This document shows positions 1 through 37,084 of a DNA stretch of 37,084 bases, in pieces. How positions within the stretch are numbered: position 1 is the stretch's first letter; every line of letters starts with the position of its first letter. A program made the position numbers and the translations under genes. The stretch is from Candidatus Binatia bacterium (GTDB lineage: Bacteria; Desulfobacterota; Binatia; Bin18), in assembly GCA_022824615.1 (NCBI GenBank), contig JAJDZM010000163.1, positions 1 to 37,084 of the forward strand. Reading direction: 5' to 3'. The notes beneath the pieces are model-generated. The model did no database searches and had not been told where the DNA came from. It saw only the letters and a list, made by a program, of their open reading frames with translations.

Positions 1-66
1 TTTGCCGGGGAGGCTCTCCTTGAGTTGCTCCCATTGCTGAGGGCTCAATTCATACCGCTTCGCCAT
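1..66 (-). CDS. IS5-family transposase, N-terminal fragment (runs off left edge)
   Basis: Only the first 22 codons are inside the window. The start codon is at 66-64, preceded by a strong ribosome binding site (GGAGGGAGC). The visible peptide begins MAKRYELSPQQWEQLKESLP and then GK, the characteristic opening of IS5-family (IS427-like) DDE transposases, whose N-terminus usually reads KRYEL-x-QW-x-x-L-LPGK. It points in the same direction as the truncated DndD-like gene next to it. The family call rests on a short stretch, so the subgroup is uncertain; the catalytic DDE residues lie outside the window. Confidence 0.75.
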   Translation of the reverse strand, partial: MAKRYELSPQQWEQLKESLPGK

Positions 67-120
67 GCTCCCTCCTTCGGTGGGCTTGCAGGGCTTTATA
101 GCTTACTCCCTCACCCTGTG
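1..120 (-). mobile_element. End of an IS5-family insertion sequence inserted in the DndD-like gene
   Basis: The DndD-like reading frame stops at 121-123, right beside a short leader and an IS5-like transposase start. On the minus strand the gene ends AAT TAG. TTAG fits the YTAR four-base target preference known for IS5-family elements, so the stop codon is probably formed by the target-site sequence at the junction. The left terminal repeat is presumed to begin just after it (CACAGGGTGAGGGAG on the minus strand). The other end, the second inverted repeat and the second TTAG copy lie outside the window, so the exact boundary is inferred. Confidence 0.6.
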
Positions 121-1488
121 CTAATTGTCGATTCGCCCTAGCTCTTTCTTCTTTTCACCGCGTAGTTGATAGACTTCACGGACTTCACTCTCCCCGTACT
201 CGCTCAGCTTTTCCTCAACAGTCGCAATATCTTGGGTGATTTCCTGGATCTCAAGCTCTAATTTCTGTTTCAGTTGAAAAGCCTGGGGAACGTCAATAGG
301 CTCAGCCTCTAGGATGCCTATGATTCTTGCCAGGGTCGTCTGCCGTACTGCAAAACTCTCTACATCCCTATTTCGATCTACTTGGCGGGCACGATTAAGG
401 ATTTCATCGATGTCCTTGACCTGATTTTCAAATGTGGTGGCAACGTTAGTGGTTACCTCTCGCTCGCAGACGCATCGCATAGATTCGAGAATTTCTTCGA
501 GTATTTTCTTTCGGGCTTGCAACTCAGCAGTCTGTACTTCCCGATAGCCCCGCGTTCCGGTTTTGGCTTGTAGACGAGCTGATTGTTTCTGTAGAAGAGG
601 TAAGAGGAGATGACATGCAGCATTATGCATGGCAGTATCGAGTTGCTTCTCTTTCTCATTAATCGTTCGCTCCCGTAAATCTCGTGATCGCTCCAGAGTT
701 TGTAACCGCTCCCGTTCTGCCTGTATGCCTTCGAGCGCAGAAGATCGCTTATCCAGCTCATTAACGAGATGTTTAAGCGCATTGCGCTTTTCTCGCTCCT
801 CTTCGAGACCACTCTGGAGCCCCTCTTCCTCTATCCGCAGGTCTTTGAGTTCATCAACCAGACTGTGATGTTCTTCTTCTTTTCCTAAAAGGCGGTCCCG
901 CTCTTCTTCCCAACGCTCTCTGACCCTGCCTAAGTCAGTCCTGAGATTGCGCACTTCTGGGATACCGAGAACGCGCTCGATTGCTTCTCGAATTTCAGAA
1001 GGCCGTTGCTTGCTGGCGTATGTTTCGATCTCCAGCCCATCGAAGAAAAAGAACTGCTGACATTCCCTTGGGAACAACTGCTCAATCGCATCTTGAACCG
1101 CTCCTTCAAGGGCACGGCCATCAATAATGAGTTCTGGAGGTTGCTCCGAAGCGGCGATAGCCTCACCCGAACCATCCAAACGCGCTTTGGCTCTGCGTAT
1201 TAACTGATGGGGGATACCATCAACAAGAAAGTGGACCTCGACCGACAAGTCGCGATCTCCCACCCGGATTGCTCCAGTGTTGAAACACTCATGCAAGGAC
1301 TTCTCTGGAAGGTACTGGTGAAAGGCCCAACGGATTCCTCGTAAAAGAGACGTTTTGCCATAACCATTCAGTCCATGGATAACAATAATGTTCTTATTAT
1401 CTGTTGAGAGGCTACCAAAATTGATAGTAACCCGCCCTCGATATACGAGCCAATTTTCAAGTACGACCTGCTCAAAATGGATACTCAT
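121..1488 (-). CDS. dndD: DndD-like SMC/Rad50-type ATPase of a DNA phosphorothioation-type system, 3' truncated by an IS
   Basis: A 455-residue ABC/SMC-type ATPase. It has a Walker A at residues 39-46 (GLNGYGKT, Lys45), the FFFFDG motif near 147-151 typical of DndD in the position of the Q-loop region, and a long coiled coil from about 185 onward, interrupted by a CVC motif where Rad50-like proteins may carry a Cys hook. Full DndD proteins are around 650 or more residues. The second half of the coiled coil, the ABC signature and Walker B are all missing here. The frame ends abruptly in the coiled coil at a probable IS5-family junction, so the ATPase is expected to be inactive. It overlaps the upstream 58-residue gene by ATGA, so the two are translationally coupled. 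DndD provides ATP-dependent DNA nicking or scaffolding in DndBCDE phosphorothioation; no DndB, DndC or DndE is visible, although they could lie beyond the IS. A generic SMC-like defence ATPase is the alternative. Confidence 0.8.
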   Translation of the reverse strand: MSIHFEQVVLENWLVYRGRVTINFGSLSTDNKNIIVIHGLNGYGKTSLLRGIRWAFHQYLPEKSLHECFNTGAIRVGDRDLSVEVHFLVDGIPHQLIRRAKARLDGSGEAIAASEQPPELIIDGRALEGAVQDAIEQLFPRECQQFFFFDGLEIETYASKQRPSEIREAIERVLGIPEVRNLRTDLGRVRERWEEERDRLLGKEEEHHSLVDELKDLRIEEEGLQSGLEEEREKRNALKHLVNELDKRSSALEGIQAERERLQTLERSRDLRERTINEKEKQLDTAMHNAACHLLLPLLQKQSARLQAKTGTRGYREVQTAELQARKKILEEILESMRCVCEREVTTNVATTFENQVKDIDEILNRARQVDRNRDVESFAVRQTTLARIIGILEAEPIDVPQAFQLKQKLELEIQEITQDIATVEEKLSEYGESEVREVYQLRGEKKKELGRIDN

Positions 1489-1661
1489 CCCTCGTCCTCT
1501 ATCTGTTTTTGCAGGACTTCCTGGAGGCGAGCGACAAGTCCTCGACGCCTCTTAAGATGAAGAACCTCTCGTTCCATGGCTAGCATCTCTTGAATGAGGC
1601 TTGCCGAGACTTCATGCTGCTCGGCGATCTTTTCGATGATCTGGTCTAGAGAGTCTGACAT
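1485..1661 (-). CDS. Small DNA-modification-system-associated protein (58 aa)
   Basis: A short ORF of 58 codons that fits exactly between its neighbours. Its ATG (1661) follows the helicase stop by two bases, and its TGA overlaps the DndD-like ATG (ATGA). The peptide is predicted to be almost all helix and highly charged, with starts such as MSDSLDQIIEKIAEQHEVSA and a basic KRRR patch near residues 37-40. Short proteins of this kind are known next to DndD-like ATPases and are named DNA modification system-associated small protein in public annotation. I infer that it bridges or regulates the ATPase and helicase. No catalytic motif is visible. Confidence 0.7.
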   Translation of the reverse strand: MSDSLDQIIEKIAEQHEVSASLIQEMLAMEREVLHLKRRRGLVARLQEVLQKQIEDEG

Positions 1662-1663
1662 AG

Positions 1664-3781
1664 CTATTCCCTTAATATCTGGTCGATACTTATGCCGAAC
1701 GACTTGAGATGGGTAAAGAGTTCATTTTCGGCAATGTGCCGATTTTCCGCTGACCGGGCAAGATGTACAGCGCGACGAAGTTCTTTGAGAAGGAGGCGTG
1801 GCATGTTTGCCCCGACCCTGCGTGGTGGAGTGACGAGAACATCTACTAAGGAGGCACGCTCCTTGCCCGGAGCTCGGCGTAGAATCCGACCACGCCGCTG
1901 AATAAACTCTCGCTCACTCGTGCTACTCGCTAGAAGAATAGCCTGTGAAACTTCAGGAACATCCACTCCTTCGTCAAGGCAACGGATGGCAACCACTGCT
2001 GAGATTCTCTGCTCGCCCAAAAGACGAAGCGCCATCTCTCTACGAGCCGGGGACTCCTGCGAAGTATAAGGAAGGTAGCGAATCTTCTCTTGTTGAAGGA
2101 CGGTACAGACAGAATGAACCTGTTCCAGGTCAGCGCAGTAAATCAAACATCTCTCTAATGGAACTGCCCTGACCATCTCCTCCAATACGCGGACCTTATC
2201 TTGGCATTGTTTCAGGATATTCGCTCGACGAAAAAGCAGCCTGTCAATCTCAGTATCTGCGCCCTCATTATATTCTTCAGAGTTCTCCTTTTCCGGCGCT
2301 TTTTGGGCAATCTCCTTCGTAAGCTCCATATACTCTTCGAACTCTTCCTCGGACAGCTCAGCGCATCTGACATAATAGTCGTATCTACAAAGAACTGATC
2401 CGATAGCTTTTTCGAATGGAAATCGGTAGACGGTCCCACCAAAATAGCTATCGATAGCCGCCGTTCCTTCCACGTCAAAAGGACGGGAGAGTGTCGCAGT
2501 GAGCCCCAGTCTCCCGCCGTAAATATCTTGCATCGCATTTTGGAAGTACGGCGCTCCAAGTCGATGAACTTCGTCCGAAATAAACAGCAAAGATTTTGAA
2601 TGTGGAGCGGCATCTTTGAGAATAGTCTGAAAACGTTCTCCAGCTAGGGAATGGTATGTCCCTATGAGAACAATGGGACGACCGGAATCCATAGTAGAGT
2701 CCTGTGTCGAACACAAACGATTAAATGCCTGATCTTGCCATGCAGCATAACCACCAGCGATAACGAGAGAGGGAGCAAACCCACCCTCTTCCTGAATTTC
2801 ATGTTGCCACTGCGTAATAAGAGCATCGCTGGGGACGCCAACGATCAATCCACGGAGTTGAGGGGTTCGTTTCGCCGCAGCCAGTGCAACGCGGGTCTTT
2901 CCTGTTCCGGTCGCCATATCGAGAACGCCCCGGCGTCCTGCGCTTTCCCAAGCTGTTACGGCTTCTTCTTGGTAGGGACGCAAAGGAGAGCGAGTAGAGG
3001 GCGGTAATGCTAATGATGAAGTCCCGTGGGCATATGGCCGGCCTGGAATTCGATAGCGCTGAAGACGGAGGCGGATTGCATCGGGCAATGTATAGAGGCG
3101 AAGATTTGGCTCCTCCCCGTTCCAAAGTCGTTCAAAGCGCCTAGCATCTGCATCGACCATGGGAGCCGTAGGCTCGTTCCACGAGCCAAAGACCTTAATG
3201 GATTCGTAATTTCGTGTTCCCTGAATACTGTCGTTGTAGGAGCCATTGAAACTGACCCGGTTCCCGTTTACGTCGGTGAATATTCCGAATTTATCGTGAA
3301 ATTCTCCATCCAGAGAATCGGTAGGAATAGCAAATCGAAATTCCAAAATTTCATCAGCTACCATCCACGCTAAAGTCGAGAGTGTATCAGTAGTGAGGCT
3401 TACTTCTAGGTCGTCAAGCGACCGATTAAGAGAGGCTTCAAGGGCGGATTTCTTTGTACCTCCACTCCCTTTCCCAAGAGCATCCCATTCTTCTCGGGAG
3501 AGTAGAGGACTGGTAACCCATCGTGCCTTTCCTCCATTTCGGACCAAGCCAGCTAAACCAATAGCGTTAATCCGCAACCAGCCTACGCTGAAGAACCCGA
3601 CCCCACGATCGTACGATACACTTCGTAGAAGCAGAGGTTCAAAAAAATCCTGAACGATATCTGCTGTACTGGTGGCAATGATGGGGGGGAGACGCAAGTC
3701 GGTAAAAGATGCCGGGTCTCCCTCAAAGCGGGTAGGATTATTTAGTACTCCTGGAGCGACATTGGGATGAGAGGATTCCAC
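1664..3781 (-). CDS. PLD-like nuclease/SF2 helicase fusion (phosphorothioation-linked restriction-type protein)
   Basis: A 705-residue protein with two parts. The N-terminal ~240 residues form a phospholipase-D-like domain with a single HxK motif (His162, Lys164 in HDKFGIF) and the following GSYND (180-184). The rest is a superfamily 2 helicase with Walker A ATGTGKT (Lys295), DEVH box (403-406), TATLSR, and motif VI QRRGRILRR. PLD-helicase fusions of this kind occur as restriction components next to Dnd or related defence genes. It is the first intact gene of the block that continues with the small protein and DndD. The start is GTG (3781-3779); an in-frame TAA lies two codons upstream, and the GTG shares a base with the TAG of the HicA relic, which suggests translational re-initiation. 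No clear Shine-Dalgarno sequence is present. The role as a nuclease-helicase restricting foreign DNA is inferred from domains and context. Confidence 0.8.
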   Translation of the reverse strand: MESSHPNVAPGVLNNPTRFEGDPASFTDLRLPPIIATSTADIVQDFFEPLLLRSVSYDRGVGFFSVGWLRINAIGLAGLVRNGGKARWVTSPLLSREEWDALGKGSGGTKKSALEASLNRSLDDLEVSLTTDTLSTLAWMVADEILEFRFAIPTDSLDGEFHDKFGIFTDVNGNRVSFNGSYNDSIQGTRNYESIKVFGSWNEPTAPMVDADARRFERLWNGEEPNLRLYTLPDAIRLRLQRYRIPGRPYAHGTSSLALPPSTRSPLRPYQEEAVTAWESAGRRGVLDMATGTGKTRVALAAAKRTPQLRGLIVGVPSDALITQWQHEIQEEGGFAPSLVIAGGYAAWQDQAFNRLCSTQDSTMDSGRPIVLIGTYHSLAGERFQTILKDAAPHSKSLLFISDEVHRLGAPYFQNAMQDIYGGRLGLTATLSRPFDVEGTAAIDSYFGGTVYRFPFEKAIGSVLCRYDYYVRCAELSEEEFEEYMELTKEIAQKAPEKENSEEYNEGADTEIDRLLFRRANILKQCQDKVRVLEEMVRAVPLERCLIYCADLEQVHSVCTVLQQEKIRYLPYTSQESPARREMALRLLGEQRISAVVAIRCLDEGVDVPEVSQAILLASSTSEREFIQRRGRILRRAPGKERASLVDVLVTPPRRVGANMPRLLLKELRRAVHLARSAENRHIAENELFTHLKSFGISIDQILRE

Positions 3782-3864
3782 TATTTAACCCAGCATGAAG
3801 AAGGATGTGTGATAAGATAGCGTCTATACCGACGTACATGCCGAAGGAGAGCATTCCGCTTCAC
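3781..3864 (-). pseudogene. hicA: HicA toxin relic (27 codons)
   Basis: Immediately after hicB, overlapping its TGA as GTGA, is a short ORF starting VKRNALLRHVRRYRRYLI and ending near SSCWVK. The opening matches the usual HicA start (MKR-x-x-LLRHLR), and the end resembles the HSWWVN segment that follows the catalytic His. The segment between is shortened, the catalytic Gly-x-x-His is not recognisable, and the frame stops at 3781-3783. HicA mRNA interferases are normally about 60-80 residues, so this is a decayed toxin. Its stop overlaps the GTG of the helicase gene. Confidence 0.55.
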
Positions 3865-4076
3865 TCGACAATCCCCGTTTCCCTGATAGCGTCTTCCGGC
3901 AGCCCACGGAGTGCGTCCTCCCTGCGGTCCTCAAGAATCAACGCAATAGCCTCGGCTACGCTTGCTCGCGCTTCGGCTGGAGTTCGGCCTTGGCCGTTTG
4001 CTCCGGGAATTTCGGGACAGCAGGCAATGTACCAGTCGTTCTCCTGCTCAATCAGCGCGGTAAACTCGTTTCGCAT
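3861..4076 (-). CDS. hicB: HicB-family antitoxin
   Basis: A 71-73 residue HicB/UPF0150-family protein with the typical partial RNase H-like fold signature: EQENDWYIACCPEIPGANGQ, then the helix TPAEARASVAEAIALILEDR. Two starts are possible. The ATG at 4082 sits directly against the AAGGGG ribosome binding site, whereas the ATG at 4076 has normal 6-base spacing, so 4076 is preferred. HicB neutralises HicA and often represses its own operon, but the downstream hicA is a 27-codon relic, so this antitoxin is orphaned. There is no extended C-terminal DNA-binding domain, so autoregulation would need another partner. Confidence 0.8.
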   Translation of the reverse strand: MRNEFTALIEQENDWYIACCPEIPGANGQGRTPAEARASVAEAIALILEDRREDALRGLPEDAIRETGIVE

Positions 4077-4178
4077 GGTCATCCCCTTAATAAGTTATCG
4101 CTTCTGTGACTCCGATAAAGCCCGTTCCTGAGAAGTCTCGATAGCGCGACAGCCTCAAGGTTCTCCGTAGGAACCAGA

Positions 4179-4568
4179 CTACAAATACACTTCCATATCC
4201 AGTCGATCAAAGGTACTCACTGGACGTTTGCGCTGGCGAGGTGACTCCCGCTCTTCAGCTTCGACCAGTCCCAGGTTCTCTAACACTTTCAGGTCCGTAC
4301 TGACATTCTTGATGTCTCGACCTGCCAACGCGGCCAATTGGCGCACTGATTGAGGATCGTTTCGCCGGATCAATCTCAGGAGTTCAAGCCGTTTTGGCGT
4401 CAGTGTCCGGGCCATCTCCTTAATGCTGGGAAAGGAGAGAACCGGGGTGGACCGTGGGAGTTTTTCGCCTTTCCGTGACGCTTTGGCGACAGTAGAAAAT
4501 GCCTCGCGGACCTGATCGAAAAAATCGTCCTCTGGCTGCACGACAATCTTCATCCGTTTTAGCTTCAT
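4179..4568 (-). CDS. tumA: TumA-type winged-helix antitoxin (HVO_A0114-like DNA-binding protein)
   Basis: A 129-residue protein with a C-terminal winged helix-turn-helix domain. LTPKRLELLRLIRRNDPQSV is followed by a recognition region (LAALAGRDIKNVSTDLKVLE) and a basic wing (SPRQRKRPVS). The N-terminal ~50 residues are unstructured or basic and are probably the toxin-binding part. It overlaps the upstream TumE-like gene by ATGA, toxin first, which is the arrangement described for TumE/TumA pairs. It should bind the toxin and repress the operon, probably at the perfect palindrome over the TumE start codon. The family call is from recognition of the wHTH pattern and its partner. Confidence 0.75.
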   Translation of the reverse strand: MKLKRMKIVVQPEDDFFDQVREAFSTVAKASRKGEKLPRSTPVLSFPSIKEMARTLTPKRLELLRLIRRNDPQSVRQLAALAGRDIKNVSTDLKVLENLGLVEAEERESPRQRKRPVSTFDRLDMEVYL

Positions 4569-4879
4569 AAGTGCCCTTTCTTCACCAATTCGACGTCCCG
4601 ACGAAAGTCAGTAAGAAGCTGCTCGACGCCTCGCCATTCATAAGGGAACTCGTTCTCCCGTAAGTGTCTGTGGTGTCCCTTTCCTTGTTCAAAGTCATAG
4701 CGGAGAACAGTTTCTCCACTTTCCTGCTCATAGAGTTGGAGGCGATAGGCTGTACCATCTGGGTTTTCTTTTGTCGGGGGGAATTCGAAAATGGCAACCT
4801 CAATGATGAGCGCTGTTGACTCTACTGGTTCCTTGAAGCGGTATATTTCTTTTGCTCGCGTTCTTCGCGGCTTAACCAT
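4565..4879 (-). CDS. tumE: TumE-family toxin (DUF6516)
   Basis: A 104-residue protein of the TumE/DUF6516 type. It has a beta-rich N-terminal half (ALIIEVAIFEFPPTKENPDG, then YRLQLYE, then RYDFEQGKGHHRHL) and a C-terminal helix (GVEQLLTDFRRDVELV). The GKGHHRH segment followed by the acidic helix is typical of the family. It is co-transcribed with the wHTH antitoxin, overlapping it by 4 bases. The ATG at 4879 has no Shine-Dalgarno sequence because the 26-bp palindrome covers the site, which suggests a leaderless or very short-leader message. The molecular target of TumE toxins is not settled; toxicity here is inferred from family and pairing. Confidence 0.75.
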   Translation of the reverse strand: MVKPRRTRAKEIYRFKEPVESTALIIEVAIFEFPPTKENPDGTAYRLQLYEQESGETVLRYDFEQGKGHHRHLRENEFPYEWRGVEQLLTDFRRDVELVKKGHL

Positions 4880-4903
4880 ATGATGGTATGTATACCATCA
4901 TAT
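4878..4903. promoter_or_regulatory. Palindromic operator of the TumE/TumA operon
   Basis: A perfect inverted repeat with 11-base arms (ATATGATGGTA and its complement) separated by TGTA. It overlaps the first bases of the TumE start codon. The position, AT-rich composition and perfect symmetry fit an autoregulatory operator bound by the dimeric wHTH antitoxin. Binding is inferred, not shown. Confidence 0.7.
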
Positions 4904-5002
4904 AGAAGGGAAAGGGAATCCTTCACGTGTGGATGAGGCCGGATGCAACGCACCCTAAGGCAAACGTCCACTTCCCGCCCCGACCGATGATATTCCCGTC
5001 AC

Positions 5003-5620
5003 CTACCACAGCTCCCGAACACCCAGAGCGAATCCGGGCAGGACGGCTTCGCCATCGAGTAAAGCCGGATCATCACAAATCTCAACGGCCTGCTTTGGGC
5101 GGTAGATGTGGACCCGCTTTTCGAGCGGATCAATCAGCCAGCCGAGCTGGGCTCCGGTGGCAAGGTATTCCTGCATTTTTTCTTGCAAGGTAGCGAGACG
5201 ATCCTGTTGCGAGCGAAGCTCGACCACAAAGTCGGGACACAGCGGGGCAAAGCCGTTCTGCTGTGCCTCGGTCAAGGACTCCCAGCGGGCGCGTCTCAGC
5301 CATGAGACATCCGGTGAACGTTTTGCGCCATTCGGCAGCCTGAATCCGGTTGAAGAATCGAAGACCAGACCGGTCCCATCCGTTTCAGCCCAAGCGACGA
5401 GATAGTAAGTCAGCTTACTATTCCGCCATCCCGTCTTTGCTCCTGTTGGAGGCATAATCACCAACTCGTGCTGTGCGGTCAGTTCAAGGCGCAACTCCGG
5501 ATTCTCTTGGCATAGAAGCACGAACTGTTCATCCGTCAATTGTACCGCCTGCACATTGATTTTCACCGGAATGGAATATTCCGCCCAACCCGGCCAGGCT
5601 GGTTTGCTTACTTGAGACAT
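5003..5620 (-). CDS. Uma2-family (DUF820) endonuclease-like protein
   Basis: A 205-residue Uma2/DUF820 protein, a PD-(D/E)XK-fold family. Visible hallmarks are the N-terminal LTDEQFVLLCQENPELRLEL, the G-x-R-x-P-x-G...SPDVSW strand with its Asp, and PDFVVELRSQQD with the Glu, followed by EKMQEYLATGAQLGWLIDP, the usual Lys helix and turn. A good ribosome binding site (GGAGAA) precedes the ATG at 5620. Members are common in multicopy in cyanobacteria and environmental bacteria, often near toxin-antitoxin loci; nuclease function is predicted from fold but largely unproven. It stands alone upstream of the TumE/TumA pair. Confidence 0.85.
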   Translation of the reverse strand: MSQVSKPAWPGWAEYSIPVKINVQAVQLTDEQFVLLCQENPELRLELTAQHELVIMPPTGAKTGWRNSKLTYYLVAWAETDGTGLVFDSSTGFRLPNGAKRSPDVSWLRRARWESLTEAQQNGFAPLCPDFVVELRSQQDRLATLQEKMQEYLATGAQLGWLIDPLEKRVHIYRPKQAVEICDDPALLDGEAVLPGFALGVRELW

Positions 5621-5768
5621 CTTTGTTCTCCGTTGTTTTTCAGCCTAGAGCGCCACCCGTAGTTTTTCAACGCCTGTCGAGATTCCGCGAGGTATCCATT
5701 GAGAATACCGGCTCACTCTTTTACAGTCAGACGGAATACTGATCTGAGTTATGACAAAGGAGCGTCCC

Positions 5769-6575
5769 ATGTGGCCGGATAATAAACGCTGTGCGGTTGG
5801 CCTGAGTTTTGACTTTGATGCGGAAACGCTGTGGACCCGCACCATGCGGCAGCCCTTCCCAGGTCAGCTCTCGCGCGGCGAGTACGGGGCGCGGGTCGGG
5901 GTGCCGCGCATTCTCAGGCTGCTCAAAAAATACGGCCTCAAGGCAACGTTCTTTGTGCCGGGCTGGTCGGCGGATACCCACCCCCAGTTGGTTGAACAGA
6001 TGTACGCCGATGGGCATGAGATCGGGCATCACGGCTATGAGCATGAGTTTGTCGCCAACAAGGGCCGCGAGGCCGAACTAGAGGTGTTGTTGAAGGGGAC
6101 AGAGAGCCTCAAGCGTATTACCGGTCAAGCGCCACAGGGCTACCGCTCTCCAGCCGGCAATACCGGCCCGCATACCTTTGACTTATTGCTCGACCACGAT
6201 TTTCTGTACGACAGCAGCCTGGTTGGCGACGATAACCCCTACTGGCTCACCACCCCGCAGACCAGGCGTCAGCTCTTGGAAGTACCCTTTAGCTGGGAGC
6301 TGGACGATGCGCCACACTTTTTTTTCAGCTTCTCCCCCTATTTCGCTGGCATGTCGAGCCAGAACAAGGTGTATGAAATCTGGGAGGCCGAGTTTGACGG
6401 CGCCTATGCAGACGGCGGCTTTCTCGGCATCGTCATGCACCCGCAGATTATTGGCCGACGCTCGCGCATGGCCATGCTGGAGCGGCTGATTCAACACATC
6501 CTGGAACATGAGGGCGTCTGGTTTGCGACGCATCTGGAAGTCGCTCAAAGGTGGATAGCGGAAACCACATCATGA
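5769..6575 (+). CDS. Polysaccharide deacetylase family protein (CE4/NodB fold)
   Basis: A 268-residue NodB-homology deacetylase. Motif 1 is SFDFDAE (Asp15, Asp17), motif 2 the metal-binding HGYEH (His88, His92), motif 3 RSPAGNTG, and a late His is in IVMHPQIIGRR. The set resembles HpPgdA/PuuE-like cytoplasmic deacetylases or amidases rather than secreted chitin deacetylases, and there is no signal peptide. An in-frame ATG lies at 5751, but AAAGGAG at 5757-5763 is placed correctly for the ATG at 5769, which is preferred. The gene overlaps by ATGA a 16-codon relic, and the nitrile hydratase operon follows, so the substrate may be a small amide or ureide instead of a polysaccharide; that is inference from context. 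Confidence 0.85.
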   Translation: MWPDNKRCAVGLSFDFDAETLWTRTMRQPFPGQLSRGEYGARVGVPRILRLLKKYGLKATFFVPGWSADTHPQLVEQMYADGHEIGHHGYEHEFVANKGREAELEVLLKGTESLKRITGQAPQGYRSPAGNTGPHTFDLLLDHDFLYDSSLVGDDNPYWLTTPQTRRQLLEVPFSWELDDAPHFFFSFSPYFAGMSSQNKVYEIWEAEFDGAYADGGFLGIVMHPQIIGRRSRMAMLERLIQHILEHEGVWFATHLEVAQRWIAETTS

Positions 6576-6622
6576 GCGCCCACCGCGTCCGATTGATTGA
6601 CCCCCAACAGACCGAGTGTTAG
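6572..6622 (+). pseudogene. Relic of a carboxymuconolactone-decarboxylase-like gene (16 codons)
   Basis: An ATG overlapping the deacetylase TGA opens a 16-residue frame, MSAHRVRLIDPQQTEC, then a stop. The start resembles the common N-terminus of carboxymuconolactone decarboxylase/AhpD-like proteins (M-x-RVRLIDP-x-QA). Nothing further of the family is visible before the nitrile hydratase genes. The similarity is short, so a chance frame cannot be excluded. Confidence 0.3.
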
Positions 6623-6657
6623 GCTGGTGCCCACGCGTTAAGCCCGAGGAGAAACGT

Positions 6658-7317
6658 ATGAATGGCGTACATGACATGGGTGGTATGACCTGCTACGGCC
6701 CGGTCAAACCGGAAGAGAATGAGCCGATCTTTCATGCCGCGTGGGAAAAACGCGTGTTTGCCATGACCATGCTCGGCATGGGCCAACTCGACACGCTCGA
6801 CGCCTTTCGGCACGCAATCGAACGCATGGACCCGACCCATTATCTCTCCTCAACTTACTACGAGCACTGGCTGGCCGCACTGGAAGCCCTGGCCGTGGAA
6901 AAAGGCGTGCTCACCCCAGAGGAATTAGCAACCGGAGTCGCCCAGGAGACCGGCAAACGAACGGAAGGTCCGCTTCCACCGGAGGCGATTCCGGCAGTTG
7001 TGCAAGGCGGAGCGCCCTGCAATCGGACAGAAGGCCGCCTGACCCCGCGTTTCTCAGTCGGCGACCAAGTTCAAGCCCGCAATCTGAATCCAACCGGCCA
7101 CACCCGGCTGCCCCGCTATGTCCGCGGGAAAAACGGCTCGATAGTCCAGGTCCATGGCACTTTTGTGTATCCGGATACCAACGCTCACGGCCAAGGTGAA
7201 CAGCCACAGCCGCTGTATTCGGTCCGCTTTACCGCCCAGGAACTCTGGGGCCCGGACGCCGCAGCTACAGACGATCTGTATATCGATCTGTGGGAAGATT
7301 ATCTTGACCCAGCCTAA
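6658..7317 (+). CDS. nthB: Nitrile hydratase subunit beta
   Basis: A 219-residue beta subunit of nitrile hydratase, which hydrates nitriles to amides in the cytoplasm as an alpha-beta heterodimer. The opening [10 protein letters not shown], the following [24 protein letters not shown], and the C-terminal SH3-like part ([20 protein letters not shown]...YVRGKNGSI...LYSVRF...ELWG) are all diagnostic. A GTG at 6616 is in frame, but AGGAGA five bases before 6658 and the conserved MNGVHD start favour 6658. Order beta then alpha is the usual arrangement for cobalt-type enzymes. It is first in a three-gene operon with 11-base and 4-base junctions. Confidence 0.95.
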
Positions 7318-7328
7318 GGAGAAGAGTC

Positions 7329-7991
7329 ATGAGCGACGATCATACTCACGGCCACAGCGCCCACGATGCGCCGCCGAATCCCTACCTGGAGAAACACACC
7401 ACCCCCGAACAGACTGCAGCCCTGGAGAAACGGGTCCAGGCCCTGGAGTCCTTACTCGTGGCCAAAGGGCTGGTCTCTTCGGAAACACTCGACAAGCTGG
7501 TCGAAACGTATGAGAACGACCTCGGGCCGATCAACGGGGCCACGGTCGTTGCCCGGGCCTGGGTCGATCCCGCGTATAAAGAGCGTTTGCTCAAAGACGC
7601 CACCACAGCCATTGCGGAACTCGGCTTCAGCGGCCTCCAGGGCGAGCATATGATGGTGGTTGAGAACACCCCGGACACCCACAACCTGGTCGTGTGCACC
7701 CTGTGCTCCTGCTACCCGTGGCCGGTTCTGGGTCTGCCGCCGGCCTGGTTCAAGGATGCCGCCTATCGCTCGCGGTCCGTGGTGGACCCGCGCGGCGTGC
7801 TGCGGGACTTTGGTCTGGAACTCGACGAATCCACCGCGGTAAAGGTCTGGGACAGTAGCGCAGAAATCCGCTATATGGTCCTGCCCGAACGGCCCGCTGG
7901 AACTGAAGACATGAGTGAAGAAGAACTCACCGCACTGGTCAGCCGCGACTCGATGATCGGTGTCACCAAGGTTCAACCTCCAGCAGCATGA
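7329..7991 (+). CDS. nthA: Nitrile hydratase subunit alpha, cobalt type
   Basis: A 220-residue catalytic subunit. The metal site [14 protein letters not shown] is present, with Cys123, Cys126 and Cys128 as thiolate ligands and Ser127 between them. The second and third Cys are the residues oxidised to sulfinic and sulfenic acid in known enzymes. Thr after the first Cys and Tyr after the last mark the cobalt class; iron enzymes have Ser and Thr. The N-terminus is His-rich (HTHGHSAHD), which could help metal capture. AAGGAGAAGAG precedes the ATG. Its TGA overlaps the activator ATG. The product amide would need an amidase, which is not found nearby. Confidence 0.95.
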
Positions 7992-8383
7992 AGTCCACGC
8001 CTAATCGCAAGATCTCAAATATGGAAGGGGACGCCGCCCTACCGCGGAAGAGCGGCGAGCTGGTCTTTCACGACGCCTGGGAACGGCGCGCCTTTGCCCT
8101 GGCCGTGGCCCTGTGCGAACAGGGGCAGTATCAGTGGGACGATTTTCGGGACCATTTGATTGCCGAAATTGGAGCCGCGGATAAGGTCCACGCCGATAAC
8201 CCGGACGCACCTTTTCCGGGCTATTATGAACACTGGCTGGCCTCGTTGGAAAAGGTCCTGATCGAAAAGGGACTGTGTACACAAGACCAACTCCGGGCAG
8301 GCGGGGGAGAAGGGACTCCTCCCCAGACCCCACCACCGGGCGGGTCGCAACGCCCCGTCCCGCGCGTACCGCGACCGATCTAA
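7988..8383 (+). CDS. Nitrile hydratase accessory/activator protein (beta-subunit-like)
   Basis: A 131-residue protein resembling the N-terminal half of the nitrile hydratase beta subunit ([16 protein letters not shown], then [17 protein letters not shown]). This is the pattern of the P14K/NhlE-type chaperone that delivers cobalt to the alpha subunit by subunit swapping. It is coupled to nthA by ATGA. The last ~28 residues (from about 104) are Gly/Pro-rich and unlike the family; they may be a natural tail or the result of a frameshift in the 3' end. A palindromic intergenic region follows. The activator role is by family and position. Confidence 0.85.
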
Positions 8384-8474
8384 CCAATCCGGGAATGCGA
8401 CAGGATAGAGCGGTTTACGATACGTTGTCGCCGTGCCAGTCCGCGCTCGTCGGGAAGGAGACGGGCCGGCCCTC

Positions 8475-8562
8475 AGCGGTCGGGGAGGGGGGGGCTCCCC
8501 GCCTGGGAGAGCGGCCATCTTGGCCGCTTGCGGGCTGGAAACCCGCACTCCTCAAGGAGGAG
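8475..8562. repeat. Cluster of intergenic palindromes between convergent genes
   Basis: Several hairpins lie between nthA-activator (+) and the GlcG-like gene (-). CGGGGAG...CTCCCCG is at about 8480-8501, GCGGCCA-tct-TGGCCGC at 8511-8527, GCGGGctggaaaCCCGC at 8530-8546, and CTCCT/AGGAG at about 8549-8560. The GCGGGCTGGAAACCCGC element looks like a dispersed extragenic palindrome and may also end transcription from both sides. Copy number in the genome cannot be seen here. Confidence 0.5.
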
Positions 8563-8593
8563 AGAGACGCGCGACACGGCATCGTAATTTGCG

Positions 8594-9013
8594 CTAGCCG
8601 CCAAGCGCGTCGAGCCCGGCTTGCGAGCAGGCCACGTCTTCATCGACCGTGCCGCCGCCAACGCCGATCCCACCGATGACCTCTCCATCAACGACGATGG
8701 GCAGTCCGCCCCCGACCATGGTCGCCCGAGAGAAATGCGACAAGCCAACGACCAGGGACTGGTCGTCTTTGATGGCGCTGTAGAGGTCTTGTGTCCCAAT
8801 CCCGAACAACGAGGTAAACGCCTTGCGTTGACAGCCTTCCACCCCAAGCAGCGGGGCGCCGTCCATGCGGCCAAACGCCTTGAGGTTGCCGCCATCGTCA
8901 ACAACCGCCACGTTCTGTTTGCAGCCCAACTCCTCCGCCTTGGCGATGGCTGCGGCCACCATTTTTGCTGCGGATTCATACGAAATCGTGCTCTTGGCGT
9001 AGGTCTTTGCCAT
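8594..9013 (-). CDS. GlcG/HbpS-family heme-binding-like protein
   Basis: A 139-residue protein of the GlcG/HbpS (DUF336) family. It begins ISYESAAKMVAAAIAKAEEL, continues with the strand VAVVDDGGNLKAFGRMDGA, and ends in the Gly-rich VVDGEVIGGIGVGGGTVDED. The frame extends to 9064, but GGAGAGGAGG lies about 8 bases before the ATG at 9013 and the family N-terminus matches that start. Members bind heme or cobalamin or stay uncharacterised beside oxidation pathways; no specific activity can be assigned. It is convergent with the nitrile hydratase operon and divergent from the flavin monooxygenase gene. Confidence 0.85.
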   Translation of the reverse strand: MAKTYAKSTISYESAAKMVAAAIAKAEELGCKQNVAVVDDGGNLKAFGRMDGAPLLGVEGCQRKAFTSLFGIGTQDLYSAIKDDQSLVVGLSHFSRATMVGGGLPIVVDGEVIGGIGVGGGTVDEDVACSQAGLDALGG

Positions 9014-9135
9014 AGTTGGTCCTCCTCTCCGGCTATCCGTATGCGGCCTGCTGATAAGAGTCAAGCTGCGTTCGCCCCTTTCTCTTGATCCGGCGATACC
9101 AGACAGGATAGTGTCCCTGGTGAGGAAGGAGGGGC

Positions 9136-10356
9136 ATGGGTATGTTTCTCATGCGTTTTACCGAGCGAGCCTATGTAGACTACTCGGAAGAAGATGTGCG
9201 CCAGAGTTTTCGCAGCGCGGTCCGCCTGACGTTTCCAAACACCCATTTCAATCCCACCCTAGGGGCGGACCTGTATAATACCTATCTCGACGAGTACGAG
9301 TACGCCGAAGAGGTGGGCTTCGACGGCCTGATGCTGAACGAGCATCATAATACCCCGACGTGTATGGGGGCGGCCATGAATCTCGAAGCCGCCATCCTGG
9401 CCCGTACCACCAAGCGGGCAAAAATCGTCCTGCTGGGTAATCCGCTCCCGATTTTCGATAACCCGCTGCGTCTGGCCGAAGAGCTGGCGGAGATCGATAT
9501 GATCTCGCGGGGCCGACTCGTGTCGGGCTTTGTACGGGGAACGGGCATCGAGAGCTGGGCAACCAACACCAACCCGGTGTATAACCGCGAGCGCTTTGAA
9601 GAGGCGCATGACCTGATTATCAAAACCTGGACAACTCCAGGACCGTGGCGCTGGGAGGGCAAGCATTACCAGTTTCGGGTCGTCAACCCATTTGAGCGAC
9701 CGCTCCAACAGCCGCATCCGCCCGTTTGGATTCCCGGTATCGGCAGTCCGGAGACGCTGATCTGGTGTGCCCGGCACCACTATCCCTACATCTATCTGGA
9801 AACCGACCCCCAGGTGACCCTGGACCTGACCGCGATTTATACCGAGGCCGCCAAGCAGGTCGGCTATGAGCCGGGCCCGCAAAACTTTGGCTATCTCGTC
9901 CGCGTTCATGTCCAGGACACGGACGAAAAAGCGTACGAGGTCGGCAAGGGCTTTCTGATTGGGAATGCCGGGGTTGGTCGCGTGCCGCTGCCGGGAGACT
10001 TCATGGCTCCGCCGGGCTATAACTCGCGCGAAGGGGCCAAGCGTATTGTCGACCAGTATCGGCGCTATTCGCTCCGGCCTGACCCCCTCTACGGCGGCGT
10101 TGATGCCGCGGGTTGGGAGAAGGTTGTGGAAAGCAACCGGGTTATTGTCGGCAACCCGGACACGGTGGTCAGGAAATTACGCGAAGTCCTCAGCGTTGTC
10201 CGCCCCGGCATTCTCGGCGTCTGGACGAATGACGGCACCATCGGGCATGAAGACACGATGCGCTGTCTAGCCCTCATGGAGCATGACGTGCTCCCGGCAG
10301 TCCGGGAAATGGGAAAAGAGCTGGGGCTGCCCGGACCCTTTGAACAGGCTCCATAG
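9136..10356 (+). CDS. LLM-class flavin-dependent oxidoreductase (luciferase-like monooxygenase)
   Basis: A 406-residue bacterial luciferase-like protein, TIM-barrel type, expected to use FMNH2 and oxygen or F420. Seen are the early EEVGFDGLMLNEHHNTP (the conserved His-His), KIVLLGNPLPIFDNPLRLAEELA, IDMISRGRLVSGFVRG, and PVWIPGIGSPET. The C-terminus has IVGNPDTVVRKLREV, the usual end of the fold. A strong AGGAAGGAGGGG precedes two close starts, 9136 and 9142; either is possible. It opens a plus-strand cluster with two alpha/beta hydrolases (29- and 27-base gaps), suggesting joint catabolism of an ester or ketone substrate that is unknown. Confidence 0.88.
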   Translation: MGMFLMRFTERAYVDYSEEDVRQSFRSAVRLTFPNTHFNPTLGADLYNTYLDEYEYAEEVGFDGLMLNEHHNTPTCMGAAMNLEAAILARTTKRAKIVLLGNPLPIFDNPLRLAEELAEIDMISRGRLVSGFVRGTGIESWATNTNPVYNRERFEEAHDLIIKTWTTPGPWRWEGKHYQFRVVNPFERPLQQPHPPVWIPGIGSPETLIWCARHHYPYIYLETDPQVTLDLTAIYTEAAKQVGYEPGPQNFGYLVRVHVQDTDEKAYEVGKGFLIGNAGVGRVPLPGDFMAPPGYNSREGAKRIVDQYRRYSLRPDPLYGGVDAAGWEKVVESNRVIVGNPDTVVRKLREVLSVVRPGILGVWTNDGTIGHEDTMRCLALMEHDVLPAVREMGKELGLPGPFEQAP

Positions 10357-10385
10357 ACAACCCCCCTGGAACAGAGACAACGACC

Positions 10386-11168
10386 ATGCCGGAACATGCG
10401 GAACACACTATCGAAGTTGGCGGCGCCCGGATTCATTATCTGAAAGGCGGCCAGGGCAAGCCGCTGGTCATGCTGCACGGCGCGGAAGGCGGCCTCGGCT
10501 GGCGGCAGTATCACGAACAGTTAGCCGAATCCTTTACCGTCTATGCGCCAACCTGTCCGGGTTTTGGCCAGTCCGAGCGTCCCCCCTGGCTCGAATCCTT
10601 CACGGACCTGGCCCGTTTCAGTTTATGGCTGCTGGATGCCCTGGACCTGCCTCAGGTGACTCTGGCCGGTCACTTTATCGGCGGCTGGCTGGCAGCAGAA
10701 ATGGCGGTCATGTCGCCCAGGACATTCGATCATCTTATTCTGATTGACGCGGCCGGTATCCAACCGCAGGACGGCGAAATTGCCGATGTCTTTCTGCACG
10801 GACAAGAAGGCACCAGACAACTGGCATATTTCGATCCGCAGCAGGTTGCCGAGTATGCCGAACTGTTTCAGGGCAAACCGTCCAAGGAAGAGCGCGACAT
10901 CCAAACGCGCAACCAGGAAACCCTGGTCCGCTACTGTTGGAAGCCGTATATGTTCAGCCCCAGCCTGCCAGGACTGTTAGGCCGGGTGCATCTGCCAACG
11001 CTGATTATCTGGGGGCAGGACGATCGGATCGTACCGCTGGAGTGCGGCAGCTTGTATCAGCACGCGTTGCCCAACGCTCGCCTGGAGATTATTCCGCAGT
11101 GCGGCAACTGTCCGCCACTGGAAAAGCCGACCGAATGTGTCCAACTCATACGCAATTTTCTGACATAA
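10386..11168 (+). CDS. Alpha/beta hydrolase fold protein lacking nucleophile Ser and catalytic His (pseudoenzyme candidate)
   Basis: A 260-residue alpha/beta hydrolase. The fold is well preserved: VMLHGAEGG oxyanion region, CPGFGQSERP, the nucleophile elbow LAGHFIGGWLAAEMA, IIWGQDDRIVP with the acid Asp, and CPPLEKP near the end. In the elbow the expected Ser is Phe97 (codon TTT at 10674), and the expected His before CPPLEKP is Asn241 (codon AAC at 11106). Each differs from the usual residue by one base. The rest of the frame is intact, with no stops or shifts, which points to a maintained non-catalytic protein or very recent loss. Sequencing error at two separate catalytic codons is unlikely. 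It lies between the monooxygenase and an intact esterase. Confidence 0.85.
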   Translation: MPEHAEHTIEVGGARIHYLKGGQGKPLVMLHGAEGGLGWRQYHEQLAESFTVYAPTCPGFGQSERPPWLESFTDLARFSLWLLDALDLPQVTLAGHFIGGWLAAEMAVMSPRTFDHLILIDAAGIQPQDGEIADVFLHGQEGTRQLAYFDPQQVAEYAELFQGKPSKEERDIQTRNQETLVRYCWKPYMFSPSLPGLLGRVHLPTLIIWGQDDRIVPLECGSLYQHALPNARLEIIPQCGNCPPLEKPTECVQLIRNFLT

Positions 11169-11195
11169 GGTGTACTCGGCTGAAAGGAGAACAGC

Positions 11196-12131
11196 ATGCC
11201 ACTCCATCCCCAGGTCGCAAAAGCCCTCGAACAAATGGCCGCCGCCGGCCCACCCTTACACCATCTCTCACCCCAGGAGGCGCGGGCCGCTATGGAAGCC
11301 GCGCGGGGTGCGACGGATGACCCTGAGCCGGTCGGTACGGTCGAAGACCGACTGATACCCGGCGTGGCCGGCAAACAGCCCATCCGTGTTTACACTCCCG
11401 CCGGAGACGGCCCGTTTCCCCTGTTGGTCTATTTTCACGGTGGTGGCTGGGTGGTTGGCAGTCTGAACACGGTGGATACGTCCTGCCGTGCCTTGACCAA
11501 TCTTGCCAACTGTGTGGTGGTCTCCGCAGACTACCGGCTCGCGCCGGAAGACAAATTTCCGGCGGCAGTCAATGACTGCTACGCCGCCACGCGGTGGGTC
11601 GCGTTCAACGCGGCGGCCCTGAACGGAGACGCCGCTCGGCTGGCAGTGGGCGGCGAGAGTGCGGGTGCCAACCTGGCGGCCGCGGTGACCTTAAAGGCAC
11701 AAGAGAGTGGCCTGCCAGCTCTCACCTATCAATTCCTCATGTACCCGGTCACGGCGCACGCGGTTGATCTACCATCGCATACGGACAATGCGGAAGGCTA
11801 TTTTCTGACAACCGAGATGATGGCCTGGTTCTGGAATCACTACCTCGCCAGCGAGGCGGATGGACAAAATCCGCTGGCCTCCCCCCTGAATGCCTTGACC
11901 GATCAGTGCAGTTCCTTGCCGCCGGCCTTTATTGCCACCGCGGAATACGACCCCCTGCGAGACGAGGGGGCCGCGTACGCAGCCAAGCTACGCGAGGCGG
12001 GCGTAACTGTTGAATACATCTGCTTCGAGGGGCTTATCCACGGTTTCATGGGCATGGCCAAAGTCATCGAGCCAGCGGGACAGGCATTGGAAACGGCCGC
12101 CGCTGCGCTGAAAACCGCCCTGCATGGATAG
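11196..12131 (+). CDS. Alpha/beta hydrolase fold-3 carboxylesterase (HSL/acetyl esterase family)
   Basis: A 311-residue hormone-sensitive-lipase-type esterase. The HGGGW oxyanion motif is at 81-85, YRLAPEDKFPAA follows at about 113-124, the nucleophile motif is GESAG with Ser155, the acid Asp is in ATAEYDPLRDEG, and the His in GLIHGFMGM. All triad residues are present. AAGGAGAACAGC precedes the ATG. It hydrolyses short-chain esters in this family; substrate here is unknown. It closes the three-gene plus-strand cluster and converges on the E2-OsmC gene, with 35 bases between. Confidence 0.9.
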   Translation: MPLHPQVAKALEQMAAAGPPLHHLSPQEARAAMEAARGATDDPEPVGTVEDRLIPGVAGKQPIRVYTPAGDGPFPLLVYFHGGGWVVGSLNTVDTSCRALTNLANCVVVSADYRLAPEDKFPAAVNDCYAATRWVAFNAAALNGDAARLAVGGESAGANLAAAVTLKAQESGLPALTYQFLMYPVTAHAVDLPSHTDNAEGYFLTTEMMAWFWNHYLASEADGQNPLASPLNALTDQCSSLPPAFIATAEYDPLRDEGAAYAAKLREAGVTVEYICFEGLIHGFMGMAKVIEPAGQALETAAAALKTALHG

Positions 12132-12166
12132 GCAGTACGGCCCCCTCACCCTACCCCTCTCGGGAA

Positions 12167-13798
12167 TCAGACGGCGTCCGGCACATGTCTGACCAACTCC
12201 ACTGTAAGCCGAATATCCGGCTTCAGCAGCCCGCTCACATAGCAGCCGCGCTTGGCCCGTTCGAGGAGGGTCTGCAAGTCCTGCTCCGAAGCCGCACTCC
12301 ACACTGCCAGGGTTAAGGCGATCTCTTTCACCTGACCCTTTGGCGGTGCTTTGGCGTGTCCGGCTATCCGTTCAATGGTAATCTTGCGGCGTCGGGCGGC
12401 TGCTTTGAAGGCAATCGTCATGCAGGAGAGCAGGGCGCCAAGAAAGGCCGTGACCGGGTCCGGGCCGGTATCCTCTCCGCCGTCGCTCGCCGGCTCATCC
12501 AGGCTCCAGACATGACCGTGGCTCCGCACCTGAACGGCATAGCGACCGCCAGCCGACACCGAACGAACTTCTCGTTTGCCCAGGGCTTCTTGGGGGCTGG
12601 GGGTTGGGGATTGGGGGTTGGGGATTTCCAAGAGGGACTTTGAGTCAAGGTCCTCCAACGCCTCTTTGAGACCCTGACTCAACCGGGAGGCCGCCACTCC
12701 GTCCGCTACCCGATGGTCATAGGCAATGCTGAGCGTCAGCATCGGTCGGGCGACAATCTGCCCGTTATGCACGACCGGCCGCTCTTCAACTGCGCCCACA
12801 AAAACGAGGATGGGTTCACCCAGATTGATAACCGGCGTTCCAGCCCGGATGCCAAACATGCCGAGGTTGGAGACGGTCAGACTGGCCGGCCCCCTATCCG
12901 CCGGTTGCAACTGCCCCGCGCGAGCAGCTTCAACCAGCCGCTGCCTTTCCCGCACGAGCTGGGTGATGGACAGGTCATGCGCTCCACGGATGACCGGGAC
13001 CAGCAGGCCGCGCGGTGAGTCAACGGCAAAGCCGATATCCACGCCGTCATAGAGAATAAGCTCTTCGTTTTCGACCGTGCCGTTGAGGTCGGGCAGTCCG
13101 GCCAGCACGCGCGCCGCGGCGGATAAAATCAGATCGTTGAGCGTCAACTCGGAAATGTCCGTTCTGAGTCGCTCCCGGATCGCTTGCAGCCCGCTGGCAT
13201 CGACATCGACCATCTGGACAATATGCGGAATGGTCTGCCAGGCTGCCTGGACCCGGCGAGCGGCGGCCTTCCGAATGCCGGTCAGAGGGTGGCGTTCGCG
13301 CTCGGTCCGCCGGGACGCAATATGAGCGGCGGCCGCTGGCGGCTGATCGGCAACCGCGTTCTCCGCAGCCCGCTCCACATCAGCCGCGGAAAGTACACTA
13401 TCCGCAGATGACGGCGTCAGGGTCGAAAGATCGATACCGTGTTCAGCAGCCAGTCGCTTGGCTTTCGGCGAGGCGAGGATTCGCCCTGGACGGGACGCTT
13501 TTTGCGGTTGAACGACTGGTTCGGCGGCTGGTGGAGCGGAGGCGGTGCCCGCCTGGACCGGAGCGTCGCCAATTTCGGCAATAACGGTATGAATCGGAAC
13601 CTCTTCGCCTTCTGGGACCACAACGTGGAGCGTTCCACTTGCTGTTGCCTCCAGATCGTACGTGGCCTTGTCCGTCTCTACCGTAACGAGCAAGTCGCCG
13701 GCAGCGACGCGCTCGCCGTCTTTACGGTGCCACTGCATAACCACACCCTCGGTCATGGCCTGGCCGAGTTTGGGCATTAAGACTTTGGTATTTTGCAC
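12167..13798 (-). CDS. 2-oxoacid dehydrogenase E2 (dihydrolipoamide acyltransferase) fused to an OsmC domain
   Basis: A 543-residue two-enzyme fusion. Residues 1-80 form a lipoyl domain with the lipoylated Lys44 in ETDKATY. About 105-145 is a peripheral subunit-binding domain (RILASPKAKRLAAEHGIDLS). About 170-390 is the CoA acyltransferase domain with DHRVADG. Residues ~391-402 are a Pro/Ser/Asn linker (PNPQSPTPSPQ) encoded by a G-rich repeat found twice more in this operon. From ~410 to 543 lies an OsmC/Ohr domain, with the Glu of WSLDEP, the peroxidatic Cys in LLSCMTIAF and the second Cys in GCYVSGLL. E2 transfers acyl groups to CoA; OsmC proteins reduce organic hydroperoxides and are known to use lipoyl groups as reductant. 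The fusion is therefore chemically plausible. No E3 gene is present. Confidence 0.92.
   Translation of the reverse strand: MQNTKVLMPKLGQAMTEGVVMQWHRKDGERVAAGDLLVTVETDKATYDLEATASGTLHVVVPEGEEVPIHTVIAEIGDAPVQAGTASAPPAAEPVVQPQKASRPGRILASPKAKRLAAEHGIDLSTLTPSSADSVLSAADVERAAENAVADQPPAAAAHIASRRTERERHPLTGIRKAAARRVQAAWQTIPHIVQMVDVDASGLQAIRERLRTDISELTLNDLILSAAARVLAGLPDLNGTVENEELILYDGVDIGFAVDSPRGLLVPVIRGAHDLSITQLVRERQRLVEAARAGQLQPADRGPASLTVSNLGMFGIRAGTPVINLGEPILVFVGAVEERPVVHNGQIVARPMLTLSIAYDHRVADGVAASRLSQGLKEALEDLDSKSLLEIPNPQSPTPSPQEALGKREVRSVSAGGRYAVQVRSHGHVWSLDEPASDGGEDTGPDPVTAFLGALLSCMTIAFKAAARRRKITIERIAGHAKAPPKGQVKEIALTLAVWSAASEQDLQTLLERAKRGCYVSGLLKPDIRLTVELVRHVPDAV
12591..12626. repeat. G-rich repeat copy A, inside the E2-OsmC coding sequence
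   Basis: A run of G3-5 tracts separated by TT, ATT or CT (core GGGGATTGGGGGTTGGGG on the plus strand). It is in frame on the minus strand and encodes the NPQSPTPSP linker between E2 and OsmC. It closely matches the two copies flanking the four-helix-bundle gene about 2.2-2.6 kb away. Confidence 0.8.
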
Positions 13799-13805
13799 GC
13801 GCGCC

Positions 13806-14777
13806 TCAGTCCACGAGATCTTTTACCGCCCGGTAAATATCGTCCACCGAAGGAACGATGGCATCGACCAGATGCTGGCTGGTCGGAATCGGCACATCGG
13901 GAATGGCCAGGCGCTTGAACGGTTTGTCCAGATAAGGCAGGGCCTCTTCCACGAGCAGGGCCCCGATCTCCGCCCCAACCCCGAGCGTGCGATAGGCCTC
14001 TTCAACCACAATACAGGCCCCGGTCTTTTTGACCGACTCGATAATGGTTTCGCGGTCAAACGGATTCAGGGTGCGCGGATCGACGATCTCGACCTCGATA
14101 CCCTCCTGGCTCAGCCGCTCCGCCGCCGCGAGCGCACGGCGCAACATGCCCTGCCAGGCCACAAGCGTCACGGCTTCGCCCTCGCGTCGGACGACCGCTT
14201 TGCCAAAAGGTGTCAGGACCTCTCCGTCCGGCACCTCACCCCGCATTTGATACAGCAGTTTATGCTCAAAATAGATGACCGGGTTATCCAGTCGAATCGC
14301 CTGCTTGAGCAGACCCTTGGCGTCTTCCGGCGTTGAGGGCACGGCGCACAACAGGCCGGGAGCATGCATGATAAAGGCTTCGGGGCAGGCCGAATGCTCT
14401 GGCCCAAAGCCCGAGCCGCCCGAGGGGGCGCGCACCACCAGCGGAATTGTATGCGCCCCGCCGTGCATATAGCGCCACATGCCGGCCTTAAAAAAAATTT
14501 CATCACCCGCGGTGATAACGAAATCGGCAAACTGGAGTTCCACCACCGGCCGCAGGCCCATCGAGGCCGCACCCACACCGGCCCCGACCATCACGCTCTC
14601 GGAGATAGGCGTATCGAACACACGGTCCGGGCCAAACTTTTCAAGCAGCCCGTCGGTGACTTTGAAAATGCCGCCCCAGACCGCAACATCCTGGCCGTAC
14701 AGAATCACGTTTTCGTCGCGCTGCATTTCTTCGGCGAGCGCATCGTTAATCGCCTGACTATAGGTCCGTGTGGGCAT
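13806..14777 (-). CDS. 2-oxoacid dehydrogenase E1 component, beta subunit
   Basis: A 323-residue transketolase-like beta subunit of a pyruvate/acetoin/branched-chain 2-oxoacid dehydrogenase. It opens TRTYSQAINDALAEEMQRDE, followed by GQDVAVWGGIFKVTDGL, TPISESVMVGAGVGAASMG, and RPVVELQFADFV. The C-terminal domain contains IVDPRTLNPFDRETI and VVEEAYRTLGVGAEI. The frame opens at a GTG (14783), but CAGGAGTGTTT places the true start at the ATG 14777. With E1 alpha it decarboxylates the 2-oxoacid on thiamine diphosphate. Its 5' end is overlapped by 20 bases by the four-helix-bundle gene, and the gene ends 7 bases before E2-OsmC starts. Confidence 0.93.
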   Translation of the reverse strand: MPTRTYSQAINDALAEEMQRDENVILYGQDVAVWGGIFKVTDGLLEKFGPDRVFDTPISESVMVGAGVGAASMGLRPVVELQFADFVITAGDEIFFKAGMWRYMHGGAHTIPLVVRAPSGGSGFGPEHSACPEAFIMHAPGLLCAVPSTPEDAKGLLKQAIRLDNPVIYFEHKLLYQMRGEVPDGEVLTPFGKAVVRREGEAVTLVAWQGMLRRALAAAERLSQEGIEVEIVDPRTLNPFDRETIIESVKKTGACIVVEEAYRTLGVGAEIGALLVEEALPYLDKPFKRLAIPDVPIPTSQHLVDAIVPSVDDIYRAVKDLVD

Positions 14778-15201
14778 AAACACTCCTGGGTAGGGATTGG
14801 GTTTTGGGGGCTGGGGATTGGGGGTTGGAGCCTTTGAGCAGGGTGGTTCGTAATGCTGAGAGTTGTCTGGCTAATATGTCAGACTGGTCAAGGAGACGGG
14901 CGTAGCCTTCAGAGGAGCAGTACTGGAGACGTTTGGCGATCTCCAGTTGTGTTTGCAGTTCAGCCAAAGATGCCCGAGCGACCGAGAGATGACGGAGGTA
15001 TTCTTTCCGCGAATCACGCGTATGACCTTCCGCAATGTTTGAGGGAACCGAAACGGCGGCCCGCTGCATTTGGCTCGCCAAGCCATACATCTCATGTTTA
15101 GGGAACTCCCGTGTCAACCGATAGACTTGTTCCACTAGGTCCATTCCTCCCTGCCACACCCGGAGATCACGAAAACCACTGATCTTTGCAGTCTTCTCCA
15201 T
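14758..15201 (-). CDS. Four-helix-bundle protein (S23/IVP-like), inserted in the dehydrogenase operon
   Basis: A 147-residue four-helix-bundle protein of the family typified by 23S rRNA intervening-sequence proteins. Its signature is plain: FRDLRVWQGGMDLVEQVYRL, then AVSVPSNIAEGHTRDSRKEY and LRHLSVARASLAELQTQLEIA. The frame extends to 15222; the ATG at 15201 is preferred because a GGGAGG site just upstream fits it. That site is at the inner edge of repeat C. The last ~20 residues (NPQSPAPKTQSLP...) are coded by repeat B and continue across the E1 beta start. It is the only gene here unrelated to the complex. Its role is unknown; relatives are thought to bind RNA or basic partners (also Avd in retroelements). 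It is likely a small mobile unit. Confidence 0.85.
   Translation of the reverse strand: MEKTAKISGFRDLRVWQGGMDLVEQVYRLTREFPKHEMYGLASQMQRAAVSVPSNIAEGHTRDSRKEYLRHLSVARASLAELQTQLEIAKRLQYCSSEGYARLLDQSDILARQLSALRTTLLKGSNPQSPAPKTQSLPRSVYAHTDL
14788..14829. repeat. G-rich repeat copy B (left flank of the four-helix-bundle unit)
   Basis: G-rich on the plus strand: GGGATTGGGTTTTGGGGG followed by CTGGGGATTGGGGGTTGG. It lies between the four-helix-bundle gene and the E1 beta ribosome binding site and is read as part of the former. It is in inverted orientation to copy C. CTCCT lies immediately outside at 14783-14787, and the same five bases are found outside copy C. Confidence 0.8.
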
Positions 15202-15205
15202 ATCT

Positions 15206-15239
15206 CCCTCCCTAACCCCCAACCCCTAATCCCCAGCCC
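15206..15239. repeat. G-rich repeat copy C (right flank of the four-helix-bundle unit)
   Basis: C-rich on the plus strand, so the G-rich side (GGGGCTGGGGATTAGGGG and more) is on the minus strand. It lies immediately after the E1 alpha stop and ends at the ribosome binding site of the four-helix-bundle gene. With copy B it forms inverted flanks around a unit of about 450 bases. CTCCT follows at 15240-15244, possibly a target duplication, but AGGAG on the other strand is also a ribosome-binding motif. Confidence 0.8.
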
Positions 15240-15244
15240 CTCCT

Positions 15245-16192
15245 CTACGCATATACATCTTGCAGGGCGACTTCCGGCGCGAGTAGCGGGGCCGCGCGCA
15301 TGGCTGCCACGGCCGCTTCGACCTGTTGGTCTGCGTCGGCCTGTATGTCATCCACGTCCGTCTGCGTCAGGATTCCCCGGTCGCACAGGGTCTGTTGCAG
15401 CTTCGGTAGGGGATCTTTTTCCGCCACCGTGTCGATGTCCGCCCGGTATTCCTGCTGGTCAGCCACATAATGCCCTTGCAGCCGTGTCACCTTGGCTTCA
15501 ATCAGCGTCGGGCCGTGGCCGGCCCGCGCTCGCGCCACGGCCTGTTCCATGACTTCGTACACCGCCACCGGATCGTTCCCGTCAACCACCACGCCGGGAA
15601 CGTTATAGCCTGCGGCCCGGTCGGCGATATTCTCGACCGCGGTCGAACGGCTGGTCGGCATGGAAATCGCGAAGCCGTTATTCTCACAAAAATAGATGCA
15701 GGGCAGTTTCTGCACCGCGGCCCAGTTGAGCGCCTCGTGGAACGGGCCCCGGTTCGCCGTCCCGTCTCCAAAGAAGTAAGTCACGACGGTGTCCGGCTGC
15801 TTGCGCTTGAGCGCCATGCCCACGCCAACCGAGACAACGAAGCTGCCACCCAAAGTCCCGCTCTCACCCAGAATGCCCTTTGGCACGTCCACGACGTGCA
15901 TCACCCCGCCCTTGCCCCGGCTGGTCGCGCCCTCCTTGCCGGCCATATCGGCCAGCATATCGGCCAGGCTCACTCCCCGGGCGATCATATACGCCACGCC
16001 GCGATGGCCGTACAGGATATAGTCGTCGGGCCGCAGAGCCTCGATGGCAGCGATCTGCGCTACCTCCTGACCGGCACCAACGTGCAACGCCGGCGGGAGT
16101 TCGCCGGCCATGGCCAGCTCGACGATTTTGGCCTCAAAGCGCCGTGCCAACTCCGAGGTCTTATACACTCTGACGAGTTGTTCCTGGTCCAT
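15245..16192 (-). CDS. 2-oxoacid dehydrogenase E1 component, alpha subunit
   Basis: A 315-residue thiamine-diphosphate-binding alpha subunit (AcoA/PdhA type). Seen are GHRGVAYMIARGVSLADMLA, the SRGKGGVMHVVD loop, the TPP motif GDGTANRGPFHEALN with the later ENNGFAISM, and a phosphorylation-loop-like TSRSTAVENIADR. The frame opens at 16210, but AAAAGGGGAG lies four bases before the ATG at 16192, giving MDQEQLVRVYKT. Substrate could be pyruvate, acetoin or another small 2-oxoacid; the sequence does not decide. In the operon it follows the SDR gene by 26 bases and is separated from its partner E1 beta by the inserted four-helix-bundle gene. Confidence 0.93.
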   Translation of the reverse strand: MDQEQLVRVYKTSELARRFEAKIVELAMAGELPPALHVGAGQEVAQIAAIEALRPDDYILYGHRGVAYMIARGVSLADMLADMAGKEGATSRGKGGVMHVVDVPKGILGESGTLGGSFVVSVGVGMALKRKQPDTVVTYFFGDGTANRGPFHEALNWAAVQKLPCIYFCENNGFAISMPTSRSTAVENIADRAAGYNVPGVVVDGNDPVAVYEVMEQAVARARAGHGPTLIEAKVTRLQGHYVADQQEYRADIDTVAEKDPLPKLQQTLCDRGILTQTDVDDIQADADQQVEAAVAAMRAAPLLAPEVALQDVYA

Positions 16193-16217
16193 AGGCTCCC
16201 CTTTTTTCATGGTCAGC

Positions 16218-17012
16218 CTAGGCTAACCCAATATGCTGGATGATCCCGCCATCAATGGCAAACGCCTCACCGGTGACAAAGCGTGACTGCTCGCTCGCCA
16301 GAAAGAGCGCCACATCGGCCACATCTTCCGGCGTGCCGTTGCGCTGGAGCGGGGTGTTGCGGGCCAGGAGATCGCTGATGCCCTTCTGGCTGATTAAGGT
16401 CTCGTGAATCATTTCGGTGTCGATCACGCCGGGACAGAGCGTGTTGGCGCGGATGCCTTTGGGGCCATAGGTCACCGCAATCGCCCGGGTCAGGGCCAGA
16501 ATCGCGCCTTTGCTGGCTGTGTAGGCATGGGCGTCCTGAGCCCCACGCAGAGCGGCAATAGAGGCGGTGTTGATAATGACCCCGCCGCCGCGTTCGATCA
16601 GCTGAGGAATCCCATATTTGCAGAACAGGAAGATTCCGCCGACATTGATGTCCATAATGCGCCGCCAGTCATCCTCGGTACAATTGACGATATCGCTCAT
16701 GGCAATGCCGAAGCGTTGCGTCGCCGAGTAGCCGATCCCGGCGTTGTTATACAGGATGTCAAACCCGCCAAAGGCGTCCTGGGCGGTTTGCAGAACGGCG
16801 TGCACGTCCGCGGCCCGGGATACATCACCGACCGCCCCGACGGCCTCGCCCCCGGCATTTTGAACCGCGGCAACCGCGGCCTCGACAGACTCCGCATCCA
16901 GGTCGTTGATTACGATCTTCGCCCCTTCTGAGGCAAAGCGCCTGGCAGCCACCAGCCCCTGTCCCCGTCCGGAGCCGGTAATCAGGGCGACTTTGTTTTC
17001 CAGTTGTCCCAT
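16218..17012 (-). CDS. SDR-family NAD(P)-dependent oxidoreductase
   Basis: A 264-residue classical short-chain dehydrogenase. It has the TGSGRGQG cofactor motif, NDLDAE after strand 2 (acidic residue, favouring NAD), the NNAG motif, catalytic Ser in IINTASIAA, and YTASK with Tyr and Lys. It ends with the family's FVTGEAFAIDGG. The frame opens at 17102, but GGAAGGAAGG before the ATG at 17012 and the family start MGQLENKVALITG support 17012. It is first in the operon with the 2-oxoacid dehydrogenase, so it may make the oxo substrate from a hydroxy compound; this is inference. Confidence 0.92.
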   Translation of the reverse strand: MGQLENKVALITGSGRGQGLVAARRFASEGAKIVINDLDAESVEAAVAAVQNAGGEAVGAVGDVSRAADVHAVLQTAQDAFGGFDILYNNAGIGYSATQRFGIAMSDIVNCTEDDWRRIMDINVGGIFLFCKYGIPQLIERGGGVIINTASIAALRGAQDAHAYTASKGAILALTRAIAVTYGPKGIRANTLCPGVIDTEMIHETLISQKGISDLLARNTPLQRNGTPEDVADVALFLASEQSRFVTGEAFAIDGGIIQHIGLA

Positions 17013-17077
17013 AGCAGCCTTCCTTCCATAATGCCCGCTTTGTTTACTCGAAAACATCTCAGAGATAAAGAGGAGAA

Positions 17078-17236
17078 ATGCCCGACCCTCATCAACTCTC
17101 AAACTTCATTTGGCAGATTGCGGATTTGCTACGAGGCCCGTACCGCCCGCCGCAATATGAACGGGTGATGTTGCCGCTGACGGTGTTGCGACTGAGAGGA
17201 CTCTCACACTTCTATATGAGCGCCATGCCGCTCTGA
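17078..17236 (+). pseudogene. hsdM: HsdM (type I restriction-modification methylase) N-terminal relic
   Basis: A 52-codon frame with a strong ribosome binding site (AAAGAGGAGAA) starts MPDPHQLSNFIWQIADLLRG, then PYRPPQYERVMLPLTVLR. This matches the conserved start of HsdM methyltransferases up to the LTVLRR point. After that the sequence becomes unrelated and stops at 17234. A complete HsdM is about 500 residues or more, so this is a deletion remnant. It overlaps the upstream region of the SDR gene in divergent orientation. Short frames in 17237-17394 show no recognisable match. Confidence 0.65.
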
Positions 17237-17359
17237 TTTCAGCCGTAGTCCCCGGCCAAACTCACATAGGGATAGAGTCATGTGGCTTGAATATCTCAAG
17301 CGAACAAACCCTCACATCTTTGAAGGAAGTTATTGAGGCGGCGTGGGAGATGAGAAAGG

Positions 17360-17384
17360 CACTGCCAGCAAGATACTGGCAGTG
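17360..17384. terminator. Perfect hairpin (9-bp stem) downstream of the small gene
   Basis: CACTGCCAG-caagata-CTGGCAGTG forms a 9-bp stem with a 7-base loop. It lies just beyond the stop (17395) of the minus-strand protease/small-protein operon and may end its transcripts. A clear U-tract is absent, so it could also be an old recombination site. Confidence 0.4.
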
Positions 17385-17394
17385 AAGCGGTGGG

Positions 17395-17598
17395 TTAGCG
17401 AGTTTTATTATAGAGACGACGAGTTGGGGAATTGCCCAACGGGGGGCTCAGAGTATAATGTGGCCGCGTATCGACACCAAGTTTCTCCAGCTTTTTCTCA
17501 AGCTCCTGGTATCTTTGGACGACGCTCTTGTCGATCCGCGGGTTACGCTTCAACATTTCTCGCGGGTCGAATTGAACCTTTTTCTCTTGGGTTGCCAT
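17395..17598 (-). CDS. Small conserved-looking protein partner of the Clp-fold protease (67 aa)
   Basis: A 67-residue charged protein: MATQEKKVQFDPREMLKRNP, then a helical stretch DKSVVQRYQELEKKLEKLGV, and a C-terminal TLSPPLGNSP. The frame begins upstream at 17643, but the ATG at 17598 follows the protease stop by one base. GGAGC inside the protease's last codons could serve as ribosome binding site, with somewhat long spacing. It is not recognised as a named family. Coupling to the protease suggests that it is a cofactor, adaptor or substrate. No transmembrane segment or signal peptide is visible. Confidence 0.65.
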   Translation of the reverse strand: MATQEKKVQFDPREMLKRNPRIDKSVVQRYQELEKKLEKLGVDTRPHYTLSPPLGNSPTRRLYNKTR

Positions 17599-17599
17599 T

Positions 17600-18448
17600 T
17601 TAGAAACGCTCCTTTGTATGTACGAACATGAAGAGTTGTTCACGATTCATATAATCGCGCAAAAGCTCAAAGTACTCTTGAATCTCCTCTCTCAATTTTG
17701 GCTTTGTCCCATAATCTTCTATCTTGAGGCCAACTTCCTCCTGAAGGGTCTTCATGTCAATGCCTCTTCCGTGAGAATGCCATCGTTCTGCCTTATTCAG
17801 AGCGTCAGCAATTTCCTTCGCACGATCTTTTCTCATTTGGTCGGTTACTGTAAGACCACGGCCCTCCGTTTGCTCCCAGGTCTTAAACTTGTACTGAGAG
17901 AGCCATTTAATCAAGAGTTCATTCGACAATTCACGTGCCTGCTCGAATTGGTAGAGTTCCCCCAGGTCAAGTTTACTGACCAGCGCATATTCAACGGTTG
18001 AGAGTTCTTCTTCTTTGGACTTTTTTGCGAGACGTTCGAATTGGTTCAGATAAGAAAGCGCCGGCACCAATCCACCCTCTTTCTCAATTTGTGGATCAAT
18101 GGGTCCTAAACAGGAAAAATAATCCATCATGATACGGTCGGCGCTCAAGGCAAAAATTGTTCCCGCAGACATCGCCCGATCCGGTACAACGACAATGACC
18201 TCGCTGTAAGCATTCCGCACGGTGCCAACCATTCGCTCAACCACTTCGACAACCCCGCCGGGCGTATCAAGAATAATAGCGATAGTGTTTTTCTTGTCCT
18301 TTAATCCCTCAATGGCACTGCGTACCTCACGGTCAAGTCCTGGTACGATCGGGCTCATAATTGCCATAACGTCGGCAGAAAGCTCGTCGCTAATACGCTT
18401 GAGCCAATCATCCAATTGTCTTCTGATATGGTCATCTAACGGCCGCAT
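17600..18448 (-). CDS. SDH-family Clp-fold serine proteinase
   Basis: A 282-residue crotonase/Clp-fold protein. It has IAIILDTPGGVVEVVERMV (oxyanion Gly-Gly at 64-65), the nucleophile Ser94 in AMSAGT, and the downstream SCLGPIDPQIEKEGGLVPAL. This is the serine dehydrogenase proteinase (SDH)/SppA-like pattern, in which Ser acts with a downstream Asp or Lys. Unlike SppA there is no signal or transmembrane segment at the N-terminus, so it is cytoplasmic. The C-terminal ~60 residues are helical and charged. It is coupled to a 67-residue protein. Members occur scattered in mobile or defence regions; the HsdM relic nearby agrees with that. Its biological substrate is unknown. Confidence 0.85.
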   Translation of the reverse strand: MRPLDDHIRRQLDDWLKRISDELSADVMAIMSPIVPGLDREVRSAIEGLKDKKNTIAIILDTPGGVVEVVERMVGTVRNAYSEVIVVVPDRAMSAGTIFALSADRIMMDYFSCLGPIDPQIEKEGGLVPALSYLNQFERLAKKSKEEELSTVEYALVSKLDLGELYQFEQARELSNELLIKWLSQYKFKTWEQTEGRGLTVTDQMRKDRAKEIADALNKAERWHSHGRGIDMKTLQEEVGLKIEDYGTKPKLREEIQEYFELLRDYMNREQLFMFVHTKERF

Positions 18449-18760
18449 TCCCTTACATCCTCACCTTCCCTAAATTATTTCTAAATGGGGTGAGTTCAAA
18501 ATGGGGATTTTCTACATCTAGTGAAACAACTTTTCAAGGATCAGGTTTAAGGATAGTGACATGGTGGCATTCCCCACAGCAAAGCCACATTTGAGAACAT
18601 CATTGAAGCGCCGCTGCTCGATAACGATCTCTTTCACTGATGGAGTAGAACCTCATCGGCCCTCACGTGACCATAATAGCCTTAATTCTACAGATATACA
18701 CGCATTCCAACTCGGTACAGGAGAAGGGGGCGCACTACCCCACGCCTACTCATGGCCGCT
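18449..18760. other. Gene-poor stretch of about 310 bases
   Basis: Between the protease start and the permease stop no supported gene is seen. It contains the possible protease promoter. A short minus-strand frame (about 46 codons, starting near 18645 with VKEIVIEQRRFNDVLKCGF) has no recognised match and is probably chance. Composition is more AT-rich than in the flanking genes. Confidence 0.5.
18509..18537 (-). promoter_or_regulatory. Possible sigma-70 promoter of the SDH-family protease gene
   Basis: On the minus strand TTGAAA (18537-18532) and TAGAAA (18514-18509) are separated by exactly 17 bases, about 60 bases upstream of the protease start. This is a pattern match only. Confidence 0.35.
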
Positions 18761-20527
18761 TTAGGCATGCCCGCCGGGAATTTTCTCCGGGGCATCGACA
18801 CGGACAGTCACGATATCGGTGTCATGGTATTGCTCGTGGCGGACCGAAGACGCGAGGTGTCGCAACAGCCGGAGCGAAACGTCCCGCTCGATCGGGATTT
18901 CACCCACCTGCTCGCCAAGCAGTGCCATCCGGTCCTGGAGGTTGTCCTCGCCGGTCGCGGCAACGAACTCGAGTACCGCCCCAGCCCCCTCCGTGCGCGC
19001 CATCAGGAGGAGCCGTCGCGGCTCCTTCTCCTCGTCGGTCTCGTCTTGCCCGAGCAGCGTCAGCAGCGTCTCCTCGCCGACCGCTTCAAGGCGCTCCGCC
19101 ATCGCCCTGTCCCAACCGCCACGAGACGCGAACGCGACCAGAAACTCCCTGATCTTTGGCAGCGCGGAAAGATCAAAGCGTGTCTCCATCCGACCGCGGC
19201 GCGGTTTTGCCATCTCCATGAAGAACGTCATGAGGAGGGCCATGAGACCACCCGCCGTGACCCCATTCCGCAGCAGGCCTCCGGCGAATGCCTGAGCAAA
19301 CTCAGGAAATATCGCGCCATTCTGAAAGCCGACACCGACCCAGAACGATAGGCCGACGATCAGCCCCTTGCGATAGTCGATGCCGTCCTGAACGATGACC
19401 TTCATGCCGACCACAAAGAGCGTCGCCTGTAAGACGGCGAGATAGGCCGCGACGACCGGCCCCGGTATGGCCAGGACCACGGCAAGCGCTTTGGGCAGGA
19501 GGGCCACGGCGACGAAGACGACCCCAACGGCAACCCCGACGCGGCGGGCCGCCGCCCCGGTGAGTTCGATCACCGCCACGCCGGTCGATAGCAGTGTGTT
19601 CGGCACTGTTCCGGCCAAGCCGGACAGCAGATTACCGATTCCGGCCGCCGCCACCGCGCCCTGTACCGCCCGAAAATCCACCGCTCGGGGCTGTCGCCAG
19701 GAAACCCGCTGCACGGCGACGGCATTACTGATCGTCTGGACGCTTTCGATCAGCGCCACGAGTACGAATGCGGGTAGCAGCGCCCAAAAAACTGGCCCGA
19801 AATCAAGAGCCAAGCCGGGCCATTCGCCCGCCGGAAGGCCGACCCACGCCGCCGCGGCGATGCCGTCCACGTTGAAGAGACCGAACCATCCCGCTACCAA
19901 AGAGCCAGCGGCTACACCGATCACCGGTGCCCAGAGACGCAGCGCGCCTGTTGTCCGCAGCGCGATGCCGGTAATGATCAACACGGTCACGAGGGCGCTC
20001 AAAGGGGCGGCCAGAGTCGAGGTGCCCACCGGCACATCCTCCAGCAGACCGAAGACCGTTGGCATCAACGTGGCCGGGATCAGCATGATGACCGTCCCCG
20101 AAACGGTCGGGGTCAGGAGCCGTCGAAACAGCGCGAGCCGTGCGGAAAGCGCCAGCGGAACCAGCGACGCAACGCCCACCAGGGTCGCGAGCAACGCCGG
20201 GCCGCCCTCTGCCACCGCCGTGATGCTCACCGCGACGACAGCCAGGGAGGTGCCCATCACGGCGACATAGCCCGTACCAATACGGCCAAACCGGAATGCT
20301 TGCAGTGCCGTGGTCAGACCACAGATCGAAACCGCGGCGAACAGAGCCCAGGACAGGTAGGCTTCGGTCCCGCCGCCGGCCCGTACTACAACCATGGGGA
20401 TCACGACTATTCTGGCAATAATGAGAATGGCAAACTGTAAACCGAGACCGAACGCAATCGCCGGCGGCGGTTTCTCGTCGGGCTGGTAGCGTACGCTCGC
20501 AAGCTGGCCGGCACCGTCAACACCCAT
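18761..20527 (-). CDS. NCS2/NAT-family xanthine-uracil permease with a C-terminal HATPase-like domain
   Basis: A 588-residue protein. About residues 20-430 are a nucleobase-cation symporter-2 (NAT) membrane domain of around 12-14 hydrophobic segments, including the characteristic ALIESVQTISNA and GTVPNTLLSTGVAVIELTGA stretches. The last ~150 residues are soluble: RFDLSALPKIREFLVAFASR, AERLEAVGEETLLTLLG, ... DVSLRLLRHLASSVRHEQYH, DTDIVTVRVD. This resembles an anti-sigma-factor-like (RsbW-type) HATPase fold, but the N-box Asn and clear Gly loops are missing. Most NCS2 transporters are ~430-480 residues with no such tail. The frame opens at 20548; GAGGAG spaced 7 bases from the ATG at 20527 decides the start. 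Substrate is a purine, pyrimidine or related compound. Confidence 0.85.
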   Translation of the reverse strand: MGVDGAGQLASVRYQPDEKPPPAIAFGLGLQFAILIIARIVVIPMVVVRAGGGTEAYLSWALFAAVSICGLTTALQAFRFGRIGTGYVAVMGTSLAVVAVSITAVAEGGPALLATLVGVASLVPLALSARLALFRRLLTPTVSGTVIMLIPATLMPTVFGLLEDVPVGTSTLAAPLSALVTVLIITGIALRTTGALRLWAPVIGVAAGSLVAGWFGLFNVDGIAAAAWVGLPAGEWPGLALDFGPVFWALLPAFVLVALIESVQTISNAVAVQRVSWRQPRAVDFRAVQGAVAAAGIGNLLSGLAGTVPNTLLSTGVAVIELTGAAARRVGVAVGVVFVAVALLPKALAVVLAIPGPVVAAYLAVLQATLFVVGMKVIVQDGIDYRKGLIVGLSFWVGVGFQNGAIFPEFAQAFAGGLLRNGVTAGGLMALLMTFFMEMAKPRRGRMETRFDLSALPKIREFLVAFASRGGWDRAMAERLEAVGEETLLTLLGQDETDEEKEPRRLLLMARTEGAGAVLEFVAATGEDNLQDRMALLGEQVGEIPIERDVSLRLLRHLASSVRHEQYHDTDIVTVRVDAPEKIPGGHA

Positions 20528-20624
20528 CACGCACTCCTCATGTCCCACCTGGACATCGGATAATACCCTCGCCTCTTGTGTAAGGAGTACAAAGCATGCA
20601 GTAACTTTTTCCCTGGCTCAGATT

Positions 20625-22253
20625 TTATCTCAGTCTCCTCACCGCCCGCTTGAGCACCCGCACTCCCGTCCGTATCTCTTCGACTTTGAGCAGCAGACCG
20701 AGCCCCAGGTACACACCCCCGCCGGCGACCAGGATGCCAGCCAAACGGAGGAGACGCTCACCGGTCATGAGCGAACCGGGGGCAGCGGCCAGCGGTTGGC
20801 TGAAAAAAAACAGGCAACCGCCCAAAACCACGGCCAACACGACATGGGCTCCAAGACTCCGCAGGAGGGTTCCTTCATCAAGCGGGCCGTGCCGCCGCCG
20901 AAAGATGACGTACAGGACACAGGTGTTCAGATAGGACACCAGCGAGGTCACCAGGGCAATACCCCAGTGACCCCACACCTGCATCAGCAGCCAACAGCCG
21001 GCCGCGTGCAGCCCAATCGAACCAACCCCAATCCAGGCGGGCGTCCGAGTGTCCTTTGTGGCGTTGAAGAGGCGCACCATGACCTGACTGGTCCCGTAGG
21101 CCAGGATACCCACCCCGTAGGCCATCAGGGCCTGGCTGGTCATGGCTACGTCTTCCGGGGTAAATTGACCACGTTCGTACAGCAGGCGGGTGATGGGCCG
21201 CGCCAGGGCAATCAGGATCGCCGTTGCCGGCAGGGCAACCGCAAAGAGCAGCGAGAGTCCGGCCTCGGCCTGTTTTTTGAAGGTCGCAAGCTGTCCCTGG
21301 TTGTGGGCGCTTGAGAGTTCGGTCAGCAGGACGGTATAGACCGGCACCGCGATCACACTGACCGGTAACAGAAACACCCGAAAGGCATAGGCCAGGGCGG
21401 ATATACTGCCCTCGGCCAGGGTTGATGCCAGAGCCCGCGCCACAAAGGCGTTAATAGGTACAACCGCGGTGGCAATAAATGCGCCGAGCGCCAGGCCACC
21501 CATTTCTCGCAGGGCCGGGTGAGAGAAGGCCAGGGTTGGTCGATAGCGGATACCGTAGCGTCGCAGCGTGGGCAGTTGGATCAGCACCTGGAGGCTGCTA
21601 CCGGCGACAACCCCGATTGCCAGGCTGGTAATGCCATAGCTGGGCGCGAGGGCCAGGGCGCACAGAATCATGACCAGATTGAAAAACACCCCCGCGTATT
21701 CCGGCATGGCGTAGTGGTCGAGGCTGTTGAGCGTGCCTTTCATCACGGCCAGCAGGCAGTGCAGAATCAGCATGGGCAGCATGAACCGAAACAGGAAAAC
21801 CGCCAAGGCATGGTCATCCCCGGCCAGACCGGGCGCAGCCACAGTCATGAGACCGGAGGCGAAGACATAACACCCGCCGGCCAGCAGCACGGCCAACAGA
21901 AGGGCCCCATTCAGAGCGAGGCTGAAAATCGTACTCAACTCATCTTTCTTGTCCCGATAGCGGGTGATGACCGGCACGAAAAAATTGCTCAGGACTCCAC
22001 TGAAGAAAAGGGTCTGCATCATTTCCGGGACGTTATACGCCACCAGAAAGGCATCCGTCAGGCGAGACGCTCCAAACAGGGCGGCCTGAACGGCTTCCCG
22101 GATAAAACCCAGCGGCCGGCTCAGCAGGGTGGCAATAATAATGGGGCTGCCCTTCCGAGCGATCCGGGACCGCAAAGAGTCCGGCGTCCGTTGGGCAGGG
22201 TCTACAGGCGTGTCGGTTGGGGGCACCCCGTGACTATAGCAGGGACGTAGCAC
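20625..22253 (-). CDS. murJ: Lipid II flippase MurJ (MviN)
   Basis: A 542-residue MOP-superfamily membrane protein with about 14 transmembrane segments. It moves lipid II across the cytoplasmic membrane for peptidoglycan synthesis. Recognisable stretches are SPIIIATLLSRPLGFIREAV, FGASRLTDAFLVAYNVPEMM, FFSGVLSNFFVPVITRY, TALARPITRLLYERGQFTPED and YGVGILAYGTSQVMVRLFNATKDT. The listed start is a GTG with an unusual N-terminus of about 25 residues; a second GTG ten codons downstream is possible, and no clear ribosome binding site is seen for either. The gene stands alone, transcribed toward the permease. Confidence 0.93.
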   Translation of the reverse strand: MLRPCYSHGVPPTDTPVDPAQRTPDSLRSRIARKGSPIIIATLLSRPLGFIREAVQAALFGASRLTDAFLVAYNVPEMMQTLFFSGVLSNFFVPVITRYRDKKDELSTIFSLALNGALLLAVLLAGGCYVFASGLMTVAAPGLAGDDHALAVFLFRFMLPMLILHCLLAVMKGTLNSLDHYAMPEYAGVFFNLVMILCALALAPSYGITSLAIGVVAGSSLQVLIQLPTLRRYGIRYRPTLAFSHPALREMGGLALGAFIATAVVPINAFVARALASTLAEGSISALAYAFRVFLLPVSVIAVPVYTVLLTELSSAHNQGQLATFKKQAEAGLSLLFAVALPATAILIALARPITRLLYERGQFTPEDVAMTSQALMAYGVGILAYGTSQVMVRLFNATKDTRTPAWIGVGSIGLHAAGCWLLMQVWGHWGIALVTSLVSYLNTCVLYVIFRRRHGPLDEGTLLRSLGAHVVLAVVLGGCLFFFSQPLAAAPGSLMTGERLLRLAGILVAGGGVYLGLGLLLKVEEIRTGVRVLKRAVRRLR

Positions 22254-22350
22254 AGCGTCAGGAAGACACCATCAAAACAGCCACGCATCGGGCGGGCCTG
22301 CTTATGGGACGTGTGATGCATGTTGTGTTCTCAGCCGCCTGGGAGGCCCC

Positions 22351-22381
22351 CACCCCGGCCTTCGGCGTCAGCGGCGGGGTG
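22351..22381 (-). terminator. Possible terminator hairpin after the FAH-family gene
   Basis: CACCCCG(G)CC pairs with GGCGGGGTG around a 12-base loop, with one bulged base. It is about 10 bases beyond the FAH gene stop on the minus strand. There is no U-tract, so intrinsic termination would be weak. Confidence 0.35.
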
Positions 22382-22391
22382 AGCCGCGGGT

Positions 22392-23243
22392 TCAGCCGGC
22401 CACGACCGGGTTTTCCAACACCCCAATCCCCTCCACTTCAATCCGGACCGTATCGCCGGCCTTGAGAAAGCGCGGCGGCTCGCGATAGGCCCCGACACCT
22501 GAGGGGGTTCCGGTGGTAATCACATCACCCGGTTCCAGCGGAAAGATATGCGACAGGTACTCGATCACATAGGGGATGCGAAAAATCAGATGTTTCGTAT
22601 TGGAGTGCTGCATTTCCTGTCCGCTCACCACGGTCCGAATATCCAACGCGTGGGGGTCGGGAACTTCGTCTCGGGTGACAATGGCCGGCCCCAGCGGGGC
22701 AAACGTCTCAAACGACTTGCCAGGCGTATGGCCGCTCCGGCGCTGATAGTCGCGCGCGCTCACATCGTTACAGATCGTGTAACCGGCAACATAATCGAGG
22801 GCGTCCTGGGCGGAAACCGTTCTGGCCAAGCTGCCGATGACAACCGCCAACTCGCCCTCAAAATCGACCATCTGGCTCACAGGCGGGAGGTGAATCGCCT
22901 CTCCCATACCGATGGTTGCTGGCACGGTCTTGGCAAAAATCAGCGGATAGTCCGGTTTCTTCCTGCCGCCTTCCGCGGCGTGGTCGGCATAGTTCAGTCC
23001 GATCCCGAGAAGTTTTCCCGGTTTCGCAATGGGGGCCTCGAGCTGGATATCGGCCAGTGGAATCGGGCTGCCAGCACCACTGGCTTCCTGCGCCTGAGCC
23101 AGCATGGCCGCGCCGCCTTGGAGCAGACGCAGCATGTCACCGGGAAGCGCTCCGTGGGAGGCGCTCGGGAGATCGACAACACCGGCGGCGGTTAATACGC
23201 CCGTGCTGCGTTGATTGTTGTGTTCATAGGTGACGAGCTGCAT
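22392..23243 (-). CDS. Fumarylacetoacetate hydrolase (FAH) family protein
   Basis: A 283-residue FAH-fold protein. It has LLGIGLNYADHAAEGGRKKP, PLIFAKTVPATIGMGEAI, the metal ligands in VDFEGELAVVIG (Glu, Glu), YTICNDVSARDYQRR, GKSFETFAPLGPAIV, and the C-terminal PGDVITTGTPSGVG. These define hydrolases, decarboxylases or isomerases of 2,4-dioxo acids (acylpyruvate hydrolase, HpcE-like). The substrate is not decided by sequence. AAGGAGGAGCGATC precedes the ATG. It follows the acyl-CoA synthetase gene by 24 bases on the same strand, so the pair probably processes a common ring-cleavage or dicarboxylate product. Confidence 0.9.
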   Translation of the reverse strand: MQLVTYEHNNQRSTGVLTAAGVVDLPSASHGALPGDMLRLLQGGAAMLAQAQEASGAGSPIPLADIQLEAPIAKPGKLLGIGLNYADHAAEGGRKKPDYPLIFAKTVPATIGMGEAIHLPPVSQMVDFEGELAVVIGSLARTVSAQDALDYVAGYTICNDVSARDYQRRSGHTPGKSFETFAPLGPAIVTRDEVPDPHALDIRTVVSGQEMQHSNTKHLIFRIPYVIEYLSHIFPLEPGDVITTGTPSGVGAYREPPRFLKAGDTVRIEVEGIGVLENPVVAG

Positions 23244-23267
23244 GATCGCTCCTCCTTGAGGCTGCCT

Positions 23268-24836
23268 TCAGGCCTCTGGGGCTTCGCTTCCCATGTCCTT
23301 GAGTTTGCCGCGTTCGACCTTGCCCATGGAGTTACGCGGAATTTCGGCCAGAAAGCGGTACAGGCGTGGTCGCTTATACGGTGCAAGGTCCTGTTCGGCT
23401 CGTTTACGCAGCCGGTCTTCAAGGGTGGTCGCGTCCTGGTCAGCCTGGGGAACGATGAAGGCTACGACTTTTTCGCCTAAATCCACATCCGGCATACCGG
23501 CAACCGCACACTCGCGCACACCGGCCTGGGTCTCCAATACGGCCTCGACCTCACCCGGAGTGACATTGGTGCCACCCACAATGATGAGTTCCTTCATCCG
23601 ACCGTTGATGGACAGGTAATGGTCTGCGGACAGCACACCCAAATCGCCGGTGCGAAACCAGTCGCCGCAGAAGGCCGCCGCGGTCGCCTCCGGGTTGTTC
23701 CAATAACCGCTAAAGACATTCGGCCCGCGCACCCAGATTTCTCCGCTCTCCCCAGGCGAGAGCGGCTGCCTGGTGTGCGGGTCGAAAACCCCAACTTCAA
23801 CCCCCGGCAGGGCCGGACCAACCGTGCCGGGGCGGCGCTCACCATCCAGGGGATTGGACGTATTGATCGCCGTCTCGGTCAGACCATAACGCTCGACAAT
23901 GCGAAAACCCGACAGCTCTTCAAAACGCCGGAAGGTCTCCGGCGAGAGCGGCGCGGAACCGGAGATGAACACCCGCATTGAGGCATAGGACACGTCTCCG
24001 GCCAGTTCGGGCAGGCGTTCCACCATACGGTGATACATGGTCGGGACACCCATAAACACGCTGATGCGCTGTCGCGCCAACGCGGTCAGAACGACCACAG
24101 GGTCGAAGCGGTCCAGCAGCACGGTCGCGTTGCCGACGTACAGCGTTCCATACAGGCCGAGACCCAGGCCGTGCAGATGATGCGGCGGCAGGGCGTGCAA
24201 CAGACGGTCCTCGGCGCGCATGTGCCAGGTATCGACCAGTAGAGCTTGCAGGTTAGAAGCAATGTTGTGATGAGTCAGTCCGACGCCTTTGGGTTGCCCG
24301 GTCGTTCCACTGGTGAACAGCAGCAGGGCAACCGCATCATCCGGGCCGATATAGGGTTCAGCGTCGGACTGGTAACCGGCCAGCACGCTGGCTAACGCGA
24401 CGGTATGCGGCGGCATATCGTCCGTCTCTTCATCCTGGGTGGCAACCCACCACGGTCCGTTGACCGCGGCAACAATCTCCGGCGAGCGGCTGACCGTTGC
24501 CGCGGTCGTGATCGCCAGTTTGACCTCGGCCTGTTTCAGGACGGCTTCCGTCTCGACCGCGGAGAGCGCGGGGTTGAGCGGCACCACCCCGGCCCCAACG
24601 CCAAGAATAGCCAGGTGCGCGGTGACCAGACCGGTGGCCTTACCCAGCGACAGGGCCACCCGGTCACCCGGCCGGATACCGGCGTCACGCAGAGCGGCCA
24701 TCCACAGCGAGGCCTCCGTGAGCAAGGCGCCGCGGGTCTGCCGCCAGATGACTTCTCCCGACGGCGCGAGATGTTCAAACAGCACGCGGTCCGCATCGTG
24801 AGCAAGCTGATTCCAGAAGTGTTGCACCAAATTCAT
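23268..24836 (-). CDS. AMP-dependent acyl-CoA synthetase, malonyl-CoA synthetase (MatB)-like
   Basis: A 522-residue ANL-superfamily ligase. The P-loop is LLFTSGTTGQPKG, the A5 motif YGLTETAINTSN, A7/A8 WFRTGDLGVLSADHY and GRMKELIIVGGTN, and the catalytic Lys is in PRNSMGKVERGKL. The pattern is closest to MatB/ACSF3-type malonyl-CoA synthetases, but medium dicarboxylate or aryl substrates remain possible. The frame opens at 24926 with a 30-residue extension that lacks a ribosome binding site and overlaps the toxin promoter region; the ATG at 24836 gives the family N-terminus (NLVQHFWNQLAHDADR), so it is preferred. It is divergent from the toxin-antitoxin pair and upstream of the FAH gene. Confidence 0.88.
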   Translation of the reverse strand: MNLVQHFWNQLAHDADRVLFEHLAPSGEVIWRQTRGALLTEASLWMAALRDAGIRPGDRVALSLGKATGLVTAHLAILGVGAGVVPLNPALSAVETEAVLKQAEVKLAITTAATVSRSPEIVAAVNGPWWVATQDEETDDMPPHTVALASVLAGYQSDAEPYIGPDDAVALLLFTSGTTGQPKGVGLTHHNIASNLQALLVDTWHMRAEDRLLHALPPHHLHGLGLGLYGTLYVGNATVLLDRFDPVVVLTALARQRISVFMGVPTMYHRMVERLPELAGDVSYASMRVFISGSAPLSPETFRRFEELSGFRIVERYGLTETAINTSNPLDGERRPGTVGPALPGVEVGVFDPHTRQPLSPGESGEIWVRGPNVFSGYWNNPEATAAAFCGDWFRTGDLGVLSADHYLSINGRMKELIIVGGTNVTPGEVEAVLETQAGVRECAVAGMPDVDLGEKVVAFIVPQADQDATTLEDRLRKRAEQDLAPYKRPRLYRFLAEIPRNSMGKVERGKLKDMGSEAPEA

Positions 24837-24928
24837 GAGTGCCCCGTGTACCACATCGGCTCGGATAGAGACAAGCGAGGTGGGGAACCCGTATTGCCTA
24901 ACCGTATCCCATGGGATACGAGACATAG

Positions 24929-25219
24929 ACGTTTGAGATCCGCCAGACCGAAGTCTATACCCGATGGTTCAAGAGGCTTCGTGACAGGCAGGCGCGGGCT
25001 CACATCAATACCCGCATCCGTCGTCTTTCCCTCGGCAACCCTGGAAATGTGAGACCTGTAGGTGGGGGGATTTCAGAACGCCGTATTGATTACGGTCCCG
25101 GCTATCGGGTGTATTTCTTACAACGCGGCCAGTCCCTCGTTGTTCTGCTGACTGGTGGCGACAAGGGCAGCCAGCGCCGGGATATCAGAAGGGCGCGCGC
25201 GCTAGCGCGGACCCTATAG
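24929..25219 (+). pseudogene. HigB/RelE-like addiction module toxin with ACG instead of a start codon
   Basis: A full-length 96-97 residue frame reads FEIRQTEVYTRWFKRLRDRQ, then RAHINTRIRRLSLGNPGNVR, IDYGPGYRVYFLQRG and LLTGGDKGSQRRDI. This is the TIGR02683-type killer protein of the RelE superfamily. Relatives begin MFEIRQTEVYARW. Here the codon before Phe is ACG (24929), with a TAG immediately upstream at 24926 and no ATG, GTG or TTG available until well inside the domain. No strong ribosome binding site precedes it. The rest is intact, including the basic residues and the C-terminal strand. The toxin may be silenced by loss of its start, or it may be made at a low level from ACG. It ends 12 bases before the antitoxin gene. 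Confidence 0.7.
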
Positions 25220-25231
25220 GAGGAAGCAACT

Positions 25232-25537
25232 ATGGGACAAACTCAGACCCGGCCGTGGGACGTGACTGAATATCCGGAGACCGCGGAAGACATGGTCGCC
25301 TATCTGGAGGCCGCACTTGAGGAAGATGACCCTCGGCTGGTCGCAGTTGCGCTCGGTGACATCGCCCGGGCCAGGGGTATGACACAAGTCGCGCTTGACG
25401 CAGGCCTGGGACGGGAAAGCCTGTACAAGTCGCTCTCACCCGACGGCAACCCGAAATTCGCGACCGTACTCAAGGTCGTGCGCGCCCTTGGGCTCCGCCT
25501 TCACGCCACCATCGCAAAGGGAGCGACCGGACAATAG
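25232..25537 (+). CDS. HigA-like addiction module antidote protein
   Basis: A 101-residue antitoxin of the TIGR02684 type. The N-terminal part (WDVTEYPETAEDMVAYLEAA) is typical, followed by an HTH: DIARARGMTQVALDAGLGRE, SLYKSLSPDGNPKFATVLKV, VRALGLRLHATI. TAGGAGGAAGCAACT is a strong ribosome binding site and starts at the toxin stop. The antitoxin is predicted to bind the toxin and to repress the promoter. It remains intact although the toxin start is lost. Confidence 0.88.
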   Translation: MGQTQTRPWDVTEYPETAEDMVAYLEAALEEDDPRLVAVALGDIARARGMTQVALDAGLGRESLYKSLSPDGNPKFATVLKVVRALGLRLHATIAKGATGQ

Positions 25538-25691
25538 TCCATGGATATTCAGTATTACGCAAGAAAGGGCCATATCTTTGCCTGTACTGCAATGGACATA
25601 GTATGTATGTTACTGTCCTGACGGTCGGTCTATGCCCGCCTGGAATACCTGCTTATTATTCTCGGACTGTTATCATCAATCGGAAGGAAAA

Positions 25692-28600
25692 ATGTCCAAC
25701 CCTACGCTGACCCCTAGACGCTTCCGGCTTACCCCGCTCCTCCTTTGCTTCGGCATCAGTCTGGCGTTGAACCTGTGGCCGGCCCTGAGTCAGGCCCAGA
25801 CCGTTACCCTCTCGGTAGACCCACTGGTAGACCCGCTCTTCGTGCTTTATGGCGACCTCCCCAGGGATGTAACCGTCACCGCCGAACTGAGTACCGAGCG
25901 GGACCAAGACACCGAGATTACCCTGAGCCTGAGCGGCACGGCGGTCGAGGGCACCGATTACACCATCAACGACCCCCTGCCGACTATCACCATTGCCACT
26001 GGGGCGACCAGCAACACGGCTACGCTGTCTATTGGTGGCCCGCCGGACGGCATGACAGAAAGGGACACCAGGACCATCATCGTCAGTGGCCGTGCCTCCG
26101 GCGTGTCCGTCACTCAGCAGGCCACCATCACCCTGGTCAAGGATGGTGAGGCGCAAGACCGGGCCGTGCTGGAAGCCTTGTACCGAGCCACGAACGGGAC
26201 ACGATGGACGACGAACACGAACTGGGATTTCCGCGACCCTGACCCCCTCGACGCCTGGCATGGCGTGACCACCGATATAAACGGGCGGGTGACCGCCCTG
26301 CGTCTCGACAACAACAACCTCAGCGGGAACATCCCCCCCGAGGTAGTCCACCTGGACAACCTCACTTATCTCGACCTCAGTAGTAACAACGGCCTCACCG
26401 GGCCTATCCCTGACGAGATAGGCGGCCTGGACAACCTCACGGAGCTCAATCTCAGCAACAACGGCCTCACCGGGCCCATCCCCGCCGAGGTGGGTGGCTT
26501 GATCAACCTCAAGACTCTGGACCTCAACAACAACAAGCTCACCCGCTCCATCCCCCCTGAGTTAGGCAACCTGACCAACCTCACGGAGATCAATCTCAAC
26601 AACAACAACCTCACCGGAAACATTCCCGCGTTAGGCGGTCTGATCGGCCTCCAGGTGCTGGACCTCAACAACAACGACCTCACCGGAAACATCCCCGCGT
26701 TAGGCGGCCAAGCCACCCTCACCTATCTCGATCTCAATAACAACGACCTCAGCGGGCCCATCACTGTCTTAGGCGGCCTGGTCGGCCTCACCTATCTCGA
26801 TCTCAGCCATAACCGGCTCACCGGGGACATCCCCGAGGTAGACGACCTGGACACCCTCACCTATCTCAATCTCAGCCATAACCAGCTCACCGAACCCATC
26901 CCCGAGATAGGCGACCTGACCAGCCTCACCTATCTCAATCTCAGCCATAACCGGCTCACCGGCCCCATCCCCGAGGTAGGCAGCCTGACCAACCTCACCT
27001 ATCTCAATCTCAGCCATAACCGGCTCACCGGGAGTATTCCGGCGTCGTTGAGAACCGACTGTGTGTCGGCCGGACTGCTCTACCTCCAGGTGCTGGACCT
27101 CAGCAACAATAACCTCAGCGGATTCATCCATCCCAACCTGGGCAGCCTGTGCAACCTCACGGATCTCAATCTCAGCCATAACCGGCTCACCGGGAGTATC
27201 CCGGCTTCGCTGAACGCCCGCTATGAGGTACCTGACAACCGCGCTACACCGGAGGATGAGACGCAGTTGAGCCAACTGTTCCACCTCCAGGTGCTGGACC
27301 TCGGCAACAACCAGCTCAGCGGCTCCGTCCATCCCAACCTGCTCACCCTGCCCGTCCTCGATGCGCTGACGCTTGACACCGATACGGGCCTGTGTCAGAC
27401 GGCGGCCCTGGCGGAGTGGTTGAGGCAATTGGGCATCACTCTGCCCCCCTGTGGAACCGGGGCGACCGATGAGGACCGGGCCGTGCTGCTGGCCTTGTAC
27501 CGGGCCACGAACGGGGCGGGGTGGACGACCAACACGAACTGGAACACGCTCACCGCCATCACCACCTGGCATGGCGTGACCACCAACGACGCCGGGCGGG
27601 TGACCGCCCTGCATCTCGACAACAACAACCTCAGCGGGTTCATCCCGGCCGAGTTAAGAGACCTGACCGAGCTCCAGATTCTGGACCTCAGCACCAACAA
27701 CCTCACCGGGCCTATCCCGGCCGAGTTAGGCGACCTGCCCGGCCTCCGGGTTCTCCATCTCGACGAGAATCGATTCCGCGGCGCATTGCCCGCGGCCTTG
27801 GACAGTCTGTCCCTCGATGCGTTGACACTTGACTCCGATACGGGTCTGTGCCGGACGGCGGCCCTGGCGGAGTGGTTGAGGCAATTAGGCGTCACCTTAC
27901 CTCCCTGTGAGACCGGGGCGACCGATGAAGACCGGGCCGTGCTGCTGGCCTTGTACCGGGCCACGAACGGGGCGGGGTGGACGACGAACACGAACTGGAA
28001 CACATCCGCTGCCCTCAACACCTGGCATGGCGTGACCACCAACAACGCCGGGCGGGTGACCGCCCTGCATCTCGACAACAACAATCTCAGCGGGTTCATC
28101 CCGGCCGCGTTAGGTGGCCTGACCAGCCTCACGCAGTTACATCTCAACAACAATAATCTCAGCGGGCTTATCCCTGCCGCGTTAGGTGGCCTGCCCAGCC
28201 TCCGGATTCTGGACCTCAGCAGCAACGACCTCGGCGGGCTTATCCCCCCAGAGTTAGGCGACCTGCGCGACCTCCAGGTGCTTCGTCTCGACGAAAATCG
28301 ATTGCGCGGCGCGTTGCCCGCTGCCTTGGGCCGCCTGCGAAACCTCGGTGCGTTGACCCTTGACGACGGCGACGATACGGGCCTGTGCCAGCCGGCGGCC
28401 CTGGCAGAGTGGTTGAGGCAGTTGGACATTACCCTGCCCCCCTGTGGAACCGGGGCAACCACCCCCGGCACGACGACCCCGCTGTCCCTCACCCCCGCGG
28501 TGCCCACCTCCGTCTCTGGCCAACTCGTGTCGGCCGATGAGGTGCACTACTTCCGGCTCGGCATACGCAATATCGGCGGCATTCTGATCGTCGAGACCAC

Positions 28601-29690
28601 CGGCGACATCGATACCTTTGGCAGCCTGACCCATGAGAGGACCCGGGCCGTCATTACAGACGAGGATAGCGGGGCGGACCATAACTTCCGAATCGCCCGG
28701 CCTGTCATTCCAGGGACGTATTCCATCGCAGTCAGCGGGGGGGGGCAAACCGGGGAATACACCCTGGTTGTCGAGTACCTCCCCGGAGTGTTTGAGAACC
28801 CCCGGCCCGGCTCGTTCCAGAGCGGCATTGGGGTGATTTCGGGTTGGGTGTGCGAGGCCGACCAAGTCGTCATTGAATTCGAGCGGCCGGGGGGCACCGT
28901 CTGGCGTGAGCCGGCCAGCTATGGCACCCGCCGCACCGACACAGTAGGCCCAGGCATGTGTGCGTATCCCGATAGCGGCTTTGGGCTGTTGTGGAACTGG
29001 AACAAGCTCGGCCCAGGCAAGCAGACCGTCCGGGCGATGGTGGATGGCATCGTATTGGCCGAACACACTCTGATGGTCACCACATTGGGTTTGGGTGAAT
29101 TCCCGAGGGGGTTGCGGGGCGACTACGAGTTAGCGGATTTCCCCAACATGGGCGACACCACCCGGCTTCTCTGGCAAGAAGCCCTGCAGAATTTTGTTAT
29201 CGCCCCCGAGCCCGGCGGCGGTGGCGGCGGCGATGACGACGGCCACCAGAACCCCGGACAAGCCATATTAGAGAACCCCCAACCCGGTTCGTTCCAGAGT
29301 GGCATTGGGGTGATTTCGGGTTGGGTGTGCGAGGCCGACCAGGTCATCATCCAATTCAAGCGTCCGGAGGACACCGACTGGAGTGAGCCGGAGCCGGCCG
29401 GCTATGGCACCAGCCGTACCGACACCAGCGGAAAGTGTGGGGATAGCGCGAACGGTTTCGGGTTGTTGTGGAACTGGAACAAGCTCGGCCCGGGGCAGCA
29501 TACGATACGCGCCCTGGCCGATGGGTTCGAGTTTGCCCGGAGTACGTTTACGGTGACGACCTTTGGGCAGGAGTTTATGGAGGGGGTAAGTGGCGAAGGC
29601 GAGTTAGAGGACTTCCCCGAGGTCGGCACGATGGTGACAGTCGAGTGGCAGGAGGCATTGCAGAATTTTACCATCACAGGGGTGGAGTAA
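25692..29690 (+). CDS. Large secreted leucine-rich-repeat protein with Calx-beta-like, PPC and two SGIGVISGW domains
   Basis: A 1332-residue exported protein. Residues 1-35 are a signal peptide (basic start, hydrophobic core, ALSQA). About 36-150 resemble a Calx-beta domain ([18 protein letters not shown]). From ~151 three modules follow, each opening with a cap like [20 protein letters not shown] and a tryptophan-rich stretch (TNWN...WHGV) as in plant LRR N-caps, then plant-type LRRs (LxxLxLxxNxLxGxIPxxL). The first module has most of the repeats. About 936-1030 is a PPC-like domain ([20 protein letters not shown]). Then come two ~135-residue domains marked by [20 protein letters not shown] and [15 protein letters not shown], separated by GGGGGGDDD. 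The last two also occur in the next gene. The start at 25692 has GGAAGGAAAA upstream; the frame opens at 25632. Function is probably surface adhesion or binding; unproven. Confidence 0.88.
27447..28110 (+). repeat. Tandem 456-bp coding repeat (LRR module duplication)
   Basis: The DNA from about 27456 is repeated nearly exactly from about 27912 (456 bases, 152 codons apart). The shared part is the cap region (ACCGATGA-GACCGGGCCGTG and beyond) and the first LRRs. An older, more divergent copy of the cap starts near 26149. This is recent in-frame duplication within the LRR gene. Confidence 0.75.
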
Positions 29691-29745
29691 GCGGCGGCTG
29701 GAGGTCCACTCCCGCCTGGGGATGAATCCGGGAAAGGGACGGAGT

Positions 29746-30732
29746 ATGCTGTCTGAAAACGATTGTTCTGGGAGAAAATTCTTTATGCTCCTTCTGCTGC
29801 GTCTCTGCTGTGGTCTCGTTCTCCTGACCCCAACTCTGGCTTACCCCGCAGTGCTGGAAATTCCCAGCAATGGCTCCTACCTGTCGGGTATTGGGGTCAT
29901 TTCGGGCTGGAAGTGCCAGGCCAACGGACCGCTCACCATCCGCTTCGACGGGGGGGACCCGATTCCCCTGGCATACCTCAATGAGCGAGCCGATACTGCC
30001 GGGATATGCGGGGATATGAATAATGGCTTTGTGGCCATCTGGAACTGGGCGGAACTCGGCAGGGGCCGTCACACCGCGGTCGTCTACGATAATGACGTGG
30101 AGTTTGCCCGAAGTACGTTTACGGTGGAAACGTTCGGGTTAGAGAGAAAGTTCGTGCGCAATGCGAGCGCCTTTTTCTGCGCCGATAATTTTCCCGAACG
30201 AGGAGAAACCTCCCTCTTCGTCTGGCACGATGCGACGCAACACATGGAACTCCGAGAAGGCCCGGTCGCGGGGCAGTATGTTTACGATGGCTTGGAGGGG
30301 AGAGCGTCCAGCGTAGACAACTGGGGGAACTGGTGGGCACGGACAAACGAGGGCAACATCACCCACTCGACCACCATACGGGAAGTGGCCGACGATGTCT
30401 GGCATTTTACCCTCTACTATGAGGATAGTGGGGGGACGAAACATAATGAGTATTATGATGCGCTCGTCGCGGCAGACTTTGACAAATGGAGAATGAATCT
30501 CGGAGAGGTACAACTGGAATGGGATCTTGTGTCCGCCTCCAAGAGGACTCTTGAGCCTGAGCCCGGAGCGTCGTCGCGCGAGGTCTTGTCTGTCAACGTC
30601 AGACCGGGGGCGCTCGTGCAGAGGTTAGACGGCTCGCCCGCCTGGCCGTCTGACCTGACCCCGACTATGCGTGCGTTACATCACCGCATGGCTGTGGTCC
30701 GGGTGTTCAATCCGTGTGATCCTGAACAATAA
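29746..30732 (+). CDS. Secreted protein with one SGIGVISGW domain
   Basis: A 328-residue exported protein. The signal peptide is a basic RKFF, then MLLLLRLCCGLVLLTPTLA. About 36-172 form a domain homologous to the two in the preceding LRR protein: [18 protein letters not shown], then [32 protein letters not shown], and FVWHDATQHMEL. The rest (GQYVYDGLEGRASSVDNWGN, ... WHFTLYYEDSGGTKHNEYYD) is not recognised. The start is uncertain: 29722, 29746 (GGACGGAG just upstream) and 29785 are in frame. The gene sits 55 bases after the LRR gene, which suggests co-expression at the cell surface. The function is unknown. Confidence 0.8.
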   Translation: MLSENDCSGRKFFMLLLLRLCCGLVLLTPTLAYPAVLEIPSNGSYLSGIGVISGWKCQANGPLTIRFDGGDPIPLAYLNERADTAGICGDMNNGFVAIWNWAELGRGRHTAVVYDNDVEFARSTFTVETFGLERKFVRNASAFFCADNFPERGETSLFVWHDATQHMELREGPVAGQYVYDGLEGRASSVDNWGNWWARTNEGNITHSTTIREVADDVWHFTLYYEDSGGTKHNEYYDALVAADFDKWRMNLGEVQLEWDLVSASKRTLEPEPGASSREVLSVNVRPGALVQRLDGSPAWPSDLTPTMRALHHRMAVVRVFNPCDPEQ

Positions 30733-30830
30733 GAAAAGCCTCTTCCCGGGAGCGGGTGGACCGACACCGGCTACAAGCGCTTGAACCCACAGCCGGAGCG
30801 GATTATGCTTGATGGGTCAGAGGACAGTCG

Positions 30831-31109
30831 ATGACCCAGACGTTGATTAACACCCTCCGCTTTGCCGACCGTCTCAAGGAAGCCGGTTTTGCCGGGGCGC
30901 AGGCCGCAGCCTTCGCCCGAGTGCTCGGTGACGAGTTGACCGAGCAAATTCCGTCCAGGGCGGATTTCATGGCCCTGCAGGCCGACTTCAAGACCCTGGA
31001 GACCAAATTTGACGGTCTGCGATTGCCCCTCAACATCGTACTGGTGTTGGTCGGGCTACTCGTGGCGCTCGGGCTGGTCAAGCCGGTCTCAAAGCTGCTT
31101 GGCTCCTGA
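30831..31109 (+). CDS. DUF1640-like coiled-coil membrane protein (92 aa)
   Basis: A 92-residue protein resembling the DUF1640/CCDC90 family. It has a helical N-terminus (TLINTLRFADRLKEAGFAGA), a coiled-coil stretch (SRADFMALQADFKTLETKFD), then a single C-terminal transmembrane helix (LPLNIVLVLVGLLVALGLV) and a short basic tail. It is a C-tail-anchored protein. It ends 13 bases before the GAF-GspE gene, which it precedes on the same strand. Function is unknown. Confidence 0.75.
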   Translation: MTQTLINTLRFADRLKEAGFAGAQAAAFARVLGDELTEQIPSRADFMALQADFKTLETKFDGLRLPLNIVLVLVGLLVALGLVKPVSKLLGS

Positions 31110-31122
31110 TAGAAAACCGGGC

Positions 31123-33420
31123 ATGCCACAGCCACACACTGACACGCCGACCCTGTCCACCCTCCAGGCCCGCATCGATTATGCCGAGCGGGTGAAAACC
31201 GTCACCAATCGTATCCATGCCGCCTCGAATCTGGACGAACTGCTGGTCTCGCTCAGCCGCGACATCCTGAGCCTGTTTGAGGCCGAACATCTCACCCTGT
31301 ATGCCGTGGACCGGGCCAAAGACGCACTCTACTCTCGCTTTCTCGATATCGATCAGATTCACGAAATCCGCGTGCCGATTGGGAACCGCAGCATTGCCGG
31401 CTATGTGGCACACAACAAACAGGCGGTGAATATTGCCGACGCCTATGATGCGGCCGAGTTACGCCGCCTGAGCCCCCATCTTTCTTTTGATCGCTCGTGG
31501 GACAAGAAAACGGGTGTTCGCACCAGGCAACTCTTGACCGTCCCCGTCTGCGACACGACCGATACCCTGACCGGCGTGATGCAGCTCATCAACAAAAAAG
31601 GGGCAGCCCGGTTCACTGCGGCGGACCAGGAAAAGGTGCGGGAAATCGCGGCAACCCTCGGCATTGCGCTGCATAATCAATACCAACTCGCCGCCCGACA
31701 CACCAAATTCGAGGCCCTGCTGGCGGCCCACCACCTCACCCCGCAGCAACTGGACGAGGCCAGCGCCGCGGCTCGCGACACAGGAGCGTCCGTTGAGTCG
31801 CTTCTGATCGAACGGTTTGGGGTCCCCAAACGCGCGCTCGGCCAGGCCCTGAGCGCCTTCTATCAGTGTCCGTTTCTGGAGGCCGACCGTGATCTCGATA
31901 TTGCCCCCGACCTCCTGCGAGGCATCAATCCGAGCTATCTCCAGGCCAACTACTGGCTGCCGCTCCGGGCCACGGATGACGCGGTAGAGGTCCTGACCGA
32001 CGACCCGCAGGATTTCCAGAAACAGCAGGACATTCGACGGCTCTTCCCCGGCAAAAAGATCGCCTACGTTGTCGGACTGCGGGAGGACATTGGCAAGCTG
32101 GTCGAACTGATCAGTACCAGTCTGGCTTCCGACGCCTCCCGCACCGCCATCCTGGGCCAGCTTGTGGCCGAAGACCAGAACGAGACAGACACCAGCCCGG
32201 AAGCCGAAGCGGATGAGAATGACAGTGCCATTGTCCGCCTGGTCAACCAGGTCATTATCGACGCCTATAAGGCCGGGGCGTCGGATATCCATATCGAACC
32301 GCAGGGTGAACGCCAGGAGACGCTGATTCGCTTTCGTGAAGACGGGAACTGCTACACCCACCTGCGCCTGCCCTCCCACAACCGGCGGGCCATTACCTCG
32401 CGCGTGAAGGTCCTTGCCCAGCTTGACATTGCCGAACGGCGCAAACCCCAGGACGGCAAAATCAGATTTCGTCTGGACAATCGCGATGTCGAGCTGCGTG
32501 TCGCCACCATCCCGACCGCGGGAACGGGCAATGAGGACGTTGTCCTGCGCCTGCTGACCGCCCACGAGCCGCTTCCCCTGGACGGGCTCAAGATGTCGGC
32601 CGACAATCTCCGGACGTTTACCCGGCTCTTACGCAAACCCTACGGTATGCTGCTGTGCGTGGGCCCGACCGGTTCGGGCAAGACCACGACCCTGCACGCG
32701 GCGCTCGATTACTTGAACACCCCGGAAAAAAAGATTTGGACCGCGGAAGACCCGGTGGAAATCTCTCAGGCCGGTTTGCGTCAGGTCCACGTCAATCCCA
32801 AGATCGGCTTTGACTTTGCCGCGGCCCTACGCTCTTTTCTGCGCGCCGACCCGGACATCATCATGGTCGGCGAGATTCGGGACCCGGAGACGGCCCGTAT
32901 CAGCGTACAGGCCTCTCTGACCGGCCACCTGGTATTGAGCACGCTGCATACCAACAGCGCTGCCGAGACCATCACCCGGCTACTCGAAATGCAGCTCGAC
33001 CCCTTTAATTTTGCAGACGCCCTGCTCGGCGTTTTGGCGCAGCGACTCGCCCGGACGGTGTGCGCCGCCTGTCAGGAGTCCTACCATCCCTCCAAAGAAG
33101 AATACGAAACCCTGGCGCACGCCTACGGCGAGGCAGCGTTTGCCCGGCTCAATATCCCCTATGGTGATACCTTTCGGTTGGTCCGAGGAGCCGGCTGCCA
33201 GGCGTGTCGGCGGACCGGCTATAAGGGCCGGGTCGCCTTACACGAGTTGCTCGTCGTCACCGATGAGATCAAAAGCCTGATTCTCAGCCGCGTCCCGGCC
33301 CCCGAACTCCTCACCACCGCCCGCCGGCAGGGTCTGACCACACTGATGCAGGATGGCGTGCTGAAATGCATTCAGGGTCTGACCGATTACAAACAGGTAC
33401 AGGCCGTGGCCATGCGCTAG
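31123..33420 (+). CDS. GAF-domain GspE/PilB-type secretion ATPase
   Basis: A 765-residue protein. Residues ~15-185 form a GAF domain (LSRDILSLFEAEHLTLYAVD ... AGYVAHNKQAVNIADAYD). About 205-325 is an MshEN-type N-domain (LTPQQLDEASAAARDTGASV). The rest is the GspE ATPase with Walker A GPTGSGKTTT (near residue 513), Asp box, Walker B-like IIMVGEIRD (~579), His box HLVLSTLHTN, and a CxxC...CxxC zinc motif (CAACQESY ... CQACRRTGYKGR). The frame opens at 31009 but overlaps the upstream gene; ATG 31123 starts the protein just after it. PilB/GspE proteins power type IV pilus or type II secretion, and those with GAF/MshEN can respond to cyclic nucleotides. No other pilus gene is nearby, so this is an orphan ATPase. 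Confidence 0.9.
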   Translation: MPQPHTDTPTLSTLQARIDYAERVKTVTNRIHAASNLDELLVSLSRDILSLFEAEHLTLYAVDRAKDALYSRFLDIDQIHEIRVPIGNRSIAGYVAHNKQAVNIADAYDAAELRRLSPHLSFDRSWDKKTGVRTRQLLTVPVCDTTDTLTGVMQLINKKGAARFTAADQEKVREIAATLGIALHNQYQLAARHTKFEALLAAHHLTPQQLDEASAAARDTGASVESLLIERFGVPKRALGQALSAFYQCPFLEADRDLDIAPDLLRGINPSYLQANYWLPLRATDDAVEVLTDDPQDFQKQQDIRRLFPGKKIAYVVGLREDIGKLVELISTSLASDASRTAILGQLVAEDQNETDTSPEAEADENDSAIVRLVNQVIIDAYKAGASDIHIEPQGERQETLIRFREDGNCYTHLRLPSHNRRAITSRVKVLAQLDIAERRKPQDGKIRFRLDNRDVELRVATIPTAGTGNEDVVLRLLTAHEPLPLDGLKMSADNLRTFTRLLRKPYGMLLCVGPTGSGKTTTLHAALDYLNTPEKKIWTAEDPVEISQAGLRQVHVNPKIGFDFAAALRSFLRADPDIIMVGEIRDPETARISVQASLTGHLVLSTLHTNSAAETITRLLEMQLDPFNFADALLGVLAQRLARTVCAACQESYHPSKEEYETLAHAYGEAAFARLNIPYGDTFRLVRGAGCQACRRTGYKGRVALHELLVVTDEIKSLILSRVPAPELLTTARRQGLTTLMQDGVLKCIQGLTDYKQVQAVAMR

Positions 33421-33451
33421 CGCTTTACGAACTCATCTCACGGAGCTAGTC

Positions 33452-33832
33452 ATGGGATCAATTAGAATAGTGTATGACAGGGAAGGAGACATTCTTGACG
33501 TGGATTTTCGGCTTACCGGCGAAAAGCCTCAAAAGGGCATTGAATTGCACCCCAATGTCACTCTCTGGACCGATGTCAACCATAGAACTCCCGTGCGTCT
33601 CATGTTGCTTTCTTATTCTCAACTACTGGAACGACCCGAGCTCTCGTTCGACACCCTCAAACAGCTCCCTTCTCAATGGCAGACCGAGGTGGTCAAGCTC
33701 CTGACACGTGAACCACTCAAATGTCTGCTGACCTGCCTTGATGAGAAGGCACTTCGTTTTCAGGTGATCGAACCAAAAGTAAAAGAACTGGCCACTGAAC
33801 CCATGAGGCGGAACGCTTTGGAGTCGAATTGA
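33452..33832 (+). CDS. DUF2283 domain protein
   Basis: A 126-residue protein whose first half is a DUF2283 domain: IRIVYDREGDILDVDFR, followed by the G-IELHPNVTLWTDVN strand pair. The second half is helical (LERPELSFDTLKQLPSQW ...) with no recognised motif. CGGAGCTAG precedes the ATG at 33452. DUF2283 proteins are small beta-rich proteins of unknown function, often next to toxin-antitoxin genes. No partner is visible here. Confidence 0.75.
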   Translation: MGSIRIVYDREGDILDVDFRLTGEKPQKGIELHPNVTLWTDVNHRTPVRLMLLSYSQLLERPELSFDTLKQLPSQWQTEVVKLLTREPLKCLLTCLDEKALRFQVIEPKVKELATEPMRRNALESN

Positions 33833-33907
33833 CACGGCGCCCCGAATTGCGCAAAGTGGAGCGCTAAAATATAGGTAGAAACGCACTGAGCCACGCAAGG
33901 AGGAGCC

Positions 33908-35590
33908 ATGGCCTACGATATCGTCATTAAAAACGGGACCGTCATTGACGGTACCGGCAGTCAACAACGACACGCGGATGTTGCCATCCAGGGCGACCGA
34001 GTCGCCGAAATCGGTACGGTGACCGGTGCGGCCAAACGGGTTATCGATGCCGAGGGCAAGCTCGTCACCCCCGGTTTTGTTGATATCCATACCCACCTGG
34101 ACGCCCAGATCTGGTGGGACCCCGCGGTCTCCTCCTCGTGCTGGCACGGCGTGACCTCGGTTGTCATGGGCAACTGCGGTGTGACGTTTGCCCCGTGCCG
34201 TCCGCAAGACCGGGACTATCTGGCTCACTTAATGGAATCGGTGGAGGATATTCCCGCGGCGAGCATTACCGAAGGCATGCCCTGGAAATGGGAAACCTAC
34301 GGGGAATATCTCAAGGCGCTCGATACGGCTCCCAAAGGGGTCAACGTCGGCGGCATGGTTGGTCACTGCGCGGTTCGCTATTGGGCCATGGGTGAGAAAA
34401 GCCTGGAAAACACACCCGCCAACCCCGAGGCCATTGGCAAGATGCGTGATATTGTCGCCGAAGCCATTGCCGGCGGGGCGCTCGGATTTTCCACTTCGCG
34501 GACCATTCTCCATCGCACGCCGGAGGGGCAGCCCGTTCCCGGTACGTTTGCCGAGTTTGACGAGTTGATGGGCATTGCCAGCGCGCTGGGCGAGCTGCAA
34601 CGCGGCGTGGTTGAGGCCGCGCCGGGTATCGACAGCGGCAGCCAGGCAGACCTGCAACGCGAAGTGCGCTGGATGACGGAAGTCAGCCTGGCCACCGGCC
34701 GACCCGTGACCTTTGGTCTGGCCCAGAGCCGTCCGCATCCGACGGCGTATGCGTCCATGCTGGACCAGATCAACGCCAGCGCCAGGCGTGGGGCCAAAGT
34801 CTTTGCCCAGTCCACCACGCGGGGTATTGGGGTGCTGTTCGGCTTTGTCAATCGGACCCCGTTTGACCGGGCTCCGGCATGGCGAGCCCTGCGCAGCCTG
34901 AGCCTCGCCGACAAGGTCGCCAAACTGCGTGACCCAGCCTATCAGGCGCGGATGATACAGGAAGCCAAGGACGATCCGCCGCCGATTGATTTCAGCCAGA
35001 TTTTTGTCCTGCCCCGAGGAGAGGTGCGCTATGACCTGGGGGCACCGGACAGTCTCCAGGCTCATGCCGACCGTCTTGGAGTGAGTCCGGGCGAAGCTTT
35101 TATTGCCCTGTCTCTCGAAAACGACGGCGAGACACTGTTCAACTACCCCTTCCTCAACCCACAGTTCGATGCCGTACAGCACATGCTGGATCATCCGCAG
35201 GTCGTCATCGGCCTGGGCGACTCCGGCGCCCATTGCGGCCAGATCATGGATTCCAGCCTGCCGACCTATTTTCTGAAGTATTGGGTCAAGGAACGCGAAC
35301 ACTTCGCGCTCGAACAGGCCATCCATATGCTGACCGCGGAACCGGCCCAACTGTTCGGCATTCGCGACCGGGGCGTGCTGCGCGAAGGCGCTTACGCCGA
35401 CGTCAACATCATTGATTATGACAACCTGCGTCTGCCGCCGCCAACCTTTGTGTACGATTTCCCCGCCGGAAGCGGGCGCTATATTCAAAAGTCCTCGGGC
35501 TATGAGTACACCCTGGTCAACGGCCAGGTGTTTATGGAAGGGCTCGACCGTACCGGCGCGTTTGCCGGGCGGGTGCTGCGCAGCGCGTAA
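33908..35590 (+). CDS. N-acyl-D-amino-acid deacylase family amidohydrolase
   Basis: A 560-residue amidohydrolase of the D-aminoacylase type. The metal motif HTHLD in PGFVDIHTHLDAQIWWDP, the Cys in VVMGNCGVTFAPC (zinc ligand in known D-aminoacylases), the His in GLAQSRPHPT, and the catalytic Asp in VIGLGDSGAHCGQ are visible. The C-terminus LREGAYADVNIIDYDNL is typical of the superfamily. AAGGAGGAGCC precedes the ATG. It would cleave N-acyl groups from D-amino acids or related amides; the exact substrate is unknown. A terminator follows at 35633, so this gene is probably transcribed alone. Confidence 0.88.
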   Translation: MAYDIVIKNGTVIDGTGSQQRHADVAIQGDRVAEIGTVTGAAKRVIDAEGKLVTPGFVDIHTHLDAQIWWDPAVSSSCWHGVTSVVMGNCGVTFAPCRPQDRDYLAHLMESVEDIPAASITEGMPWKWETYGEYLKALDTAPKGVNVGGMVGHCAVRYWAMGEKSLENTPANPEAIGKMRDIVAEAIAGGALGFSTSRTILHRTPEGQPVPGTFAEFDELMGIASALGELQRGVVEAAPGIDSGSQADLQREVRWMTEVSLATGRPVTFGLAQSRPHPTAYASMLDQINASARRGAKVFAQSTTRGIGVLFGFVNRTPFDRAPAWRALRSLSLADKVAKLRDPAYQARMIQEAKDDPPPIDFSQIFVLPRGEVRYDLGAPDSLQAHADRLGVSPGEAFIALSLENDGETLFNYPFLNPQFDAVQHMLDHPQVVIGLGDSGAHCGQIMDSSLPTYFLKYWVKEREHFALEQAIHMLTAEPAQLFGIRDRGVLREGAYADVNIIDYDNLRLPPPTFVYDFPAGSGRYIQKSSGYEYTLVNGQVFMEGLDRTGAFAGRVLRSA

Positions 35591-35632
35591 GGCTCTGTCT
35601 ACAGAGTCTGCCCTGTCTCCAGAGTTTGCAAA

Positions 35633-35667
35633 AGAGGGGCGGCCAGCAGGTCGCCCCTCTCTTGTTT
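35633..35667 (+). terminator. Intrinsic terminator after the N-acyl-D-amino-acid deacylase
   Basis: A 9-bp stem (AGAGGGGCG with CGCCCCTCT) around a 10-base loop is followed by CTTGTTT. It lies 43 bases after the deacylase stop. The T-rich tail is short, but the stem is stable. Confidence 0.65.
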
Positions 35668-35673
35668 CGCCGT

Positions 35674-36204
35674 ATGCCCCTCATCACCATCGTTGAAATC
35701 AAGGCGCGCTGCACGCAGGCCCAGCGCGTCCGGGACTATCTGCGCTCGCACGGCGCAGACATACGAGGCATCGACCACCAGACGGACACCTATTTTCAGG
35801 TCCCGCACGGCCGGCTCAAGCTCCGGGAAGGCAGGATTGAAAACGCCCTGATCTACTACGAGCGCACGAACCAGGAGTCAGCCAAACAATCGAACGTTCT
35901 CTTAACCAGGACGCAGCCGGATTCGGCACTCAAAGCCCAACTCACCCAGGCCCTAGGTGTCCTTGTTGTAGTCAAAAAGCAACGAGAGATTGCGTTCATC
36001 GACAACGTCAAGTTTCATATCGATAACGTCGAAGGGCTCGGGCATTTTGTCGAAATCGAGGCCATTGATCGCGAAGGCGCTCTCAGCCAGGAACAACTCC
36101 TCGCCCAGTGTCAATCATTTCAGAACGCGCTGGGCATTCAGCCGCACGATCTTGTTGCCAAGTCGTATAGCGACCTACTCCTCGCCCAGGCGAAACGGGC
36201 ATAG
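35674..36204 (+). CDS. CYTH-family protein (class IV adenylate cyclase/thiamine triphosphatase-like)
   Basis: A 176-residue CYTH-fold protein. Near the N-terminus IVEIKAR is the EIK-type motif, then QTDTYFQVPHGRLKLREG with the metal/phosphate-binding basic residues, YYERTNQE, VVVKKQREIAF, and FHIDNVEGLGHFVEIEA. This places it in the CyaB/ThTPase superfamily, which acts on triphosphates; the substrate cannot be decided. An in-frame TTG is at 35626, but that start would lie inside the terminator stem; ATG 35674 gives the family N-terminus. No Shine-Dalgarno sequence is apparent, and the gene starts right after the terminator. Confidence 0.85.
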   Translation: MPLITIVEIKARCTQAQRVRDYLRSHGADIRGIDHQTDTYFQVPHGRLKLREGRIENALIYYERTNQESAKQSNVLLTRTQPDSALKAQLTQALGVLVVVKKQREIAFIDNVKFHIDNVEGLGHFVEIEAIDREGALSQEQLLAQCQSFQNALGIQPHDLVAKSYSDLLLAQAKRA

Positions 36205-36206
36205 AT

Positions 36207-36221
36207 GGGGGGCGGCCCCCC
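36207..36221. terminator. GC-rich hairpin between convergent genes
   Basis: GGGGGG-cgg-CCCCCC forms a 6-bp stem three bases after the CYTH gene stop, between it and the Sel1-repeat gene that converges on it. The loop is short and no U-tract is seen, so its role as a bidirectional terminator is tentative. Confidence 0.35.
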
Positions 36222-36267
36222 TCAATCGGAATGTCATGGTGTCAAACCCTCAGCAGCCCATTCCGTA

Positions 36268-37084
36268 CTACTCCGCCCCGGCCCGATGCGTTGCCGTCCA
36301 CTGCTGGGACAAGTGCTGGGCTTCGGCGACCTGGGCCGGGGACATCTCCTTGGCCACCAGGTCGCGAACCTCAAGCAACTTTTTGGAGCCATTTGCGCCA
36401 GCGATATTGAACCACATGTAGGCCAGAATATAATCCTGCGGGACGCCTTCGCCCTTGTAGTACATGACGCCGAGACTCGATTGCGCCCTCGCGTGCCCCT
36501 GCTCGGCCGCCCGCCGATACCATACCGCCGCCTCCGCATAGTCCTGCGCCACACCCTCACCCCTGTGGTACATGCCGCCGAGATTGGACTGCGCACTCGC
36601 ATGTCCGGCTTCAGCCGCCCGGCGATACCAGGCCAGCGCCTCCGCATAGTCCTGCACTACGCCCTCACCCGCATTATACATATAGCCAAGATTGAACTGT
36701 GCATTCGCGTGTCCGGCTTCAGCCGCCCGACGGTACCACACCGCCGCCTCCGCATGGTCCTGCGCCACGCCCTCATCCCTGTAGTACATGACGCCGAGGT
36801 TGAACTGCGCCTCAGCGTCCCCCTGCTCAGCCGCCCGCCGATACCACACCGCCGCCTCCGCGTAGTCCTGCGCCACGCCCTCACCCCTGTAGTACATGAC
36901 GCCGAGGTTAGACTGTGCCTGAGCGTCTCCCTGCTCGGCGGCCCGCCGATACCAGGTCAGCGCCTCCGTATAGTCCTGCGGGACGCCCCGACCCAGATAA
37001 AATACGATACCGAGGCTAGACTGTGCCTGACCGTCCCCTTGCTCGGCCGCCCGCCGATACCACTCCGCCGCCTCCGCATAGTCC
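36268..37084 (-). CDS. Sel1-repeat (TPR-like) protein, 5' partial
   Basis: At least 272 residues of solenoid repeats run off the right edge of the window. Six full 36-residue Sel1-type repeats are visible: AEAAVWYRRAAEQGDAEAQF, then NLGVMYYRGEGVAQDY and so on. The end (AYMWFNIAGANGSKKLLEVR, then DLVAKEMSPAQVAEAQHLSQ) is the usual C-terminal cap. An internal ATG at 36897 is in frame but is not the true start, because repeats continue upstream. Sel1-like proteins mediate protein-protein contacts in many roles; none can be assigned here. The repeats are nearly identical to each other. Confidence 0.9.
   Translation of the reverse strand, partial: DYAEAAEWYRRAAEQGDGQAQSSLGIVFYLGRGVPQDYTEALTWYRRAAEQGDAQAQSNLGVMYYRGEGVAQDYAEAAVWYRRAAEQGDAEAQFNLGVMYYRDEGVAQDHAEAAVWYRRAAEAGHANAQFNLGYMYNAGEGVVQDYAEALAWYRRAAEAGHASAQSNLGGMYHRGEGVAQDYAEAAVWYRRAAEQGHARAQSSLGVMYYKGEGVPQDYILAYMWFNIAGANGSKKLLEVRDLVAKEMSPAQVAEAQHLSQQWTATHRAGAE
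36440..37084. repeat. 108-bp tandem repeat encoding the Sel1 units
   Basis: The coding DNA repeats with a period of 108 bases. The block CCGCCGATACCA at 36511 recurs at about 36619, 36727, 36835, 36943 and 37051. The high identity suggests recent expansion or homogenisation, so repeat number may vary between strains and is at risk of assembly collapse. Confidence 0.8.

Follow-up and report, generated by a model that had tools for sequence, protein, structure and literature searches.

One described unit that resembles the one studied here is the intervening sequence (IVS) of the Coxiella burnetii 23S rRNA, which is reported to be 428 nt long, to contain an S23p frame with two or three tandem heptamers ahead of it, and to have a 28-bp terminal stem, with cutting by RNase III (PMC4990558). 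Arrays of G-rich heptamers of the GGGGA(C/T)T type have been described from Xanthomonas and Nostoc (PMC4692102), and a survey of cas loci includes 18 IVP genes, one of them between cmr2 and cmr3, in its list of genes with a CRISPR-Cas-associated function (PMC3936711). The protein family PF05635 has been found to resemble Avd, the accessory protein of diversity-generating retroelements (PMC10053308), and Coxiella also harbors QMITE1 and QMITE2, which are MITEs, that is, small inverted-repeat units (PMC5896051). A link of S23/IVP genes outside rRNA with inverted heptamer arrays was not found in the open-access literature, in a search that took in few subscription papers and no preprints.

The window, which is the whole stretch of 37,084 nucleotides analyzed here from a Candidatus Binatia bacterium, contains a unit of about 450 bp (14788-15240, minus strand) in which an S23/IVP gene of the PF05635 family is flanked by inverted G-rich 7-bp arrays, and this unit separates E1 alpha from E1 beta, whose products belong to one enzyme (Table 1). 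The IVP frame is the sole coding content of the unit, and no transposase is found inside it. An alternative start of the frame, a TTG at 15222, appears in the ORF listing. The protein matched 23S_rRNA_IVP in Pfam with an E value of 1.7e-38 and TIGR02436 (four helix bundle protein) in NCBIfam; the bAvd model also matched it (7.1e-07), under the cut-off of that model, and the solved structures 2GSC (E 2e-27) and 2RLD are related to it.

Table 1. Positions in the window of the IVP unit, its neighbors and a related gene-less array
Feature	Position	Strand	Remarks
S23/IVP (four-helix-bundle) gene	14758..15201	-	ATG 15201, stop 14758, 147 aa; Pfam, NCBIfam
Upstream arm, 7-bp array, G-rich in sense orientation	15206..15240	-	directly 5' of the ATG
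Downstream arm, inverted array copy, C-rich on the sense strand	14788..14829	-	translated as the IVP C-terminus
E1 alpha (dehydrogenase subunit), 5' neighbor of the unit	15245..16210	-	E1_dh, E 6.3e-72
E1 beta (dehydrogenase subunit), 3' neighbor of the unit	13806..14783	-	Transket_pyr + Transketolase_C
CTCCT (plus strand), read in sense orientation as the AGGAG that precedes E1 beta	14783..14787	-	also present where relatives lack the gene
Second CTCCT, flanked by the E1 alpha stop and the upstream arm	15240..15244	.	sequence
Solo array of the GGGGATT-type repeat	12592..12623	.	joins the E2 and OsmC parts of coding region 12167-13798 (-) in frame

The arms consist of tandem copies of GGGGATT and close variants, a 7-bp G-rich unit as in STRR-like G-rich heptamer repeats. 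With up to 3 mismatches, the window contains 6 matches to GGGGCTGGGGATTGGGG, compared with an expectation of 0.30, and none of 100 shuffles reached 6 matches. The stretches 14807-14828 and 15219-15240, which lie 390 nt apart, form an inverted match of 22 nt with 95% complementarity; together with the Pfam match, this confirmed the claim of an earlier note that a four-helix-bundle gene with G-rich inverted flanks lies between E1 alpha and E1 beta. The same note had read one repeat as coding for the C-terminus of the protein, and the downstream arm is indeed translated, as GSNPQSPAPKTQSLPR, the frame stopping inside the start of E1 beta. The inverted-flank score of the unit, which measures the match of 160 bp upstream against 200 bp downstream, was 39, while among 230 control places elsewhere in the window a score of 28 was never reached and a score of 24 was reached once. 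In the predicted RNA fold of the unit, the two arms pair with each other, and the predicted energy was -183.1 kcal/mol compared with a mean of -158.1 (sd 6.35; z -3.93) for shuffles, none of which was as low in 100.

For a wider comparison, the score was calculated for 161 distinct IVP genes, which were left of 174 matches after 13 had been dropped for an incomplete profile match, short flanks or duplication, and which form two sets, 78 genes from Binatia-class relatives and 83 from genome contigs. In the family search, 84 of the 92 places over the search cut-off were taken in (27 + 55 + 2), the other 8 being fragments, and 16 of the 19 places below it were left out. With a score cut-off of 28, which was chosen after the score series had been seen, matched arms were found for 57 of the 78 Binatia-class genes compared with 2 of 312 swapped pairs, and for 61 of the 83 genome-contig genes compared with 68 of 332 swapped pairs; the latter control was inflated because the 80 loci of that set belong mostly to Flavobacterium and its kin. 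When one gene was kept per cluster of 55% identity, the counts were 24 of 38 against 0 of 228 swapped, and swaps within one genome reached the cut-off in 8 of 254 cases. Among plasmid copies, all 10 scored (out of 32 matching records; nine cyanobacterial and one from Gemmatirosa, and with the gene end placed by hand at one unannotated locus, L262) reached 28, compared with 5 of 90 swaps. Other frames in the E1 alpha loci reached it in 3 of 75 cases, two of which were IVP copies at the E1 junction and one of which (L056) was not. The remaining 21 Binatia-class genes and 22 genome-contig genes were below 28. The titles of the loci at or above the cut-off name Bacteroidota, Acidobacteria, Omnitrophota, Zixibacteria, Chloroflexi/Anaerolineales, Planctomycetota, Vreelandella (Halomonas kin), Fibrobacteres, Ignavibacteria and Oscillospiraceae. 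The IVP gene with inverted repeat arms is therefore a recurring unit and a general class.

What the arms have in common is a rule of arrangement. The autocorrelation of the upstream flanks peaks at lags of 7, 8 and 14, and the gene is without these peaks. In the 118 armed elements the best period was 7 in 44, 8 in 42, another value in 5 and unclear in the rest, and G exceeded C in the upstream arm of 103 (47 of the 57 in the Binatia set). The repeat unit, mostly 7-8 bp, is common to both arms of an element and differs between elements. The shared rule is thus an inverted order, a short period and a G-richer first strand, with the letters free. The window genome illustrates this, since each of the four IVP genes found there by the family search has inverted short tandem repeats of its own sequence: GGGGATT in the window (score 39), AGTGGNN on contig C196 (25), TTGGGTC with a spacing of 8-9 bp on contig C202 (46) and an AATTA-type repeat on contig C123 (25), so that two of the four are below 28. 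Other copies with the same flanks, which the earlier note had named as support, were accordingly not among the other three IVP genes of this genome. A comparison of arm likeness with protein likeness was set aside because upstream flanks include host gene ends in copies at the same site, and an arm-to-arm matrix was used instead; for the C202-type unit, whose four copies represent a single site within one genus, this matrix failed to separate own from other copies.

A second type of unit possibly exists. Among the loci listed, nine of family f11 (L082, L142, L123, L077, L151, L153, L156, L163 and L167) have a TTGACA-like stretch directly upstream of the IVP gene, and the ends of L082 are long and inverted but do not consist of short tandem repeats.

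The history of the site can be followed in relatives, for which we label the window genome G000, the seven genomes of its genus G000-G006, and compare 16 genomes of the family in all. An E1 alpha orthologue (at least 69%) was found in 12 of the 16; G013 has only a fragment, and G007, G010 and G015 have none so close. Sorted by eye, the 12 orthologous junctions comprise four full ones, one from which the gene is deleted inside the unit (G006, with a gap of 93 bp that retains both ends of the unit), four with one arm left (G001, G002, G004 and G011) and three with no repeat (G005, G008 and G012), so that an intact IVP gene is missing at 8 of the 12. At the full junctions E1 alpha and E1 beta are separated by 464 bp (G000), 454 bp (G003), 535 bp (G014) and 655 bp (G009), and the copy in G009 has one TAA inside the IVP frame. 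A clean empty site with a single CTCCT, which the earlier note had suggested looking for, was not present among the 12, nor was the situation observed in which all relatives carry the gene at this place without the repeats. The four full copies form one clade from three genera in a tree of the 161 IVP proteins, which was built from few columns (98/87; 98% of bootstrap trees), and the arm repeat differs by genus, being GGGGATT in g1, GGCAACA in g6 and GGGCTCT in g4. The upstream and downstream arms of these junction copies match their own partners with scores of 39, 28, 31 and 33, while between genera the scores are at most 18. This could reflect a change of both arms following a single insertion, or the return of one IVP lineage to the site with new arms.

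Taken with the recurrence of the unit elsewhere, these observations make it probable, in our view, that the unit in the window represents an old copy of a small selfish element with a wide distribution, the mRNA counterpart of the 23S rRNA intervening sequence. In such an element the S23/IVP gene would lie in the loop of a hairpin whose arms are the two arrays, inverted relative to each other, of a short tandem repeat of mostly 7-8 bp. Once transcribed, these arms would pair into a long stem with the gene in the loop, and an RNase III-type enzyme could cut this stem; insertion between co-transcribed genes would therefore cost little. The IVP protein may act on nucleic acid armed with such hairpins and help the hairpins to spread or to be renewed, while the cutting and copying of DNA would be carried out by enzymes coded elsewhere.

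Arrays also occur without a gene. In the window genome they are found at many places, and their number across the genus follows the IVP element with the same repeat. Hairpins of the G-rich unit were found at 3 places in G000, 4 in G003, 2 in G004, 1 in G002 and none in G001, G005 and G006, and the IVP element with a G-rich arm is present in G000 and G003. Similarly, AGTGGNN hairpins were found at 4 places each in G000 and G006, at 2 in G001 and at none in the other four genomes of the genus, and G000 and G006 have the IVP element with an AGTGGNN arm. For TTGGGTC arrays, the raw matches, which overlap and include the arms, numbered 40 in G000, 95 in G001, 46 in G002 and 47 in G004, which are carriers, and 12 in G003, 7 in G005 and 1 in G006, which are non-carriers. 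The first two patterns were written from arms already seen in G000, whereas the outcomes for TTGGGTC and GGCAACN were predicted beforehand. The reversed-pattern controls gave 0 in all seven genomes for the first three patterns, and carriers outrank non-carriers each time, with chance probabilities of 1 in 21 (G-rich), 1 in 21 (AGTGGNN) and 1 in 35 (TTGGGTC) by ranks that ignore ancestry. As predicted, GGCAACN arrays gave 16 matches in G014, the junction arm included, and none of the 15 other family genomes gave more than 4. G005, which has no IVP match, has no hairpins of the G-rich or AGTGGNN type. For all four repeats tried, solo arrays were thus commonest where an IVP element carries that repeat. 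Arrays without a matching IVP element do exist, namely the 12 TTGGGTC matches in G003, the two AGTGG hairpins in G001, and the one (G002) and two (G004) G-rich hairpins. The earlier note had counted repeats at places with no link to four-helix-bundle genes against its proposal; this was seen in part, since gene-less arrays do occur, but their numbers follow the presence of an IVP element with the same repeat.

Several details of solo arrays were observed in passing. The solo array of the window joins E2 and OsmC in frame and is absent in G004 and G005; in G002 the E2-OsmC array has seven bases, one 7-bp unit, fewer than in G001, and the frame is broken in G002. In G008, three of the four GGCAAC matches are GGCAACTGGCAACTGG, the complement of the CAGTTGC-type arm of one IVP unit of that genome (L069).

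A wider reading, which we put forward only tentatively, is that IVP (S23/Avd-like) proteins are trans-acting partners of the orphan 7-8 bp tandem repeats dispersed over many bacterial genomes, so that IVP units and gene-less hairpins would be one mobile system. Its ends would be a rule (inverted, of short period, with the G-richer strand first) and not a fixed sequence, they would be rewritable on both sides, and the 23S rRNA IVS would be the rRNA branch of the system. Alternatively, the hairpins came first, that is, arrays and palindromes spread by slippage, template switching or a REP-type transposase acting in trans, and IVP genes landed in their loops as passengers. This explanation is rather unlikely, but solo hairpins and arrays are common, and the junction arms are of a type found elsewhere in the same genome, as the GGCAAC counts of G014 illustrate. 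Furthermore, over 78 Binatia-class genomes, Y1 transposase goes with IVP genes, being present in 17 of 27 genomes with an IVP gene and in 14 of 51 without (p 0.003), and the number of IVP genes is correlated with that of Y1 (REP-type) transposases (Spearman 0.51). However, this statistic ignores ancestry, and within the genus of the window genome Y1 transposase occurs in 1 of 7 genomes while IVP genes occur in 6 of 7. In addition, one IVP clade has three arm types at one site, which would need repeated landing of the gene there. Reverse transcriptase was also considered as a partner enzyme; it was found in 15 of 27 IVP genomes and 20 of 51 others (p 0.23; Spearman of the counts 0.23, p 0.045), an association too weak to build on. 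The single RVT_1 match of the window genome is on contig C177. A search of viral contigs gave 49 pattern stretches, none of which encodes a relative by tblastn.

A settled host gene, with the arms serving as a regulatory hairpin of the operon in attenuation or message stability, would account for other features of the unit. Between G000 and G003 the IVP frame has a dN of 0.066 and a dS of 0.874 over 98 codons, which indicates constraint, the RNA fold is stronger than that of shuffles, and both neighbors run with the IVP gene in 33 of the 54 armed Binatia elements with clear neighbors. In the other 21 of the 54, however, the neighbors are not both co-directional, and IVP units adjoin unrelated genes in many genomes. 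The losses at the E1 junction, including the inner stop in one of four full copies, also speak against a settled role, and we regard this explanation as improbable.

A mobile unit whose ends are recognized through quadruplex-forming G-tracts, and whose target duplication is CTCCT, is hardly credible as a general mechanism. The G-tracts of both arms do fit the quadruplex motif and CTCCT is present at both ends, but a quadruplex (G4) motif lies upstream in only 11 of the 118 armed elements, every one of them among the 57 of the Binatia-class set; the shared feature is the inverted short-period array. One CTCCT is the ribosome site of E1 beta, which is kept where the gene is absent and so is no evidence of a target duplication. 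From the proposal of the earlier note, then, what is supported is a recurring unit of gene and arms that splits co-operonic genes elsewhere as well and whose gene is missing from the E1 junction in relatives, while quadruplex ends and CTCCT as a target duplication are not supported.

The edges of the units were compared in 21 chosen pairs of IVP genes. In 15 of them the likeness is confined to the gene, whether or not it takes in the arms, and in the other 6, which are the same site, it extends into the flanks. Two of the 15 pairs, each within one genome, are alike from about -59 to +59 of the profile ends (L122/L131, 71.6%) and from about -60 to +84 (L137/L140, 73.8%), and at these levels of likeness they are not fresh copies. 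Neither an exact-edged insertion event nor a target duplication was found among the IVP copies and junctions compared, and none of the 40 IVP loci tested with Rfam lies in rRNA, the search giving four tRNAs only. The units were seen at various sites. On plasmids, IVP genes with inverted arms of their own lie between two ribonucleotide reductase genes in Nostoc (L256), between cas6 and cas4 in Anabaena sp. 90 (L259) and between cas10 and cmr3 in Picosynechococcus (L265). In G000 (C196, L002 1-1736) and G006 (L250), a DNA methylase gene contains an IVP unit with AGTGG arms and keeps its frame open through the unit, and the methylase gene has solo AGTGG hairpins in frame at different places in the two genomes.

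If the unit is a selfish element as preferred here, two separate puzzles would be joined, namely the S23/IVP genes, which have been known from 23S rRNA for a long time but have no assigned function, and the short tandem repeats, equally familiar from Nostoc and Xanthomonas, which have no assigned origin. It would also be necessary to re-examine the annotation of IVP genes as functional partners where they lie inside cas and other operons. Mobile ends that change their sequence yet stay matched would differ from those of ordinary transposons, and since IVP resembles Avd, a copying mechanism can be tested.

Compared with known systems, the unit in the window is most readily set beside the Coxiella 23S IVS, with which, as that element is described, it shares an S23p gene (about 110-150 codons), a unit length of about 430 bp and stem-forming inverted ends, and the units studied here also resemble it in having tandem heptamers in varying number ahead of the frame and a decay-prone frame (PMC4990558). 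The Coxiella IVS, however, sits in helix 45 of the 23S rRNA, whereas the window unit lies between two protein genes, and it is because of this site outside rRNA that the window unit is not a member of the 23S rRNA IVS family; furthermore, RNase III cutting has been demonstrated for the Coxiella IVS (PMC4990558), whereas for the window unit such cutting is a proposal. The heptamer arrays of Xanthomonas are reported to occur often in convergent (inverted) pairs, in 70 and 75 cases, like the arms here, but the Xanthomonas and Nostoc arrays are described there as gene-less and as generally not associated with mobile elements, whereas here the arrays flank an IVP gene, and most arms here are not G4-forming, unlike those G-rich heptamers (PMC4692102). 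The IVP genes between cas10 and cmr3 and between cas6 and cas4 are like those listed in cas loci (PMC3936711), and their arms suggest a general invasion of operons rather than a CRISPR-Cas-associated function. In diversity-generating retroelements Avd stands beside a reverse transcriptase, while no reverse transcriptase was found on the window contig (C55). The palindromic elements of Rickettsia are small inverted-repeat units, some of them in frame inside genes. Such in-frame palindromic elements and MITEs have a fixed family-wide sequence, whereas the arms described here are short tandem repeats that vary by element, and one form of the unit bears a gene.
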